Made by a program: the position numbers and the translations under genes. From Sphingobacteriales bacterium 44-15 (GTDB taxonomy: Bacteria > Bacteroidota > Bacteroidia > Chitinophagales > Chitinophagaceae), in assembly GCA_001899685.1 (NCBI GenBank), contig MKWG01000037.1, forward strand, positions 345,651 to 409,650: a stretch of DNA of 64,000 nucleotides, given 5' to 3'. Shown here piece by piece: positions 1 through 64,000 of the stretch (position 1 is its first letter; every line of letters starts with the position of its first letter). The notes below the pieces were generated by a model. It was not told the DNA's origin, made no database searches, and saw only the letters and a list, made by a program, of their open reading frames with translations.

Positions 1-2
1 TT

Positions 3-10
3 TACCTTTG
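3..10 (+). promoter_or_regulatory. -7 promoter element of aspS
   Basis: TACCTTTG matches the Bacteroidota -7 consensus TAnnTTTG. It lies 21 bases before the aspS ATG, so transcription should begin around base 15 and the upstream TTG at base 8 cannot be the translation start. Confidence 0.65.
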
Positions 11-31
11 CGTTCCTTAAAAAACACAGCA

Positions 32-1858
32 ATGTACAGGACACATACCTGCGGAGCATTAAGACTACAGGACAGCGGCATACAAACCACCCTTGCCGGC
101 TGGGTGCAAACTATCAGGAAATTCGGTGCCATTACTTTTGTTGACCTGCGCGACCGCTATGGCATTACTCAGTTGCTTTTGGGAGAAGCATTAACAAAAC
201 AACTGGAAGAAAATCCTCTGGGGAGAGAATTTGTGCTGCAGGTTACCGGCACTGTACAGGAGCGCAGCAGCAAAAATCCCGCATTAGCCACCGGCGATAT
301 TGAAGTGAATGCGACCTCTTACACTGTGCTCAACAAATCTGCAACTCCTCCTTTCACTATACAGGATGATACAGATGGCGGAGATGATATCCGCATGAAA
401 TACAGGTATCTTGACCTGCGCCGCAATGCGGTAAAGAAGAATCTTGAGCTTCGCTATGCTGTTAACCGGGCCGCCAGGAACTACCTGCACGGTCAGGGCT
501 TTATGGATATTGAAACGCCATTCCTCATCAAGTCCACGCCTGAAGGAGCACGCGACTTTGTAGTGCCCTCCCGTATGAATGAAGGACAGTTCTATGCCCT
601 TCCCCAAAGCCCGCAAACATTTAAGCAACTGCTGATGGTAAGCGGTTACGACAGGTATTACCAGATCGTAAAATGTTTTCGCGATGAAGATCTGCGCGCC
701 GACCGCCAACCTGAGTTTACACAGATAGACTGCGAAATGAGCTTTGTGGAGCAGGAAGATATCCTTGAAATGTTTGAAGGGCTTATCAAATATATTTTTG
801 AAGAAGTAAAAGGCATTGCATATACCGAAAAAGTAGAGCGCATGTCTTGGGAGGATGCCATGTGGCAATATGGTAATGATAAGCCCGACATTCGCTTTGG
901 CATGAAAATAGCCAACCTTAAGTTTCCCGGCTATGCTTTTCCTTCCAAACAACCGGATTTAGCCGAAGGCTTACCTCAGGGCTTCAAAGTATTTGATGAT
1001 GCAGAAACTGTAGTAGCTATATCCGTTCCGGGATGCAGTGAATATAGCCGTAAACAAACCGATGAGCTAACAGACTGGGTTAAGCGCCCGCAGATCGGCA
1101 TGAAGGGACTTGCCTTTATCAAATATGCTGCCGACGGCACTGTAAAAAGCAGCTTTGATAAGTTTTATAACGAGGCACAGCTCAAAAGTATACTTAATGC
1201 TGCTGCAGCGTCGCCCGGAGACCTGGTGCTTATCCTTGCCGGTACAGAAGAACGCACCCGTAAGGCGATGAGTGAGCTGAGGCTTGAAATGGGAAAAAGA
1301 CTCGGGTTAAGAAAAGACAATGAATTTAAACTGCTTTGGGTGCTCGATTTCCCGCTTTTCGAATACAGCGAAGAAGACAACCGGTGGGTAGCAAGGCACC
1401 ATCCGTTCACTTCACCCAAACCGTCTGATATTGACATCATGATAAGCACGTCGCCCGAAATAAAAGATGCTGCCAGTTACCTTGCACATCCTTATGCTTC
1501 CATAAAAGCCAATGCGTATGATATGGTGCTCAATGGGAATGAAATAGGAGGTGGTTCTATCAGGATATTCCAGCGCAGCCTGCAGGAAAAAATGTTCACC
1601 GCGCTTGGCATGAGCCATGACGAAGCATTACATAAATTCGGCTTCCTGCTGGGTGCTTTTGAATACGGCGCTCCGCCTCATGGCGGTATTGCCTTTGGCT
1701 TCGACAGGCTCTGCGCTATCCTGGGAGGGAGTGAAAGTATCCGTGATTTTATTGCCTTCCCCAAAAACAACAGCGGGCGCGATGTGATGCTCGACGCGCC
1801 ATCTTCTATTGATGTAAAACAACTGGAAGAGCTGTCGCTTATTTTAAAAGATCAGTAA
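32..1858 (+). CDS. aspS: aspartate--tRNA ligase
   Basis: Class II aminoacyl-tRNA synthetase that charges tRNA-Asp in the cytoplasm. The N-terminus ([11 protein letters not shown]) opens the OB-fold anticodon-binding domain. The catalytic core carries the class II motifs, including [18 protein letters not shown] near residues 215-232 and the C-terminal GIAFGFDRL motif 3. The GAD-type insertion lies between them. Length, about 608 residues, is normal for a bacterial AspRS. An open frame extends back to a TTG at base 8, but that codon overlaps the -7 element, so the ATG at 32 is chosen. A small membrane-protein gene follows 15 bases downstream and is probably co-transcribed. Whether the enzyme is discriminating or also charges tRNA-Asn cannot be told from this window. 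Confidence 0.97.
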
Positions 1859-1873
1859 CGCAAATATATTTTC

Positions 1874-2368
1874 ATGAAAACAGCCTTAAAAACAGCGACC
1901 ATACTATCATGGATCAATCTTATCATCGGAGGCATTCTGGTGTTAGGCGGGTTGTTCAGTATGCTGATAGCGCCTAATGTTATGCTCATGCTGATATCAG
2001 TTGTGCTTACCGGCTCAATAGTGCTGCACAGCTATGCAACCCTTCAATTAAAAAAAAGCATCACAAACCCTGATATTCCCTTAAGCTCGCAAACCTCATC
2101 AGGCATCCGGCTCGTAGGTTTTATGGCGCTGTTTTTTGCAATGCTGAATATAGGCAACGCGGCAGTTATCATTCAAAATGCGGAAGAGGCCATAAAGCAG
2201 GTAGAGCTTCCCTTCAAGCCCGAAGGCTTTAACCTTGTCAAAGCGGTACGGATCGTTGGAGTAATTTCTTTGATCTTCAGTATAGGGATCGTGATCAATG
2301 TAGTGCTGAGCTTCCGGTTGTTGCGACGGTATTTGATATCACAGCAGGAAAAAAATGGTGAGAACTGA
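1874..2368 (+). CDS. small four-helix membrane protein, unknown function
   Basis: I do not recognise a named family. The 164 residues show four hydrophobic stretches of about 20 residues (near 8-32, 33-53, 77-100 and 124-148), suggesting a four-helix inner-membrane protein. The C-terminus is basic and polar (RRYLISQQEKNG). The ATG starts 15 bases after the aspS stop with no terminator between them, so it is probably the second gene of an aspS transcript. Function unknown. Confidence 0.7.
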   Translation: MKTALKTATILSWINLIIGGILVLGGLFSMLIAPNVMLMLISVVLTGSIVLHSYATLQLKKSITNPDIPLSSQTSSGIRLVGFMALFFAMLNIGNAAVIIQNAEEAIKQVELPFKPEGFNLVKAVRIVGVISLIFSIGIVINVVLSFRLLRRYLISQQEKNGEN

Positions 2369-2461
2369 AACGTGAGAAGTGAATGTCAATGTGAAACGAA
2401 AGACGTCAAACGTGAAAACAACCTGTAACCGAAGCCTCTTGTCTTGTAACCTGAAACCTTT
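2367..2461. repeat. dispersed intergenic GTGAAACG-type repeat
   Basis: The stretch is built from variations of AACGTGAGAAGTGAA, GTGAAACGAAAGACGTC and AAACGTGAAAAC. The same words recur in at least ten other gaps of this window, for example at 3680-3750, 20015-20090, 33025-33090, 50865-50950 and 58155-58305. No coding potential is visible. Confidence 0.5.
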
Positions 2462-3652
2462 TCAAGCTTTTCCCAGGTCAACAGTAGCGCCCAGCCAGGC
2501 CATCATACCTGCTCCCAGCTCAAGCGCCTTCTCATCTATATTAAAAGTAGGAGTATGCACGCCTGAGGTTATCCCTTTGGCAACATTACCTGCACCAAGG
2601 CGATAGAAGCATCCCGGGATCACCTGGGAATAATATCCAAAATCTTCAGCGCCCATTCTCAATTCTGATTCTTCTATATTATCAGCACCGGCAAATTCAG
2701 CGGCGCCGGATGCTGCCAGATCATTAAGCTTTTCATTGTTGTATACGCAGGGATACCCTACGTCAATGGTGAGGTCAATTTCTGCACCCATACTGTGCAC
2801 CAGTTCTGTAGAGAGCTTACGGATAAGCTCATGCGCTTCAAACCGCCAGGTTTCATCCATTGCCCTGAAGGTACCCATAAGCTTCACTTCACTGGGAATG
2901 ACATTTGTAGTATAGCCACCCTGGAATGAAGTAATGGATAGTACAGACGGATTAAAAGGATTGCGGTTGCGGCTGATGATCTGCTGTAATGCCACTACAA
3001 GCTGCGAAGCGATCAGTATAGTATCCACAGCCTGCTGCGGCGCAGCGGCATGCCCGCCTTTGCCTTTGATAGTGATATAAATTTCGTCGGCGCTGGCCAT
3101 GATCTTCCCGCCCCTGAAACGGTATTTTCCTACCTCCAGTTGGGGGTGAACATGCAGCCCAAGTATAGCCGAAGGGCGGGGATTCTCCAAAGCGCCTTCT
3201 TTGATCAGCAGGCTTGCGCCTCCGGGATTTTTTTCTTCTCCCGGCTGGAATATCAATTTAACCGTTCCCTCCCATTCATCCTTCAGTTGATGAAGGATCC
3301 TGGTAGCACCCAGCAAACAGGTGGTATGGGCATCGTGCCCGCAGGCATGCATCACACCCGCATTTTGAGATTTATAGGGAATGTCATTCTCTTCCTGTAT
3401 AGGTAAAGCATCCATATCAGCCCGCAGGGCAACTATCCTTTTGCCCGGGTTTTTACCTTCGAGCAGGCCTACTACTCCTGTAGTGGCTTTCACTTCGTAG
3501 GGAATACCCAAAGCAGACAGGTGCTTCTGTACCAGCGCTGAAGTTTCAAATTCTTTATAGCTCAGCTCCGGATGGGCATGAATATGACGACGCATCTCTA
3601 CCAGTTCGGGACTGTACTCTGCCGCAAGCGCTTTTATCTTTTCTTTAAGCAT
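2462..3652 (-). CDS. M20-family amidohydrolase (N-acyl amino acid / hippurate hydrolase type)
   Basis: Dizinc M20D-type peptidase that likely hydrolyses an N-acyl or amide bond of an amino-acid derivative in the cytoplasm. Visible motifs are MRRHIHAHPELSYKE at the N-terminus, the metal-binding HACGHDAHT, QPGEEKNPGG, LGLHVHPQ, and a C-terminal RMGAEDFGYY. The length of 396 residues is typical. The open frame runs upstream to 3730, but TATCTTTGCGCC sits directly before the ATG at 3652, so the shorter start is preferred. The mRNA may be almost leaderless. The exact substrate is not deducible. Confidence 0.92.
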   Translation of the reverse strand: MLKEKIKALAAEYSPELVEMRRHIHAHPELSYKEFETSALVQKHLSALGIPYEVKATTGVVGLLEGKNPGKRIVALRADMDALPIQEENDIPYKSQNAGVMHACGHDAHTTCLLGATRILHQLKDEWEGTVKLIFQPGEEKNPGGASLLIKEGALENPRPSAILGLHVHPQLEVGKYRFRGGKIMASADEIYITIKGKGGHAAAPQQAVDTILIASQLVVALQQIISRNRNPFNPSVLSITSFQGGYTTNVIPSEVKLMGTFRAMDETWRFEAHELIRKLSTELVHSMGAEIDLTIDVGYPCVYNNEKLNDLAASGAAEFAGADNIEESELRMGAEDFGYYSQVIPGCFYRLGAGNVAKGITSGVHTPTFNIDEKALELGAGMMAWLGATVDLGKA

Positions 3653-3656
3653 GGCG

Positions 3657-3664
3657 CAAAGATA
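3657..3664 (-). promoter_or_regulatory. -7 promoter element of the M20 amidohydrolase gene
   Basis: On the minus strand this reads TATCTTTG and is followed by only CGCC before the ATG. The predicted transcription start therefore falls on or next to the start codon. Confidence 0.6.
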
Positions 3665-3679
3665 ATGAGGAAAGCTGTT

Positions 3680-3750
3680 GTAAAGTGAATGGGGAAAAGA
3701 CAAACATGAGAAGTGAGACGTGAAAGGCACTTACCTCTCACGTCTCACGA
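3680..3750. repeat. dispersed intergenic GTGAGACG/CACGTCTC repeat
   Basis: Contains GAGAAGTGAGACGTGAAAGG followed after a short gap by CCTCTCACGTCTCACG. This gives an imperfect hairpin of the same word family seen in other gaps of the window. Confidence 0.5.
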
Positions 3751-3782
3751 TAACCCGGAGATATAATTTGACAGATCTGGCA

Positions 3783-5021
3783 CTAATACAACATCCGCGC
3801 CTTGATAGTTTCCTTAATTCCTTTCAGTAGCTCCAGCGCTTCTTTCGACAAATGCTTATCTACATCCAGTACCACATAACCTATATTGTCATTTGTTTTC
3901 AGGTATTGACCCAGGATATTGATATTATGCCCCGACAGCAGTGTATTGATCTGAGACAATACGCCAGGCACATTTTTGTGAATATGCAGGATACGGTGTG
4001 TCCCTTCCTGTAAAGGCAATGCCAGCTCAGGAACAGTATGGGACCCGGTGGTAGAGCCTGTTTCAAGAAAGTTAATCAGCTTTACACTTACATCTTCACC
4101 AATATTTGCCTGCGCTTCTTCCGTAGAGCCTCCTATATGCGGAGTAAGAATAACATTAGGCAATCCCTGCAGCGGAGAGGTAAAAACGTCGCCATTCTTT
4201 TCCGGCTCTACAGGAAATACATCAATAGCGGCACCGGATAACTGCCCGCTTTGTAGCACATTGCGCAATGCATCAAGATCTACGACTTCTCCCCTGGCAT
4301 AATTGATAAGTATGCTTCCTTTCTTAAAGTTTTTGAGGACTGCTGCGTTGATCATATTCTTTGTCTGGCTGGTTTCAGGCACATGAAGCGTTATAATATC
4401 AGCTTCCGCTACAACCTCTTTAATGGTTTTACATTGATGTGCATTACCCAATGGCAATTTGGTAACGATGTCATAGTAGATCACTTTCATCCCGAATGCC
4501 TCCGCCAGCACGCTCACCTGGGCTCCAATATTACCATAACCGATGATCCCGAGGGTTTTGCCTCTCAGCTCATAACTACCTTTGGATTCCTTCATCCATT
4601 TTCCTTCCTGGGCAGCTTTATTTTTATCCGGTATACGGCGTATGAGCATCACTGAAAGCGCTATTACCAGCTCTGCTACCGAGCGCGTGTTGGAATATGG
4701 GGCGTTGAATACTGTTACCCCCTGGCGAGTTGCTTCCTTCAGATCTACCTGGTTTACGCCTATACAGAAACATCCTATAGCCTGTAATTTGGAAGCCGCC
4801 TGCAATATAGTTGGGGTGATCTGGGACTTGGAGCGAATACCTAATAAATGCACATTCTTCACCTGCTTTGCCAGCTCTTCTTCGGGCATTGCACCGGTAA
4901 TTTTCCTGACTGAGCTATATCCTGCTTTTTTAAAATTCTCTACCGCGAGATCGCTGATATTTTCCAATAACAGGATATTAATTTTCTCTTTTGGATAACT
5001 GGTCCGTTTTTTGTCGCTCAT
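3783..5021 (-). CDS. serA: D-3-phosphoglycerate dehydrogenase (SerA type, with ACT domain)
   Basis: NAD-dependent D-2-hydroxyacid dehydrogenase expected to oxidise 3-phosphoglycerate as the first step of serine synthesis. The substrate domain is followed by the Rossmann motif GIIGYGNIGAQVS near residue 160, the catalytic ARGEVVD arginine region, and LTPHIGGSTEEAQ with the catalytic histidine. A C-terminal ACT domain (last 75 residues, with LLSGHNINILGQYL) fits serine feedback control. The 412-residue length matches the E. coli-like two-domain-plus-ACT form. The start at 5021 (MSDKKRTSYP) is preferred over 5045, which overlaps the promoter element. Confidence 0.88.
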   Translation of the reverse strand: MSDKKRTSYPKEKINILLLENISDLAVENFKKAGYSSVRKITGAMPEEELAKQVKNVHLLGIRSKSQITPTILQAASKLQAIGCFCIGVNQVDLKEATRQGVTVFNAPYSNTRSVAELVIALSVMLIRRIPDKNKAAQEGKWMKESKGSYELRGKTLGIIGYGNIGAQVSVLAEAFGMKVIYYDIVTKLPLGNAHQCKTIKEVVAEADIITLHVPETSQTKNMINAAVLKNFKKGSILINYARGEVVDLDALRNVLQSGQLSGAAIDVFPVEPEKNGDVFTSPLQGLPNVILTPHIGGSTEEAQANIGEDVSVKLINFLETGSTTGSHTVPELALPLQEGTHRILHIHKNVPGVLSQINTLLSGHNINILGQYLKTNDNIGYVVLDVDKHLSKEALELLKGIKETIKARMLY

Positions 5022-5042
5022 AATTTTATTGTAAAATTGGCG

Positions 5043-5050
5043 CAAAAATA
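5043..5050 (-). promoter_or_regulatory. -7 promoter element of serA
   Basis: On the minus strand this reads TATTTTTG followed by CGCC, 21 bases before the chosen ATG. The GCGCC after the -7 box is shared with the M20 and HIT-family genes. Confidence 0.55.
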
Positions 5051-5093
5051 ATAAGTAATTGCGTTTCAGCGTTCTTTTGCAATTAAATCCAAT

Positions 5094-6263
5094 ATGAGAA
5101 AGTTATTATATCCTGTATTGTTAGTAGCGCTGTATACGTCCGGGTGCTACTATTCCACTATTAAAAAAAAGGACAAAACAGTACCGGCAACAAAAGTTGA
5201 CTCTGCTGCACAACCGCTTTCTGCCGTGCCCAAAGCTGAATTTGAGCATTATTACAATACTGCTGCCGCCTTTTACGAGAATGTGCTGGAAAAAAGCCAT
5301 TTCAGCGGAGAATTTCTCGTAGCAAAAAAAGGAGAGGTCATTTTTGAAAAATATGCAGGACATGCCCACATCGGTACGGAAGACGCTATTACCGCCGACA
5401 GCCCCTTGCACCTGGCTTCAGTTTCCAAGACATTTACAGCTATGGCAACCCTGAAATTATGGGAGGAAGGCAAGCTTGATATTCATGACGAAGTATCCAA
5501 ATACCTTATCGGTTTCCCCTATAAAGGCGTAACCATAAAAACACTGCTGAACCACCGCAGCGGTCTTCCCAACTATGTGCATGTAATGGAACAACTGGGC
5601 TGGAGCAGGAACAAGATAGTATATAATACGGATGTGCTGCAGTTCCTGGTTCAAAACAAAAAAAGGCTGCAGGTAGCGGCGCCGGACCGTTCATTCCACT
5701 ATTGCAATACCAATTATGCATTGCTTGCGCTTATTATTGAAAAAGTGAGCGGCATACCTTACCCCCAATTCATTTATGAAAATTTCTTTGCCCCAATTGG
5801 CATGACCAATAGCTATGTTTTTACTATGGCTGATTCCGCAAGGTCGCTCCCCTCCTACAATTACAAGAACAAACAGGAACAATTTACTTTTCTTGACGCA
5901 GTGTATGGTGATAAGAACGTATATAGTACTGTGCGCGACCTCCTGAAATGGGAGTCAGCGCTCAGCTATGGCAATATGTTCAAACCGGAAACCCTTGATT
6001 CAGCGTATACCGGCTACAGCCATGAGAAAAAAGGAATAAAAAATTACGGGCTGGGCTGGCGCATGCTGGAATATCCCAATAAAGATAAAATCATCTACCA
6101 CAACGGCTGGTGGCATGGCAACAATACGGTATTCGCTCGCCTCATACAGGATTCAGCTACTGTCATTATCCTCGGCAACAGATACAACCGCAATATTTAC
6201 CAGGCTAAAAAGCTTTTCAATGCTTTTGGCGATTATGAGACCGACGAGGATACGGATGAATAA
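5094..6263 (+). CDS. serine hydrolase of the beta-lactamase/D-Ala-D-Ala carboxypeptidase family, lipoprotein
   Basis: Class C beta-lactamase-fold enzyme. A lipoprotein signal ends in the box ALYTSGC18. The nucleophile motif is S109-V-S-K112 in LASVSKTFTA, the second is Y203-C-N205, and HNG occurs near the C-terminus (YHNGWWHG), standing in for the KTG/HTG motif. At 389 residues it is a single catalytic domain without an accessory C-terminal domain. Possible roles are peptidoglycan peptide trimming or esterase activity at the outer membrane; resistance to beta-lactams should not be assumed. It is divergent from serA and followed by a tRNA gene. Confidence 0.88.
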   Translation: MRKLLYPVLLVALYTSGCYYSTIKKKDKTVPATKVDSAAQPLSAVPKAEFEHYYNTAAAFYENVLEKSHFSGEFLVAKKGEVIFEKYAGHAHIGTEDAITADSPLHLASVSKTFTAMATLKLWEEGKLDIHDEVSKYLIGFPYKGVTIKTLLNHRSGLPNYVHVMEQLGWSRNKIVYNTDVLQFLVQNKKRLQVAAPDRSFHYCNTNYALLALIIEKVSGIPYPQFIYENFFAPIGMTNSYVFTMADSARSLPSYNYKNKQEQFTFLDAVYGDKNVYSTVRDLLKWESALSYGNMFKPETLDSAYTGYSHEKKGIKNYGLGWRMLEYPNKDKIIYHNGWWHGNNTVFARLIQDSATVIILGNRYNRNIYQAKKLFNAFGDYETDEDTDE

Positions 6264-6309
6264 TCCTTTTGTGATTTTCCTTTTGAATATGTAACCTTGC
6301 ACCCACAAT

Positions 6310-6396
6310 GGAGAGATGCCAGAGTGGTTGAATGGGACGGTCTCGAAAACCGTTGTACGGGCAACTGTACCCAGGGTTCGAATCCCTGTCTCTCCG
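6310..6396 (+). tRNA. tRNA-Ser (anticodon CGA)
   Basis: A cloverleaf of 87 bases. Acceptor GGAGAGA pairs with TCTCTCC, followed by discriminator G. The anticodon stem ACGGT/ACCGT encloses the loop CTCGAAA with anticodon CGA, reading UCG. A long variable arm follows (TGTACGGGCAACTGTACC), as expected for tRNA-Ser, and the T arm contains GGTTCGAATCC. The 3' CCA is not encoded. Confidence 0.95.
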
Positions 6397-6463
6397 CCCT
6401 TATCGTTTACTTAAGCAAAACAAGATAAAAAACATTGAGAATCAACAAGTTGCCCACTTCTGG

Positions 6464-7867
6464 TCATTTTGATAACTGATCTTCAACTTTTTCAACCGTG
6501 GCTGAATGCTTTTCAGCCAGCAGCTCTAATGCTTTAACGACCTCAGGATGCTTTGATGCAATGTTGTTCGATTCTGAAATATCTTCATCAAGATTAAACA
6601 ATGCAGGCGTATCCAGCTTTTTAAAGTCCGCAGGATATCCGATAGAGTTGGAGCTATAGAATAATAACTTATAAGGTCCCTTTCTAACGCCCGCCAGAAC
6701 ATCTGCATGATAGTAGTAAAATTCATCTCTCGGGCTTTTCTCCTGTTTACCTCTTAATACACCGCTAAGATCATAGCCGTCCAAAATACGGTCCTGCGGC
6801 AATTTACCTCCGGCAAGAGATAAAAAGGTTGGTAAAATATCGAGTGTACTTCCAGGCTCGGCAACAAATCGTGGCGCCACAAGCCCCCTGCCCCAGAATA
6901 TGGCAGGGACCCTCACTCCTCCTTCATAACTGTTGCCCTTTGCTCCAAACAAGGGACCGGAAGATCCTCCCAGTTCTTTAAAAAGCTTCCAGGGACCGTT
7001 ATCGCTTATGAAAACAACACAGGTGTTTTTATCCAGCCCGTTATCTTTTAAAGCCTTCAATACCTGGCCAACGCTCCAGTCAATTTCCTCTATAATATCA
7101 CCATAAGTGCCCCTTTTGCTCCTGCCTTTGAACCTGGCATTGGGAAACAAAGGAACATGAGGCATATTATGAGCAAAATATAAAAAGAACGGGCGGTTCT
7201 TATTTTTTTCAATAACCGAAACGGCTTCCCTGGTATAGCGTTCTGTTAATGTGTTTTGTACAGCAGGCCGCTCAATTACAGATTCATTACGCATTAAAGG
7301 CACCCGGAAATACTCATTTTTGGGCTCGGCAATCGCCTTTGGGTAAGGTACCGAATCTATAAGATCCATATCGTTGCTATAGGGAATACCAAAGTAATAA
7401 TCAAATCCGTTGTGGGTTGGCAGGTATTGCGGCTGGCTGCCCAGGTGCCATTTTCCAATATGGGCTGTATAATAGCCGTTCTGTTTTAACAGCTCTGCAA
7501 TTGTCAGCTCGTTTGCCGGTAATCCTCCCTTTGAACCAGGGAATAATACACGGTGATTTGCAGTCCCCGCCATCCCGCTTCTGATAGGCAGCCTGCCGGT
7601 CAGTAACCCTGCCCGTGAAGGGGTGCAAACGTTAGCAGCAACATAAAAGTTTGTCCACTTTTGCCCTTCAGCCGCCATCCGGTCTATATTTGGTGTATGA
7701 ATGGTTGGATTGCCATAAGTGCTCAGATCTCCATAGCCCTGATCATCGGTCAGGATAATAATAAAATTAGGTTTGGCGCTATTTATCTGCTGAGCGTTTA
7801 ATTTAATAAGCTGTAAAAAAACAGTTGTTACAGTCAAAAAGAAAAGTTTATAGTATTCTTTTTTCAT
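6464..7867 (-). CDS. secreted sulfatase (arylsulfatase family S1)
   Basis: Hydrolyses a sulfate ester, probably on a polysaccharide or glycan, outside the cytoplasmic membrane. A signal peptide (MKKEYYKLFFLTVTTVFLQL) precedes the alkaline-phosphatase-fold domain. Metal ligands are in FIIILTDDQGYGDLS (D41, D42). The formylglycine signature C81-T-P-S-R followed by AGLLTGR is intact. HIGKWHLG and VFISDNGPW are the other active-site segments. Length is 467 residues. The start at 7867 is preferred because it gives a clean signal peptide; the frame extends to 7924. The protein needs cysteine-to-formylglycine conversion, but no convincing maturase is encoded nearby. The substrate cannot be assigned. 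Confidence 0.93.
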   Translation of the reverse strand: MKKEYYKLFFLTVTTVFLQLIKLNAQQINSAKPNFIIILTDDQGYGDLSTYGNPTIHTPNIDRMAAEGQKWTNFYVAANVCTPSRAGLLTGRLPIRSGMAGTANHRVLFPGSKGGLPANELTIAELLKQNGYYTAHIGKWHLGSQPQYLPTHNGFDYYFGIPYSNDMDLIDSVPYPKAIAEPKNEYFRVPLMRNESVIERPAVQNTLTERYTREAVSVIEKNKNRPFFLYFAHNMPHVPLFPNARFKGRSKRGTYGDIIEEIDWSVGQVLKALKDNGLDKNTCVVFISDNGPWKLFKELGGSSGPLFGAKGNSYEGGVRVPAIFWGRGLVAPRFVAEPGSTLDILPTFLSLAGGKLPQDRILDGYDLSGVLRGKQEKSPRDEFYYYHADVLAGVRKGPYKLLFYSSNSIGYPADFKKLDTPALFNLDEDISESNNIASKHPEVVKALELLAEKHSATVEKVEDQLSK

Positions 7868-8095
7868 TTGTGTGTCCTTTAAAAATCCCGGTAAAGATAG
7901 GTCTCCTGATCCTGCCTGCGGCATATTGTTCCCATCCCTCCGGGAAAACCGGTGAACAACTGCAATTAGATGATATATTCATATCCGGACGGGCTCTTAT
8001 AGCAGTGAGTTTTGGTTTCAGCTCCAGTTTCTACAGGGGCTGATTTTTTTGTAATCGCGTGTAATGATCTTTTAAGAAAAACCGGTAAGCTTATG

Positions 8096-8710
8096 CTATA
8101 TTATTCCCTGCCTGGTGGCTTTGCTGATGAGGATCGCGGTATTTTTCGCATCAAATTTTTCGAGCAGGCTTTTACGATGGGTATTGACTGTAGGAATGCT
8201 GATAAAAAGCCGCTCTGCTATTTCTGTATTGGTTAATCCTCCGGCGATCAGTTGCAATACTTCTTTTTCCCGCCTTGTGATCAAAGGCATTTCCTGAGTG
8301 GCTTCGCTGAGCGCAGCCGCTGCCTCCTGGCTAAAATAAGTTTTGCCTGCCAGTACGGTAGTGATAGCATTCATTAACTCAGCCTTATCTGCGTTCTTCA
8401 ATACATAGCCCGATGCACCATTGTCCGTCATATTGCGGATAACAGCCTGCTGGTTGAACGTGCTTAATCCCAGCACAAACACCGAAGGGTATTGCTGCCT
8501 TACGGCTTTACACAGATCAATGCCGCTCATATCAGGCAGGTTGATATCCATCAGTATAATATCAGGCTGTTGTTGTTTCAGAAAACTGAGGCAGGATATG
8601 GCAGTGGTGGCATGGCCCATCCATTCAATACCCTTTTCATTTTGCAATAATGAGCGAATACCTTCAATCACCATATAATGGTCATCTACTATAAATACGC
8701 TTGCTTTCAT
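8096..8710 (-). CDS. NarL/LuxR-family response regulator
   Basis: Two-component response regulator of 204 residues. The receiver domain has the acidic pair D9-D10, the phosphoacceptor D55 (IILMDINLPD), and the conserved lysine in GYVLKNADK. The C-terminal LuxR helix-turn-helix is clear (LITRREKEVLQLIAGGLTNTEIA and STVNTHRKSLLEKF-like). The gene lies 24 bases downstream of the histidine-kinase gene on the same strand, so the two form a cognate pair. Target genes are unknown; the divergent repeat lipoprotein is a reasonable candidate. Confidence 0.93.
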   Translation of the reverse strand: MKASVFIVDDHYMVIEGIRSLLQNEKGIEWMGHATTAISCLSFLKQQQPDIILMDINLPDMSGIDLCKAVRQQYPSVFVLGLSTFNQQAVIRNMTDNGASGYVLKNADKAELMNAITTVLAGKTYFSQEAAAALSEATQEMPLITRREKEVLQLIAGGLTNTEIAERLFISIPTVNTHRKSLLEKFDAKNTAILISKATRQGII

Positions 8711-8734
8711 TAAGAAATCAAAAATGCAAAAAAA

Positions 8735-10681
8735 TTACATACCTATTTCAATAAGTACAGAAGTGCCCTTACCAGGAGCTGATTTAATGTCAATTTTTCC
8801 TTTTAAAAACTCCACCCTGTTCCGGATATTGCTCCACCCAATCCCATCCGATCGTTCCAGCATCACAGCATCAAAGCCCTTGCCATCGTCCTCCACCGTA
8901 ACAGCTAATAATTTTTCCTGTCCGGAATAATGCAATTGCACCAGCGCAGTTTTTGCCCGGGCATGTTTAATAACGTTATTCACCAGTTCCTGCACAATGC
9001 GGTAGATGGTAACAGATGCAGTTTGTTCTAATTCTACTTTGTCCATGCCTATAGACTGGTAACTGGTACGGATCACGCCGCTACGGTCAATTTCATTGCA
9101 AAAATCCTTCAATGCGGTATCCAGCCCGTATCGTACCAGTATCTCCGGCATCATATTGTGTGCCACACGGCGCATTTCTTTAATAGAGCTGTCCAGCATG
9201 TCAATGCTGCGCTCAAAAGCCTGTGCATTATCAGGCGTCATAATTAGATTTCCCTTCATGTTGCTTAGTGAGTATTTAATGCCACTCAGCATGCCTCCTA
9301 ATCCGTCATGCAGATCTTTTGCCAGGCGGGTACGTTCCTGCTCTTCGCCTTTCAGCACTGCTTCCGTAGCGGTGAGTTGTTTTTCAGTTTCCAATTCATC
9401 TATCCTTGCCTGCTGCAGCTTTTGCCGGCTCCTATAGTTCCGGAAGCTTAGCCCCAGAATGGCAAGCAATGCAATGGCACTTCCAATCAAAAAATAATTA
9501 AGGAGAGATTTTTGTTTAAGCTGCGACTGCTGTAGTCTTATTTGCGCTTCTTTTTTTGGGGTTTCATATTTTTTTTCAATACTAATAGTGTTTTTAATAA
9601 TAGATTCATTTCGGACGCTATCATTCAATAATTCGTATTGGTCGAAATAATAATACCCCATTTTGCTGTCCCGCATCGCATAATATAAGGCGGATTGTAC
9701 TGCATATATCTTTTGCTTTACATCGCGCATATTATATTTATCCACTAACAGGATTGCTGAATCCACCATCAATTTTGCCTTAGTGTAATCTTTTTTAAAT
9801 AGATAATAATACGCCTCACCATAATAAGCCAATCCTTTATACTCGCCTGCATTATATGTACGGGAAAGATTCATCGCCTTATCTAAGTATACTTTTAAAC
9901 TGTCAACCTTGTATTGCTTAAGCGCTATTAATGCATAATTCAGATTGGTTGTGATGAGCACCTGGTTGTCATTTAATTCGCTTGCGAGTATTCCGGCTTT
10001 ATTCAAAAAGTATTTGGCGGAATCGTATTTGAGTAACTGGATATAATTCAAACCTAAATTGTTGTATGTTTGTTGCAGGTGGGTTTTGTCCTGTGATTTT
10101 TCAAAAATAGATACAGCTTCTAAACCGGCATTTACCCCCTTGCGATATTGGTGCATAGAATGATACAAATATTGGAGAAGATTTAAAGTGTGAGCCTCAA
10201 ATTCATAAACGCCGTTTCTGTTTAAAATATCTTTCGCCTCTTCAATATAGCTCAAGGCATTTTCCTGATCTTGCAAATGAAGGTAAGCTACACCAACATT
10301 TAGCATGGTACGGCCTATTTCTGCAGAGTCTGCATAATGTTTAGCATAATTCAATGCTTCCATATCAATAACAAGTGTAGAGTCAAAATCGCCTTTGATA
10401 TTTAAAATATTGGAATAATTGGTATAATAGTCTAAAACACCCTGGTGGTATTTTATTTTTTTGCTTAAAGCTAAACCCAGCAAGCCATATTTTTCAGATA
10501 GTGCCAGGTCTTGCTTGAAGTATTGTTCGGCAAGCTTATAATATAAATTTACTTTCGTGCTGTCATCCTTTGCTGTATCTATTTTTTTTAGCAGACTGTC
10601 TTTATTTAAAAGCGCCTGTGCTTTAGCACAAAGACTAAAAAATAACAAACACGCAAATGGTATGAATATCCTTTTGATCAT
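8735..10681 (-). CDS. TPR-repeat sensor histidine kinase (HisKA_3 type)
   Basis: Partner of the downstream response regulator. A signal peptide (about residues 1-22) is followed by a roughly 360-residue region of tetratricopeptide-like repeats predicted to be periplasmic, one transmembrane helix (LLNYFLIGSAIALLAILGL, near 395-415), a short coiled coil and the HisKA_3 dimerisation helix with phosphoacceptor H458 in LAKDLHDGLGG. The HATPase_c domain ends the protein (QELVNNVIKHA, DDGKGFD, GIGWSNIRNRV). The 648-residue layout is a common Bacteroidota type in which the TPR part replaces a classical sensor. The start at 10681 gives the signal peptide; a further ATG lies 27 bases upstream. Confidence 0.92.
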   Translation of the reverse strand: MIKRIFIPFACLLFFSLCAKAQALLNKDSLLKKIDTAKDDSTKVNLYYKLAEQYFKQDLALSEKYGLLGLALSKKIKYHQGVLDYYTNYSNILNIKGDFDSTLVIDMEALNYAKHYADSAEIGRTMLNVGVAYLHLQDQENALSYIEEAKDILNRNGVYEFEAHTLNLLQYLYHSMHQYRKGVNAGLEAVSIFEKSQDKTHLQQTYNNLGLNYIQLLKYDSAKYFLNKAGILASELNDNQVLITTNLNYALIALKQYKVDSLKVYLDKAMNLSRTYNAGEYKGLAYYGEAYYYLFKKDYTKAKLMVDSAILLVDKYNMRDVKQKIYAVQSALYYAMRDSKMGYYYFDQYELLNDSVRNESIIKNTISIEKKYETPKKEAQIRLQQSQLKQKSLLNYFLIGSAIALLAILGLSFRNYRSRQKLQQARIDELETEKQLTATEAVLKGEEQERTRLAKDLHDGLGGMLSGIKYSLSNMKGNLIMTPDNAQAFERSIDMLDSSIKEMRRVAHNMMPEILVRYGLDTALKDFCNEIDRSGVIRTSYQSIGMDKVELEQTASVTIYRIVQELVNNVIKHARAKTALVQLHYSGQEKLLAVTVEDDGKGFDAVMLERSDGIGWSNIRNRVEFLKGKIDIKSAPGKGTSVLIEIGM

Positions 10682-10708
10682 CAGTTGCAAATTAAACGCG
10701 ACAGTCAC

Positions 10709-11012
10709 TGTTTTTTCTCATCTTTTTTAATGATTTTTTGAGCAATCAATTGTTTTTCTATGATTGCGGGGATCTGTCTCTAAATATACTTTTATTTCGC
10801 TGTCCCCCTTTTATAAAGACCGCCAGCTTTTTACTTTGTAATGAAATTACACGAATTCTATTGATAAATTTGCGCGGTTATTATTGATGAGTTTACACGA
10901 TTCCTAAAATACAGGCATTTCAAAATCATCTTTTTTAATGATTGCCACGGTCTTCAGCCTAATCTACTTTTATATCGTAATATTTCTTTCAAAGTGAAAA
11001 GTTTCAACCTGT
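10709..11012. promoter_or_regulatory. divergent intergenic region with a duplicated promoter-like unit
   Basis: No gene. The word TCATCTTTTTTAATGATT occurs at 10718-10735 and again at 10926-10943. Each copy is followed by a related tail ending in TATACTTTTATTTCG (to 10799) or TCTACTTTTATATCG (to 10977). The first unit is 82 bp and the second 52 bp; the first contains about 30 extra bases. A TAAATTTG -7 match lies at 10865-10872. Both units point towards the downstream lipoprotein gene. Confidence 0.55.
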
Positions 11013-12347
11013 ATGAGAACAACAAAATACAACATCTTTAGGACAGCAATGAATATAGCATTTATGCTGTTTCTGCTTGTATTGTCTTCCTGCAAAAAAG
11101 ATAATAGCGCTCCCGTTGATGATCCGACACCGAAGGATACCGCGCTTAAAGTAAGCTCTTTATCTAACACCACGTTGCATTATGGCGACACCCTTATCAT
11201 CAAGGGCAGCAATTTTTCCGCTACAACCCTCAATAATACAGTTACTATTAATGGTGTGGCTGCCACCGTGCAATCAGCTACCACTTCAGAACTGAAGGTA
11301 ATTGTTCCTGCCGTGGGAGCATCCAGGGGAGAAGTAAAAATAAAAACAGGCAGCCAGGCTATAACCGGCGGCAACATTATTTATGTACCCGATGTATTTG
11401 TGGCCGGCTCCCAAAATAATAGTGCCTACGCTTTAGCTACTTATTGGAAAAACAGCGCCGCTGTTACGCTAAGCACAGAAGAATCGGCGTTGACTTCCAT
11501 TTTTGTAAATGGCGATGACATATATGCAGCAGGAAAGGAAAGGATCAACAACTTACAATTGGCTAACTACTGGAAAAACGGCACTAAAACCACCCTTGGC
11601 GCCAATGAATCTGCTGCCAATACCATTTCTGTAAACGGCAATGATGTGCATGTTGGCGGTTGGGAAATTATCAATGGATTCGACCTTCCCCGATACTGGA
11701 AAGACGGAACGGGTACAACTGTAGACGTCAATGACCCCATTATATCAAAAATTGTTACCGGTAATGGCTCCTGCACAGGTATTTATGTAAATGACAACAA
11801 TATTCATGCTGTTGGAAGTTATCGCAACTCCCAGGGAAGATTTTCGCCCTGGGAATTTACAAACGGGATAATACCGGCCAATACCATACCCAATAATGAT
11901 AAGCATTGTTTTGCCAACGCTGTTTTCATAAATGGTAACGATGAGTATGTGGCAGGCTCTCAAAACAATGCAACATCCGGGTTGGCTATGGCTACCATCT
12001 GGAAAAACGGAAATGCTGCAACATTAACCGAAGGTACTGCTTCAGTAGGCGTTGGCACAGCCGTTTTCGTGGCAGGAAGCGATGTATATGTGGCAGGATA
12101 TGAACAAGAGGATTATTATGGTGGCGGGTTAACTTTTGCTAAATACTGGAAAAACGGGGAGCCTGTAAAATTATCAACAGCATCATCTGGCGCTACAGGC
12201 ATTGCAGTTTTTGACAATGATGTGTATGTATCGGGATGGGAAAGCAATGGGACCTATAATGTAGCCAAATACTGGAAAAACGGAGTGCCTGTTACTTTAG
12301 GCAATACAGTACTTAATTCGTCAGGCAATGCTATTGTTGTGCGGTAA
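11013..12347 (+). CDS. lipoprotein with IPT/TIG domain and YWKNG repeats
   Basis: Predicted outer-surface lipoprotein of 444 residues. The signal peptide ends in the lipobox VLSSC27. An IPT/TIG immunoglobulin-like domain spans about 45-125 (LHYGDTLIIKGSNFS, VPAVGASRGEVKI). Residues about 126-444 hold six to seven degenerate 42-50 residue repeats built on a Y/I-W-K-N/D-G core (144, 186, 228, 329, 378, 420), followed by a short VTL strand and then F-V-N-G-x-D-V-Y-V-A-G. The pattern suggests a beta-propeller. A second ATG at 11049 would shorten the signal peptide. Function is unknown; it sits divergently next to the TPR histidine kinase. Confidence 0.8.
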   Translation: MRTTKYNIFRTAMNIAFMLFLLVLSSCKKDNSAPVDDPTPKDTALKVSSLSNTTLHYGDTLIIKGSNFSATTLNNTVTINGVAATVQSATTSELKVIVPAVGASRGEVKIKTGSQAITGGNIIYVPDVFVAGSQNNSAYALATYWKNSAAVTLSTEESALTSIFVNGDDIYAAGKERINNLQLANYWKNGTKTTLGANESAANTISVNGNDVHVGGWEIINGFDLPRYWKDGTGTTVDVNDPIISKIVTGNGSCTGIYVNDNNIHAVGSYRNSQGRFSPWEFTNGIIPANTIPNNDKHCFANAVFINGNDEYVAGSQNNATSGLAMATIWKNGNAATLTEGTASVGVGTAVFVAGSDVYVAGYEQEDYYGGGLTFAKYWKNGEPVKLSTASSGATGIAVFDNDVYVSGWESNGTYNVAKYWKNGVPVTLGNTVLNSSGNAIVVR

Positions 12348-12445
12348 ATAAAGCGGGTAGTTAAAACAAACCAATGGGGAAGCCACCGGAATCAGAAGCT
12401 GTTACTTGCACATTCGGAAGTTTTCCGGGCGATTATCTGAAATGA

Positions 12446-12637
12446 TCCTTTTATAAAGAACCATACTACAAAGTCACTGACGATCGAAACGGGCAAAGCG
12501 GGATCTATGGCACAGGTGTATTTGCAAAGGACTATTTCAAACCGGGCGATATTATTGAAAAAGCGCCGCTGATAATGCAGGACGTTACGGAGAGAGAAAC
12601 TTTGCAAAACACCGTGCTTTTTGATTATTCCTTATAA
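12446..12637 (+). pseudogene. remnant of a SET-domain protein gene
   Basis: Reading from 12446 gives a 63-codon open stretch without a start codon. It contains GQSGIYGTGVFAKDYFKPGD, then IIEKAPLIM and TVLFDYSL before a stop. This is the N-terminal strand pair of a SET-domain lysine methyltransferase (typically G-R-G-V-F-A-x-x-x-F-x-x-G-x-x-I-E). The later substrate and AdoMet motifs (NHS/CxPN and the C-terminal tyrosine) are absent. The piece lies between convergent genes, with no homologous continuation visible up- or downstream. It is a truncated, non-functional remnant. Confidence 0.6.
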
Positions 12638-12651
12638 AAAATAACTACGCC

Positions 12652-13707
12652 TTAGTTTTTCAGGCTCGACATATCAATGACAAAGCGATATTTTACATCG
12701 CCTTTCAGCAGGCGGTCGTAAGCGTTGTTAATATCCTGTATCCTGATCAGTTCAATATCTGCGGTTATATTATGCTTACCGCAAAAATCAAGCATTTCCT
12801 GTGTTTCTGCAATGCTTCCGATAGTGGAACCTGCAAAATTTTTACGGGCAGGGATGAGGCTGAACGGTGCAACAGGCAGCGGGTGCTCCGGGGCGCCCAC
12901 TAATGCCAGCGTGCCATCTACTTTCAGGAGCTTCAGATATGCATTCACGTCGTGCTGCGCCGATACACAATCCACTATAAAATGCAGGGTGTTAGCCGCC
13001 GCTTTCATTTGCGCTTTATCGGTTGACAGGATCACTTCATCGGCTCCCAGCCGTTTTGCATCATCTGCTTTTGACGGGGAGGTGGTAAGCACTACCACAT
13101 AAGCGCCCATTGCTTTAGCCAGCTTCACGCCCATGTGTCCCAGACCACCAATGCCTACAATACCTACCTTCATTCCCGGGCCGGCGTTCCAGTGCTTCAA
13201 CGGCGACCAGGTAGTAATGCCAGCGCAAAGCAACGGCGCTACGGCTGACAACTCCAGGTTTTCCGGAACGCGTAAAACAAAATCTTCGTCCACAACAACA
13301 CGCTCGGAGTACCCTCCAAAAGTCTGCCTGTTCAAGTGCTTATCCCTCCCGTTATAGGTCTGGATATTCCCTTTTTCACAGTATTGCTCGCTGCCTTTTC
13401 TGCATTGCTCGCATTCACGACAACTGTCTACCATGCAACCAACGGCTGCCAGATCGCCCGCTTTAAATTTAGTAACGCCATTACCTGCTTTGGTAATCCT
13501 CCCTACTATTTCGTGCCCGGGAACATTCGGGTAGAGGGTTCCATGCCATTCGTTTCTCGCCGTGTGCAGGTCGGAATGGCAGACGCCGCAATACAGGATA
13601 TCAATCTCAACGTCTTTTTCAGTTACTTCACGGCGATCAATATTCATTTGCTTTAAAGCTGCCTCGGGGGCTTCCGTGCCAAATGCTTTTACTATATATG
13701 TACCCAT
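12652..13707 (-). CDS. zinc-dependent NAD(P)-dependent alcohol dehydrogenase (YahK/CAD-like)
   Basis: Medium-chain dehydrogenase of 351 residues. Catalytic zinc ligands are C40 (YCGVCHSD) and H65-E66 (PGHEIVG). Structural zinc cysteines are C96, C99, C102 and C110 (CRECEQCRKGSEQYC). The cofactor motif is GIGGLGHMG. The CxxCHSD and YNGRDKHLNRQTFGGYS segments match the cinnamyl-alcohol/YahK-type aldehyde reductases, which usually prefer NADPH. Probable role: reduction of aldehydes to alcohols in the cytoplasm. A palindrome lies over the predicted transcription start (13774-13785). Confidence 0.92.
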   Translation of the reverse strand: MGTYIVKAFGTEAPEAALKQMNIDRREVTEKDVEIDILYCGVCHSDLHTARNEWHGTLYPNVPGHEIVGRITKAGNGVTKFKAGDLAAVGCMVDSCRECEQCRKGSEQYCEKGNIQTYNGRDKHLNRQTFGGYSERVVVDEDFVLRVPENLELSAVAPLLCAGITTWSPLKHWNAGPGMKVGIVGIGGLGHMGVKLAKAMGAYVVVLTTSPSKADDAKRLGADEVILSTDKAQMKAAANTLHFIVDCVSAQHDVNAYLKLLKVDGTLALVGAPEHPLPVAPFSLIPARKNFAGSTIGSIAETQEMLDFCGKHNITADIELIRIQDINNAYDRLLKGDVKYRFVIDMSSLKN

Positions 13708-13773
13708 ATTTCTTATTTTAAATTCCGGAAGGATTTTACTTCATTCGGGTTAAACTTCTTCTTTACGGATTAT

Positions 13774-13785
13774 CATTCATGAATG
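13774..13785 (-). promoter_or_regulatory. palindromic operator candidate of the alcohol dehydrogenase gene
   Basis: CATTCATGAATG is a perfect 12-bp palindrome. It lies just downstream of a minus-strand -7 element, so it would cover the transcription start, a typical repressor position. About 67 bases separate it from the start codon. Confidence 0.4.
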
Positions 13786-13788
13786 CAA

Positions 13789-13796
13789 CAAAATTA
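13789..13796 (-). promoter_or_regulatory. -7 promoter element of the alcohol dehydrogenase gene
   Basis: On the minus strand this reads TAATTTTG, a full match to TAnnTTTG. Transcription would begin near 13783, leaving a leader of about 76 bases. Confidence 0.5.
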
Positions 13797-14031
13797 CACA
13801 AATATTCCAGGCAGGTTTTAAGGGGGCGCATTTCAAATTGACCGGACAGGCGCGCCTCAATCATGGCGGCGATGACGTTGAATTTGCAATATATACCAAT
13901 TTGTCCCTACTCCTCATCCTATTTCGTCCGGGGTCGCTTAGGCCCTTCATAATTTACCTCAGCAGAAGGCTTCAATAGCAATAAGAGCAGCGCCGACTCT
14001 CACGTCTGACACTTCACTTTTCACAACGCAT
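13797..14031. other. intergenic stretch without a recognisable gene
   Basis: Together with the promoter region this is the 378-bp gap between the alcohol dehydrogenase promoter and the tonB terminator. No open frame with recognisable motifs was found. Positions 13995-14030 contain the dispersed repeat words CTCTCACGTCTGAC and CACTTTTCAC. Confidence 0.5.
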
Positions 14032-14060
14032 AAAAAAATCCCCTCTGGTGTGAGGGGATC
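14032..14060 (-). terminator. intrinsic terminator of the exbB-exbD-exbD-tonB operon
   Basis: On the minus strand GATCCCCTC, a short loop ACACCA, and GAGGGGATTTTTTT form an 8-9 bp stem followed by a run of seven T. It lies 26 bases after the tonB stop. Confidence 0.85.
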
Positions 14061-14085
14061 TTACAATTGTTTAATACCTGGAAAT

Positions 14086-14913
14086 TTATTCTTCTGCAAT
14101 CTGGAATGTAACAGGCTGCTTACGGTAAGCTTTTACTTTACGTCCATTCTGCTCTGCAGGGGTCCATTTGGGACCTTTCCTGATCGCATTTACACAGATC
14201 TCAGCCAGCTTTGTTCCTTTCATGGTTAGCGCTTCCACGTCACTGATATTTCCTTCTTTATCCACGATAAACTGTACCAGGCAGGTACCCGCTTTACCGG
14301 CTTCCTGCAGCTCGTCAATATACCTGTTGATTTCCCTGGAAATATATTTTGTCCATGCTTTTTCACCACCGGGGAACTGGGCTTCAATTTCCACTTTCTG
14401 GAATACCTTATCTTCATCATCCTGCTTGGGCGCTGCTACCACACCACCCTTATCTTCTACCGGCGGAGCAACTATACCAAGGTCTTTTTGTCCTTCCTGG
14501 TTTACAGTGCTGATGGCAACATCCTTAAGTTCTTCTACTTCCTTCATTTCTTCCTCGGGTTTTACTTCCTCATCTTTCACTACTTTGGGAGGAGTAAATT
14601 TCGCCATTTCTATCTTTGGCGGATCTGGTGGCTTGGGGGGCGGAGGCGGAGGCGGCTCAACAGGTTGTTCCTGCTTCACATCAACCATCTCTACTTCCTT
14701 CACCTGTATCTGCTTGGCATTCCTGGGTCCTTCCAGCTTTGCAGACAAAACTGAAATGATCATGATCAGAAGGGCCAAAGCAGCGGTGATAAGCAATGCC
14801 CGCCAAAGCCGTGATGTGTACTTTGAGCGAAGCTCATAAGCACCATACGTCTTGTTACGACCATCAAAGATGATGTCGAGAAGACTGGCATTTAATATTT
14901 TATTTCCTTCCAT
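14086..14913 (-). CDS. tonB: TonB energy transducer
   Basis: Links the proton-motive force harvested by ExbB/ExbD to TonB-dependent outer-membrane receptors. The cytoplasmic N-terminus (about 36 residues, with DGRNKTYGAYELR) precedes one membrane helix (37-57). A proline-rich periplasmic spacer starts near 85 (EPPPPPPPKPPDPP), followed by an acidic Glu/Lys stretch. The C-terminal TonB_C domain (about 185-275) holds FPGGEKAWTKYISREI, DKEGNISDVEAL and the closing YRKQPVTFQI. The 275-residue form is typical of Bacteroidota. Last gene of a four-gene operon with its own terminator. Several clients are in this window (26290 and 37085). Confidence 0.93.
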   Translation of the reverse strand: MEGNKILNASLLDIIFDGRNKTYGAYELRSKYTSRLWRALLITAALALLIMIISVLSAKLEGPRNAKQIQVKEVEMVDVKQEQPVEPPPPPPPKPPDPPKIEMAKFTPPKVVKDEEVKPEEEMKEVEELKDVAISTVNQEGQKDLGIVAPPVEDKGGVVAAPKQDDEDKVFQKVEIEAQFPGGEKAWTKYISREINRYIDELQEAGKAGTCLVQFIVDKEGNISDVEALTMKGTKLAEICVNAIRKGPKWTPAEQNGRKVKAYRKQPVTFQIAEE

Positions 14914-14973
14914 AATAACTTTTTTGATTATGACATAAGATGCGGAACCGGCAATGATTCCACAAATTATTTA

Positions 14974-15501
14974 TTAGATTCCGTTGGCCTTTTCTGTAGC
15001 TACCAACAGCTCGTTTTCAACCGGTGAAATATTTACCATTGCAAATTTCTTCACCTCATTAATAGACATTTCGTCAAGAATAGCTACCACATTCTGATAA
15101 TTCGACTCGTCATTGGGCTTAATTACCACCACAAAGTCTTCAGGTTTGGTATTTTTCTTTTTCTGTATGATCACGTCCCTGATCTTTTTATAATCAGTAG
15201 CCTGTATCTTGGTAGGATCATCTCCCTCATAATAATACAGTCCATCCTTTTTTCCAAGCATGATAGTCAGTGCTCCTGAGGCCTTTACTTTAGTCTGCTC
15301 TTCCGGTTTCTCAGTATCTTTCGGCATGATCAATTGCATTGCCGTAGGCTGAGCCATGGTTGTGGAGAAGATAAAGAAAGTGATCAACAGAAAGCCAAGA
15401 TCCACCATTGGGGTCATATCCACCCTGGTAGAGAGTTTTTTGGCTTTTTTGACGCCCGGGCCTTTATGACCACCACCACCGCCTTCTTCTATCGCTGCCA
15501 T
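14974..15501 (-). CDS. exbD: ExbD/TolR-family biopolymer transport protein (second copy)
   Basis: Periplasmic-facing component of the TonB energising complex. A short glycine-rich cytoplasmic tail is followed by the conserved STRVDMTPMVDLGFLLITFF segment (about residues 24-43), a single membrane helix with the essential aspartate in MVDLGF. The periplasmic domain continues to residue 175. It lies between the first ExbD and TonB. The two ExbDs are only distantly similar; this one has an acidic-lysine-rich C-terminal half. Confidence 0.92.
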   Translation of the reverse strand: MAAIEEGGGGGHKGPGVKKAKKLSTRVDMTPMVDLGFLLITFFIFSTTMAQPTAMQLIMPKDTEKPEEQTKVKASGALTIMLGKKDGLYYYEGDDPTKIQATDYKKIRDVIIQKKKNTKPEDFVVVIKPNDESNYQNVVAILDEMSINEVKKFAMVNISPVENELLVATEKANGI

Positions 15502-15557
15502 ATGATTATGTTTTTGATATTAACAAAATAAAATTTACTGTTAAACTAACTGATAAG

Positions 15558-16217
15558 CTACTTTTTGCCTGCTCCTATCTGGTTTTGCCTTGTATTCCAC
15601 AATGGCGTCCCTATAGGGGCATCACGGAATTTTGTTACCAACTGGAATTTGTTGATATCATTACGTTTAAAGGCTTCAAGCACATTCTTGATTACAGGAT
15701 ACTTGGTAGCATCATCCGCTTTGATCAACCAGGAAACCTTTTTACCGGCATAGGTAGATTTTGCATCTCTGATCCAATAATAAAGCTCACCGCCTGTAGA
15801 ATCAGGAACCGGGATACCCGGTTGTCTTACATTTTTCTGCTGCTCAGGTTCCATGGCCAACAGATTTTTTAAGCCTGCGAATGGCACGCCAATACTGGGA
15901 GAGTTTGTAAACGACTTAATATTAGCCGGGGTAAGTCCCAGGTTACGTGTTTCATTCAGGTTTTCGGCGATAGATTTTCTTGCGTTGGGATCATCCATCT
16001 GTACGAAAACCCTGCCGTCTTTATCAATAGTTATCAAGAATGCATCCATTTCAGGGATCTTATCGGCCGACACGGAGCTGGGGAACTTAACCTCCACAGG
16101 CTCATCAGGCTTGAACTTGGTAGCAAGAATGAAAAAGGTAAGGATCAGAAATGACACATCCACAAAAGCTGTCATATCTACCCACGTACTTTTTTTGGCT
16201 ACTTTTACTTTTGGCAT
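15558..16217 (-). CDS. exbD: ExbD/TolR-family biopolymer transport protein (first copy)
   Basis: First of two ExbD paralogues in the operon. MPKVKVAKKSTWVDMTAFVD leads into the single membrane helix with its conserved aspartate (FVDVSFLILTFFILATKF). The 219-residue protein has a larger periplasmic domain than the second copy, including the insert RDAKSTYAGKKVSWLIKADD. Spacing to exbB is 68 bases and to the second exbD 56 bases, all on the same strand. Paired ExbDs that may form a heteromer are common in this phylum. Confidence 0.92.
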   Translation of the reverse strand: MPKVKVAKKSTWVDMTAFVDVSFLILTFFILATKFKPDEPVEVKFPSSVSADKIPEMDAFLITIDKDGRVFVQMDDPNARKSIAENLNETRNLGLTPANIKSFTNSPSIGVPFAGLKNLLAMEPEQQKNVRQPGIPVPDSTGGELYYWIRDAKSTYAGKKVSWLIKADDATKYPVIKNVLEAFKRNDINKFQLVTKFRDAPIGTPLWNTRQNQIGAGKK

Positions 16218-16285
16218 CTTGTAATTGTTTTAATTGACTTATTAGATTCAATACTCCCGACTTTCCACAAATGCTGCCTGTATTT

Positions 16286-17152
16286 TTATTTATACAGGGA
16301 AGCAAAGCTTTGAGTCAGCGTAAAACCTGATTCATCAATGCCGTAAGTGATAGCGTCAATCTTGGTAGTGAAAACGTTGTACATGATAAGGGCAAAAGCA
16401 GAAGTTGCAATACCCACTGCCGTATTATACAGGGCTTCCGAGATACCTACCGCAAGCTCGGATGCAGCGCCGGCGCCACCGCCTTCGCCCAAAGAGCTGA
16501 ATGAACGGATCATACCCATAACCGTACCCAACAGGGCGATCAGCGTACCTACGGAAGTGATGGTAGACAGGAAAACCAGGTTTTTCTGCAGCATAGGAAG
16601 CTCAAGTGCTGTAGCTTCTTCCACTTCTTTCTGTATAGCCAAAACTTTTTGTTCTGTTGTCAGTTCAGCGTCTGATATCAGCTCTTTATATTTACGAAGA
16701 CCGGCTTTCATTACATTACCAACAGATCCCTGCTGTTTGTCGCACTCAGAAAGTGCAGCGTCCACATTTTTGTTGGCAAGATGATATTGCACTTTTCTTA
16801 CAAATTCAGAAATAGCGCCTTTACCGGTTGCTTTTGAAATAGTAAGAAACCTTTCAATAGAAAATACAATTACCATTAAAAACATCCCGATGAGGATCGG
16901 CACAATGATACCGCCTTCATACATACGATACCACGGACCGAGAGGACCTTTGTGGTCAGGCCAAAAGCCACCATTAGGATCAGGCTTGGTGAAACCCGAA
17001 TCGCTTCCTAATATAAATCTCCAGAACAAATAACCCGCAATAATACAAACAACAGGAGCCAGCCATGATATAATATTGCTGCCCCCTTTAGGTTGAACAG
17101 ATGTCGACGCCTTCACAGAGGAAGCGGTTGCGGTTGGTTTAGTTTCAGCCAT
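16286..17152 (-). CDS. exbB: ExbB/TolQ/MotA-family proton channel protein
   Basis: Inner-membrane proton-channel subunit of the TonB energising complex and first gene of the operon. A low-complexity cytoplasmic N-terminus (Thr/Ala/Ser-rich, about 28 residues) precedes a helix at about 29-48. Further helices follow near 80-102 (GGIIVPILIGMFLMVIVFSI), around 190-215 (LVFLSTITSVGTLIALLGTV) and near 240-262. The MotA/TolQ signature (GTLIALLGTVMGMIRSFSSL) and AVGISEALYNTAVGIATSAF are plain. Length is 288 residues. Confidence 0.93.
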   Translation of the reverse strand: MAETKPTATASSVKASTSVQPKGGSNIISWLAPVVCIIAGYLFWRFILGSDSGFTKPDPNGGFWPDHKGPLGPWYRMYEGGIIVPILIGMFLMVIVFSIERFLTISKATGKGAISEFVRKVQYHLANKNVDAALSECDKQQGSVGNVMKAGLRKYKELISDAELTTEQKVLAIQKEVEEATALELPMLQKNLVFLSTITSVGTLIALLGTVMGMIRSFSSLGEGGGAGAASELAVGISEALYNTAVGIATSAFALIMYNVFTTKIDAITYGIDESGFTLTQSFASLYK

Positions 17153-17456
17153 AATTCTTGATTTTTTGAATTAAAAATTTACAAATTTTAAAGTGTGGTT
17201 TTGATTTACAATTCTAATAAAAAAAAAAATTAAATTTTTTAAATAATTGAAGAAAAAATTCGTTGGGAGGGCAATTTAGTAAATTTCTTATACCAAACAC
17301 ACTCCGGGATTTTGTTTTTTTTAATCTCCCTGCTATCTGAAACCAACTCCCCTTCGCTGCTGGAGCAGTTTCGGCGAAGGAATACCATCCCTGTAAAAAG
17401 AAATATGATTTTTATGTTATCGCTATTTTCGTTGATCAAAATCAAATATTATTCAC
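17153..17456. other. AT-rich divergent promoter region (exbB / metalloprotease)
   Basis: No gene. The exbB-proximal half (17153-17260) is very AT-rich, with a run of eleven or more A. Positions 17351-17380 form a nested hairpin: CCTTCGC pairs with GCGAAGG, enclosing TGCTGGAGCA. It lies in the upstream region of the metalloprotease gene. No full TAnnTTTG match was found on either strand. Confidence 0.45.
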
Positions 17457-20006
17457 ATGCTCACCAGGTTTTTATCCTTCTTAATGCTGATCATAATCCT
17501 GTCTTCTGCAGCAACGGCTCAAAAGAAGCAGCCGGCGCAGCCCTCACCACCGGCGCCGGTTGCGCCAAAAGCACCGGCTGCTCCAAAATCAGGTCCCAAA
17601 CCCTATAATGAAGTAATAACCGGTAAGTCCAGGACAGATTCAGGACTGTTCCTTGTTCACAGGCTTGAAGACAAATATTATCTCGAAATCCCTGATTCTC
17701 TTATGAACAGGGATATCCTGGTAGTCAACCGCATCGCCAAAGCAGCGGCAGGCATGCGCAATTCCTTTTTTGGTTATGCCGGCGACCTGATCGGAAGCAA
17801 TGTGATACGCTTCGAAAAGGGACCAAACCATAAATTATTTCTTAAAAAAGTATCTTTTGATGAAATATCCAAAGACTCTTCCCAGCCAATGTTCAGGTCA
17901 GTCAACAACTCTAATGTATTGCCTATAGTTGCTTCATTTGATATACAATCACTTGCAACAGATTCTACGGGCACTGTCATTGACTTTACCAGCTATGTTG
18001 ACGGAGACAATGATGTCCTGTTTTTTTCCTCCTCTGCTAAAACAGCTTTCCAGGTAGGATCTTACCAGTCCGATAAGTCTTATATATTAAATGTGAAAAG
18101 CTACCCGCTGAATGTGGAGATCAAAACCGTAAAAACCTACAGCAAAGGAGGAAGCTCTTCTTCCCTTTCGGGTAGACCGGCTACAGGCAGCAGCAGCGGC
18201 CAAAATGTGCTATACACGGTAGAGCTTAACAGTTCAATGGTATTACTGCCCCGGACGCCGGCCCGGCAGCGGTTTTTTGACCCGAGAATAGGGTATTTTG
18301 CCCGGAATTATACAGACTTCGATGCTAACCCCCAGGGGATTAAAGATGTATCCATTATAGTACGCTGGAAACTTGAGCCCAAAGAAGAAGATATTGAAAA
18401 ATACCTCCGGGGAGAGCTGGTGGAGCCTAAAAAGCAGATTGTATATTATATTGACCCGGCCACCCCAAAAAAATGGGTACCCTACCTGATCCGGGGGGTG
18501 AACGACTGGCAGGCAGCTTTTGAAAAAGCGGGATTTAAAAATGCCATCGTGGCCAAAATGGCACCCACAGCACAGGAAGACTCTACCTGGAGCCTTGAAG
18601 ATGCCCGCTATTCGGCTATAGTATACAAGCCCTCCACCATTCCCAATGCCAGCGGACCCAATGTGCACGACCCGCGGTCGGGCGAGATCCTGGAAAGCCA
18701 TATCAACTGGTACCATAATGTAATGACCCTCCTGCGCAACTGGTATTTTATACAGTGTTCCCCCGTGGACCCCCGCGCCAGGAAAATGAAATTTGACGAT
18801 GAGCTCATGGGGCAGTTGATACGCTTTGTTTCATCCCATGAAGTAGGGCATACGCTGGGGCTGCGACACAATTTTGGTTCAAGCTCTACCGTGCCTGTTG
18901 AAAAGCTACGCGATAAGCAATGGGTGGAAGCACATGGTCATACTCCTTCTATCATGGATTATGCCCGTTTCAATTATGTTGCCCAGCCGGAAGATCATAT
19001 TGATGAAGCCGGCTTATTTCCCCGGATAGGCGATTACGACAAATGGGCCATTGAGTGGGGATACCGCTGGTATCCTGAAGCTAAAACGCCTGAAGAAGAA
19101 TTGCCAATACTCAATAAGCTGACCATTGAAAAGCTGAAAGACAAAAGGCTTTGGTTCGGAACGGAAAACAATCCCGACGATCCCCGCTCTCAAAATGAAG
19201 ACCTAGGGGATAATGCCATGCTTGCAGGTGCTTATGGCATTAAAAACCTGCAAAGAATTGTCCCCCATCTCCTGGAATGGACAAAAGAACCGGACAGGGA
19301 TTATGAAAATCTCTCTGAGATATATAATGAGGTGACTACCCAGTTTGGACGGTATATGAACCACGCAGCCAAAAACATCGGCGGTATCTATGAAACGCCT
19401 AAAACAGTGGAGCAGCCAGGCGTAGTATATGAATATGTACCGGCGGCCAGGCAAAAAGAAGCCATGGTGTTTCTGAACAGGCAATTGTTCACTACACCCA
19501 CATGGTTGATTGACAATGAGATACTTGACCGCATAGGAAATACCGGTATTTCAGTGATAAGCCAGCGGCAAGAAGCCATATTGAACAGGCTTATCAGCAC
19601 CACTACCATCAGCAAACTGCTAAGCATGGAAGCCGAACAAAACAGCAAAGCCTACCATGCAACAGATATGCTTACCGATCTGAAAAAAGGTATATGGAGC
19701 GAGCTTGCATCAAAAAAACCTATAGATATGTATCGCCGCAACCTGCAGAAGGCATATATTGAAAGAATACGCCTGATCGTAAACCCGCCGAATACCTCCT
19801 TTGGCGGGATATTTTTCAGTATAGGCGCTCCTGCAGCCATGACCGACACCCGGAAAAGTGATATTATCTCTGTATTAAAAGGAAATCTGCGGGAGATAAG
19901 GGCAGAGATCAAAGCAGCATACCCGTCGATCGCCGATAAAATGACCCGGTATCACCTGCAGGACCTGGCCGACAGGATTGACCAGATACTTGATCCCAAA
20001 GACTGA
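17457..20006 (+). CDS. secreted zinc-dependent metalloprotease (DUF5117/DUF4953 type)
   Basis: Large secreted or periplasmic zincin of 849 residues. A signal peptide (MLTRFLSFLMLIIILSSAATA) is followed by a Pro/Ala-rich linker (about 24-46) and a large N-terminal beta-rich region of the DUF5117 type. The catalytic motif is H461-E462-V-G-H465-T-L-G-L-R-H471, an extended HExxHxxGxxH metzincin zinc site, with a methionine downstream in SIMDYARFNY acting as the Met-turn. This family is widespread in Bacteroidota and is presumed proteolytic; no substrate is known. It is a single-gene unit divergent from the tonB operon. Confidence 0.93.
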   Translation: MLTRFLSFLMLIIILSSAATAQKKQPAQPSPPAPVAPKAPAAPKSGPKPYNEVITGKSRTDSGLFLVHRLEDKYYLEIPDSLMNRDILVVNRIAKAAAGMRNSFFGYAGDLIGSNVIRFEKGPNHKLFLKKVSFDEISKDSSQPMFRSVNNSNVLPIVASFDIQSLATDSTGTVIDFTSYVDGDNDVLFFSSSAKTAFQVGSYQSDKSYILNVKSYPLNVEIKTVKTYSKGGSSSSLSGRPATGSSSGQNVLYTVELNSSMVLLPRTPARQRFFDPRIGYFARNYTDFDANPQGIKDVSIIVRWKLEPKEEDIEKYLRGELVEPKKQIVYYIDPATPKKWVPYLIRGVNDWQAAFEKAGFKNAIVAKMAPTAQEDSTWSLEDARYSAIVYKPSTIPNASGPNVHDPRSGEILESHINWYHNVMTLLRNWYFIQCSPVDPRARKMKFDDELMGQLIRFVSSHEVGHTLGLRHNFGSSSTVPVEKLRDKQWVEAHGHTPSIMDYARFNYVAQPEDHIDEAGLFPRIGDYDKWAIEWGYRWYPEAKTPEEELPILNKLTIEKLKDKRLWFGTENNPDDPRSQNEDLGDNAMLAGAYGIKNLQRIVPHLLEWTKEPDRDYENLSEIYNEVTTQFGRYMNHAAKNIGGIYETPKTVEQPGVVYEYVPAARQKEAMVFLNRQLFTTPTWLIDNEILDRIGNTGISVISQRQEAILNRLISTTTISKLLSMEAEQNSKAYHATDMLTDLKKGIWSELASKKPIDMYRRNLQKAYIERIRLIVNPPNTSFGGIFFSIGAPAAMTDTRKSDIISVLKGNLREIRAEIKAAYPSIADKMTRYHLQDLADRIDQILDPKD

Positions 20007-20014
20007 TACCCTGG

Positions 20015-20095
20015 GTAATGGTGAAACGTGAAACGGCAAACGTCAGGTACTACCTTTCACGTTTGTCGCCACCATTCACTATTCTTTGCTGCACA
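20015..20095. repeat. dispersed intergenic GTGAAACG/CACGTTTG repeat
   Basis: GGTGAAACGTGAAACGGC followed by CCTTTCACGTTTGTCGCC gives an imperfect inverted repeat between two convergent genes. It uses the same words as other intergenic repeats in the window and may act as a convergent terminator. Confidence 0.5.
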
Positions 20096-20097
20096 GG

Positions 20098-20919
20098 TCA
20101 GTGCTTATACCGCGGATCATTTTCGAGGTTCAGCAGCTCGACCTTCCGGAAGTCAATCTCCTGACCTTCACTTTGCAGGGCAACATATCCTGACTTCAGC
20201 AGCTTCCCGTCAATCTTGACGGCAGGATCATAGTTGTTGACCACACCGCCACCAATCTGGGGTTTGGAATACTGCAATACCGTATCTCCATTGATGATAT
20301 GCGTGATCAGGGAATCGCCCAGCACAATGGCTTCAGCCCTTACCCATTGCTCTCCTTCATAAGTTTTTGAGCTGGATTCTATACAATGTCTTGGGTCAAT
20401 CACCCCTTTATATATCACATCTGTTCCGGGTGAGCACATATTACCTGTAGGACGGGGATTGCCGTCTCCCAGCCCCGCCAGCAGTTGCAGCTCTACTGAA
20501 ATAGGCCAGTCCTGGTCCTTCAGCATAGTACGCGGGTCCTGAGAATGGAGCATTACACCGCTGTTTTTCAACGTATATTCCGGCGCATCTTTACGCCATA
20601 TACCTGTGAAGCGGTATTCCACCACTATGTGATAATAAGAAAACGGAGTTTTGAAATATAAATGCCCGAACTGGTTGTTGAAAGTATCATATTGATCATA
20701 TCTTACTTTGATCAGGCTGTCTTCCACCCGGAAGGTATTGCCGTAGTTTTCCCCCACCTCATGGTGATTGATCTTTACGATCCAGTCATTAATATCTTTT
20801 CCGTTGAACAGGGAAATCCATTTTTCTTTTTGTAACTCCTTCTTAGCGGGCGCTTCACCACATGAGCAGAATACAAAAATACCGGCGAGCAGTAAAAATG
20901 AAACGATCGTTTTAAACAT
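20098..20919 (-). CDS. DUF1080 lipoprotein (3-keto-disaccharide hydrolase family)
   Basis: Secreted lipoprotein of 273 residues with lipobox AGIFVFCSC. The mature part is one concanavalin-like jelly-roll DUF1080 domain: WISLFNGKDINDWIVKI at the start, SVELQLLAGLGDGNPRPTGN in the middle and GYVALQSEGQEIDFRKVELL at the end. Members of this family hydrolyse 3-keto-glycosides or bind carbohydrate, and often accompany Gfo/Idh/MocA oxidoreductases and hydroxypyruvate-isomerase-like proteins; such genes lie at 45316 and 47749. Substrate unknown. Confidence 0.92.
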   Translation of the reverse strand: MFKTIVSFLLLAGIFVFCSCGEAPAKKELQKEKWISLFNGKDINDWIVKINHHEVGENYGNTFRVEDSLIKVRYDQYDTFNNQFGHLYFKTPFSYYHIVVEYRFTGIWRKDAPEYTLKNSGVMLHSQDPRTMLKDQDWPISVELQLLAGLGDGNPRPTGNMCSPGTDVIYKGVIDPRHCIESSSKTYEGEQWVRAEAIVLGDSLITHIINGDTVLQYSKPQIGGGVVNNYDPAVKIDGKLLKSGYVALQSEGQEIDFRKVELLNLENDPRYKH

Positions 20920-21035
20920 AACAATACTTTGGTTATAGCCGCCAAATGTAAGGATTGAAAGGAAACATGCGGCTATTCTTTTGCCGGGCCGTATACTACC
21001 ATTCCATTACGCAGCCCGGTATGTTTTCACCCATC

Positions 21036-21408
21036 TACCGTAATCCTTCTGCCAGCAGTCCCCGGTTGCACAACTGAAATTCATGAGCAGGCAGCGATGT
21101 CATTCTTCTCACCGCTTATTCCAGGGTGATCTGTTTTTCTTCGCGCACATATTTGCCCGGCACCCTCGCATTGGTGGCATATCTTCTCGGATGAGGCATA
21201 CCTTCGTTCCATACCCGTATGGAAGCATCTCAACCAAACATGTTGAAGGGATATTGCATGATCCGTTCCACATCTTCTTCGCTCATACCATGAAAAACGG
21301 CTGGGGCTCCGCCATTCATTATAATATCAATCACCATTTTTGCTTCATCTTTCATTTTGTGCTTTCTTCCGTTCATGAGATTGATCTGCCCCAGGCTATA
21401 GCAGGAGC
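21036..21408 (-). pseudogene. decayed C-terminal part of an N-acyl-D-amino-acid deacylase (D-aminoacylase)
   Basis: On the minus strand the reading NGGAPAVFHGMSEEDVERIM, then QYPFNMFG, stop, DASIRVWNEGMPHPRRYATN, then ARVPGKYVREEKQITLE, stop, AVRRMTSLPAHEFQL and CNRGLLAEGLR, stop stays in one frame. It follows the conserved C-terminal half of D-aminoacylases (metal-site and FASDGG / PHPRxYGTFxRVLGxYVR / LEEAVRKMTSLPA blocks). Three in-frame stops interrupt it, one at the place of the metal-binding SDGG motif. The N-terminal two thirds of the gene are missing. It occupies most of the 596-bp gap 20920-21515. The rest of that gap shows nothing except the repeat words at about 21450-21525. Confidence 0.75.
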
Positions 21409-21515
21409 TTATTCATCATTATATCATAATGAAGTTATAAAGAAGGTGAATGGGCAATAGTGAATTCACGCCTCACTTTTGACGTCTCAACTTACTACTT
21501 ATCACTTACCACTTA

Positions 21516-22361
21516 TCACTGTATTTCATCCAGCCTGAAAAAATCTTTCGGGCGAATGCCTTTTTCCGTCATGGCAAGCGTGCAGCACTCATACACAGGA
21601 TCGTGCTCAAAAAATAAAATAAAATCATTTTGCAATGCCTCCTGCAAAAACGCTTTCTTCTCCTGCAGTGTGGTCAGCGGGAACATATCATAAGCCATCA
21701 CGTAAGGGATAGGTATATGCCCTGCCGAAGGCAGCAGGTCAGCCATATATACAATGGTCTTCTCTTTATAATTATTGATCTGCGGCAGCATCATAGCCCG
21801 GGTATGCCCGTTCACAAACCGGATGGTAATATCATCCATAAAAGCAATATCTTCCTTCACTTCTATCATGCACAACCTGCCGCTGTCCTGTATGGGCTGA
21901 ATATTTTCTTTAAGGAAAGAGGCTTTCTCCCGGTCGTTGGGCTTGATGGCCCATTGCCAGTGCTGTTCGTTGCTCCAGAACACGGCATTCCTGAATGCCG
22001 GCACCATTTTATTATTCTCAATAACTATAGCCCCTCCCACATGATCAAAGTGGAGGTGCGTAAGGAATACATCGGTAATATCATTGCGGTGAAACCCATA
22101 TTTTGCAAGTGACCTGTCGAGCGTATCATCGCCGTGCAGGTAATAATGCCCGAAGAATTTAGCATCCTGCTTATTACCCAATCCGGTATCTATAAGTATC
22201 AGCCTGTCGCCGTGCTCAATGAGCAGGGAACGCATAGCCCAGGAGCACAGGTTATTCTCATCGGCAGGGTTCAGTTTATTCCACATGCTCTTAGGTACCA
22301 CGCCAAACATAGCACCGCCATCCAATTTAAAATAACCTGTATTGACAGAATATAGCTTCAT
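21516..22361 (-). CDS. MBL-fold metallo-hydrolase
   Basis: Metallo-beta-lactamase-fold hydrolase of 281 residues without a signal peptide. The dinuclear metal motif is H102-L-H104-F-D106-H107 in FLTHLHFDHVGG. Further metal residues are in NGHTRAMMLPQI and FEHDPVYECC. The early segment MRSLLIEHGDRLILIDTGLG is typical of the AHL-lactonase-like/YtnP-like branch. Lactonase activity on signalling molecules is possible but unproved; other esters or lactones are equally likely. Confidence 0.9.
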   Translation of the reverse strand: MKLYSVNTGYFKLDGGAMFGVVPKSMWNKLNPADENNLCSWAMRSLLIEHGDRLILIDTGLGNKQDAKFFGHYYLHGDDTLDRSLAKYGFHRNDITDVFLTHLHFDHVGGAIVIENNKMVPAFRNAVFWSNEQHWQWAIKPNDREKASFLKENIQPIQDSGRLCMIEVKEDIAFMDDITIRFVNGHTRAMMLPQINNYKEKTIVYMADLLPSAGHIPIPYVMAYDMFPLTTLQEKKAFLQEALQNDFILFFEHDPVYECCTLAMTEKGIRPKDFFRLDEIQ

Positions 22362-22556
22362 TGCATACTATTTATTGCCGGTTAAAGCTGCTAATTTAAA
22401 TTTTATTTGGATTGATAAGAGAAGGTGAAAGAGAGTGTTTTATTTTTATAACCGGCACATACTGCTCATATCTGCCATAAAAATGCTTATTTGTGCAATA
22501 GATCTGCTTCAAAACAACATTAGCATTGTTGAGATTTAGGTTTATATTTTGCGCTC

Positions 22557-22564
22557 TATCTTTG
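22557..22564 (+). promoter_or_regulatory. -7 promoter element of chrA
   Basis: TATCTTTG, 11 bases before the ATG at 22576. It lies inside the longer open frame beginning at 22549, which rules out that upstream start. Confidence 0.65.
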
Positions 22565-22575
22565 ATCCCTGTCAA

Positions 22576-23733
22576 ATGACATTACAGTCCCCGGAAAATA
22601 TCGTAGAAGAAAGTAAAGCAAAGAAGCTAAAGGAAATTGCCTTGTCCTGCTTAAAGCTGGGCACTATAGGGTTTGGCGGCATTGCAGGTATGGTAGCCAC
22701 CATAGAAAATGAAATGGTGGTGAGGCGTAAATGGATAGACCACCAGCATTTCATGGATGTGCTGAGTGCTTCTTATATCATCCCGGGGCCAAATGCCGTT
22801 GAAGTGGTGATGCATTGCGGAAAGGAGCGTGGCGGCCGTCTGGGACTGGTGGTTGCCGGCATGTGTTATATACTGCCTGCCATGCTGATCTGCCTGGTTT
22901 TCGGTTATTTTTACCAGCGGTACAGCTCGCTGCCGGATGTGCAGGATTTTATTTTCGGTATCCGGCCTGCCACCACCGCACTGGTCATCGGCACTGTCTT
23001 CCGGCTGTCGGGCAAAACCCTGAAGAACAATACAACCCTTATCGTACTCTGCCTTTTGATTTTTGCCGGCTCACTGTATGGCATGAACGAAGTACTGCTG
23101 ATCATAGCGGCAGGCGCCCTCAATTATATTACTTACCGCGCAAAAGATAAATTACCGGTGCTGGCGGGCTTATTTTTTTCTCCGCTGTTGCTGCAAATAA
23201 ATACCCGCTTTTCCGACAGCAGACTGTTCCTGATCTTCCTCAAGATCGGCGCGGTACTGTATGGCAGTGGCTATGTGCTGTTTGCATATATGGATGAATC
23301 GCTGGTACGGAATAACCACTGGCTGACCCGTCAGCAACTGATGGACGCCATTGCCGTAGGGCAGATCACTCCCGGTCCCATACTGTCGAGCGCCACATTT
23401 GCCGGGTATCTTATCGGCGGAACAATGGGCGGCGTGACCGCTACCGTTGGCATTTTCCTGCCTTCGTTTTTCATTTCCTTTTTTTTGCACCGGTTGCTTT
23501 CCTCCGCCAGGAAAAGCCAGGAGCTGAGGATCTTTTTAGACGGATTAAGCGCCGCTTCCATTTCAATAATAGCTGTGGTAGGGCTTCACCTGTTTACCTC
23601 ATCGGTACAGCAATGGCAGGGTGCGGTGATCCTGGCTGTATGTCTTGCGCTGATGCTTTTTGCTAAAAGGCTGAACACGGTTGTGATCATATTGACAGGC
23701 AGCATTGGTGGCTTTTTGTTGCTGAGAATATGA
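22576..23733 (+). CDS. chrA: chromate transporter family protein (ChrA, two-domain)
   Basis: Inner-membrane CHR-family transporter of about 385 residues with two homologous halves. The first half has LGTIGFGGIAGMVATIENEM and SYIIPGPNAVEVVMHCG; the second repeats the pattern with KIGAVLYGSGYVLFAYMDES and VGQITPGPILSSATFAGYLI. The paired PGP motifs are the family hallmark. About ten to twelve hydrophobic segments are visible. ChrA proteins export chromate by antiport, but many members have unknown substrates. The start at 22576 is set by the -7 element. Confidence 0.9.
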   Translation: MTLQSPENIVEESKAKKLKEIALSCLKLGTIGFGGIAGMVATIENEMVVRRKWIDHQHFMDVLSASYIIPGPNAVEVVMHCGKERGGRLGLVVAGMCYILPAMLICLVFGYFYQRYSSLPDVQDFIFGIRPATTALVIGTVFRLSGKTLKNNTTLIVLCLLIFAGSLYGMNEVLLIIAAGALNYITYRAKDKLPVLAGLFFSPLLLQINTRFSDSRLFLIFLKIGAVLYGSGYVLFAYMDESLVRNNHWLTRQQLMDAIAVGQITPGPILSSATFAGYLIGGTMGGVTATVGIFLPSFFISFFLHRLLSSARKSQELRIFLDGLSAASISIIAVVGLHLFTSSVQQWQGAVILAVCLALMLFAKRLNTVVIILTGSIGGFLLLRI

Positions 23734-23903
23734 TGGGATATACTCTGGTTTGGCAAAAGCTATAGCGCTACGAAGCAACTGTTGCCGCAGTTTATCCCGC
23801 TCCTAAAATGGCTCATTCTTTGTACGTTTTGCATGAAATATTAGGGATATTGTACTTTGCATCAAGAGCCATCTTAGTATATGTAATGAATAAACCTGTT
23901 GTA

Positions 23904-26057
23904 ATGAAACATATTCTTCACCTGTTCCTGCTTTTCATAATGAGTTCCGCAAAAGCGTTTGCTGCAGTCCCGCCAGTCATTACTTTTTATGTGTCTCCTT
24001 CGGGAAATGACGCATGGTCCGGCAGGTTGGCTGATGCCAATGCTACGGGCACTGACGGCCCTTTCAGGACTTTAGAAAAAGCAAGAGAACAAATAGAACA
24101 GCTCAATGCACAAAAGCAAATGCCCGGCAAAGGCATTGAGATCATTATCCGCGGCGGCGACTATACCATCAATAAGACATTCATATTATCCCGAGAAAGC
24201 AGCGGAAATGCTAATGTGAAGATCACCTGGAAGAATTATCCCGGGGAGAAAGTGCAATTGACAGGCGATAAAGAGATCTCAGGATTTCATTCTATAACGG
24301 ATACGGACATCCTGAAAAGGATAGATCCCGCTTTCAGAAATAATATTATGGAAGTTGATCTGAAAGCAATGGGAATAACAGACTATGGAAATATTACCAA
24401 TCGTGGCGGGCCGGGCACAGAGCTTTTTTTCAACGGTAAAAAAATGCCTTTGTCAAGATGGCCTAATGAAGGATGGGCAAAAATAGCCGATGTGCCTCAA
24501 ACAGGCGAACTGGTATTTGAGGGCGATCTGCCGCATAAGCGGTTTGGCATTCCGGTAGGGAGGCACTATGGAAAATTTACTTATAGTGAAGACCGGCCCG
24601 CCAGATGGTCTGATATCAGCAATATTTTCCTGCATGGCTACTGGACATGGGACTGGTATGATGAGCTGCTGCATATTCAATCCATAGATACCGCTGCCAA
24701 AACGATTTATATCAAGCCCCCGCACTCCCATTATGGTCTGTCAAAAGACCAACGTTACTATGCGCAGAATATACTGGAGGAGCTTGATATGCCGGGAGAA
24801 TGGTATCTTGACCGCACCCGGGGAAAATTATATTTCTGGCCACCCGCCTCCCTGACTGGTGCTAAGGTTTTTATTTCCCTGCTCGATCAGCCCTTGATGC
24901 AGTTAGACCAGGTAGAGAACACACATATAGAGAGCGTCCTCTTTGAGTTTTCGCGCGGCAACGGGCTGGTAATAAATGGTGGAAGGAACAATACGGTCAG
25001 CGGTTGCACTTTTGACAATCTGGGTAATAATGCTGTGCTGATCAATGGCGGAGAAAAAAACGGGGTTTCCTCCTGCAATATATATGATGTGGCCTGCGGT
25101 GGCATTATATTAATTGGCGGCGACCGGAAGACGCTTACACCGGCAGGGAATTTTGCCATCAATAATGATATACATGATATCAGCCAGTGGATAAGAACTT
25201 ACCAGCCTGCCGTTAACATTACCGGTGTGGGCAATTATATTGCGCACAACCGCATTCATGAAGGCCCGGGCGCCGGCATATTGCTCAATGGCAACGAGCA
25301 TATCATAGAGTATAATGAGCTGTTTGACCTGGCGCTGGAGACCGGCGATGTGGGCGGGTTTTATATGGGGCGCGACTGGACGGAGCGGGGAAATATTATC
25401 CGCTACAACTATTTCCATGATCTTACCGGGCCGGGAGCGCATGATGTAAATGCAGTATATCTTGACGACTGGGCGAGCGGAACTACTGTAACAGGCAATA
25501 TATTTTCAAATTGCGCAAGAGGCATTATGATCGGAGGTGGCCGGGATAATATGGTAGACAATAATATTTTTGTCAATTGCAATCTTGCGGTACATGTGGA
25601 TTCACGTGGATTGGGCTGGGCAGCTTATTATTTTAACGGCACCACCAATACCCTGTTTGAAAGAATGGATGCTATGAACTATAAACAACCTCCGTATTCT
25701 GAAAAATACCCGGCATTACTTTCCCTGTATGCAGATGAGCCTGCTGTGGCAAAGCACAATAACATCATGCATAATATAGCTTACGGAGGTCGCTGGCTTG
25801 ACCTGCACGACGGGCTTGATCTGAAAATTGTACATGTGCACGATAACCTGTTATCTGATGTAACAAAGACCTACAGCAACGACAGTGATATAGTAGCTAA
25901 CGGCAACCCGTGGATATATAATATCGGGGATAAGGATTTCAGGGTAAAGCCTGAAGCAAACCGGAAAGGATTTAAAGCCATTCCCTATAATAAGATTGGC
26001 TTACAGAAGGATGCATTCAGGGTGCAGCCTCAAAAATCTTTTGCTTACAAAAACTAG
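23904..26057 (+). CDS. secreted right-handed parallel beta-helix protein (carbohydrate-active, GH141-like)
   Basis: Secreted protein of about 717 residues. A signal peptide (MKHILHLFLLFIMSSAKAFA) is followed by FYVSPSGNDAWSGR and GPFRTLEKAREQI, the standard opening of pectate-lyase-like beta-helix enzymes. Residues about 380-620 contain many Asn-ladder repeats (NGLVINGGRNNTVSGCTF, NNAVLINGGEKN, GNIFSNCARGIMIGGG, DNMVDNNIF). The protein resembles GH141/DUF1565-type enzymes acting on plant or algal glycans, but polysaccharide lyase activity cannot be excluded. An alternative start at 23886 adds six residues. The TAG stop abuts the 121-bp element that begins at 26058. Confidence 0.85.
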   Translation: MKHILHLFLLFIMSSAKAFAAVPPVITFYVSPSGNDAWSGRLADANATGTDGPFRTLEKAREQIEQLNAQKQMPGKGIEIIIRGGDYTINKTFILSRESSGNANVKITWKNYPGEKVQLTGDKEISGFHSITDTDILKRIDPAFRNNIMEVDLKAMGITDYGNITNRGGPGTELFFNGKKMPLSRWPNEGWAKIADVPQTGELVFEGDLPHKRFGIPVGRHYGKFTYSEDRPARWSDISNIFLHGYWTWDWYDELLHIQSIDTAAKTIYIKPPHSHYGLSKDQRYYAQNILEELDMPGEWYLDRTRGKLYFWPPASLTGAKVFISLLDQPLMQLDQVENTHIESVLFEFSRGNGLVINGGRNNTVSGCTFDNLGNNAVLINGGEKNGVSSCNIYDVACGGIILIGGDRKTLTPAGNFAINNDIHDISQWIRTYQPAVNITGVGNYIAHNRIHEGPGAGILLNGNEHIIEYNELFDLALETGDVGGFYMGRDWTERGNIIRYNYFHDLTGPGAHDVNAVYLDDWASGTTVTGNIFSNCARGIMIGGGRDNMVDNNIFVNCNLAVHVDSRGLGWAAYYFNGTTNTLFERMDAMNYKQPPYSEKYPALLSLYADEPAVAKHNNIMHNIAYGGRWLDLHDGLDLKIVHVHDNLLSDVTKTYSNDSDIVANGNPWIYNIGDKDFRVKPEANRKGFKAIPYNKIGLQKDAFRVQPQKSFAYKN

Positions 26058-26178
26058 TGTTATGTCAACAATTATTTTTCGTATTTCTTTGTGAGAGGTG
26101 AGACTTGCCTACCGGCAGGCAGGCGATAAATGTGAGGACCTCACATTTGTCGTCTGTCGTTTCACGTTTGACATAACA
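26058..26178. repeat. 121-bp terminal-inverted-repeat element, copy A
   Basis: Ends are TGTTATGTCAA and TTGACATAACA, a perfect 11-bp terminal inverted repeat. Flanks are CTAG (26054-26057) and TTAG (26179-26182), close to a 4-bp target duplication. The 47-bp core, from TTGCCTACCGGCAGGCAGG to CTCACATTTGTC, lies between AGAC and GTCT. The element begins immediately after the TAG stop of the beta-helix gene. Copy B (48719-48839) has the same length and arms, but its core is inverted relative to the arms. No coding capacity. A second stretch of repeat words (GTGAATGGTGAATAG with CGCATTCACC) follows at about 26215-26262. Confidence 0.85.
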
Positions 26179-26289
26179 TTAGTGTTGCATTAACCATAAT
26201 ATACCGCATAATTTTGTGAATGGTGAATAGTCAATAAATTCACGATTGCGCATTCACCCGGACAATTATCATTAATTCCAGCAATATGC

Positions 26290-28725
26290 TCATCCTTTGC
26301 CCTGTACATTAATATCATTATTGTCAATCCGCTTTAGTTCTTTTCGCTGTCTTTGCGCTCCGCCAAACTCCCAGTTTACGGTAAGCTTAACTGCCCGGTT
26401 GTAATAGCGGTTGTCTACTGAGGATATAAATGTGGGGCGTTGCTTCTCATCTGCCTGAGACACATATTTGGTAAACAGGTTAACGGCCGCCAGTGTAACC
26501 GTGAGCCTTGCTTTTTTAATTTCCTTTTTAGCGGCCAGGCTGTAATAATACCTGCGGCCAAGCGTACCCAATAAGGTTACCTGCCTGGTATCATATTCGC
26601 CAAAAGCCTGAACGGAAAAGCTACGCGGGAGCTTATAGGTGCTGTTCAGGTTGATCTCCGCCCCCCAACCGGAGCGGAGTATGCTAAGCGCCGTGCTGTT
26701 ATAATCAAAATAGTTGATGTTCACATTTCCGTTGGCAGTCCATCGTTCGGAAAGCTGGGCTGTTGACGACAGGTTAAGGCCAAACTGCCTGTTGGCAGCC
26801 AGATTTTGCTTGCTGGTGAATGATATGCCTTCAGCATTGGTCTCCATAAATTCAACAATAGCGTTGTTCGTTTGCTTCCAGAAGACGGAGGTATTCAAAA
26901 AAAAGGCTTTACCGGTATTCAAGCCGTAGGCAAGTTCTGCCTGGTGGGCGATCTCCGGCTGAAGCTCCGGATTACCGGATTGAATATTTTTCGGGTCACT
27001 GGCATTTACATTAGGATTGAGATCCCATATATAGGGCCGGGTCAGCCGCTTGGTATAGCTAAGCGTGAAAGTGCTGCTTTCATCCAGCTTTTTGGAAAGC
27101 GTGGCAGTGGGCACTACATTGAGGAACCGGTTGTCGAAGGCATTGCCGCTATATACAAAATTGCCTTTGATATAAGTAGCTTCCAGCCTTGCCCCTGATT
27201 CTACGAACCAGTTGCGTTGCAGGTTCAGCCTCAGCATAGCATAACCGGCCATTACATCCTGGCTGTACCTGAAATGGTCTGAACGATCAGGCTGGGGCGC
27301 CAGCGCATGTACATCCGATGGATCACTTGCTGATACGGCATAGCGGTTGCCTACATTACGCAGGATAAGCTTGGCTCCCGTTTCAAGGTGGAAAGTTCCC
27401 TTTGCATTGAGCGGGTGAACATAATCTGCCTGGAAGGTCCATTCCCTGTTTTGTGTTTTGCTGTTGTTGATCTCCCGGTAGAGCAGGTCTTTGCCGGCAG
27501 ATGTCTGTACCGCATCATAGTCCGACAGATCTCTTGAAGGGGAATTTTGCACCTGCAGTGTAACCTGTTGTCCTGCTCTTTTAAAATGCCTGTTATAAGC
27601 AAGGTTAATATCTGCTCCGAGGTAATTGCCGGCGCTGGCAATGTCCTGGAGGTATTGCTCGGTAATGCTGCCATCGGGCATGCTCACGATAGTCCCGGCA
27701 TGTCTGTAGTCGGGCCATTTGCCTGTCCACGCGTTGATGCCGAGACTTAGTTCGCTGGCATCATTGATGATATATTCAACGGTGAGATCGGCAGAGCCAT
27801 GTGGCGCCGCATTATCTTTTTCAATGGACTGCTGCAGCCGGTTAGTAACGGTAGTGCCGGAAAGGGTGTTCCTGTCTGTTATTTCTGCTGATTTCCGGCG
27901 CAGGCGATGCAGGTGACCGGCAAAGTTGATATTCCATTTTGCGCCGGATAATGACAGGCGGGGATTAAGCATTTGCTCCATATTGCTTACCGATGCTTCC
28001 AGGGTACCGCTCACGTCGCTTGTTCCCTTTTTGGTGAGGATATTGATAACGCCTGCGGCTCCTTCCGCGTCATACTTGGCCGAAGGCGTTGTAATGATCT
28101 CTACGGATTTGATCATATCCGCAGGCATCATGTTCAGGGCATCTGCTGCGCTGCGGGCCATCTGTCCGGAATATTTTCCATTCACGAGTATCTTAAGATT
28201 GCTGCTGCCCCGCATACTTACATTGCCCTGGGCATCCACGCTCAGCACCGGAGCTTTCCGCAGCACGTCGGCGGCAGTACCTCCTTTATTGCTGATATCA
28301 TTTTCCGCATTATATACCAGCATACCGGGTTTCTGATCCACCAGTCTTTTGCGGGAGGTAATGCGTACTTCCTGCAGGTAATCATTCCCGGGCGCAAGAA
28401 GAAGAACACCGAGATCCGCGAGCGTCGAGCCGATAGTTATCTCAAGCTCCCTGGTTTTGTACCCTACAAAACTTATTTCAAGCCTGTATTGCCCTTGTTG
28501 GGGAAGAGCGGTTTTAAAGGTCCCGTTTTCAAGAGAATAGGTAGAAGCAATATTGTTGTCAGCAGTATCAAACAGGCTGATGGTGGCATAGGCAACTGCC
28601 CTGGCAGTAGCAGAATCCCGGATAGTGCCCGTCGCAATATATGAAGAAGCGGTTTGCTGCGCTTCTGCTTGTAGTGTCCAGCCGGCAATTATCCATAGTA
28701 ACCATCCCTTTCGTTTAATATGCAT
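26290..28725 (-). CDS. TonB-dependent-receptor-type outer membrane protein (OMP_b-brl_3 family)
   Basis: Outer-membrane beta-barrel of 811 residues. A signal peptide ends near residue 22 (QAEAQQ). A carboxypeptidase-regulatory-like domain spans about 30-115 (TGTIRDSATARAVAYATISL). The plug-like part spans about 120-240 (DVLRKAPVLSVDAQGNVSMR, GVINILTKKG). A long barrel ends in VNWEFGG plus a short basic tail. It belongs to the outer-membrane receptor group with a C-terminal OMP_b-brl_3 barrel rather than to SusC, and no SusD partner is adjacent. Ligand unknown; uptake should depend on ExbBD-TonB. Confidence 0.9.
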   Translation of the reverse strand: MHIKRKGWLLWIIAGWTLQAEAQQTASSYIATGTIRDSATARAVAYATISLFDTADNNIASTYSLENGTFKTALPQQGQYRLEISFVGYKTRELEITIGSTLADLGVLLLAPGNDYLQEVRITSRKRLVDQKPGMLVYNAENDISNKGGTAADVLRKAPVLSVDAQGNVSMRGSSNLKILVNGKYSGQMARSAADALNMMPADMIKSVEIITTPSAKYDAEGAAGVINILTKKGTSDVSGTLEASVSNMEQMLNPRLSLSGAKWNINFAGHLHRLRRKSAEITDRNTLSGTTVTNRLQQSIEKDNAAPHGSADLTVEYIINDASELSLGINAWTGKWPDYRHAGTIVSMPDGSITEQYLQDIASAGNYLGADINLAYNRHFKRAGQQVTLQVQNSPSRDLSDYDAVQTSAGKDLLYREINNSKTQNREWTFQADYVHPLNAKGTFHLETGAKLILRNVGNRYAVSASDPSDVHALAPQPDRSDHFRYSQDVMAGYAMLRLNLQRNWFVESGARLEATYIKGNFVYSGNAFDNRFLNVVPTATLSKKLDESSTFTLSYTKRLTRPYIWDLNPNVNASDPKNIQSGNPELQPEIAHQAELAYGLNTGKAFFLNTSVFWKQTNNAIVEFMETNAEGISFTSKQNLAANRQFGLNLSSTAQLSERWTANGNVNINYFDYNSTALSILRSGWGAEINLNSTYKLPRSFSVQAFGEYDTRQVTLLGTLGRRYYYSLAAKKEIKKARLTVTLAAVNLFTKYVSQADEKQRPTFISSVDNRYYNRAVKLTVNWEFGGAQRQRKELKRIDNNDINVQGKG

Positions 28726-28908
28726 GTTCTGCTGTTTTTAGTCGCAAAGGCATTATACAGTATAAAATATTATTATCCCAGCCTCCGGTTTCCGGTTGGG
28801 TTTGCAAACATAGTATGAGTTGAATAATTCGAAGGACCTCTCAGGAAAAACAATTTATGCAATCGGGAATTAATGATGTGTGAGCCCGTAGGAGCGTTTT
28901 TGACTGTG

Positions 28909-29355
28909 TTACACCATTCGCGGAGGTGTTATCAATACGGGTATGGTGGCATGACGAATAATATATTCCGCAAGAGAGCCGGTGAGCATTCTCTCCAGCC
29001 CTGAACGGCCGTGCGTTCCCATAACGATCACATCTGCCTCCCATTCCTTCGCTATATTAAGGATCTCTTTTTCGGGAAACCCTTCCGGTGTAAAACGGTC
29101 TATGTGTTCCACCCCGTTGTACAACCGTATGAATTGCTCTATCGTTTTTTCGGCTTCGTTCAGCAAAACCATCTTGCTTTGTTCCGGCGTTATTCCCAGG
29201 TCGGCATTTACTACTTCTTTGGATTTGTTTACCACATACAACAGCCCGATGCTCGCTCTTAATTCATGCGCAAGTGAAAAGCCTGTCCTTGCGGCCTTCA
29301 TGGAATAAGCACTGTTGTCAATAGTTATCAGTATTCTTTTGTATTTCGCTTCCAT
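28909..29355 (-). CDS. UspA-family universal stress protein
   Basis: Cytoplasmic Usp-domain protein of 148 residues. It starts KRILITIDNSAYSMKAARTG and ends with the nucleotide-binding motif IVMGTHGRSGLERMLTGS followed by EYIIRHATIPVLI (G-2x-G-9x-G-S/T pattern). It is the last gene of the fluoride-responsive operon, 12 bases after crcB, so it may be induced with the fluoride exporters. A direct role in fluoride stress is inference. Confidence 0.92.
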   Translation of the reverse strand: MEAKYKRILITIDNSAYSMKAARTGFSLAHELRASIGLLYVVNKSKEVVNADLGITPEQSKMVLLNEAEKTIEQFIRLYNGVEHIDRFTPEGFPEKEILNIAKEWEADVIVMGTHGRSGLERMLTGSLAEYIIRHATIPVLITPPRMV

Positions 29356-29367
29356 ACAAAATAGTAT

Positions 29368-29736
29368 TTACTTAACGATATTCATTCCCCCTATGGTAGA
29401 GAATAAGCCTATGACCACGCTCAGCACGGTATACAAAATGAAATAAGTATAATTTCCCTGCCTGAATAAGCTGATGCTTTCATACGAAAAGCTGGAAAAA
29501 GTGGTATAGCCGCCGCAAAGACCGGTGATAAGAAAAAGCCTCCATTCCGATGTCAATGCAGCATACCTGCCGGAAAGGCCATACAGCAGCCCGATAACAA
29601 AACACCCGGTAATATTTACCAGGAATGTGCCTGCGGGAAAAGTAACGGTTACGAGCTTACTTATTCCAAGTTGCACCAGGTAGCGAAGTACGCTCCCTAT
29701 GCCGCCGCCCAGCCATATGATCAGTATTGCTTTCAC
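29368..29736 (-). CDS. crcB: CrcB/Fluc fluoride channel
   Basis: Small dual-topology fluoride channel of 122 residues with four membrane helices. Family motifs present: GGGIGSVLRYLVQLG at the N-terminus, GTFLVNITGCFVIG with the pore asparagine, and GLCGGYTTFSSFSYES with the phenylalanine-box and Na-binding-loop region. It lies 6 bases downstream of the DUF190-like gene. It exports fluoride passively, complementing the proton-coupled CLC-F of the same operon. Confidence 0.95.
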   Translation of the reverse strand: MKAILIIWLGGGIGSVLRYLVQLGISKLVTVTFPAGTFLVNITGCFVIGLLYGLSGRYAALTSEWRLFLITGLCGGYTTFSSFSYESISLFRQGNYTYFILYTVLSVVIGLFSTIGGMNIVK

Positions 29737-29742
29737 CTTTGA

Positions 29743-30111
29743 TTATTCTACGTCCCAGAATTCGACTTCTTTGTAAATAACGACTTTTTCCCGTAATGAA
29801 TCCCTGTGCCGTAAAAAAAATCTTTCCAGCTTCTCTCTTTTATCTACCAGCTCCACGCACATCGCCAGCTTTGAATTGTCTCCTTCCGCACTGAAAGAAA
29901 TGATCTTCCCGTCTGTGGTAAAGCTGGTGTGCGTGCTATGCGCAGCAGCATTGATGATGCCATCTTTCCTGGCTTCTTCAATGAGGTGCATATAGGTGGA
30001 TTTTGGGAACAGCTTTCGGAAAAGGCTCTTACTGCCATGTTGTACTTTGTGTGCCGGCGCTATGTAGATCTCCAACTTCCCTAACGAATGATGTTTGACT
30101 TTCTGGACCAT
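29743..30111 (-). CDS. DUF190-like protein of the fluoride operon
   Basis: A 122-residue soluble protein. Its central part ([17 protein letters not shown]) and the following strand pattern ([21 protein letters not shown]) resemble the DUF190 ferredoxin-like/PII-like fold. DUF190 genes are repeatedly found beside crcB, and the position between CLC-F and crcB supports the call. The start overlaps the end of the CLC-F gene by 31 bases, suggesting translational coupling. A regulatory or nucleotide-sensing role has been suggested for PII-like proteins, but nothing here proves it. Confidence 0.65.
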
Positions 30112-31457
30112 GATTTTTTGTTTTTAATACGTTCCTGTCTTACTTTATGCAATGTCTCATTGGTATGATGATTTAGTTTGCTCACCTTGGAAACGCCGAT
30201 GCGTTGTGCATGATAAATGCCTGAATGCCCGCTGAAATAGTAAGCGGTAAAGCACGCTACCGCGTAATACAGCACATTATCTGCGCCGAAGAGTTCAATA
30301 CCCATGAAGGTGCAGGCGATGGGCGTATTGGTAGCCCCGGCAAATACAGCAATAAATCCCAGCCCTGCCATCAGATCAACCGGTGCCCCTGTTACTGTTG
30401 CAATAGTATTGCCGAGTGCTGCGCCAATAAAAAACAAAGGCGTTACTTCACCTCCTTTAAAACCTGTGCCGAGGGTAATAGCAGTAAACAGCAGCTTCCA
30501 CAACCAGCTAAAATAAGTAGCGCCTCCTTCCTTAAAGCAGGATACAATCGAAACTGCTTTTGGATCAGGATTGGTTACCCCCAGGCTTAAATAATCCTGT
30601 GTGCCGAGGATATAGGTAAATGCTATAATGGCAAGCCCGCCAATGGCAGGGATCAGCCATTTAATGCTGATCCACCGGTTGCAGTAATTTTTTATGGTAT
30701 GAGAAATTTCAGCGAACATGTATCCTGCAAGGCCGAAGGTCACACCGGCAATGATCGCCGTAATGAGCAGGAAAAAGTTGAAATGAAAAAAGCGCAGAAA
30801 TACAGTACCTGTTTCGGTAAAATCAATGTGGTATTGGGTGTGATGGATGCCCCATGCAGCGCATACAATATCTGCCAGCACACTGGCGATAAAGCAGGGC
30901 ATCAGCGCATCATGCTTTATCCTGCCCAATGCCAGCACTTCCAATGCAAAGATGACTCCTGTGATCGGCGTACCAAATACGGCGCCGAACCCTGCAGCTA
31001 TACCGGTCATGAGCAGCGTCCTGATATCCTCTTTCGATAATTTAAGCTTTTTGGCAAAAAACTGGGCAATGCTGCCGCCGATCTGCACTGCCGTACCTTC
31101 CCTGCCGGCAGAGCCGCCAAACAGATGCGTAATAACGGTAGTGAGCAATACCAGCGGCGCCATCCTGAATGGCACGCCGCCGCCAGGCTCGTGGATCTCA
31201 TCCATGATGAGATTATTGCCGCCTTCGGCATTCTTGCCTGAAACTTTGTATAAAAAGTAAATCAGTATCCCCGCCAGCGGCAGGAGGAGCAACAGCCACG
31301 GATTAGCGAACCGCAGGTTCATGGCTTTGTCAAGCAGCCATAAAAAAAGAGCAACAAGCGAACCCACCGTAACAGATACGGGTAATACTAATACCGTCCA
31401 TTTTACGAGATACGAAACAATAAAGAGATGTTCAAGAGAAGTCTTTAGCTTTTGCAT
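30081..31457 (-). CDS. CLC-F type fluoride/proton antiporter
   Basis: Member of the CLC chloride channel/transporter superfamily, 458 residues with the multi-helix CLC layout. The classical first motif GSGIP is replaced by G80-N-N-L-I in [11 protein letters not shown], and the second reads GREGT (118-122). To my knowledge this combination marks the fluoride-specific CLC-F clade rather than chloride transporters. The C-terminal motif region is [22 protein letters not shown] fluoride riboswitch in the leader and crcB downstream support fluoride export. No CBS domains are present; the C-terminus is basic. Confidence 0.88.
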
Positions 31458-31502
31458 TCCTACAAATTATAACGTGAATGTTAATACAATATCGTATAAC
31501 CT

Positions 31503-31563
31503 GCAGGCGCCATCAGCCCAAAAAGATGAGCGGTTCAATTAGGAAGACACCATTTCCTTTTAG
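31503..31563 (-). promoter_or_regulatory. fluoride riboswitch (crcB motif)
   Basis: On the minus strand the leader contains, in order, AAAGGAAATGG, TTCC, AACCGC, GGGCTGATGGCGCCTGC. This reproduces the conserved skeleton of the fluoride riboswitch: the GG-GATGG 5' strand, the pseudoknot AACCGC and GCUGAUG followed by CCU. It starts a few bases after the predicted transcription start and ends about 45 bases before the CLC-F ATG. Expected action: fluoride binding turns the operon on. The sequence between it and the ATG is short and without a strong T-run terminator, so control may act on translation. Confidence 0.88.
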
Positions 31564-31570
31564 CAAAGTG

Positions 31571-31578
31571 CAAAAATA
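31571..31578 (-). promoter_or_regulatory. -7 promoter element of the fluoride operon
   Basis: On the minus strand this reads TATTTTTG, placing the transcription start near 31566, directly before the riboswitch. Confidence 0.6.
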
Positions 31579-31585
31579 GATATTT

Positions 31586-31733
31586 TATCATTGTTGTCCG
31601 ATTAAAAATATTTTGAAATCACTCAAACCCTTTGCAATAGAAGGAGGTGCTCCCTCTCCGCGAGGAGAGGGCTGGGGTGAGGCGATTAGCTGAAATTCAA
31701 ACGCTTATTACAATTTGTCGGACAATAGTGATA
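31586..31733. repeat. 148-bp inverted-repeat-bounded stretch in a divergent promoter region
   Basis: TATCATTGTTGTCCGA at the left and the reverse complement of TATCACTATTGTCCGA at the right form a 16-bp terminal inverted repeat with two mismatches. Inside, CCCTCTCCGCGAGGAGAGGG (31652-31671) is a perfect hairpin followed by GCTGGGGTGAGG, a word pair that looks like a dispersed repeat. The stretch could be a MITE remnant. It covers most of the gap between the fluoride operon and the acyltransferase gene (31458-31876), and no gene lies in it. Confidence 0.4.
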
Positions 31734-31784
31734 TTTTATATCACTAAATCGAGCGTATTTCAATTTTTCGCAAACGGAAACACG

Positions 31785-31804
31785 CAACGGATTGAAATCC
31801 GTTG
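31785..31804. promoter_or_regulatory. dyad upstream of the acyltransferase promoter
   Basis: CAACGGATT-GA-AATCCGTTG is a perfect 9-bp dyad. It ends 18 bases before the -7 element, overlapping the expected -33 region. It may be an operator or part of a dispersed repeat. Confidence 0.35.
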
Positions 31805-31822
31805 GAACAACCGGAGGGTTCT

Positions 31823-31830
31823 TATCTTTG
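31823..31830 (+). promoter_or_regulatory. -7 promoter element of the acyltransferase gene
   Basis: TATCTTTG, 46 bases before the chosen ATG. It lies inside the longer open frame that begins at 31802, so that upstream start is rejected. Confidence 0.6.
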
Positions 31831-31876
31831 GCGGCTATGGCGGTCAGCTTATTATTATAAGCTATTATTGATAAAT

Positions 31877-32962
31877 ATGAATATGCAAAAACCAGGGAAT
31901 GGCATTTTAGAAACCAGACAACACTTTGAGATCCTTGATGGCTTAAGAGGAGTAGCAGCACTATCTGTGGTAATTTTCCATTTTATGGAAATAGTATATA
32001 CCGACTATACTAAAAATTTTATAGGGCATGGTTTCCTGGCAGTGGATTTCTTTTTTTGTCTTTCCGGTTTTGTCATTGCCTATGCCTATGACAACAGGAT
32101 AAAGAAGATAGGTACATGGGAGTTTTTTAAATCAAGGCTGATACGGTTGCATCCCCTGATAGTATTGGGCACTGCGCTGGGGGTGCTGGCGCTCTTCTTT
32201 GATCCCTTTGGCGGGCAGGCGGATACCTACAGTGCCGGGAGGATCGTGTTATTATGCCTGGCTTCCCTTTTACTGATCCCTTTCCCGGTTATGCCGGACC
32301 GCGCTTTTAACCTGTTTGGATTCAATGCTCCTGCATGGTCATTGTTTTGGGAATATATAGCCAATATCGCGTATGCCCTTATATTGTCTAAAATGAGTAA
32401 ACGCTTTATGCTCCTCCTGCTGCTGGTTGCGGCGGCATCGCTTTGCTATACAGGGTATAGTGCCGGCAACCTGATGGGAGGATGGGGAAAGGATAGCTTT
32501 TGGGATGGCGGCGTCCGCGTCGCTTATTCTTTCTCTGCCGGGATGCTGGTATATCGTATGGGGCTTATTATCAAAACAAAGCTGGGATTCCTGTCAATGA
32601 CGGTATTGCTGGCACTACCTTTTATTATGCCCTGGTTTTCTTTGAACTGGCTGATCGAAGCGCTGGTCGTGCTGCTCTATTTTCCATTGATGGTGTCATT
32701 GGGAGCAGGAGCGCAGCTGAGCTCCCGGCTGCGGAAGATCTGTGTGTTTTCAGGAAAGATATCCTACCCGTTGTATATGACTCATTATGCCGTGATGTGG
32801 ATGTGGGGTAATTATTACAATAATCATAAGCCTGCTGCAGATCAGCTCTTCCTGATCATAATCCCGGCAGCATTGCTGCTGACAGGTTTTGCTTATATCG
32901 CAATGAAGTGGTATGACGAACCGGTGCGGAAATATCTGACGAGGAAGAGGGGTAAGGTATAA
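31877..32962 (+). CDS. membrane acyltransferase (acyltransferase 3 family)
   Basis: Integral membrane O-acyltransferase of 361 residues with about ten hydrophobic segments. The family signature FEILDGLRGVAALSVVIFHF (about residues 14-33) includes the catalytic histidine, and FLAVDFFFCLSGFVIAYAY with SRLIRLHPL follows. Proteins of this family acetylate or acylate sugars in exopolysaccharide, lipopolysaccharide or antibiotics. It stands alone with its own promoter, and no polysaccharide cluster is adjacent. Substrate unknown. Confidence 0.93.
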   Translation: MNMQKPGNGILETRQHFEILDGLRGVAALSVVIFHFMEIVYTDYTKNFIGHGFLAVDFFFCLSGFVIAYAYDNRIKKIGTWEFFKSRLIRLHPLIVLGTALGVLALFFDPFGGQADTYSAGRIVLLCLASLLLIPFPVMPDRAFNLFGFNAPAWSLFWEYIANIAYALILSKMSKRFMLLLLLVAAASLCYTGYSAGNLMGGWGKDSFWDGGVRVAYSFSAGMLVYRMGLIIKTKLGFLSMTVLLALPFIMPWFSLNWLIEALVVLLYFPLMVSLGAGAQLSSRLRKICVFSGKISYPLYMTHYAVMWMWGNYYNNHKPAADQLFLIIIPAALLLTGFAYIAMKWYDEPVRKYLTRKRGKV

Positions 32963-33024
32963 GGGGTAAGGATCAGCGGAGTAAAGTATAACCTTGAAAA
33001 CCTGAGACCTGCAACCTGTAACTT

Positions 33025-33090
33025 TCTCACGTCTCACTTTTCACGTTTGACCTTTCGCCTTTCACTATTCACCATTGCCTGTTCACCTCC
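33025..33090. repeat. dispersed intergenic CACGTCTC/CACGTTTG repeat
   Basis: CTCACGTCTCACTTTTCACGTTTGACC and then CACTATTCACCATTGCC repeat words found in at least ten other gaps. It is located between the acyltransferase stop and the fabD promoter. Confidence 0.5.
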
Positions 33091-33115
33091 CTATCACAAT
33101 TAGCCCCGCACTTAT

Positions 33116-33123
33116 TATATTTG
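33116..33123 (+). promoter_or_regulatory. -7 promoter element of fabD
   Basis: TATATTTG, 20 bases before the ATG. Full match to TAnnTTTG. Confidence 0.65.
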
Positions 33124-33143
33124 CCGCTATAAGCAAATAAACA

Positions 33144-34031
33144 ATGAAGCACGCATTTGTATTTCCAGGTCAGGGCTCACAATTTCCCGGGATGGGGAAA
33201 GCGCTTTTCGACAGCAATCCTGTGGCAAAAGATATGTTTGAGCAGGGCAATGCTATAGCCGGTTTCCGCATCTCAGATATTATGTTTAATGGGACAGAAG
33301 ATGATCTCAAGCAAACAAAAGTTACACAACCTGCAATTTTTTTACATTCCGTTATTTTATATAAAACGCTGAATGATGTGAAGCCTGATATGGTGGCAGG
33401 TCATTCTTTGGGAGAATTTTCGGCGCTGGTGGCTAACGGCGTTTTGTCTTTTGAAGACGGGTTACGATTAGTGAGAGTGAGAGCCAATGCCATGCAGAAA
33501 GCCTGCGAATCAAATCCGTCTTCTATGGCGGCGGTGCTTGCGCTCAATGATGCTAAAGTAGAAGAGGTATGTGCCGCTATACAGGAAGAAACCGGGGAAA
33601 TAGTGGTGCCCGCCAACTATAATTGCCCGGGACAATTAGTAATAAGCGGTTCCACCAAAGGCATTGAAATCGCCATACAACGTATGAAGGAAGCAGGTGC
33701 TAAAAGAGCATTGGCTTTACCTGTCGGCGGCGCCTTCCATTCTCCGTTGATGGCGCCGGCTAAGGTTGAGCTGGCGGCGGCTGTTGAAGCAACGGCTTTT
33801 AATACGCCTTCCTGCCCGGTATACCAGAATTTTACTGCTTCTGCAGTAACCGATCCCGTCTCTATCAAAAAGAATATCATCGATCAGTTGACCGGCGCCG
33901 TTAGATGGACGCAAAGCGTGCAACAAATGATAGCCGATGGCGCGGCGACCTTTACGGAAGTGGGCCCCGGGAAAGTATTGCAGGGGCTGATAGCAAAGAT
34001 TGATAAGAATGTAACTGTGGAAGGAGTGTAA
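33144..34031 (+). CDS. fabD: [acyl-carrier-protein] S-malonyltransferase
   Basis: Transfers malonyl from CoA to acyl carrier protein for fatty-acid elongation in the cytoplasm. The N-terminal HAFVFPGQGSQFPGMGKAL, the nucleophile elbow G86-H-S88-L-G, and H199 in GGAFHSPLM form the catalytic dyad. The conserved arginine lies in LRLVRVRANAMQ. The 295-residue length is normal. It is a stand-alone gene here; the rest of the fab genes are not in this window. Confidence 0.95.
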   Translation: MKHAFVFPGQGSQFPGMGKALFDSNPVAKDMFEQGNAIAGFRISDIMFNGTEDDLKQTKVTQPAIFLHSVILYKTLNDVKPDMVAGHSLGEFSALVANGVLSFEDGLRLVRVRANAMQKACESNPSSMAAVLALNDAKVEEVCAAIQEETGEIVVPANYNCPGQLVISGSTKGIEIAIQRMKEAGAKRALALPVGGAFHSPLMAPAKVELAAAVEATAFNTPSCPVYQNFTASAVTDPVSIKKNIIDQLTGAVRWTQSVQQMIADGAATFTEVGPGKVLQGLIAKIDKNVTVEGV

Positions 34032-34043
34032 ACAATTATTATT

Positions 34044-34169
34044 ATATAGCTGGCCGGAAAATATGAATATGGTATTAAACTCGAACCGTGCTATAACGGC
34101 AGGTATCACCTCAACCCGGCCAAAGCGGAGCTTATATATTTTCCTACTTTTGGGGAAGAAATGAAATGA
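34044..34169 (+). other. short open stretch after fabD, possible gene fragment
   Basis: After a stop, the frame reads LAGKYEYGIKLEPCYNGRYH and LNPAKAELIYFPTFGEEMK, then stops. It has no start codon in a useful place. The composition looks protein-like but I cannot match it to a family. The rest of the 289-bp gap before the LLM oxidoreductase holds only the promoter and dyad described below. Confidence 0.25.
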
Positions 34170-34238
34170 AAAAGATTTCGGTCAGAAATTAAGTTTGGAA
34201 CGGGATGCGCTATTATTGATTACCCACTTTCCTCTTGT

Positions 34239-34264
34239 ATACTGTCCATACAGGCCGACAGTAT
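34239..34264. promoter_or_regulatory. inverted repeat upstream of the LLM oxidoreductase promoter
   Basis: ATACTGTC and GACAGTAT form an 8-bp perfect inverted repeat with a 10-base spacer. It sits just upstream of the expected -33 region, a position suited to an activator or repressor. The overall form resembles HxlR/MarR-type operators, which is only a guess. Confidence 0.4.
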
Positions 34265-34286
34265 GATCATACCGGCATAACTGCAA

Positions 34287-34294
34287 TATCTTTG
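34287..34294 (+). promoter_or_regulatory. -7 promoter element of the LLM oxidoreductase gene
   Basis: TATCTTTG, 26 bases before the ATG. Confidence 0.6.
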
Positions 34295-34320
34295 TATTTG
34301 TTTTTAACCAATTTCAGGAT

Positions 34321-35334
34321 ATGCAAAAGATAAAGCTCGGTATACTGGATCAATCTATCGTACACCATGGGAAAACAGCCCGGGAAGCATTACAGGAAAC
34401 TATTGCTACTGCAAAGCTTGCAGAACAGCTTGGCTACAGCCGTTTCTGGGTATCGGAACATCACAACTCCACTTTTATTGCGGGCACAGCACCGGAAGTG
34501 ATGATGGTAAAGCTCGCTGATGAAACAAAGCGTATCCGTATCGGATCAGGCGGCATTATGTTGCCGAACCACAGTGCATTCAAGATGGCAGAGAATTTCA
34601 GAACACTGGAAGCACTGTTCCCCGGTCGCATTGACATGGGCATTGGAAGAGCCCCCGGCGGCGACCGGATCACTGCAGCTATCCTTAACCCTTCCAATAC
34701 CTTCAGCGAAGAAAGCTATATACGGCAGCTCGAACACCTGCAGCATTTTTTCAGCGATACTGCCGGGACACAGCATGGGCCTGTTATTGCAGCCCCGCAG
34801 GTATCGTCGGTCCCTGAGCAATGGATACTGAGCTCAAGCGGTGGCAGCAGCCTTATTGCAGCGAGGTTTGGAGCAGGGCTTGCCGTAGCTAACTTTATTA
34901 ATGGTACGGTTCAGCCGGAAGTAGTGGAAATATATATAAATAATTTTCAGCCTTCCCCGCAATTCCCCCGGCCCAAAGCGCTGATCGCTATCGGCGTGCT
35001 ATGCGCAGCAACAGAAGAAAAAGCGCGCGATATGCGCAAGTTTATTGATTTCGTGCATCTCCAGTTTGAGAAGGGGAATTTTCAACATTTCGGCGATTAT
35101 GACTCTATCAGGAAATATCAGTTCTCTCCTGCTGAAACAGAGCGTATTCAACAAAACAGCGGGCGTATCGTATCCGGCACTCCCGACTACATAAAAGAAA
35201 AGCTTACCGCTCTTGCGGGGCAGTTTGATGTGGATGAGATCATAGTAACTACTATGGCAGACAGATCCGACGACCGGAGGCATTCTTTTGAACTGCTGGC
35301 AGAGGCATTTGAATTGAATATCGGGAATTCCTGA
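34321..35334 (+). CDS. LLM-class flavin-dependent oxidoreductase (MsnO8-like)
   Basis: Luciferase-like monooxygenase of 337 residues with a TIM-barrel fold, expected to use reduced FMN. N-terminal LGILDQSIVHHGKTAREAL, then GYSRFWVSEHHN and the flavin-binding segments IRIGSGGIMLPNHSAFKMAE and RIDMGIGRAPGGD are typical of the MsnO8 subgroup. The C-terminal GTPDYIKEKLTAL is also conserved. The substrate is unknown. Spacing and a clear terminator after it indicate a single-gene unit. Confidence 0.92.
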   Translation: MQKIKLGILDQSIVHHGKTAREALQETIATAKLAEQLGYSRFWVSEHHNSTFIAGTAPEVMMVKLADETKRIRIGSGGIMLPNHSAFKMAENFRTLEALFPGRIDMGIGRAPGGDRITAAILNPSNTFSEESYIRQLEHLQHFFSDTAGTQHGPVIAAPQVSSVPEQWILSSSGGSSLIAARFGAGLAVANFINGTVQPEVVEIYINNFQPSPQFPRPKALIAIGVLCAATEEKARDMRKFIDFVHLQFEKGNFQHFGDYDSIRKYQFSPAETERIQQNSGRIVSGTPDYIKEKLTALAGQFDVDEIIVTTMADRSDDRRHSFELLAEAFELNIGNS

Positions 35335-35369
35335 TTAAAGCAAGCTGTTTTTAAAGGCGAATGATAATT

Positions 35370-35402
35370 AAAAAGGCTGTTGATTTAGTCAACAGCCTTT
35401 TT
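35370..35402. terminator. bidirectional intrinsic terminator
   Basis: AAAAAGGCTGTTGA, loop TTTAG, TCAACAGCCTTTTT: a perfect 14-bp stem with T runs on both strands. It serves the LLM oxidoreductase gene on the plus strand and the susC-susD operon on the minus strand. Confidence 0.92.
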
Positions 35403-35429
35403 AATATTTTGCTATAGTTATAAAAACGC

Positions 35430-37043
35430 TTACTTCATCCACCATACTTTTATGTCAGAAGTATTACCGCCGATTTTCTCTATCTGTGTATTAAAATTGT
35501 CAGTATTATTTACAGCTTCATCCTGTGCATAAGGTAAGCGGTAGAATGTTTTATAAGTAGCTGATGGATTGCTTGCAGGATCTATTGGAGTGGCGCCTGT
35601 TCTTCTCCATAAATTAAATGCCAGCCATGGCTGTCTGAAAAAGGATAGCCATTCCTGCGCATAGATCTTTTTAACAGCATCTTCAGCCGTGCCGGAAAAT
35701 TTTACTTTGGGATTGCTGAACAAAGTATTCATTTGTGTATTGGTTGGTAGTGCAGGCGCTACCGCCGACCAGTTCTCGGTGGCATCCTTGGTATTATGCG
35801 CAATATTATACCAGAAGTTTACAGAAGCACTAATACCTGCCTTATATTCTGTTTCCGCTGTGCTGAGATTTTGAGTAACTCCCAAACCTCTTGCGTACGC
35901 TTCCGCCTTTAAAAAATGTACCTCGCTCGCTGACAACATTTCTTCAGGTATGTACCAGTTATCTCTTATCAGGTACCAGTTAAAGGGAGAATAAATACAA
36001 TTGTTTTTCAGGGAAGGATCTGTAGCGGAAATATAGGCATTAACATTATCCCCGGTGCTGACACCAATGGTATAAGGCGCCCATTTCCCGGCCTGGTTTG
36101 GCTCCACAAACAACTTAGCCCGCGGATCGAATATTCCTGCGTCTGTATTATTGTCTGATACCATGTTCCACATAGTGCTGCTCATACGGGCAAATCCTGT
36201 ACCGCCGGAAGAAAAGCTCCACCATCTTCCACCCAGGTCAACACCGCCAAGTGATGCGGGCCACATTGCAATATCTTCACCATTTTCCACCAGGGGCTTT
36301 CCCCCGGTTATGGCATCCTGTATAACAGGCGTTGCAGTGGCCGGATCTTTTTCTACCATTAGCATAGCCTGGCGTAAACGCAGAGTATTGGCAAACTTTA
36401 ACCATTGGGTCATATTACCTTTAAAGAAGGTATCAAAAGTGCCTAATGATTCATAAGGATTACCTGCGCCGGTCGTCGGGTTTGCATCGGTCTTTATGTT
36501 GTCAACAGCCCATTTGAGATCAGTAAGCAAAGAATCATATATAGCTTGCTGCGAGTCATAAACAACTCTGAAGTCAACAGCATCTCCATGATAGGCTTTT
36601 CCCGCGTTAAAATAGGGAATATCGCCAAACTGATCTGTAACTCTGAACGTTTTATAAGCCTTTAGTATGTATAATATCGCCTGAATATTATTCATAGCTT
36701 CTTTATCTGTTGCTGCATTAATTTTATCCTGAACAAGGTTAATATTTTGCAGTGTGGAATAATAATCATTCCATATATCGTTTACGCCATTTGACAGAAC
36801 ATAGCCTGAAAGACTACTGGCAGCCGCCAATTGAGTAGCTACATAATAGTAATCGTTGTGTACAGAAGCCTGCTCCTGCCATTTGAGAAAAAGCGTATTA
36901 AAAATGCCGTTTACCAAAGGGGCTATAGTAGTTGACGAAGGATTATCATGTGTAGCATTCAGCTCCTGGTAATCTTTTGTACAGGAACTCATCAACAATG
37001 CTACAGGCAATATATTGGCAAATATTTTCTTTAAAGGAATCAT
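35430..37043 (-). CDS. SusD/RagB-family nutrient-binding outer membrane lipoprotein (SusD-like_2)
   Basis: Surface lipoprotein of 537 residues that captures substrate for its SusC partner. The signal peptide ends at lipobox LLMSSC. TPR-containing helical segments are visible (IQAILYILKAYKTFRVTDQFGDIPY, SASEVHFLKAEAYARGLG), and the C-terminal EWLSFFRQPWLAFNLWRRTG segment is characteristic. The family branch is the SusD-like_2 type rather than classical starch SusD. It lies 41 bases downstream of susC. No dedicated hydrolase sits in the operon, so the ligand may be a peptide, glycan or other oligomer. Confidence 0.93.
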   Translation of the reverse strand: MIPLKKIFANILPVALLMSSCTKDYQELNATHDNPSSTTIAPLVNGIFNTLFLKWQEQASVHNDYYYVATQLAAASSLSGYVLSNGVNDIWNDYYSTLQNINLVQDKINAATDKEAMNNIQAILYILKAYKTFRVTDQFGDIPYFNAGKAYHGDAVDFRVVYDSQQAIYDSLLTDLKWAVDNIKTDANPTTGAGNPYESLGTFDTFFKGNMTQWLKFANTLRLRQAMLMVEKDPATATPVIQDAITGGKPLVENGEDIAMWPASLGGVDLGGRWWSFSSGGTGFARMSSTMWNMVSDNNTDAGIFDPRAKLFVEPNQAGKWAPYTIGVSTGDNVNAYISATDPSLKNNCIYSPFNWYLIRDNWYIPEEMLSASEVHFLKAEAYARGLGVTQNLSTAETEYKAGISASVNFWYNIAHNTKDATENWSAVAPALPTNTQMNTLFSNPKVKFSGTAEDAVKKIYAQEWLSFFRQPWLAFNLWRRTGATPIDPASNPSATYKTFYRLPYAQDEAVNNTDNFNTQIEKIGGNTSDIKVWWMK

Positions 37044-37084
37044 ATTGTTAAGATTTTTCTGTAAATGAATTGCTTGACAGTTCT

Positions 37085-40000
37085 TTAGAACGACAATCGT
37101 ACCTGAAAACCCAGAGAGCGAACACCTGGTAAAGATGCAAACTCAATTCCCTGCGCGTTCCCTGCACCATTTGATCCTTCGGGATTAATGTTATTGGGTA
37201 AAGAACTATACAAGTAAAAAAGATCTCTGCCCACCAGAGAAACAGAAGCCGCCTGGAAGGCACGTGTCTTTTTTACAATATTGCCTGGAATAGCATAGTT
37301 GATAGATATTTCCCTCATTTTAACCCATGTATCTTTAAATATCCCTGTGCTATGTATCCACTGGCTATTGTTGGGACCACTGCTCCATACACCATACTGC
37401 ATATATTTGTAGTAATAATGCACTACCGTGTTGTTAACTGTGCCATCGGGAAACACACCGGGCAGAATTACACCTATATTAGATGTAGTACCATCGGGTG
37501 AAGTATAAGGCAATCCGCCGCCATCTCTTTCTTTTAAGGTTTGAGGTGCTGTACCCTGTTGCATGGTAGATGCATACGTACCAGACCACATATCTCCACC
37601 AATCTTTGCATCAATTAAGGTACTAATAGATAACCCGCCTTTAAATGAGAAAGTATTGGTGATACCACCTCTTAATTTAGGTGTAGCGTTTCCGATAGGT
37701 ACAGGATTGGTAGTCGCCTGGTAAACTGTTCCCTTCATTTTTGCAGCAGTCTCCGCACTTACACCAAAATTCTGCATAATCATTGCTTGATCCTGTAGGA
37801 GCGGCAGGTGCGATTTGGGATCGTATACATAATCATAGCTTAAGATGGCTCCGAACTCCTGTCCGACAATAGCCGAAATATACACCCCGCTTCCGCCCCA
37901 TATATTATTCATGTCCACTCTTGTTGCACCGGGCGTTAATGACAATAACTTATTATAATTGGCCGATAAGTTCAATGCAGCATCCCATGTAAAGTTTGGC
38001 TGATCAATTATCTTTCCCCTGATAATGGTTTCCCAACCTGAATTTTCCAGCACACCGGTATTTACTGTTATGCTTGTTACGCCAGAGGTAATTGGCAGCG
38101 GGGAATTCAGCAACTGCTGTATAGCTCGTCCATGATAATACCTAAAATCAATATCCAGACGGCTATTGAAGAAGCCAAGGTCAATACCAAAGTCTGCGGT
38201 TTTGTTAATCTGCGGCTTGTAATGTATTGCTGGCAATGAGCCTGGCAAACTGGATGTAGGAGAACCTGCAAAGCTTCCGGATGTATAAATGGTATTAATT
38301 ACATAGGGAGGCACATCGGTAGATCCCTGCGCATAAGCAGCCCTTAATTTACCAAAACTGAGTATAGAAGGATCAATATGCAAGGCATCAGAAAATACAA
38401 AGCTAGCAGAAACTGAAGGGAAAAAGTATGACCATTCTCCTTTTGGTAAAGTAGATGACCAGTCATTGCGTCCTGTAACATCGAGGTACAAATAGTTTTT
38501 GTAAGAGAGGTTAAGAAACGCATATGCTGAATTTAGTTCCTTATCATTCCATGTCTCAGTGGGTACCTGGCTTGTTTGAACATTTCCAGAGTAGTTACGG
38601 AAGTATGTAAGAAAAGGTACAGAATAAGTAGAAGAATTTGTAGCAGAAATACCATATAATGATCTTTTGTAGGATGTTCCGCCTACTGAAAACTTAGCAT
38701 TGATGTTAGATTTTGCTATATTATCCTTATGAAAGGTTGCCAGAAAATCGTAGTTATTGGCAATATCCCTGGTAAGCCCGTTAGCATATTTGCCGCCAAT
38801 AGTCCCGGTAATATCAGTAGGATCGTTAACCGCCTTGTCTTCATTATTGTTGGCATCTACACTTGCCCTGAGCATAAAATTCAGGAAACTCGTGGCATCA
38901 TAATTCAATTGAACTGATCCTATAAGCTTTCTGCGGGTAACTGTTTCATTATTTGCATAAGTGTTCCAGTAAAGATACTGGGCGTTCCCATTCCCTCCCC
39001 AGGGGAATCCGGTGAATTTATTTTGAGTGCCGTCCGCAAGCCGGTAATTGCCATTATCTGCCGCACCTCTGTAATTTCTTCCATACGCGTATATAAGGTT
39101 GGACTGTAATCCGCTTTCTGTATTTCCCAATGCAGGAGCATTATGATAAATATTGTTATAGTAGGATGCATTGACCAGGATATTTACTTTTGGCGTGAGC
39201 TTAACGCTGCTTCCAATATTGAAAGAGTTTTGCCTGTAGTTGGAATTGGGAATAATGGCGGTATTATTTAAATTGGTGTAAGAAGCCCTGATCGTTCCCC
39301 ACTCGTTGCCGCCGGATACAGCTACATTATTGGTGAACTGGTTGCCGTTTCTGTAATAAGATTTAAGATTATCAGGTTGGGGAACATCAGCTTTCATTGT
39401 TCCGTCCCACCATTTGATCATTGTACCATCCATCTTATGCCCCCAGGAAACACCGCTGCCCGGCCAGCTCACCTGGTTCCAGGTTGCAATGTCATAAGGA
39501 CCTGATCCTGTTTTGGGATCTACAAATAAACCATCCCAACCATCTGTCAAAACAGGATTGCCATCTGCATCTGTATTATATTGAGGAGCATTTAAAGAAA
39601 CCATCCCGCCGGCGCCGTATTCATTCTGCATTTTTACAAAACGGTAAGGATCTACTGTTTTATATCCCAGGTTATAATCCACGCCCAATCCTTCTCTTTT
39701 AGTACCTTTCTTGGTAGTGATTAAGATTACCCCATTGGCCCCGCGTCCGCCGTACGCTGCCGCCGCTGCCGGACCTTTTAAAACACTGATGTCTTCTATA
39801 TCCTGAGGATTAATAAGATTTATAGCGCTCCCCCAGTCTTTGGGAGCCGTTACATCCTGGGCGTCCGCGGGGATGGTATTATCCATCGGCATCCCGTCTA
39901 TAATAATCAAAGGTTGATTATCGCCGGAAATAGTATTATTACCTCCAATTATAATTCTTGTGCTTCCTCCATCTACACCATTGGGTGTTGTAATATTCAC

Positions 40001-40786
40001 TCCGGCCATTTTACCGCTTAATGCATTGATCACGTTGGGTGCGTTTGAACGTGCCACTTCACTGCCTCCGATAGCTTCGGAAGAATATCCTAATGAGCGT
40101 TTTTCCCTCTTGATACCAAGAGCGGTTACCACAACTTCACGCATGGAATTTTGTCCTTCTTTCATCACAACATTGATAGTTGATGATGAACCTACTTTTA
40201 CGCTCATTTCTATAAACCCTACAGAAGAAAATATTAATACATCTCCTTCATTCGCCTCTATTTGAAACTGCCCTTTTGCATCTGTAACTTCTCCTCTCGT
40301 GGTTCCGGAAATATTTATACTTACTCCCTGTAATGGAACACCATCTGCGGAAGTTACAGTACCGGTGATAATTTTAGCAAGCCCTTCATTGCCTTCTCCG
40401 GAGGATAAAGCTGATATCAGTATTTCACTCTTTCTTAATACAATATGGTTATTAATGACTTCAAAATTGATATTAAGCGGTGTCAATAGCCGGGTGAGTA
40501 TATCTCCCAGCCTTTCCCTGTTAGCTGTCAGTGTGATTTTTTTTGTCCCGGGAAGGATAGTGCTGGCATAAGTGAATCCTACTTCGGCAACAGAGGAAAT
40601 TTTTCTTAACACTGATTTCATTTCCTCGCCGGAAACGGAAATAGAGACTTTTTTCTCTAATATTTCCTGTCCGTGTAAACCGCCGGCAAAAGTGTATGTA
40701 AGCAGGCTCGTGGTCAATAATAATTGAAGCAGTGTAATTCTCATAACAAATACAACCGCGCCGCTGAATTTCAGGGTTTTGTTCAT
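37085..40786 (-). CDS. SusC/RagA-family TonB-linked outer membrane transporter with STN domain
   Basis: TonB-dependent transporter of 1233 residues. The N-terminal signal is followed by a secretin/TonB short N-terminal (STN) domain (about 45-120), the signalling type that contacts a FecR anti-sigma factor. A carboxypeptidase-regulatory-like domain (ITGTVTSADGVPLQGVSINI, about 138-220) and the plug with SLGYSSEAIGGSEVARSNA and ANGVILITTKKGTK come next. The barrel ends with LGFQVRLSF. With FecR and the ECF sigma factor upstream, and SusD downstream, this is a complete sigma-controlled uptake system. Ligand unknown. Confidence 0.95.
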   Translation of the reverse strand: MNKTLKFSGAVVFVMRITLLQLLLTTSLLTYTFAGGLHGQEILEKKVSISVSGEEMKSVLRKISSVAEVGFTYASTILPGTKKITLTANRERLGDILTRLLTPLNINFEVINNHIVLRKSEILISALSSGEGNEGLAKIITGTVTSADGVPLQGVSINISGTTRGEVTDAKGQFQIEANEGDVLIFSSVGFIEMSVKVGSSSTINVVMKEGQNSMREVVVTALGIKREKRSLGYSSEAIGGSEVARSNAPNVINALSGKMAGVNITTPNGVDGGSTRIIIGGNNTISGDNQPLIIIDGMPMDNTIPADAQDVTAPKDWGSAINLINPQDIEDISVLKGPAAAAAYGGRGANGVILITTKKGTKREGLGVDYNLGYKTVDPYRFVKMQNEYGAGGMVSLNAPQYNTDADGNPVLTDGWDGLFVDPKTGSGPYDIATWNQVSWPGSGVSWGHKMDGTMIKWWDGTMKADVPQPDNLKSYYRNGNQFTNNVAVSGGNEWGTIRASYTNLNNTAIIPNSNYRQNSFNIGSSVKLTPKVNILVNASYYNNIYHNAPALGNTESGLQSNLIYAYGRNYRGAADNGNYRLADGTQNKFTGFPWGGNGNAQYLYWNTYANNETVTRRKLIGSVQLNYDATSFLNFMLRASVDANNNEDKAVNDPTDITGTIGGKYANGLTRDIANNYDFLATFHKDNIAKSNINAKFSVGGTSYKRSLYGISATNSSTYSVPFLTYFRNYSGNVQTSQVPTETWNDKELNSAYAFLNLSYKNYLYLDVTGRNDWSSTLPKGEWSYFFPSVSASFVFSDALHIDPSILSFGKLRAAYAQGSTDVPPYVINTIYTSGSFAGSPTSSLPGSLPAIHYKPQINKTADFGIDLGFFNSRLDIDFRYYHGRAIQQLLNSPLPITSGVTSITVNTGVLENSGWETIIRGKIIDQPNFTWDAALNLSANYNKLLSLTPGATRVDMNNIWGGSGVYISAIVGQEFGAILSYDYVYDPKSHLPLLQDQAMIMQNFGVSAETAAKMKGTVYQATTNPVPIGNATPKLRGGITNTFSFKGGLSISTLIDAKIGGDMWSGTYASTMQQGTAPQTLKERDGGGLPYTSPDGTTSNIGVILPGVFPDGTVNNTVVHYYYKYMQYGVWSSGPNNSQWIHSTGIFKDTWVKMREISINYAIPGNIVKKTRAFQAASVSLVGRDLFYLYSSLPNNINPEGSNGAGNAQGIEFASLPGVRSLGFQVRLSF

Positions 40787-40873
40787 AACTTTAAAACAGT
40801 TTTGTCATTTAATGAATGATGGCAGACTATGCATTTCCTGCAACTGATTGTTTCGGGGAAATGCTTTTAAAGG

Positions 40874-40895
40874 GCGTTGTGTTGGCTCACAACGC
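40874..40895. terminator. hairpin between fecR and susC
   Basis: GCGTTGTG, loop TTGGCT, CACAACGC: an 8-bp perfect stem, extended by G-C and A-T pairs. The T-run is weak on the minus strand (CCCTTTAAAAG). It could cause partial termination after fecR or act as an mRNA processing or stability element. Confidence 0.5.
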
Positions 40896-40943
40896 TCTTA
40901 TTTTCATAAATAATTATGTTTTAATGATCATATCTTGAGGATT

Positions 40944-42029
40944 TTATTTGAGTTTAACAATTACTTTATTGTCCCCTATTGAATAGGTAGCATTTATAGC
41001 TGCACAAATGATTTCAAGCTTATCCCTGAAAGATTCATCGCTCATATATGAAGTAACCTTATATCCTGCTAATCTTTTTTTATTGTATTCTATAGGAATG
41101 CCATAGGCTTTCTCCATAACAGAGAAAATATCAGATGCAGGTGTTTCTTCAAATCTGAACAATTGATCGTTGTCATGATGCGTATATTTCGGAGGAGATA
41201 ATGCTGTTTCAAAAGTTGATTTGATAAGTTTTTGTGTGTGGGCTTCGTATATTATTTGCTGGTTAGGTGCCAGGATAACATTTTTTTGTTCAGGATTTTC
41301 CCCTTTTTTATAAACAGTTACTTTTCCCGTGTGAACGAGCACCCGTATCTCACTATTGTGGGAGCCGGTGGTCACATTAAAACTGGTTCCAAGCACCCGT
41401 AAAACAATATTATTCACATATACATAAAAAGGTCTCTGGGCATCTTTGGCGATATCAAAGAAAGCGCTGCCCTGTAATTCCACTTCTCTTTTATCCTTTT
41501 GAAGAAAGGTGGTATGTTTAATAGAAGATCCTGGCTGCAAAGTAATTTTTGAGCCGTCTACCAGGTACACCACTTTGCTTGCTGTACCGGTATTAGTCCG
41601 GAGCATATTGTTGCCGGCAAAGTTTGATTCTATGACAGCTTTATCTGTATTTTGCTGTGCAGGACTTTTGCCCGAAAAGAGGTAATAACCTCCAATAGAT
41701 ATAAGGAGCCCGGCAACAGAAGCTGCCATGAAATACCAGTTATTTTTTTTTACAGGCTGTTGTGATGTTGCCTTATTATCCTGCATTTCAATCTGTGCGT
41801 CAACCGCCTTCCATATATCTGTTGCAGTTTTTTGGACCAAATGCGGCGGCGAAGATAAAGGAAGGCTGGAAAGCCACTCTTTGGCTTGCAACAGGCTGCT
41901 TACCTGGCTTGGGTTCTCCTCCATCCATTGTTGCCAGTAAGCATTTGTTTCTTCGTCGGGATGGGTGACCCAGGCGATGAACCTGTCATCATTCAGAAAT
42001 CTGTCCAACTGGTCATCAAAATGCTCCAT
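40944..42029 (-). CDS. FecR-family anti-sigma factor
   Basis: Inner-membrane anti-sigma regulator of 361 residues, expected to hold the adjacent ECF sigma factor until SusC signals. The cytoplasmic N-terminal part (about 1-95) includes WVTHPDEETNAYWQQW. One membrane helix lies near 100-118 (WYFMAASVAGLLISIGGYYL). The periplasmic FecR domain has KITLQPGSSIKHTTFLQKDKR, GSAFFDIAKDAQRPFYVYVN and VLGTSFNVTT. A DUF4974 domain forms the C-terminus (FRFEETPASDIFSVMEKAYG). The start at 42029 is preferred; another ATG is 12 bases upstream. Confidence 0.93.
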   Translation of the reverse strand: MEHFDDQLDRFLNDDRFIAWVTHPDEETNAYWQQWMEENPSQVSSLLQAKEWLSSLPLSSPPHLVQKTATDIWKAVDAQIEMQDNKATSQQPVKKNNWYFMAASVAGLLISIGGYYLFSGKSPAQQNTDKAVIESNFAGNNMLRTNTGTASKVVYLVDGSKITLQPGSSIKHTTFLQKDKREVELQGSAFFDIAKDAQRPFYVYVNNIVLRVLGTSFNVTTGSHNSEIRVLVHTGKVTVYKKGENPEQKNVILAPNQQIIYEAHTQKLIKSTFETALSPPKYTHHDNDQLFRFEETPASDIFSVMEKAYGIPIEYNKKRLAGYKVTSYMSDESFRDKLEIICAAINATYSIGDNKVIVKLK

Positions 42030-42229
42030 TGCAGTATACAATTTGTGATGGTATGGAGGAATGCTTATTTAAAGAAATGACATGCCTTCATGTTTTATAC
42101 CCGATAAAAACAGATTTTTTTGATAATGATCCGGAATAGCATTTTATGGACAGGGTGCAATGCCCTTTACAGGAATGCTGTCAAAAAATATGGAATAATA
42201 ATAGCAGATGCGGAGGGATCTGCAACGAG

Positions 42230-42814
42230 TTAGCGCGTCTGTTCCTGCATTAATAGCGGAGCTTTAAGTATATCCCGCATCCTCTCTATAGCAATATATA
42301 ATAAATTGCTGACCGATTGATAGCTTAATTGCATTAGCTCAGCAATTTGTTCGTGGGTAAAGCCATGGTAAAACCTCAATACTATGGCTTCTCTTTGCCT
42401 CAGGGTAAGGCAGGCAACAGCCTTTTGTAAAGTCTTGCTTAAAAATGCCCATCCTTCTTCAATAATGATCTTGTCTTCAATGGAAGCATCAGTATTGTTT
42501 TCTTTTTTTAGCAGGAACGCGGAAAGGTCACCTGAAACAACCTTCCTTTTCCCTGTCCTTATTAATTTAAAACGCAGGGCTTTAAATAAATAGAACTTAA
42601 TTGAATCTACATCCGAAAGATTAAGACGGGAATTCCACAAGTCCACAAAAAGATCCTGGATTGTGTCTCTCAGTATCGTGGTATCGTCACATATTTTTAG
42701 ACCATAATTAATTAATGCAGCAATGTTCTGCTGATAGATCAGGGAAAAGCTTTGCCGGTCTCCTTTTTTAAACTGGGACCAAAGCAGCCCTTCTTCTGTA
42801 TCATTTTTTCTCAT
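42230..42814 (-). CDS. ECF-family RNA polymerase sigma factor
   Basis: Sigma-70 family, extracytoplasmic function, 194 residues. Region 2 covers about 25-90 (SLIYQQNIAALINYGLKICD, IQDLFVDLWNSR) and region 4 about 125-185 (CLTLRQREAIVLRFYHGFTH, IAELMQLSYQSVSNLLYIA). Region 3 is missing, as expected. It is separated from fecR by about 200 bases and should direct transcription of fecR-susC-susD after surface signalling. Confidence 0.94.
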   Translation of the reverse strand: MRKNDTEEGLLWSQFKKGDRQSFSLIYQQNIAALINYGLKICDDTTILRDTIQDLFVDLWNSRLNLSDVDSIKFYLFKALRFKLIRTGKRKVVSGDLSAFLLKKENNTDASIEDKIIIEEGWAFLSKTLQKAVACLTLRQREAIVLRFYHGFTHEQIAELMQLSYQSVSNLLYIAIERMRDILKAPLLMQEQTR

Positions 42815-43251
42815 AATCGCATTATTTAATAAGACCTCATGACTTTTTTAAATTTTGCATTAAGATTTAATTATTTAAATTAAGTTATTTCAGAGGAGTT
42901 AGTCGTTAACGAATTCCTAATGGAGTTAGAAAATTTAGTTTATACTATAAACTAATTTACGTTTGAAACAAATCTAACAAAATTGAGACTTATATATTGG
43001 CTGAAACTTTCTTCTTTAAGCTGTATTTCAGGGAATGGCATAAACGAAAGTATCAGGCAGCGTAGCACAATGGTTGCCTTACTATTACGCTGCGCTCTTC
43101 CTGTCGCATATAGGATGGACAGACCAAACCATAGATAAAGACGCCAATGCGGAAAAAACGAAGCCGTTATATCCGCATTGAGGGTAAAAGCAGGTAGAAG
43201 ATATGCTGGCAGGCTATAAATAATAATATTTGAACCAAAGAGACAAACAGG
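42815..43251. other. 437-bp gap without a convincing gene
   Basis: The first third (42815-42960) is AT-rich and contains the sigma-factor promoter region. A short plus-strand stretch near 43050-43172 reads GSVAQWLPYYYAALFLSHIG, then WTDQTIDKDANAEKTKPLYP, stop, without a start codon or recognisable domain. I see no RNA gene or terminator. Confidence 0.4.
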
Positions 43252-43632
43252 ATGTTTAAAGATCTCGATCCCATACTCCATTCCCAGCTAAGGCTTGCCG
43301 TAATTTCACTTCTTATGAGTGTAAAAGAGTCCGGGTTTACCGTCCTGAGAGAAAAGACGAATGCTACTGCAGGCAATCTCAGTGTGCAGATCCAGAAGTT
43401 AAAAGAAGTGGGGTATATTGATATAATAAAAAACTTCAAAGACAATTATCCTCAGACAGTTTGCAGGATCACACCAAAAGGTATAGGTGCATTTCAGGAG
43501 TACGTGAAAAACCTGCAGGATTACGTTGGGAAAAAAAATAGCGCAGAGAATAATCTGCGCTTTAGGGATATTTGGGAAAACGGGGTAAGGTTATTGCCTG
43601 AGACCAGATCAGCTCTTGATCAAAGGCATTGA
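43252..43632 (+). CDS. winged-helix DNA-binding protein (MarR/ArsR-like transcriptional regulator)
   Basis: Small regulator of about 126 residues. The core MFKDLDPILHSQLRLAVISL, LLMSVKESGFTVLREKTNAT, then TAGNLSVQIQKLKEVGYIDI and RITPKGIGAFQEYVKNL is the winged-helix pattern of transcriptional regulators in Bacteroidota that often sit near membrane-protein genes. The last 24 bases overlap the convergent gene at 43609. Targets unknown. Confidence 0.85.
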   Translation: MFKDLDPILHSQLRLAVISLLMSVKESGFTVLREKTNATAGNLSVQIQKLKEVGYIDIIKNFKDNYPQTVCRITPKGIGAFQEYVKNLQDYVGKKNSAENNLRFRDIWENGVRLLPETRSALDQRH

Positions 43633-44289
43633 TAGTAGATCCGAGCTATTTACGAGCACTTCCAAAGAATAATTGCCAGGTTTCATATTGCCAGTTCCTT
43701 CCAGTTCGAAACTGTTAAAACCTTCATCACCTGTTTTCTTCTTTTTAAAGATCTCCCGGCCTTTCTCATCTGTAATTTTCATAACGATAACCGCTCTGTT
43801 TTTGAGCTGTACATTGATATGAAGATTATTCAGCAGCGTATTAGGTGTTACGCTCACCATTGATAATGTTTCGGTATCATACAATTGTACTACCATGAGC
43901 TTGGAATAACTGATGTTGCCCCTGCTGTCAATTATCTTCAGGCGATAAAAATTGGTGTTACGCAATGGTGATTCATCCGACAGCGTATATTCTGCCAGTA
44001 TCTTATTGTCAGAAAAAACGCCGATAGGATTAAAGCGTTTCCCGTTCCTGCTGCGTTCTACTATAATATTATAGCAGCAGTTGCTTTTTACCTTACAGGC
44101 CAGGTCTATGCGGTTGGCTGTAGACTGCCCTGTAAATGAAACGATCTCTACTGCAGCAACAGAATCTTCTGCGGATACAGTATTTGTTTTCTTTTCTCTC
44201 CCTTCTCCTGCAAAGGAAGCGCAGGGGGTTGCGACTGCCCATACGGAAATGAGGGCAATGGCACTGATGGTACCGATAATACTTTTCAT
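43609..44289 (-). CDS. secreted protein with Fn3-like and C-terminal sorting-domain-like parts
   Basis: Protein of 226 residues with a signal peptide (MKSIIGTISAIALISVWAVA). A first domain (about 45-135) matches the pattern seen before type IX secretion sorting domains: IIVERSRNGKRFNPIGVF, NTNFYRLKIIDSRGNISYSK. The second half (about 145-226) has the beta-strand layout of a Por/T9SS C-terminal domain (VTPNTLLNNLHINVQLKNR, MKPGNYSLEVLVNSSD), but the canonical final lysine-arginine-containing strand is weak. Function unknown. The shorter gene at 44538 shares the first-domain pattern. Confidence 0.7.
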   Translation of the reverse strand: MKSIIGTISAIALISVWAVATPCASFAGEGREKKTNTVSAEDSVAAVEIVSFTGQSTANRIDLACKVKSNCCYNIIVERSRNGKRFNPIGVFSDNKILAEYTLSDESPLRNTNFYRLKIIDSRGNISYSKLMVVQLYDTETLSMVSVTPNTLLNNLHINVQLKNRAVIVMKITDEKGREIFKKKKTGDEGFNSFELEGTGNMKPGNYSLEVLVNSSDLLSMPLIKS

Positions 44290-44442
44290 TGTCTCGTGTT
44301 TTTGTTGATTGGTCGGGTACGGACAATGATTGTGTTCGAATTAATTACCGGTTTTTAGCAAAGGAAATTAAATAGTATTGGGGATGGATGGTGCTTTAAA
44401 GTTATTACTATTTAAGGGGATGGAATAATTTTAATTTTAATG

Positions 44443-44469
44443 AAAGGCCCCTTAGACAAGGGGCCTTTT
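44443..44469. terminator. intrinsic terminator
   Basis: AAAGGCCCCTT, loop AGAC, AAGGGGCCTTTTT: an 11-bp perfect stem. It lies downstream of the small secreted-protein gene (minus strand). Confidence 0.8.
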
Positions 44470-44537
44470 TCCGATTAGGAATTCACAACCTCTATATAAA
44501 CTTTAATAAGATCTTTTTTGTTACAGGTAACTTAATG

Positions 44538-44945
44538 TCAAATCGTTACGTCAATTACTTTGCTGTATGCACATTTGTTGTTCAGGTCTACCAGCTTTAT
44601 CCTGTAGCTTAATTTTCCGCCGCCAACGCCTTTCAGCTCATCTTTAAAATTATAATCTTTTGTTTTGAAGCTGTCTTCAAGTGTAAAGAATATGGCAATG
44701 GTCTTAAAGGCTTCTCCCCTGCTGCTCCGCTGGATTTCAAATTGTTTATTGTTATGCTCATTTGCCGTGCTCCAGCTTATCTCTGCTTTATTATTGATGA
44801 TTTTTACACTCAGCCCTTCAAAAATTTCGCTGCTATGCTGAGTGGCAATGATGATTACCGGCGCCTGTTTTACTTCTTCGGCTTTTGCATACCCAAAGAG
44901 AATAGTAGCGGCTGCTATGTAAATCAATGCGATCAACTTTTTCAT
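44538..44945 (-). CDS. small secreted Fn3-like protein
   Basis: Protein of 135 residues with a signal peptide (MKKLIALIYIAAATILFGYA). The mature part is one domain with AEISWSTANEHNNKQFEIQR, GEAFKTIAIFF and LSYRIKLVDLNNKCAYSKVI, the usual fibronectin-like arrangement that precedes T9SS sorting domains. Here the sorting domain itself is absent. It is related in pattern to the gene at 43609, so the two may be diverged paralogues. The start at 44945 gives the signal peptide; the frame extends to 45032. Confidence 0.75.
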   Translation of the reverse strand: MKKLIALIYIAAATILFGYAKAEEVKQAPVIIIATQHSSEIFEGLSVKIINNKAEISWSTANEHNNKQFEIQRSSRGEAFKTIAIFFTLEDSFKTKDYNFKDELKGVGGGKLSYRIKLVDLNNKCAYSKVIDVTI

Positions 44946-45261
44946 TTTTTCAATTTTAGAGGTGTATGAACTGTGCTGCTGCACAAACAAAATCGTGATG
45001 TCTTTTGCTGTACTATTGAAAATGCCATACAAAAAGACAAAGTAGATTTACAACAGGAATTGGAGATGTGTCTACGGTTGAAAGAATGGTTATATCAGAT
45101 GCCCGGTTCGCCGCTTTAGGATTTAAAAAGGCTTTATGTAGGAGTTGCACTGAAAGAGATGGTGAAGTATCTCGTAGTGCGGATTTGTTTGACAAAAATA
45201 GAAGATGCTTTCACAACCGCGAAAAATTATTGTGTTTTTTTTGTTGATATATATCAATAAA
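44946..45261. other. intergenic region, no convincing gene
   Basis: The sequence upstream of the small secreted-protein gene. A perfect palindrome TTGATATATATCAA lies at 45244-45257, next to the terminator of the oxidoreductase gene. A plus-strand frame around 44990-45120 (IENAIQKDKVDLQQELEM) has no start codon or match and was not called. Confidence 0.4.
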
Positions 45262-45288
45262 AAAAAGCGCTTCCATAAAGCGCTTTTT
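45262..45288. terminator. intrinsic terminator of the Gfo/Idh/MocA gene
   Basis: AAAAAGCGCTT, loop CCATA, AAGCGCTTTTT: an 11-bp perfect stem with T runs on both strands, 28 bases after the stop of the minus-strand gene. Confidence 0.88.
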
Positions 45289-45315
45289 GAAACAATCAAT
45301 ATGATCGCACTGATA

Positions 45316-46638
45316 CTATACGTAGCTGGTAACACCCGGAACGGCCACCGGGTAGAAGCCATCGCTGTTGGGCAGAACAGGGGGCATTGCGGCAAAGTCA
45401 TATTCCTTAGGATGAAGATCCAGCCCTGAATTAAGCGCTTTATCCCATTCAATTACCTGCCCGCTGTAGGTAGCCATGCGTCCCAGGATGGCTGTCATGG
45501 TACTTTTGGCGCCATACTCTGCATTGTCAAATTTGTATTGACCTTTGGCAATAGCTTCAAACAGCTCATCATGCTCTGTTTGATAAGGATTGTTTTCCGT
45601 CTTCCTGTCAAACTGGTATAATACTCTTCCTTTGTGATCTACAATGTTGGCGTCTCCTGCAAATATTTTTCCTTTAGTGCCAACGAGCAGTTCATCCACC
45701 TTGTTCATTGTTTTAGGCTGGTGCCTGCACTGGCTGTTCAGGATGGAACCATCGGCATAGTGAAATTCCACGTAGTGATGATCGAATATCTCACCGTAGT
45801 CTTTCCCTTTTCTTACTTCTCTTCCACCCATGCCCTGCGCTTTTACAGGATAGGCGCCTTTAAACCAGTTGATCACATCAATATTGTGGATATGCTGCTC
45901 ATTGATATGGTCGCCGCAAAGCCATACAAAATAATACCAGTTACGCATCTGGTATTCCATTTCGGTTTGGCCCGGTTGCCTGGGATGCACCCACACGCCA
46001 TCATTATTCCACCATGCCTGCGCTGATGTAATATCGCCGATCAGATCTTTGCGCTTGAGCAGTTCCCTGTATGAGTTTTGGTAATGCCTTTGCAGCCCCA
46101 CCACTACATTCAGCTTTTTCTTTTTAGCCGTCTCTGCTGCAGCCAGCACTCTCTTCACACCAGCAGGGTCTGTTGCCACTGGCTTTTCCATAAAAATATG
46201 TTTCCCTTGCTTCACAGCTTCTTCAAAATGGATCGGGCGAAAACCCGGAGGAGTAGCCAGGATCACCACATCTGCCAGCGGAATAGCTTTCAGGTAAGCG
46301 TCAAAGCCCACGAATTTATTTTCCTCAGGCACATCAATGCGTTTGGCATCAATCTCACCGGAAGTAAGTGATTTGTACGAATTGTCAAGCCTGTCGCGGA
46401 AAGCATCAGCCATCGCCACGATCTTTACATTTTGTTTTGTTGATAATGCCTGGGTGGCTGCTCCTGTGCCGCGACCGCCGCAACCTATCAATGCTATTTT
46501 TATGACATCATCTGCCCCGGAAAAATAATTGGCCTTTGAAAGTAAGGGTGCTGCCAAAATACCTCCGGCAAGAAGAGATGAGTTTTTTACAAACTCCCTT
46601 CTTGTAGATGAATTGTTATTGGAATTTTGCTTTTTCAT
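45316..46638 (-). CDS. Tat-exported Gfo/Idh/MocA-family oxidoreductase
   Basis: NAD(P)-dependent sugar or cyclitol oxidoreductase of 440 residues. The N-terminus carries a twin-arginine signal (STRREFVKNSSLLAGGILA). The Rossmann motif is IALIGCGGRGTGAATQAL, followed by VVILATPPGFRP and the EKP motif (HIFMEKPVATDPAGVKRVL). The catalytic-domain helix carries WLCGDHINEQHIHNIDVINW. Export of the folded enzyme with its cofactor is typical for this Bacteroidota group. It forms a run with the gene at 46673 (34 bases apart, same strand) and is near a TIM-barrel isomerase-like gene. Confidence 0.93.
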   Translation of the reverse strand: MKKQNSNNNSSTRREFVKNSSLLAGGILAAPLLSKANYFSGADDVIKIALIGCGGRGTGAATQALSTKQNVKIVAMADAFRDRLDNSYKSLTSGEIDAKRIDVPEENKFVGFDAYLKAIPLADVVILATPPGFRPIHFEEAVKQGKHIFMEKPVATDPAGVKRVLAAAETAKKKKLNVVVGLQRHYQNSYRELLKRKDLIGDITSAQAWWNNDGVWVHPRQPGQTEMEYQMRNWYYFVWLCGDHINEQHIHNIDVINWFKGAYPVKAQGMGGREVRKGKDYGEIFDHHYVEFHYADGSILNSQCRHQPKTMNKVDELLVGTKGKIFAGDANIVDHKGRVLYQFDRKTENNPYQTEHDELFEAIAKGQYKFDNAEYGAKSTMTAILGRMATYSGQVIEWDKALNSGLDLHPKEYDFAAMPPVLPNSDGFYPVAVPGVTSYV

Positions 46639-46672
46639 AAACCTTATTTTATATTAAATTTTATATGAGCAA

Positions 46673-47635
46673 TCATTTTTTCAAATACTTATCAAAGAAT
46701 GCGTTGGCTTCTTCTGCAGTTGGCTGTTGTAATGGGCGGATAATACGGAATCCTACAAACATGGCATCTGTGAGCCACCACCTGCTCCTGGGGATCTGGG
46801 GATCTCTTTTATTCCATGAAGGCTCCGAATGTTCGCGGTCTGCACTGCGCAGCTTTTCCGGCCCGTCTAAATAGCTGCCGCCGCGCACGCTCTTCGGATA
46901 GCGTTTGCCGGGCTCCACTACAGTTGCATTACTATTGTCGGTGATCTTTTCAAAATATTTCTCATCGTATTGATCAAGCGTCCATTCTGCTACATTGCCC
47001 AGCATATCATACAATCCCCAGGCATTCGGCAGTTTCTGACCTACTTTCTGGTATTTGTTTTTACTGTTCCCTTTATACCAGGCATATTTATCAAGGTCTT
47101 TAGGATTGTTTCCAAACGGGTAGACCGTTGCAGAACCTGCCCGGCAGGCATATTCCCATTCCGCCTCGCTCGGCAGTCTGTAGAATACGCCGGTCTTTTT
47201 GTAAAGCCAGCGGCAAAACATGAGCGCTGCATCCTGGCTCATACTGTTGACAGGATATCCGCCGGTTTTTCCCATGCCCCAGCTCAGATCTATGTATTGT
47301 GGCGTAGGGCGGGTAACCGCATCTACTTCCGAGCCCACAGAAGTGGCTTCATCCCTGAAAAATGCATCGAAGATATCATGAGTAACCTCGTAAGTGCTCA
47401 TCCAGAATGCTGCCACTTTTACATGGCGCGCCGGTGTCTCATCGGGCTTTTTCTGCGCATCGGCATCAGCGCTGCCCATGAGAAAGCTGCCTGCGGGTAT
47501 GGGCGCCATTTTGATATCAAACTTAGTCCCGGGGACTTTTTCACTGTATGCTTCAAATTTCTGGCTGCCTGACTGCGCGATAGAATGGAACGTTACGGAT
47601 AGGAGAAATAAAACGGAAAGTCCTGCCTTTTTCAC
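46673..47635 (-). CDS. secreted formylglycine-generating-enzyme-like (SUMF1 fold) protein without catalytic cysteines
   Basis: SUMF1/FGE-sulfatase-domain protein of 320 residues with a signal peptide (about 1-20). Fold-typical segments are present: IPAGSFLMGSADAD, FWMSTYEVTHDIFDAFF, YPVNSMSQDAALMFCRWL, FYRLPSEAEWEYACRAG, GLYDMLGNVAEWTLDQY. The final catalytic region reads RGGSYLDGPEKLRS (251-264), where true formylglycine-generating enzymes carry two cysteines (RGGSFLCHxSYC). Both are replaced, so it is not expected to activate sulfatases. It may be a binding or structural relative. It is probably co-transcribed with the Gfo/Idh/MocA gene. Confidence 0.88.
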   Translation of the reverse strand: MKKAGLSVLFLLSVTFHSIAQSGSQKFEAYSEKVPGTKFDIKMAPIPAGSFLMGSADADAQKKPDETPARHVKVAAFWMSTYEVTHDIFDAFFRDEATSVGSEVDAVTRPTPQYIDLSWGMGKTGGYPVNSMSQDAALMFCRWLYKKTGVFYRLPSEAEWEYACRAGSATVYPFGNNPKDLDKYAWYKGNSKNKYQKVGQKLPNAWGLYDMLGNVAEWTLDQYDEKYFEKITDNSNATVVEPGKRYPKSVRGGSYLDGPEKLRSADREHSEPSWNKRDPQIPRSRWWLTDAMFVGFRIIRPLQQPTAEEANAFFDKYLKK

Positions 47636-47748
47636 TCTTAAAAACTTTTTTATTGAGGGGGAAAGATAAGAAAAGAAACAATATTGTCTGCCTTTTTTAT
47701 CGTTTTTGAAATAGTTTCCTTTACTTTAAAGGCTAAAAGATATTCTAT

Positions 47749-48678
47749 ATGCAAAGAAGGAAATTTTTACAGAACGGGGTGCTGGCAGGCGCTTCGGCGA
47801 TGGTGGGCTCCTCTGTATGGGCAGGTAACCAGGCTGGCAGGGCAACAAAGAGTAATACTGCTGAAAAGACATTTAACCTTAATTATGCCCCGCACGATGG
47901 CATGTTCAAAAACAATGGCGGCAGCGATTTTATTGACCAGATAAAATTTATGTACGACCAGGGATTTCGTGCTATAGAAGATAACGGGATGACGGGAAGA
48001 AGCACAGATCAGCAAACCAAAATAGGAGAAACGCTTGCAAAGCTTGGGATGATGATGGGCGTATTTGTAGTGCCTAAGGGTGGTAATGGTGCAAATACAC
48101 TGACCGCGGGAAAGCAGGAATATCTTGATATATTTTTAAAGGGATGCCGTACCTCGGTAGAGGTTGCCAAACGCGTAAATGCAAAATGGGTAACTGTTGT
48201 GCCGGGCGATTTTGAGCGCCACCTGCCCCTCGGGATACAAACGGGCAATGTGATAGATGCGCTTAAACGGGGGGCTGAGATATTGGAGCCGCATGGAATA
48301 GTAATGGTGCTGGAACCCCTGAGCGATACGCCGGATCTTTTCTTGCGGACTTCTTCTCAAACTTACGAGATATGCAGGGGCGTGAACAGCCCGAGCTGTA
48401 AGATATTGTACGATATTTACCACATGCAGAAAAATGAAGGCAACCTTATAAAGCATATTGAGCTGGCATGGAATGAGATCGCTTATTTCCAGATCGGCGA
48501 TAACCCCGGCAGAAATGAACCGACTACCGGTGAGATCAATTATAAAAATATATTCAAATATATCCACAGCCGCGGCTATAAAGGCGTTATGGGAATGGAG
48601 CATGGAAATTCAAAGCCGGGGAAAGACGGAGAGATGACTGTAATAAAAGCATACAGGGAAAGTGACAGCTTCCTGTAA
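47749..48678 (+). CDS. Tat-exported TIM-barrel sugar isomerase-like protein (hydroxypyruvate isomerase family)
   Basis: Xylose-isomerase-like AP-endonuclease-2-fold protein of 309 residues. The N-terminus has a twin-arginine-type signal (MQRRKFLQNGVLAGASAMVG). TIM-barrel strands include GFRAIEDNGMTGRS, VAKRVNAKWVTVVPGDFERH, GIVMVLEPLSDTPDLFLRTS, ILYDIYHMQKNEGNL and EIAYFQIGDNPGRNEPTTGE with ligand-type Glu, Asp and His residues. It likely isomerises or epimerises a sugar derivative together with the neighbouring oxidoreductase. It is divergent from the SUMF1-fold gene. Confidence 0.9.
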   Translation: MQRRKFLQNGVLAGASAMVGSSVWAGNQAGRATKSNTAEKTFNLNYAPHDGMFKNNGGSDFIDQIKFMYDQGFRAIEDNGMTGRSTDQQTKIGETLAKLGMMMGVFVVPKGGNGANTLTAGKQEYLDIFLKGCRTSVEVAKRVNAKWVTVVPGDFERHLPLGIQTGNVIDALKRGAEILEPHGIVMVLEPLSDTPDLFLRTSSQTYEICRGVNSPSCKILYDIYHMQKNEGNLIKHIELAWNEIAYFQIGDNPGRNEPTTGEINYKNIFKYIHSRGYKGVMGMEHGNSKPGKDGEMTVIKAYRESDSFL

Positions 48679-48718
48679 AGACTGGCTAATAAAACGATTT
48701 AAAATAGGTGAAGAGTAG

Positions 48719-48839
48719 TGTTATGTCAAACGTGAAACGACAGACTTGCCTACCGGCAGGCAGGCGATAAATGTGAGAATCTCACATTTATCGTCTCACC
48801 TCTCACAAAGAAACACGAAAAATTATTATTGACATAACA
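48719..48839. repeat. 121-bp terminal-inverted-repeat element, copy B (core inverted relative to copy A)
   Basis: Ends TGTTATGTCAA and TTGACATAACA are identical to copy A. It is flanked on both sides by GTAG (48715-48718 and 48840-48843), an exact 4-bp direct repeat. Read on the opposite strand, its arms align almost perfectly with those of copy A. The 47-bp core bounded by AGAC and GTCT is reversed: the TTGCCTACCGGCAGGCAGG block is at the other side of the CGATAAATGTGAG palindrome. Only three base differences are counted between the cores after inversion. No coding capacity. Confidence 0.85.
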
Positions 48840-48857
48840 GTAGGATACAATTGTATC

Positions 48858-49967
48858 TTACCCTTCTTCATTCTGTGTAGTATCTTCTATCTTTTCGTCC
48901 TCCGCATTAGTTAAAACCACGTCTGACATCCGTTTCATCGGGTTAGACCGGTTTTGAGCATACTCACTTCTTTGCTTCAGGATCTCTATAGTGGTAAATA
49001 TGGATTGACGGAATGATGATTCATCCGCTTTATTTTTACCGGCGATATCAAATGCAGTGCCGTGATCGGGAGAAGTGCGCACTGCAGACAGTCCCGCGGT
49101 GTAATTCACTCCCTCCCCTTTTGATAAAGATTTGAAAGGAATAAGCCCCTGGTCGTGATACATTGCCAGTACGGCATCAAACTTTTCGTAGCTGCCTCTT
49201 GCAAAAAAAGCGTCGGCGCTGTAAGGGCCAAAAGCGAGGATATTATTATGCCTGGCTTCTTTGATAACAGGTTTGATCTGTTCCTCTTCTTCCGTGCCTA
49301 TCAGTCCTTCATCGCCTGCATGAGGGTTTAATCCAAGCACGGCAATGCGGGGCTTATCAATCCCAAAGTCTTTCTGAAGGCTTTCTTTAAGTATTTGTAA
49401 TTTTTTGAGTATTGCCTGCCTGGTAATGAACCGGGCTATATCTTTTACAGGCACGTGCTCTGTAACAAGGCCTACCCGCATATTATCCGAGCACATCAGC
49501 ATCAGCACATCATCAGCCCCGAAATAAGATTTCAGGAAAGGCGTATGCCCGCTGAAATTAAAATCGGGAGACTGCACATTCTTTTTGTGGATAGGACAGG
49601 TGATCAGCCCCTGTACCTGCCCTGCTTTTAATGCATTTACAGCAGCCTGCAGCGATTTTACAGCGTACTTACCGCCTGTTTCGTTCATCAACCCGGGTGT
49701 AACGTTCACTTCTTCTTCCCAGCAGTTGTATATATTCACCTGCTTTGGATATATCCTGTTGATATCCTTAAGGTTCTGGAAACTGAAATTGACATCAGGA
49801 ATAGTTTTACGATAAAAATTTATCAGCTTGTTCGACCCGAAAATGACCGGGGTGCACAGATCCAGTATCCTGCTGTCGGAAAACGTTTTTATAATGATCT
49901 CTATGCCGATGCCATTAATATCTCCGCATGAAATGCCTATAGACGGCTTGTCATTTTGATTTGACAT
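48858..49967 (-). CDS. pdxA: 4-hydroxythreonine-4-phosphate dehydrogenase
   Basis: Pyridoxal phosphate biosynthesis enzyme that oxidises 4-phosphohydroxy-L-threonine with NAD. The 369-residue protein begins with IGISCGDINGIGIEIIIKTF and carries TGGKYAVKSLQAAV, the metal-binding FSGHTPFLKSYFG, LGLNPHAGDEGLIG, LAMYHDQGLIPFK and RTSPDHGTAFDIAGKN. It has about 30 extra C-terminal residues of charged sequence after the conserved domain. It is divergent from rsmA with 65 bases between the starts. Confidence 0.93.
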   Translation of the reverse strand: MSNQNDKPSIGISCGDINGIGIEIIIKTFSDSRILDLCTPVIFGSNKLINFYRKTIPDVNFSFQNLKDINRIYPKQVNIYNCWEEEVNVTPGLMNETGGKYAVKSLQAAVNALKAGQVQGLITCPIHKKNVQSPDFNFSGHTPFLKSYFGADDVLMLMCSDNMRVGLVTEHVPVKDIARFITRQAILKKLQILKESLQKDFGIDKPRIAVLGLNPHAGDEGLIGTEEEEQIKPVIKEARHNNILAFGPYSADAFFARGSYEKFDAVLAMYHDQGLIPFKSLSKGEGVNYTAGLSAVRTSPDHGTAFDIAGKNKADESSFRQSIFTTIEILKQRSEYAQNRSNPMKRMSDVVLTNAEDEKIEDTTQNEEG

Positions 49968-50032
49968 ATATTATTACCTGTTGAGCAGCGAAAGTACGGT
50001 TTTGTTGGGGTTTTCGTACTTTTAGCGGGCTG

Positions 50033-50803
50033 ATGTATACATTAAAAAAATCGCTGGGCCAGCATTTCCTCCGGGATGAAAATATAGTGGCAAAGATCAT
50101 CGCTGCCCTGCAGGAGCGGGCTTTTACCCAATTGCTTGAGATAGGACCGGGAGGAGGAGCGCTTACCAGGCACCTCGTGGGGATCCCGGGCATCGTATTT
50201 AAAGCAGTAGAGCTTGATGAAGAGAAAGTGCGCTTTCTTGAAAATACCTATCCTGCGCTCAAAGGCAAAATTATTCACGACAGCATTCTGGATATCAGCC
50301 GCCCTTTTGAAGGCGCTTTTACCGTGATAGGTAATTTCCCCTATAATATTTCTTCGCAGATCCTTTTTAAAATACTGGAATGGAAGGATGATGTGGAAGC
50401 TGTAACAGGCATGTTCCAGAAAGAAGTGGCGCAGCGGGTAGCGGCAAAACATGGAAATAAGACGTATGGCATTCTAAGTGTCCTTATACAGGCTTATTTT
50501 GAAGTGGAATATCTTTTTGAAGTACATGAACAATGTTTTAATCCTCCGCCCAAAGTAAAAAGCGCGGTGATCAGGCTCATACCCAGGACCGAACCGTTAC
50601 CTATCCGCAATGAAGCTTTTTTCTTCACCCTGGTGAAAACAGCATTTAACCAGCGGCGTAAGATGCTGAGAAATGCAGTCAGGAATTTATTTGACGATAC
50701 AATGCTTAAAAATCCGATTTTTGACAAACGTGCGGAGCAGCTTAGTGTGGAAGATTTTGTTGAGTTGGGCAATAGAGGGGAAGGGAGAAGGTATGAGGCA
50801 TGA
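50033..50803 (+). CDS. rsmA: 16S rRNA (adenine(1518)-N6/adenine(1519)-N6)-dimethyltransferase
   Basis: Dimethylates two adjacent adenines near the 3' end of 16S rRNA during 30S maturation. N-terminal KKSLGQHFLRDENIV, AdoMet motif LLEIGPGGGALTRHL (36-48) and the catalytic motif N101-F-P-Y104 are intact. The C-terminal helical domain ends with LSVEDFVELGNRGEG. Length is 256 residues. It is divergent from pdxA, a frequent neighbour of rsmA in other bacteria. Confidence 0.96.
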   Translation: MYTLKKSLGQHFLRDENIVAKIIAALQERAFTQLLEIGPGGGALTRHLVGIPGIVFKAVELDEEKVRFLENTYPALKGKIIHDSILDISRPFEGAFTVIGNFPYNISSQILFKILEWKDDVEAVTGMFQKEVAQRVAAKHGNKTYGILSVLIQAYFEVEYLFEVHEQCFNPPPKVKSAVIRLIPRTEPLPIRNEAFFFTLVKTAFNQRRKMLRNAVRNLFDDTMLKNPIFDKRAEQLSVEDFVELGNRGEGRRYEA

Positions 50804-50864
50804 GGTATGAGGGGTAAGGCCAGGAATGTAGACGCAAGGCAAGGCATGCCCTGCCGCCTGGTGT

Positions 50865-50950
50865 AAACGAGAAACGAGAAATGAGAAAAGTGAGCGGTTG
50901 ACCTTTCACGTCTCACCTTTCACCTCTCACATATTCACTATTCACAATAA
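50865..50950. repeat. dispersed intergenic repeat (GAAACGAGAAATGAGAA / CACGTCTCACC words)
   Basis: ACGAGAAACGAGAAATGAGAAAAGTGAGC and then CCTTTCACGTCTCACCTTTCACCTCTCAC form an imperfect hairpin. It belongs to the same word family as the other marked repeats. It lies between rsmA and the hydroxyacid dehydrogenase gene. Confidence 0.5.
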
Positions 50951-50988
50951 CAATAACATTCAATCAAAACAAACCCATTCCCGGTTAT

Positions 50989-51912
50989 ATGAAAAAAGCG
51001 ATCGTGACCGCTAAAGTGCATCAATACCTTATAGATACCTTAGAGAAAAAAGAGTATACAGTTGTTTACCGTCCCCAGATCACTTATGAGGAACTGGGAG
51101 AAGAAATAGCAGATGCCGAAGGGCTTATTGTGACCACACGGCTTAAAATTGACCGGGCGATGATAGACCGTGCGCCGGCGCTGAAATGGATCGGCAGGCT
51201 GGGGAGCGGGATGGAACTGATTGATGTGGAGTATGCTGCTACTAAAGGGATAATTTGCGAAAGCAGCCCCGAAGGCAACCGGAATGCCGTAGGAGAACAA
51301 ACACTCGGCGTATTACTTTGTCTCCTGAATAAGATCTGCAGCAGCAGCCGCGAAGTGGCGGAAGGCAAATGGATACGGGACGCTAACCGCGGTACGGAGC
51401 TGAGCGGCAAAACAGTGGGCATCATAGGCTTTGGAAATGCAGGCGGGGCTTTTGCAAAAGTGCTGTCCTCCTTCGACGTAGAGATACTGGCTTACGACAA
51501 ATACAAGTTTGGTTTTGCTTCGGGCAACGTACATGAAGCAGAGCCGGAACAGATCGCCAGGTATGCAGATGTGATAAGCCTGCATGTACCGCTGACGGAT
51601 GAGACCTTTCACATGGCAAACCATGACTTTTTTAACCGCCTTCAGCGAAAGCCGTATTTCTTAAATGCCTGCAGGGGAAAAGTGCATGATACTGCTGCTG
51701 TAATAGAGGCATTACAATCAGGAAAAATTGCGGGCGCCGGGCTTGACGTGCTGGAAAATGAGAAGCTTGATACCTATAATGAAACCGAGCATGAGCAATT
51801 GCGCTGGCTTGTCAGCCAGCCTAATGTTATTATTACACCGCATATAGCGGGGTATAGCCATGAAGCTTTTTATAAAATGGCGAAGATTGTGCTTGAAAAA
51901 TTGAAAATCTGA
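50989..51912 (+). CDS. D-2-hydroxyacid dehydrogenase
   Basis: NAD-dependent D-isomer-specific dehydrogenase of 307 residues. The substrate domain is followed by the Rossmann motif [17 protein letters not shown], the catalytic arginine in [14 protein letters not shown], glutamate in GLDVLENEK and histidine in [14 protein letters not shown]. Unlike the serA gene at 3783 it has no ACT domain. Its substrate may be phosphoglycerate, glyoxylate or another 2-hydroxyacid. It lies upstream of greA on the same strand, with greA having its own promoter. Confidence 0.9.
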
Positions 51913-51953
51913 TTTTTCACACAATATTTCTCGCTTTTTTGACTTCTTTTTAT

Positions 51954-51961
51954 TAGTTTTG
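51954..51961 (+). promoter_or_regulatory. -7 promoter element of greA
   Basis: TAGTTTTG matches TAnnTTTG. Transcription would begin near 51967, leaving a leader of about 80 bases that contains a terminator-like hairpin. Confidence 0.5.
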
Positions 51962-51977
51962 TATTCATACTTAATTG

Positions 51978-52020
51978 CAACGCTTCGGGTAATCCCCGAG
52001 GCGTTGTTATTTTTTTATTT
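51978..52020 (+). terminator. terminator-like hairpin in the greA leader (attenuator candidate)
   Basis: CAACGC-T-TCGGG, loop TAATC, CCCGA-G-GCGTTG followed by TTATTTTTTTATTT: a G/C-rich stem with a T-rich run. It lies between the predicted greA transcription start and its ATG (52046). It could instead terminate the upstream dehydrogenase transcript, but the promoter position makes it part of the greA leader. Confidence 0.7.
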
Positions 52021-52045
52021 TTTATTATCTAAAAACGAAGAAGCC

Positions 52046-52519
52046 ATGAGTGAAGTAATGTATGTTACCTTCGAAACTTTGGAGCAATTGAAAGCCGAGC
52101 TTCAGCACATGAAAGGCGTGGAAAGGCCTGCTGCTTCAAGAGCTATTGCAGAAGCCCGCGAAAAAGGAGATTTGAAAGAAAATGCTGAATATGATGCGGC
52201 CAAAGAGGCTCAGGGGATCCTGGAAGCCAGGATCGCCAAACTGGAAGGTGATATAGCCAATGCGAGGATCATTGAAATAGATACCATTGATACCAGTAAA
52301 GTAAGCATTCTCACTAAAGTGACACTTACTAATATGAAAACCAGCAAAAAGGTAACCTACCAGATCGTTTCTGAAAAAGAAGCCGATCTGAAAGTGGGTA
52401 AAATTTCAGTAACCTCGCCTATCGGTCAGGGAGTACTGGGCAAGCAGGTGGGAGAGATAGCTGAAGTAAAGGCGCCGGCAGGTTTGCTGAAGTTCAAAAT
52501 AGAAGGGATAGCTATTTAA
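52046..52519 (+). CDS. greA: transcription elongation factor GreA
   Basis: Rescues backtracked RNA polymerase by stimulating transcript cleavage. The N-terminal coiled coil includes FETLEQLKAELQHMKGVERP, SRAIAEAREKGDLKENAEYD (with the tip acidic residues, DLKENAEYDAAKE) and IAKLEGDIANARIIE. The C-terminal FKBP-like domain ends with SPIGQGVLGKQVGEIAEVKAPAGLLKFKI. Length is 157 residues. The ATG at 52046 is chosen; the frame extends upstream to 51959, through the leader hairpin and close to the promoter. Confidence 0.95.
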   Translation: MSEVMYVTFETLEQLKAELQHMKGVERPAASRAIAEAREKGDLKENAEYDAAKEAQGILEARIAKLEGDIANARIIEIDTIDTSKVSILTKVTLTNMKTSKKVTYQIVSEKEADLKVGKISVTSPIGQGVLGKQVGEIAEVKAPAGLLKFKIEGIAI

Positions 52520-52540
52520 CTTTTAAACCATTTTCACGAG

Positions 52541-52569
52541 GGCTGCCCCGGAACGGGCAGCCTTTTTTT
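52541..52569 (+). terminator. intrinsic terminator of greA
   Basis: GGCTGCCC, loop CGGAAC, GGGCAGCC followed by seven T: a textbook terminator 21 bases after the greA stop. Confidence 0.93.
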
Positions 52570-52572
52570 ATA

Positions 52573-52580
52573 TAATTTTG
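52573..52580 (+). promoter_or_regulatory. -7 promoter element of the HIT gene
   Basis: TAATTTTG followed by CGCC and the ATG at 52585. The transcription start should coincide with the start codon, implying a leaderless mRNA. Confidence 0.55.
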
Positions 52581-52584
52581 CGCC

Positions 52585-52974
52585 ATGACCATTTTTTCTA
52601 AAATAATAGCCGGGGAAATTCCCTCCTATAAAATTGCTGAGAACGAAAAATGCTATGCTTTTCTTGATATTTTCCCTCTTGTGGAAGGACATACGCTGGT
52701 AATACCTAAAACAGAGGTGGACAATCTTTTTGATTTGCCGCCTGCTTACCTGAGCGAGCTGGTATTATTTGCGCAACCCATTGCAAAAGCCATAGAAAGA
52801 TCCTTTAACTGTAACCGCTGTGGCATAAGTGTAGTAGGACTTGAAGTGCCGCATGCGCATATTCATCTTATCCCGATCAATAGTATAGGCGATCTGAATT
52901 TCAGCCGCCCCAAGCTGAAGCTTTCGCCCGAAGCGCTGAAACAGATACAGGAAAAAATTATTGCCAATATATAG
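52585..52974 (+). CDS. HIT-family nucleotide-binding protein
   Basis: Histidine-triad hydrolase/transferase acting on purine nucleoside phosphoramidates or dinucleotides. The fold begins TIFSKIIAGEIPSYKI and carries the catalytic triad H90-A-H-I-H94 within VPHAHIHLIPI. Length is 129 residues (about 14 kDa), the usual HINT size. The mRNA appears leaderless. The TAG stop borders a repeat element (copy C). Confidence 0.94.
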   Translation: MTIFSKIIAGEIPSYKIAENEKCYAFLDIFPLVEGHTLVIPKTEVDNLFDLPPAYLSELVLFAQPIAKAIERSFNCNRCGISVVGLEVPHAHIHLIPINSIGDLNFSRPKLKLSPEALKQIQEKIIANI

Positions 52975-53090
52975 TGCTATGTCAAACGTGAGAGGCTGAA
53001 GCATTCACTATTCACCATTCACTATTGCCCTGCTCACCTTTATCGTCTCACTTTTCACGATAGACATAATTGGCTTGATTTAGCACTAGC
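52975..53090. repeat. third, diverged copy of the terminal-inverted-repeat family (copy C)
   Basis: It begins directly after the TAG stop of the HIT gene with TGCTATGTCAAACGTGAGAGG and ends with CACGATAGACATAA, a short insertion, and AGCACTAG. The outer words TAGTGCTA (52972-52979) and TAGCACTA are inverted repeats of each other. The interior (CACTATTCACCATTCACTATTGCC, CACCTTTATCGTCTCAC) is different from copies A and B but uses the same family words. Confidence 0.6.
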
Positions 53091-53103
53091 TGGCTTTACC
53101 GGC

Positions 53104-53685
53104 TTACTTCCGGAGGATGCGATCAGGATTTTGTGCCACGAAGCTTTCCCAGGAAGTTTTTTTCTTTCCCGGCAGCACGGTTGCCTGCTTATCACTTTTT
53201 AATGGAGAACTTAGCTGGAAATGGTGGCATACGGCCACGGCGAGGGCGTCGGAAGCATCATAATATTCTGGCTCTCCGGCTATGGCAGTTATCCGGCGCA
53301 GCATCTCCCAAACCTGCAGCTTATCTGCATTTCCATTGCCGGTAATAGATTGTTTTACTTTTCTCGGGGAATACTCCGTAACAGGAATGCCGCATTGCAT
53401 GGCTACCGCTATAGCCACGCCCTGGGCCCGGCCAAGCTTAAGCATACTTTGTACATTTTTCCCAAAAAAAGGTGCTTCAATGGCAAACTCATGGGGCTTG
53501 TATTTCGCGATCAGTGATTGTACCTGGCTGTGGATGATCATCAGTCTTTCATAATTATTCTTTTTGGAAGACAGCTTAACGATATCCATTTCCAATAATT
53601 CAATGCTTCTGCCGTTAACACAAATGATACCGTACCCCATTACCAGTGTTCCGGGGTCAATGCCTAAAATGATCTGACCTGTTTG
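53104..53685 (-). CDS. ruvC: crossover junction endodeoxyribonuclease RuvC
   Basis: Holliday-junction resolvase of 193 residues. It opens with QIILGIDPGTLVMGYGII containing the first catalytic aspartate. Further catalytic positions are in FAIEAPFFGKNVQS and EYYDASDALAVAVCHH. The RAQGVAIAVAMQCGIPVTEY and YSPRKVKQSITGNGNADKLQ segments are conserved. The frame extends to 53733, but that region holds the -7 element TACTTTTG (53722-53729), and no ATG occurs between it and the conserved start. A TTG at 53685 is therefore the likely initiation codon. Confidence 0.9.
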   Translation of the reverse strand, partial: QTGQIILGIDPGTLVMGYGIICVNGRSIELLEMDIVKLSSKKNNYERLMIIHSQVQSLIAKYKPHEFAIEAPFFGKNVQSMLKLGRAQGVAIAVAMQCGIPVTEYSPRKVKQSITGNGNADKLQVWEMLRRITAIAGEPEYYDASDALAVAVCHHFQLSSPLKSDKQATVLPGKKKTSWESFVAQNPDRILRK

Positions 53686-53721
53686 CAATGCGAAACTTAT
53701 TTTTGAGATGAAGCTACCTGG

Positions 53722-53729
53722 CAAAAGTA
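53722..53729 (-). promoter_or_regulatory. -7 promoter element of ruvC
   Basis: On the minus strand this reads TACTTTTG. It implies a transcription start near 53716, excluding translation starts upstream of that. Confidence 0.55.
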
Positions 53730-53984
53730 TCAAAATTTTACTGAGCTTTTGTTCATCAGGATGTAAGGCTAAGCAGCATGTTACAATTTTGTTAAGAGTG
53801 CCGGATTTTCAAGGTAACAGATGTCTGCGCTTCGTCTATGCATATATATTGCTGTTGCTACAGGGACGACTGCTGATACCATATCGCTGTATGTACTGGT
53901 CAATAAACATTTTATATCTTATATTAGCACTGGTACCTGTAACTGCATTGCCCAGAGCCAGGTTAAAAAAAATAATACGAAGAG

Positions 53985-54779
53985 ATGAAGCTAAAATTAT
54001 TCATATCGTTGGCATTGGTAATGACGAGCATCCGCCTGAATGCGGATAGCGACTTCTGCGGGATAACAAATGCCTGCTTTTCTTCAGGGGAAAGAATTAT
54101 ACTGAAAGTATATTATAACGTTGTAGGATTATATGTTGACGCGGGCACCGCTATTTTCAGCGCCCAGGTAGAAAGCTATAATGGCAAACCTGTATACCAC
54201 GCAGTTGGCGAAGGCTATTCAAATTCGTCTTATGACTGGATCTTCAAGGTAAGGGACCGGTATGAAACCTATATGGATACTACCAATCTTAAGCCTTACC
54301 GGTTTATCAGGAATATAGATGAGGGAGGATATAAAAAATATGAAAATGCGAGCTTTAACCATGAAGCTAAAAGCGTGGTCACTACCGCAGGCGTATACAA
54401 AACTCCTGATTGTATACACGATGTCATAAGTGCTGTATATTATGCGAGAAACATCAATTTTGATAATTATAAAGTAGGCGACAAAATTTATCTCAGTCTT
54501 TTCCTTGATAATGAAGTGCATGATATCTACATCCGGTATATGGGAAAAGAAACCATAAAAACACGCTATGGCAAGTTCCGCACTATAAAATTCAAGCCGC
54601 TGCTTATTAAGGGCTCTATGTTTGAGGGAGGGGAAAAAATGACCGTATGGGTGAGCGATGACGCCAACCATCTTCCGCTCCGTATTGAGAGCCCGATAGT
54701 GGTGGGCAACGTAAAGGTAGATATGATGGGCTACCGGAATCTCCGTTATCCGCTCAGCTCAATGATAAAATTCAGGTAG
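53985..54779 (+). CDS. DUF3108 domain-containing secreted protein
   Basis: A 264-residue exported protein with signal peptide (MKLKLFISLALVMTSIRLNA). The DUF3108 region shows ERIILKVYYNVVGLYVDAGT, VRDRYETYMDTTNLKPYRFI, then KVGDKIYLSLFLDNEVHDIY, RTIKFKPLLIKGSMFEGGEK and LPLRIESPIVVGNVKVDMMG. The family is common in Gram-negative bacteria and has no established biochemical role. It is followed by a convergent ABC permease gene. The 251-bp gap before it shows no gene. Confidence 0.88.
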   Translation: MKLKLFISLALVMTSIRLNADSDFCGITNACFSSGERIILKVYYNVVGLYVDAGTAIFSAQVESYNGKPVYHAVGEGYSNSSYDWIFKVRDRYETYMDTTNLKPYRFIRNIDEGGYKKYENASFNHEAKSVVTTAGVYKTPDCIHDVISAVYYARNINFDNYKVGDKIYLSLFLDNEVHDIYIRYMGKETIKTRYGKFRTIKFKPLLIKGSMFEGGEKMTVWVSDDANHLPLRIESPIVVGNVKVDMMGYRNLRYPLSSMIKFR

Positions 54780-54796
54780 AAGTTTTGCAGGACTGA

Positions 54797-56071
54797 CTAT
54801 TCGTAGCGCAACGCAACAATAGGATCTAATTTGGAAGCCTTCCATGCAGGGTAAATGCCGGCAGCAAGCCCTACGGCGGAGCAGATCACAATAGCGATAA
54901 GGATCAGGGCCCAGGGTATGAAAAAAGGCACTTTCATGAGAGAGCCTATAATATTACCTACTGCTATTCCCAGCACTATACCGATGGCAGCGCCTGTCAG
55001 GCTGATAAGAACAGATTCAAATAAAAATTGCTGGCGTATATTTTTTTTCTTGCCGCCGAGCGCTTTCACCAGCCCTACTTCCTTGGTGCGTTCCGCTACC
55101 GCCACCAGCATAATATTCATAAGCCCTATGGCTGCGCCGGCAAGCGTAATAAAGCCAATACCACCCGCTGCCATAGAAATATCACTTAACAGGCTGATAA
55201 ATTTTTCAGCAATAACATCGCTTTTATCTATGTAGAAATTATTCTGCTCGGTTACATTCAGTTTTCTGACATTCCTGAATACGCCTTCTGCCTCACCAAT
55301 GGCCTGCTCAAGCTGGTTTACATTATTCACCTGTATACCTATATAAAAGGAGGAACCATTTACATCAAACAGGCGTCTCAATGTATTGTAGGTGGTAAAT
55401 ACGGCATTATCGGCCTGCATAAAGGAACTGCTGCCACGGCTTTTCAAAACACCGATGATCCTGAATTTATTTGACCCGACCCGGATAACATTGTCTATAG
55501 CCCTTTCTACATGATCTCCCCAGAAAATTTTTGCCACATCATATCCCAGCACACATACATTTCGCGCCGATTCCACATCAAGGTTATTGAGGTCCCGGCC
55601 ATACAGTATTTCATAGCCGTTAAGGGAAAGGTAATTTTCATCACCTCCCGATACTCTTACATTAGGATTAGTTTTTTTATCCTTAAAAAAAACTACCTGG
55701 CTTCCCACACCGCCCAGCCCTATGCTTACTTTGGCAGGATAATGATATCTTTCTTTAAATGCCTCTGCCTGTTCAAGGGTGATCGGGCGTCCTTCATTTG
55801 ATTTCCTGACCTTCCTGCTGCTGTTGGCGCTTGTTTTGGTAACGCTGCTGCCCCCGAGGCGGATCTGTATTTCCCGGAAGCGGATGCTGAAAGAGTTTGC
55901 ACCCATCATGGCAAAGCTTTCCTTAAGGCTGGCATTCATCGCCTGTATAGCAGTAATAATACCTACCAGCGCCATAATACCGAATGCCATAATGGCAACG
56001 GTAATCCCTGTTCTAAGCCTGTTTCCTTTTACTGTTTTATAGGCCAGTGCAATGGTATCGGCAAAAGTCAT
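54797..56071 (-). CDS. ABC transporter permease (MacB/FtsX type)
   Basis: Inner-membrane permease of 424 residues. An N-terminal membrane helix ([20 protein letters not shown]) precedes a large MacB_PCD periplasmic domain, and three C-terminal helices carry the FtsX pattern ([20 protein letters not shown], then [20 protein letters not shown], and [20 protein letters not shown]). No ATPase or membrane-fusion gene is adjacent, so it is an orphan subunit whose partners are elsewhere. The start at 56071 is preferred; the frame reaches 56113. Confidence 0.92.
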
Positions 56072-56305
56072 AAAGAAGAAATGAAAGATAAAATTAAGGA
56101 TTGGAGCCGGCATTTACAAACAGGCGGGCGCATTCCGGTTTTTCGCTTCAAAAACAAGAATACAATAACAGACTACTTGCGGGATGGTGAAAAGATTTTG
56201 ATGCTATTGTCAGCATGAATGTATGATGCAGATTATAGTGTTAAGTCTAGTAAATTATGTCTGTGGATTATTGTGAAAAGTGAAAAGATAAAGGTGAAAA
56301 ATATT

Positions 56306-58084
56306 TTATAATTCTTTATCCATTGGCACCAACACTATTTTCCGCAAATCCAGCAGTGCTTTTTGGCGATCAAAATTTTTACCGGGCTTAAATATGATCC
56401 TTTGGTTGCCTGCATTTAGTTTCAATGTTCCTATTGGAGCAGAAGTAAAAGTTTCCCAGGAGCCGCTTTTTCCCACATTACCTGTTATTGTACCTGCACT
56501 GCTCTCAAGCATAAAAGGTTGCCCTGAATGGTCATCAGCAACAGACCATTCGATGATAACGAGGTATTCCTTATTTTCTTTTGGATTAATCTCCCACTCC
56601 ACCTTATCCTTATGCGTGAACCATCCGAATGCCTTCCACTCCGGCATATATTTAATATCCGGTCCTGTGGCTTTTCCTTTTTCTGCAGATAACACAAGCA
56701 CTCCTGCTTCGTCCGGTTCAACAAGTGAAGGCCGGTTTACCGGCAGGCGTTCAGCCGATATTTTACTTTTCATATCTCCCTGCAGATAATTTAACACAAC
56801 ATCCTTTACATCTTTTTCCACATCAGGGGTATATGGGCAAACGGTCTCCACTTCGTAACCGCCATGCTTAAACTCACTGGCTGATGGTAAATATCCAAGC
56901 CAGCCGTTCGTGTAGCCATAATAGAAAGTATAAGCGTAAGGAGACCGGTCGCGTACCCCGTTGGATATCTCGCAGAATAATTCCACCGGCAGGCTCCATA
57001 CAGCAATATCATCATTGATCTTCAGGAACCTGGCAGGCAGTTTTATTAAATGCTTACCGTTGCCAAGGTCGCGGGTATAATTTCCCATATCCGATGGCCA
57101 TCCTAAACTGTCTTTTCTTGGTGTTTCGATGATCGTTTTACCGGCAAATAACCGCACCTTGTCTGTGGTGGCGGTTATCTGCCTGTTAGCGTCCAGAATC
57201 TTATCACCCAGCAATACCCTGAACTGGGACAGATGCGCCGAAGACGGGTTGGGATAAGTGCTGTATATCGGGGCAAGGTTTCCTGCAGCCCCGTTTATAA
57301 AAAGCATCGGTGCTCCGGTTTTTTCTTCTACATATTCCGATACGATCCCCGGCACGTCGGCGCTGATCTGAAGATTGGCGGCGTTTAATGCTGTGCCGTG
57401 AACTGCGTAATTGGAAAGTAATACGAGCGGCGTTCCGTCCTCCTTATCTATCCTGATAAGACCAATCCTCCTGTCCACAGGCCCATCGGGATCCATACCA
57501 AGGGACGCTTTACCATTCACATCAATTCCCCGCCTGTTGATATTGGCGTTGGAATGCCCCCATCCTGCGCCCAGCCTTGCCTTTACCAGGTTCTTCCGGG
57601 CCTGCTCCACTCCTTCCACCAGGCGCTGCTCTACAAAAGAAGTATAGACCGTATCTACCGGGTGCTTGTACCTGTCACCCATGAACACTTCCGGTAAACC
57701 GGGCACGCCTACTTCAGGTGCAGAATGGGTATGCGTCAGCGACCACCAGAAATTTTCGGGAGCAATGCCAAACCTGTGCAGCAGCAGTGATGCCACATGG
57801 TCATACTCTGAAGGAGAGATCACGCAGATATCAGATGATACAAGCACAAACTGGGTGATACCGTCATCCAGCACCACAATGCGGTGATAGATATGATCGT
57901 GCACGCCTTTGGACTGGCGGGCATTATACCCCAGCAGCATCTTGGGCTGATCAGGTGTAATATCCGTTTTGACAACGGCGGCGCGAAAAATACCGGCATT
58001 ATTTGCAGCAGGATCTCCCGGAGATTTTGCAAAGCCTGCCTGTGTTATGAGGCAATGAGTAATAAGCATTACAATCCTATACAT
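56306..58084 (-). CDS. secreted ceramidase-like protein (neutral/alkaline ceramidase N-terminal domain), longer paralogue
   Basis: Secreted protein of about 592 residues with signal MYRIVMLITHCLITQAGFAK. The neutral-ceramidase-type zinc-domain signatures are present: TDITPDQPKMLLGYNARQS, WWSLTHTHSAPEVG, NYAVHGTALN, and FINGAAGNLAPIYS. In true neutral ceramidases the last motif is GDVSP with the catalytic serine; here it is GNLAP, with Ala at residue 271, so the known mechanism is not available. Residues about 465-592 add an extra beta-rich domain (EWSVADDHSGQPFMLESSAG, LNAGNQRIIFKPG) that resembles a carbohydrate-binding module. Substrate unknown. The start at 58084 gives the signal peptide; the frame reaches 58129. 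Confidence 0.85.
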   Translation of the reverse strand: MYRIVMLITHCLITQAGFAKSPGDPAANNAGIFRAAVVKTDITPDQPKMLLGYNARQSKGVHDHIYHRIVVLDDGITQFVLVSSDICVISPSEYDHVASLLLHRFGIAPENFWWSLTHTHSAPEVGVPGLPEVFMGDRYKHPVDTVYTSFVEQRLVEGVEQARKNLVKARLGAGWGHSNANINRRGIDVNGKASLGMDPDGPVDRRIGLIRIDKEDGTPLVLLSNYAVHGTALNAANLQISADVPGIVSEYVEEKTGAPMLFINGAAGNLAPIYSTYPNPSSAHLSQFRVLLGDKILDANRQITATTDKVRLFAGKTIIETPRKDSLGWPSDMGNYTRDLGNGKHLIKLPARFLKINDDIAVWSLPVELFCEISNGVRDRSPYAYTFYYGYTNGWLGYLPSASEFKHGGYEVETVCPYTPDVEKDVKDVVLNYLQGDMKSKISAERLPVNRPSLVEPDEAGVLVLSAEKGKATGPDIKYMPEWKAFGWFTHKDKVEWEINPKENKEYLVIIEWSVADDHSGQPFMLESSAGTITGNVGKSGSWETFTSAPIGTLKLNAGNQRIIFKPGKNFDRQKALLDLRKIVLVPMDKEL

Positions 58085-58154
58085 AATATGAGAACGCTTA
58101 TATTGGAATATTGCCATGTGTAATTTCATGTATACTGTTTTAATAGATTTAAAG

Positions 58155-58302
58155 AAGTGAATGGTGAATGGTTAATAGGCAATCGTGCATTCACCGTTCA
58201 CCATTGCCCATTCACTCTTTGTATATGTTTAACGTTTATCGTTTGTCGTTTCACTTTTCTCGTCTTCACCTCTTCACCATTCACTATTGCCCATTCACCC
58301 TC
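58155..58302. repeat. dispersed intergenic repeat cluster
   Basis: GTGAATGGTGAATGGTTAATAGGC, then GCATTCACCGTTCACCATTGCCCATTCAC, then CGTTTATCGTTTGTCGTTTCAC and CACCATTCACTATTGCCCATTCACC. Direct and inverted repeats of the same words are found elsewhere in the window. Probably several adjacent degenerate copies. Confidence 0.55.
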
Positions 58303-61300
58303 CTAATTCTGCCGCAAGAAAGCGACAAGATCCGCCATTTGCTCCTTGCTGATATTTTTTTCCAACCCTACGGGCATGGCGGAAATACTAAGTGATTTCA
58401 ACGATTTAATATCCTGCCGGCTGATCGTCTTTTCAAAGTTGCCCATGTTTTTGATGGTGATCGCCGAGGCGGTTTCACCGGCAATGATCCCCTGCAGCGA
58501 TTCGCCGTTGTTTAATATGATCTCCCAAAGGTCATACCCCGCCATGATGGAAAGATTGGGATCGAGAATGTTGGCCAGGATATCTTCCTTTTTCCAGTTA
58601 TGAATAGTACCAAGGTCGGGGCCGAAGGCAACGCCATACTGACCTTTTACCTGGTGGCATACCGCACAGTTCTGCATATATACCGTTTTGCCTTTTTCCG
58701 CATCTGCCTGCTGTTCAAGGGCTGCCTGGTAAGCTTTGGCTATTCTTTTGGCTTCTTCCGCATTTTTGGAGAATACAGCCCTGGCACGATCGCGGAGCTT
58801 ATCATCGCCCACCTGCATCAGGGCAATGCCGGTCCAGAAGCTTACACTATTCGTAGGGATCTTATTTTGTTCCATCGCGGTGATCAATACCCTCATCCTG
58901 GCAGTATCGCTCATGAATACACGAACTGCTGCGTCTCTTATTTCTTTGGTAAACCCGGGCCAATGTTCCACTATGTATTCGCTTACAGCAGTAGAGGGGA
59001 TCAGGCTCAGCACCCTGAGCGCTGCCAATTTTACAACCGGTTGTTCCTGTGGGGTAAGTAATCCCTGGAGCATGGATTGATATTCGGGCGGGTTACCAAA
59101 TGCAAGGAAGTCTATGGCATCAGCTCTTTTCACATCTGAAACGGTGGTGTCCTGCGCAACAGCTACAGCCTTTGTAACTGCCGGTAAGCGTAATGCATCA
59201 TCTGCAATTTTCGAGGCCCGCAAAAATTGTAATACCGATTTCCGCAACCCGTCTGAAGGGGTGTCGAAAAAAGTTGTAAGCAGCAACTGCTGATCGGTCT
59301 GGCTGACGGCTAACTTATCTTTACGGTTGCGCAGTCCCTGTGCCAGTCCTTTAAGCATGGCTGTGTGCGACTGCCGTTCACCTGCTGACCGCGGCACAAT
59401 AGCGCTTTGAATACGCTGATGAACGGCGGGCTCATCTGAGGTCGCCGCGATCATTCCTGCAAGCCGTTCTACCATTGAACCGTATGCCGGCGCATCGGCT
59501 TTGTATTTTGCCAGCACCAGGTTAAGCAGCGTACCCGCATCCAGCGGGGAAGCTGAAAGAGCGGCAACCTGGAACCACTTGTTTTCCATATTGTCAAACA
59601 GCAGGCGGTTACGTACCTCAGACGCCCCGGCTGAACTTACAGATCCCAGTGTGAGCAGGAGTTGAAAACGCACTTTTATATCTTTATCATATTGTAAATC
59701 CATCAGGGCGTTACCCAATGCAGGATCATCTTTCAAATGCAGCTCAACCAGTTTAACAGCATTCTCTCTTATCCCTGCAACACTGTCTTTTAACGCGTTT
59801 TTGATAAGCGGGGATTGAAGCGCATTCATCCCTTCCAGTGTCCACAAAGCATGCAGCCTGCCCATAACATTGCTGCCGGAAGCCATCTTCTCCAATGCCG
59901 GCACTGCATTTTTATCCGCCCTGTCCACCAATAACCTTTGGGCATTAATGCGCCACCAGCCGTTGTTGTTGGATAATTCTGCTACCAGGTCATCGCTGGA
60001 AGCATCGCCAAGTTGTAAGCCCTTCATCCAGTCGGCTTTTTTTCCATTCACAGGGGTGATACGGAATATTCTTCCTTTATCAATACCGTCATATAAATTA
60101 CCTGCTTTAATGGCTTCTTCCGACATCCATTCCGGCGATTCAATGACCCTGCGGTAATAATCCAGGATATACAAAGCACCGTCGGGGCCAACATACATAT
60201 TTACCGGGCGCGACCAGGCATCGGTGGAACTAAAAAATTCTTTATTGGGAAATACACGGCCCGCAGCATAGCTCACACCACTGTCTCTGAGCATATCCAC
60301 ATGCACCAGGTTGCTTACCGGCTCTGCGATGAAGGTGGCATTGCTGTAAGGAGCAGGAAAGGCATCGCCGAGATATGCAGTAAGCCCACTCCCCGAGGTC
60401 ATTGTACCAACATCTGTAAATATCTGCCGGTCAGGATTAGCAGTGGTGGGGAAAAGTTCGGGGGCATCCAAATGGTCAGACATGGGCTGTACAGGATCTG
60501 TGGGAGGAAGCTGCGGATTACGGGTCAGGTAACGATCCGCAATGATCTCCTGGTAGCCCTGGTTGGAATTGTTGCAGCCAAACCAGTGCCCCCATTTATC
60601 AAAAGTGTGACCAAACTGGCAACGGCTTGCAAGCTCTTCCAGCGCAAGCTGGTCGGGGCGAAAACGTACGGAACGACCGCTTGCATTCTGAGGCAGCCGC
60701 ACCCCATCCGGCGTTGAAGGATAGTAGATCCCGGTGCCTTCATCTCCAAACTCCTTCACATAGTCCCTTGACTTTACAACACCTTCATGCGCTGCATATA
60801 TCCAGTTATCCAATCCATATACCGGGTTGTTTAAGTTATGCTGGGGGTTGGTCAATGCAAAGCCTGTCAGCACAGTGTCCATGATATCGGCTTTACCATC
60901 GCCATCAGAATCTTCCAGGTAATAAATATTGGGTGAGTCTGTTACCAGTAATCCTTTCTTCCACCGGAGTATGCCCGTAGGCAGCACCAGTCCCTCCTTA
61001 AAAACAGTTCGCTTATCCATAATACCATCTCCGTTGGTATCGGACAGCAATACAATATTGCCGCTGCCGCTTTTATCCAGCGGGTAGCCGTGCATTTCAA
61101 CTACATACATCCTGCCATATTCGTCTATCTCCATATCTACGGGAGAAGTGATCTGGGGCTCCGAAGCGATCATTTCTATTTTAAACCCGTCTGCCACCTG
61201 TAAGGTTGCCAATGCATCCTTAGCTGCAATACCACCACCGGATAAGCCGGGTGATGATTTTTTCTGATCACAGCTCATCCCGGTCAAAAGCAGGACAGCA

Positions 61301-61341
61301 ATAATATAGCATGTGTACGGTTTGAATAAATGAAGCTTCAT
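58303..61341 (-). CDS. membrane-anchored PVC-type haem-binding protein with propeller and HEAT repeats
   Basis: Lipoprotein of 1012 residues (lipobox LLTGMSC). The first 400 residues are a sugar-dehydrogenase-like propeller (SPVDMEIDEYGRMYVVEMHG, LVLPTGILRWKKGLLVTDSP, YVGPDGALYILDYYRRVIES). The next 450 residues are HEAT-like helical repeats. The C-terminal c-type cytochrome motif C892-A-V-C895-H896 is followed by GVAFGPDLGTIHNWKKEDIL, the TIGR02603-type haem-binding domain. Such proteins are presumed periplasmic or outer-surface dehydrogenases that pass electrons through the haem. It sits between two ceramidase-like genes, all on one strand. Confidence 0.9.
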   Translation of the reverse strand: MKLHLFKPYTCYIIAVLLLTGMSCDQKKSSPGLSGGGIAAKDALATLQVADGFKIEMIASEPQITSPVDMEIDEYGRMYVVEMHGYPLDKSGSGNIVLLSDTNGDGIMDKRTVFKEGLVLPTGILRWKKGLLVTDSPNIYYLEDSDGDGKADIMDTVLTGFALTNPQHNLNNPVYGLDNWIYAAHEGVVKSRDYVKEFGDEGTGIYYPSTPDGVRLPQNASGRSVRFRPDQLALEELASRCQFGHTFDKWGHWFGCNNSNQGYQEIIADRYLTRNPQLPPTDPVQPMSDHLDAPELFPTTANPDRQIFTDVGTMTSGSGLTAYLGDAFPAPYSNATFIAEPVSNLVHVDMLRDSGVSYAAGRVFPNKEFFSSTDAWSRPVNMYVGPDGALYILDYYRRVIESPEWMSEEAIKAGNLYDGIDKGRIFRITPVNGKKADWMKGLQLGDASSDDLVAELSNNNGWWRINAQRLLVDRADKNAVPALEKMASGSNVMGRLHALWTLEGMNALQSPLIKNALKDSVAGIRENAVKLVELHLKDDPALGNALMDLQYDKDIKVRFQLLLTLGSVSSAGASEVRNRLLFDNMENKWFQVAALSASPLDAGTLLNLVLAKYKADAPAYGSMVERLAGMIAATSDEPAVHQRIQSAIVPRSAGERQSHTAMLKGLAQGLRNRKDKLAVSQTDQQLLLTTFFDTPSDGLRKSVLQFLRASKIADDALRLPAVTKAVAVAQDTTVSDVKRADAIDFLAFGNPPEYQSMLQGLLTPQEQPVVKLAALRVLSLIPSTAVSEYIVEHWPGFTKEIRDAAVRVFMSDTARMRVLITAMEQNKIPTNSVSFWTGIALMQVGDDKLRDRARAVFSKNAEEAKRIAKAYQAALEQQADAEKGKTVYMQNCAVCHQVKGQYGVAFGPDLGTIHNWKKEDILANILDPNLSIMAGYDLWEIILNNGESLQGIIAGETASAITIKNMGNFEKTISRQDIKSLKSLSISAMPVGLEKNISKEQMADLVAFLRQN

Positions 61342-61401
61342 ATAAATTTCAAAAATTAATTTGTGTTTTTATACGTCAAATTTTTCTACATGGAAGTTTC
61401 T

Positions 61402-61465
61402 CGCAGCGAACGCAACGGAGCAACGACACTTTCTCTGCGACCGCCGCCCCTTTGCGTTCGCTGCG
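61402..61465. repeat. perfect 14-bp inverted repeat between genes
   Basis: CGCAGCGAACGCAA and TTGCGTTCGCTGCG are exact reverse complements, extended by four more pairs after one mismatch. The loop is 36 bases. It lies between the stop of the shorter ceramidase-like gene and the start of the haem-protein gene, and resembles REP-like palindromes. It may also act in termination or mRNA stability. Confidence 0.55.
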
Positions 61466-61481
61466 TGAAAGAAATATCCCG

Positions 61482-62810
61482 CTATTTATTTTTTCGCTTA
61501 GGCTTTCCCGTTACCGCTTCCGGCGCCCGCATTTTGCCCTGCAGGTAATCCACTACCGACTCCGTAAGATCACCTGCCGCCTTCGGAGTGAACGGCGATA
61601 CCACATCCACTTCATAGCCACCGTGCGGCCATTCCGCCTCAGTAGGCATATAGCCAAACCATCCGTTGGTATACCCGAAATAAAAAGTATATGGAAAGGG
61701 AGAGCGGCTGCGTACTTCGTTGGAGACTTCGCAAAACAATTCTATAGGAGCGCTCCATATAGCAATATCCCTGTTGATCTTAAGCAGTCGCACAGGAAGC
61801 CTTACTAACGTATCGCCCGGCTTTTTGATCACAGTGTACCTGCTCAGATCATCTGTCCAGCCCAACCCCGGCTTGCGTGGCGTTTCCACAATAATTTCAT
61901 CCGGGATCAGTTTTACTTCATCTACCGGGTATTTGATCTTACTGTTCGCTTCCAGTATTTTATCACCCAGCAATACCCTGAACTCACCCATATGCCCGGC
62001 AGCGGCGTTGGGATATACACTGTAGAGGGGGGCAAGGTTGCCCGCAGCGCCATTGAGGTATAGCATGGGCGCCCCAATTTTTTCTTCTACATATTCAGCC
62101 ACTATACCTGGAGCATCCCCGCTTATTTTGAGATTGGCGCCGCTCATTACCGTACCATGCATAGGATAATTGGCGATCAGCGCCAGGGGACTTCCGTCTT
62201 TTTTATCAATGCGTAACAATCCTATCCGCCTGTCTACAGGTCCGTCGGGATTCATGCCCAGGGAAGCTTTACCATCCACATCTATCGCACGACGATTCAT
62301 GTTAGCCTGTGAAAAGCCCCAACCTACACTTAGTGTGGCATCGGCGAGCTTGCTGCGTACCTCTGCTATGCCGTCCACTATTTTTTGCTCGACCATTGCC
62401 GTATAGGCACTATCCACCTTATGTTTGATCCGGTCGCCCATATACACGCCATATAACCCGAACGCTCCAACCTCAGGCGCAGCATGCGTATGCGTTACAC
62501 TCCACCATACATTCAAAGGATTGATCCCATAGCGCTTCTGCAGTATGGCAGCCACCTTATCATATTCTGAAGGGGAATAAAGGCATACATCCGATGAAAT
62601 AATAAAAAACTGCGTCTTCCCGTCATCCAAAGCAAGTATCTTATGATAGATATGATCCCGGACACCTGTAGATTGCCGCTCCTGGTAGCCCAGCAGGTAT
62701 TGGGCGTCGGATGGCGTAATGTCTATTTTTACCATCGCGGCTTTGAGCTGTGCGTGCGCAGCATTTGAAAAGAATATCAATGAGCAGCCTGTCATTATGA
62801 AAAAGAGCAT
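61482..62810 (-). CDS. secreted ceramidase-like protein, shorter paralogue
   Basis: Secreted protein of about 442 residues with signal peptide MLFFIMTGCSLIFFSNAAHA. The domain is collinear with the first 460 residues of the gene at 56306: VKIDITPSDAQYLLGYQERQ, RDHIYHKILALDDGKTQFF, WWSVTHTHAAPEVG, YPMHGTVMSG and YLNGAAGNLAPLYS. It lacks the C-terminal extra domain. The catalytic-serine position is again Ala in GNLAP. The two genes are clearly duplicates, and both flank the haem protein. The frame extends upstream to an ATG at 62885; the start shown is chosen because the signal peptide then begins at the Met. That ATG lies inside a perfect hairpin. Confidence 0.82.
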   Translation of the reverse strand: MLFFIMTGCSLIFFSNAAHAQLKAAMVKIDITPSDAQYLLGYQERQSTGVRDHIYHKILALDDGKTQFFIISSDVCLYSPSEYDKVAAILQKRYGINPLNVWWSVTHTHAAPEVGAFGLYGVYMGDRIKHKVDSAYTAMVEQKIVDGIAEVRSKLADATLSVGWGFSQANMNRRAIDVDGKASLGMNPDGPVDRRIGLLRIDKKDGSPLALIANYPMHGTVMSGANLKISGDAPGIVAEYVEEKIGAPMLYLNGAAGNLAPLYSVYPNAAAGHMGEFRVLLGDKILEANSKIKYPVDEVKLIPDEIIVETPRKPGLGWTDDLSRYTVIKKPGDTLVRLPVRLLKINRDIAIWSAPIELFCEVSNEVRSRSPFPYTFYFGYTNGWFGYMPTEAEWPHGGYEVDVVSPFTPKAAGDLTESVVDYLQGKMRAPEAVTGKPKRKNK

Positions 62811-62825
62811 AAAGTATGCTCTTTT
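62801..62825 (-). promoter_or_regulatory. hairpin covering the candidate start codon of the shorter ceramidase-like gene
   Basis: On the minus strand AAAAGAGCATA, loop CTT, TATGCTCTTTT forms an 11-bp perfect stem. The chosen ATG is in the 3' arm, followed by TTTTTC. If the true start is 62885, the hairpin lies inside the coding region instead. Confidence 0.4.
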
Positions 62826-63011
62826 CCCTTTATTATGTTGATCAAACTTTTTTGCTGCAGAAAAAACAAGGTGAACAGGATTCATAATGCTTTTAATTGT
62901 GTTTGTTTCAGGGACATCAATATTAACCTAAATTCTGCATAATTCCGGAACTACAATCAATCACTTTCTCTCCAGGACAATGGCTGTACCCAAATGAGTC
63001 TTAATCAATAA

Positions 63012-63810
63012 TTATTTCCATACATCAGTTTGTTCCAGATTTTGATTTGCATCAATCTGCGCCTGAGGTATAGGATAGATTTCATACTTAGGCGCATACG
63101 GATTCAGGTCCTTATTCACGATCTGATCGGGTGTCATGGCAGTAATTTCTTCCTGCAGCGTCCCCCAGCGCCTGATATCATATACTGTAGTAAACTCACC
63201 TGCCAGCTTCAGGCGTCTTTCCAGTCTTACCACAGCCCGCATTTCTGTCTGGCCGGATGCAAGGGATAAAGAAGCATGTGCGCGCTGTCTCACACGGTTC
63301 AAATAGGGTAATGCCTCTCCGGGTCTGCCATCTTCCGTAAGCGCTTCGGCAAGACGCAACAATACATCTGAAAATCTCAATTCAATCAAATCGGTACTAT
63401 AGCCCGTAGTTGAAGCGCCGGCAGGACGGGCTACCCGCGCCAGCTCACCATAGGCCAGTCCGGCACGTACGCTACCTTTTCCAAATACAACACTAGTACA
63501 TTGATTGATATAATGCTTTTCAGCAGGGTTAAAGATAATGCTGTCTCCGGTGGGCAGCCTCAAGCGCTCCACGTTCATTGGCAACAATAGCCGGTAATGT
63601 TGTTGCTGTGCTGGTTACATCAAGCCGTTGTATTACCTCGCGTGTATCCACTATGAGGAGAATAGCATTGGGAGAAACAAAGTTCCCGAAATCAATAGTA
63701 TCAAAGCCGATTTTCAGCGGGCTGCTGAGCTCTTCCACTTTTTCCGTTGGGATAAAATGCGGTCATCCCTGCATAGCATCACGAGTAACTGGGGGAGTCT
63801 GACCTGTCCA
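63012..63810 (-). pseudogene. broken susD-family gene (C-terminal part intact)
   Basis: From about 63575 down to 63012 the frame reads a good SusD/RagB C-terminus: STDLIELRFSDVLLRLAEAL, PGEALPYLNRVRQRAHASLS and LKLAGEFTTVYDIRRWGTLQ, ending with the family-typical NQNLEQTDVWK. Upstream the frame is broken: the stretch 63560-63810 is open in a different frame (KVEELSSPLKIGFDTIDFGN), so a frameshift lies near 63530-63590. A TGA stop occurs at 63763-63765. The lipobox and N-terminal TPR part are absent. No SusC is visible up to the window edge. Confidence 0.65.
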
Positions 63811-63930
63811 TTTTTATTGTATGCTCTTAACCTATTGCCTGTTCAGCTATAATATGAATGAAGGTCTTCAAAATCGTTAATATAAAAAGCATTGATCTTT
63901 CTCAGCTTCATGATTCAATTGTTTTAGTGT
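63811..63930. other. gap between the broken susD and the partial membrane-protein gene
   Basis: A 22-codon minus-strand frame (63843-63911, MKLRKINAFYINDFEDLHSY) ends in a stop and matches nothing recognised. It could be the original start of the decayed gene. No regulatory element is clear. Confidence 0.35.
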
Positions 63931-63999
63931 TTAAATCCCCGCCATATTATTACCCGCACCGATCAGCACAACGGAAAGTATTAATGCGAGAATACCCAG
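63931..63999 (-). CDS. C-terminus of a membrane protein, cut by the window edge
   Basis: Reading from the edge gives LGILALILSVVLIGAGNNMA, then GI and a stop. It is one hydrophobic helix followed by the C-terminus. The pattern resembles the end of RhaT-type L-rhamnose/proton symporters, but 22 residues are not enough for a firm call. Confidence 0.35.
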   Translation of the reverse strand: MGILALILSVVLIGAGNNMAGI

Positions 64000-64000
64000 C

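Follow-up and report, generated by a model that had tools for sequence, protein, structure and literature searches.

The window, which is the whole stretch of 64,000 nucleotides analysed here, contains two repeats of 121 bp each (copies A and B) that have perfect 11-bp inverted ends (TGTTATGTCAA) and that both lie between converging genes according to the ORF calls. Copy A starts directly after the ORF at 23808-26057, whose TAG stop is inside the flank CTAG. Both copies consist of two arms, a hairpin, and a 19-bp module, and the module is placed on opposite sides of the hairpin in the two layouts F and R:

26058..26178, plus strand: copy A, whole element, F layout with the module left of the hairpin (sequence, BLAST)
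26054..26057, no strand: left flank of copy A, CTAG, containing the TAG stop of the ORF (sequence, ORF list)
26179..26182, no strand: right flank of copy A, TTAG, one mismatch to the left flank (sequence)
26058..26103, plus strand: left arm of copy A, with GAGA at its end (sequence)
26105..26123, plus strand: 19-bp module of copy A, TTGCCTACCGGCAGGCAGG, a 20-bp unit when the C at 26104 is included (sequence)
26125..26151, plus strand: 27-bp hairpin of copy A with 12-bp stems and the 3-nt loop GAC (folding, sequence)
26153..26178, plus strand: right arm of copy A (sequence)
48719..48839, minus strand: copy B, whole element, R layout with the mirrored module right of the hairpin (sequence)
48715..48718, no strand: GTAG, low-side target duplication of copy B, exact (sequence)
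48840..48843, no strand: GTAG, high-side target duplication of copy B, exact (sequence)
48794..48839, minus strand: left arm of copy B (sequence)
48766..48792, minus strand: 27-bp hairpin of copy B with the loop ATT (sequence)
48746..48764, plus strand: 19-bp module of copy B (sequence)
48719..48744, minus strand: right arm of copy B (sequence)

A sequence-only reading had described two copies of equal length with matching arms, an apparently inverted 47-bp core, and the flanks GTAG/GTAG (copy B, exact) and CTAG/TTAG (copy A), and direct comparison bears this out. With copy B read on the minus strand, there are three differences in the first 47 bases, and the last 27 bases are the same in both copies. 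Between the 47-bp cores, 38 positions differ when they are read straight and 3 after flipping. The 27-bp hairpins alone have three differences flipped and four unflipped, and therefore the A/B pair by itself cannot separate an inversion of the whole core from a transfer of the insert only. In single-stranded DNA folding, each strand of copy A and of copy B exceeds shuffled sequences in stability (z from -4.75 to -6.56). The 19-bp insert has two matches within the window versus 0.01 expected, and the 121-mer of copy A gives 77 BLAST pieces in the genome containing the window (6.0 Mb in 46 contigs). Chance or an assembly artefact as the origin of A and B was rejected because both layouts are present in many copies and on many contigs. 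A terminator scan near copy A found none, and in the whole window Rfam reported, at the gathering threshold, only a tRNA (6310-6396, plus strand) and a fluoride riboswitch (31497-31566, minus strand), neither of them at the elements.

Family size, insertion sites and spread

A covariance model built from 15 bare copies was run on the genome and on 11 congeners, with at most 150 candidates scored per genome. In the source genome it gave at least 131 matches, a number in which palindromic copies count once per strand. Each of the 11 congeners has 0 to 9 among the matches listed. In the source genome 102 non-redundant places were read, 88 of which have recognisable arms that passed the arm filters, and 63 copies have both ends within 3 mismatches. 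An exact 4-bp target duplication surrounds 17 of these 63 intact-end copies (shuffle mean 4.5, with none of 5000 shuffles as high), and the identical test for duplications of 3, 5, or 6 bp found none in the 63 copies. Because exact 4-bp duplications are present at 17 instead of the 4.5 expected places, the element is regarded as MITE-like. The flanking sites show a preference for CTAG, TTAG, and similar sequences, and the flanking 4-mers are direct duplications of varied YTAR-like sequences (e.g. GTAG/GTAG and CTAC/CTAC). The copies are transposon-like insertions, and the family, with its roughly 100 short members, is likely to be one of non-autonomous transposons (MITEs). A MITE-like nature had already been proposed from the two copies, and is supported by the high copy number, the small size, the inverted ends that the copies have in common, and the target duplications of 4 bp.

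None of 40 copies that were read with 1 kb on each side is inside an ORF of at least 100 aa, and nine of the 40 directly touch a stop codon. The neighbouring genes of these copies are in tandem 24 times, convergent 12 times, and divergent 4 times, compared to 18, 8, and 8 of the gaps in the window, and a preference for a certain gene orientation was therefore dropped as showing no clear bias. The copy L016 (G000:C24:45009-45108) is located exactly between the stops of two converging ORFs, both of which end with its CTAG duplication. The window also contains a 111-bp element of a second subfamily at 52975-53085 (TGCTATGTCAA...TTGATTTAGCA, with the flanks ATAG and CTAG), which does not carry the module, and at 56239-56299 a fragment of the other end of this subfamily, TGTTAAGTCTAGTAAATTATGTCTG, followed by GTGAAAAGTGAAAAGATAAAGGTGAAA.

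A transposase with these ends was not found among the three families searched (PF01609, PF13546, and PF13751). For PF01609, 30 loci were checked and end-like pairs were present at ten, none of them with equal 4-bp flanks. PF13546 was found in none of the 12 genomes, and PF13751 in two of the 12, with no end pair there. The DDE_5 domain of IS701 is absent from the 12 genomes searched. The source genome has seven exact-end pairs that are 600-5000 bp apart. By eye, no transposase was recognised among the ORFs listed at three of these pairs (on C2, C28, and C7), and the other four (on C11, C22, C27, and C36) join ends of separate small elements. On C2, the outward ends of L033 and L069 (G000:C2:133701-135208) flank one gene, which presumably resembles a YeiH-type transporter, and would delimit a composite of 1508 bp. 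No match to the element was obtained in plasmid and phage collections. The right-arm pattern has two look-alikes in the named genome collection (L124 and L125; Segetibacter MAG and 'Bacterium BMS3Abin03'), where GTTTCACGTTTGACATAACA is found beside TTTCACGTTT-like repeats and no full element is present. The copies were presumably spread by a transposase that is supplied in trans and that would generate 4-bp duplications at YTAR-like sites.

Like MITEs, the family is short, multi-copy, and provided with inverted ends and 4-bp duplications, and it has no room for a transposase gene. However, the searches above found no parent IS, and the core of this family has an exchangeable module that gives it mirror-image layouts. 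The CTAG/TTAG-like sites with 4-bp duplications resemble those of IS5-type elements, for which PMC10359306 gives YTAR as target motif, but no such transposase with these ends was found here. IS701 makes 4-bp duplications as well, according to PMC2266710.

Module polarity is tied to the arm

Bare copies are about 101 bp long and have the core GAGA CGATAAATGTGAG nnn CTCACATTTATCG TCTG. In the F copies, a C and the 19-bp module, or a form extended by 20 bases to 39 bp, are found between GAGA and CGATAAA. In the R copies, the reverse complement of the insert is located between TATCG and TCTG. The inserts of F and R are thus at the identical base of the stem, viewed from either side. Among the 88 copies, the left site carries the module in one polarity 16 times, and 19 copies carry it, with mirrored polarity, at the right site (19 and 22, respectively, with looser patterns), and the patterns for the wrong polarity gave 0 and 0. 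The polarity of the module is tied to the arm that carries it. The 19-bp and the 39-bp module are both present in both layouts. One copy (C43:311374) combines the start of the module as in F with its end as in R and does not have the hairpin, which has also been lost in some forms of 75-92 bp.

The segment comprising module and hairpin is bounded by AGAC/GTCT and lies within imperfectly mirrored arms. Of the 32 bare copies, four have outer arms mirrored at 24 or more of 26 positions versus 1.6 expected (314 of 10,000 shuffles were as high). Taking all 88 copies, six reach at least 12 of 13 positions versus 3.3 expected (93 of 5000 shuffles). Homogenisation of the outer arms in the family is therefore modest only.

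Origin of the mirrored layouts

The apparent inversion of the core may result from a GC-rich 19/39-bp hairpin module that was placed at exact mirror positions on the arms of a central palindrome by replication template switching or gene conversion, and this is the explanation that we tentatively favour, giving it a little less than an even chance. Because the stem (GAGACGATAAATGTGAG / CTCACATTTATCGTCT) is its own reverse complement, pairing in the inverted register is possible, and a nascent strand, or a second copy, could pair with the stem in this register. Copying would then proceed from the stem into the module and switch back where AGAC/GTCT marks the junction, so that the module would end up on the opposite arm. 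In this way a single step could convert a bare copy into R, with an F copy as donor and without the hairpin being turned. According to PMC8604942, template switching between short inverted repeats homogenises arms and inverts spacers, within or between molecules.

The exact mirror placement and polarity, with 0 and 0 placements in the wrong polarity, count for copying in the mirror register, as do the two module lengths in both layouts and the C43:311374 copy with its F start and R end. The few copies with near-perfect mirrored outer arms fit modestly. The only modest outer-arm mirroring over the 88 copies counts against it, and so does the lack, among these 88, of any copy in which both arms carry a full module, although such a double-module copy would be the expected intermediate for switching within a copy.

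If the whole core had been inverted, the loop and the small differences in the stem should have turned, too. The loop GAT is found in 9 of 14 F copies and 9 of 22 R copies, and the flipped loop ATC in none of the 22 R copies, one of the 14 F copies, and one of the 32 bare copies (Fisher p = 1e-4, which is overstated by the common descent of the copies). The motif GGATTTCAC is present in two bare copies, three F copies, and four R copies, whereas none of the 68 copies has it in flipped form. The nearest F or bare hairpin of the R copies is unflipped in 14 cases, flipped in 3, and tied in 5 (n=22), and the control, F hairpins compared to bare ones, gave 6, 3, and 5 (n=14); all these counts of F, R, and bare copies overstate the number of independent events because the copies are of common descent. 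Scored with a profile of the F copies, 14 of the 22 R copies appear unflipped and 8 flipped. The R copy C36:62796 looks flipped (best match 2 flipped versus 3 unflipped).

It is unlikely that module and hairpin generally turned as one block, be it by spacer inversion during template switching or by recombination at short inverted repeats. The cores of A and B would agree with such a turn, given their 3 differences in 47 positions after flipping, and the same is true for C36:62796 and the minority of R copies with flipped-looking hairpins (8 of 22 by the F profile), which count against copying in the mirror register. Spacer inversion is also a reported outcome of template switching (PMC8604942). 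However, the flipped loop is missing from all R copies, unflipped nearest hairpins prevail over flipped ones by 14 to 3, and the block is bounded by AGAC/GTCT only. Both core layouts exist in many copies; F and R were seen at different sites, in one assembly per species. The earlier proposal that the core flips via short inverted repeats is not supported as a general account: the bounding repeats are 4 bp long, the hairpin orientation is kept in most R copies, and what distinguishes the layouts is a separable module of 19/39 bp, which is also found without these arms throughout the genus. An exchange at a cruciform, which had been offered as second option, comes close to the mirror-register copying favoured here.

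An arm tree was computed from 81 rows and 72 columns and is weak, with 6 of 78 inner branches starred. The F copy C43:386356 and the R copy C36:65504 are sisters on this tree (support 99/94). Both have the arm text ATCTTTTGTATTTC, which is in no other copy among those listed, and GGATTTCACATTTATC is unflipped in both, and they carry the 39-bp module on different arms. This pair and the mostly unflipped hairpins of the R copies count for copying in the mirror register. The weakness of the tree counts against it, together with the finding that F copies are clustered (4 of 500 label shuffles as low) while the clustering of R copies does not exceed that of shuffled labels (340 of 500).

The 19-bp module (up to 2 mismatches) was found in 11 of the 12 genomes of the genus, with the reversed control at 0 in each. 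Of 27 newly fetched congener loci, 24 were readable by pattern, and these 24 have the module in other surroundings and without these arms. The 21 distinct flanks of the congener units contain neither a common target sequence nor a 4-bp duplication, and those listed have no target sequence in common with GAGA/CGATAAA. In the G011 genome, tRNA-Arg-like copies are interrupted by the unit CCTGCCTGCCGGCAGGCAGG at two points, one at the D loop and one following the anticodon loop (L255, G011:C448, reverse strand). The comparison of empty sites revealed that the intact tRNA-Arg beside them (76 bases) has exactly these sites empty, and there is no target duplication. By eye, tRNA-like D arms at L260, L270, and L271 also carry the 20-bp unit.

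These data bear on another explanation, according to which a mobile 20-bp unit was inserted independently in each arm, the mirror site being used since both arms present the same sequence or fold. It is favoured by the presence of the module in nearly all genomes of the genus, by the loci without these arms, and by the two exact insertion points next to an empty site in G011. Insertion of the unit alone and without target duplication in other species counts against mirror-register copying, as a second independent insertion would be possible, and because the unit was found alone in tRNA genes, the chances of mirror-register copying had to be lowered and those of separate insertion raised. But the 21 contexts do not have a target in common with GAGA/CGATAAA, and an unspecific process would have reached the exact mirror base, with matching polarity, only by coincidence. 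It also counts against separate insertion that the 19-bp and the 39-bp forms are both mirrored. Separate insertion is considered rather unlikely.

The 39-bp form is present at 32 places in the source genome. At five places of the second subfamily, which were recognised by eye (L225, L237, L241, L247, and L248), it is located beside a GTGAGAC-like arm, as in F, and therefore F is probably the older layout. The R form is also found in another species of the genus (L073), and is thus at least partly old. This would be expected if a single old R founder of whatever origin had been spread onto different arms by ordinary recombination and transposition between copies, and the scatter of R on the arm tree and the two module lengths in R are in line with it. 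However, a mirror event would still be needed for the founder itself, and F x R exchange inside the hairpin should have led to double-module products, which the 88 copies do not include. A single founder is quite improbable as the explanation.

It is conceivable, although we put this forward with more reserve than the mirror-register copying as such, that the 20-bp palindrome is mobile by itself and inserts precisely and without duplicating the target, even into tRNA genes of related species, and that mirror-register copying then carries the unit to the exact mirror site on the other arm of the palindrome of the mini-transposon. The architecture would be reshuffled without a recombinase, and a record of template switching would be kept. 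For A and B, too, separate insertion of the module or block inversion may apply.

Relation to template switching and to other repeat families

Template switching at short inverted repeats has so far been known from small mutation clusters. The homogenisation of arms and inversion of spacers likewise involve palindrome-guided copying between arms, but few bases were changed in the cases of PMC8604942, whereas here a whole module of 19-39 bp would be carried across the axis. With about 100 copies of one palindrome and a movable marker module, one could count in nature how often such events occur, in which polarity, and of what size they are. If mirror copying is true, the family is a natural record of DNA-copying errors. 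In addition, the family shows how a micro-palindrome found throughout the genus was incorporated into a lineage-specific mini-element, and it is a warning that a recombinase need not be behind a core that is inverted between two copies of a repeat.

In the literature searched, mostly outside subscription journals, neither this family nor any module placed at mirror sites about a palindrome was found to be described, and the palindromic 20-mer was not found in any paper. REPINs have inverted GTAG-type tags outside their palindromes. REP/REPIN sequences are multi-copy intergenic palindromes as well, and some flanks here are GTAG or CTAC, but the flanking 4-mers of this family are direct duplications and not inverted tags, and it does not have the inverted GTAG-type tags. 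The BOX elements of streptococci are composite repeats in which the inner module boxB is common to differently ended elements (PMC3049150). The family is also a composite repeat with an inner module, but the number of boxB varies within an array, whereas here a single module occupies one or the other of two sites that mirror each other across a palindrome.
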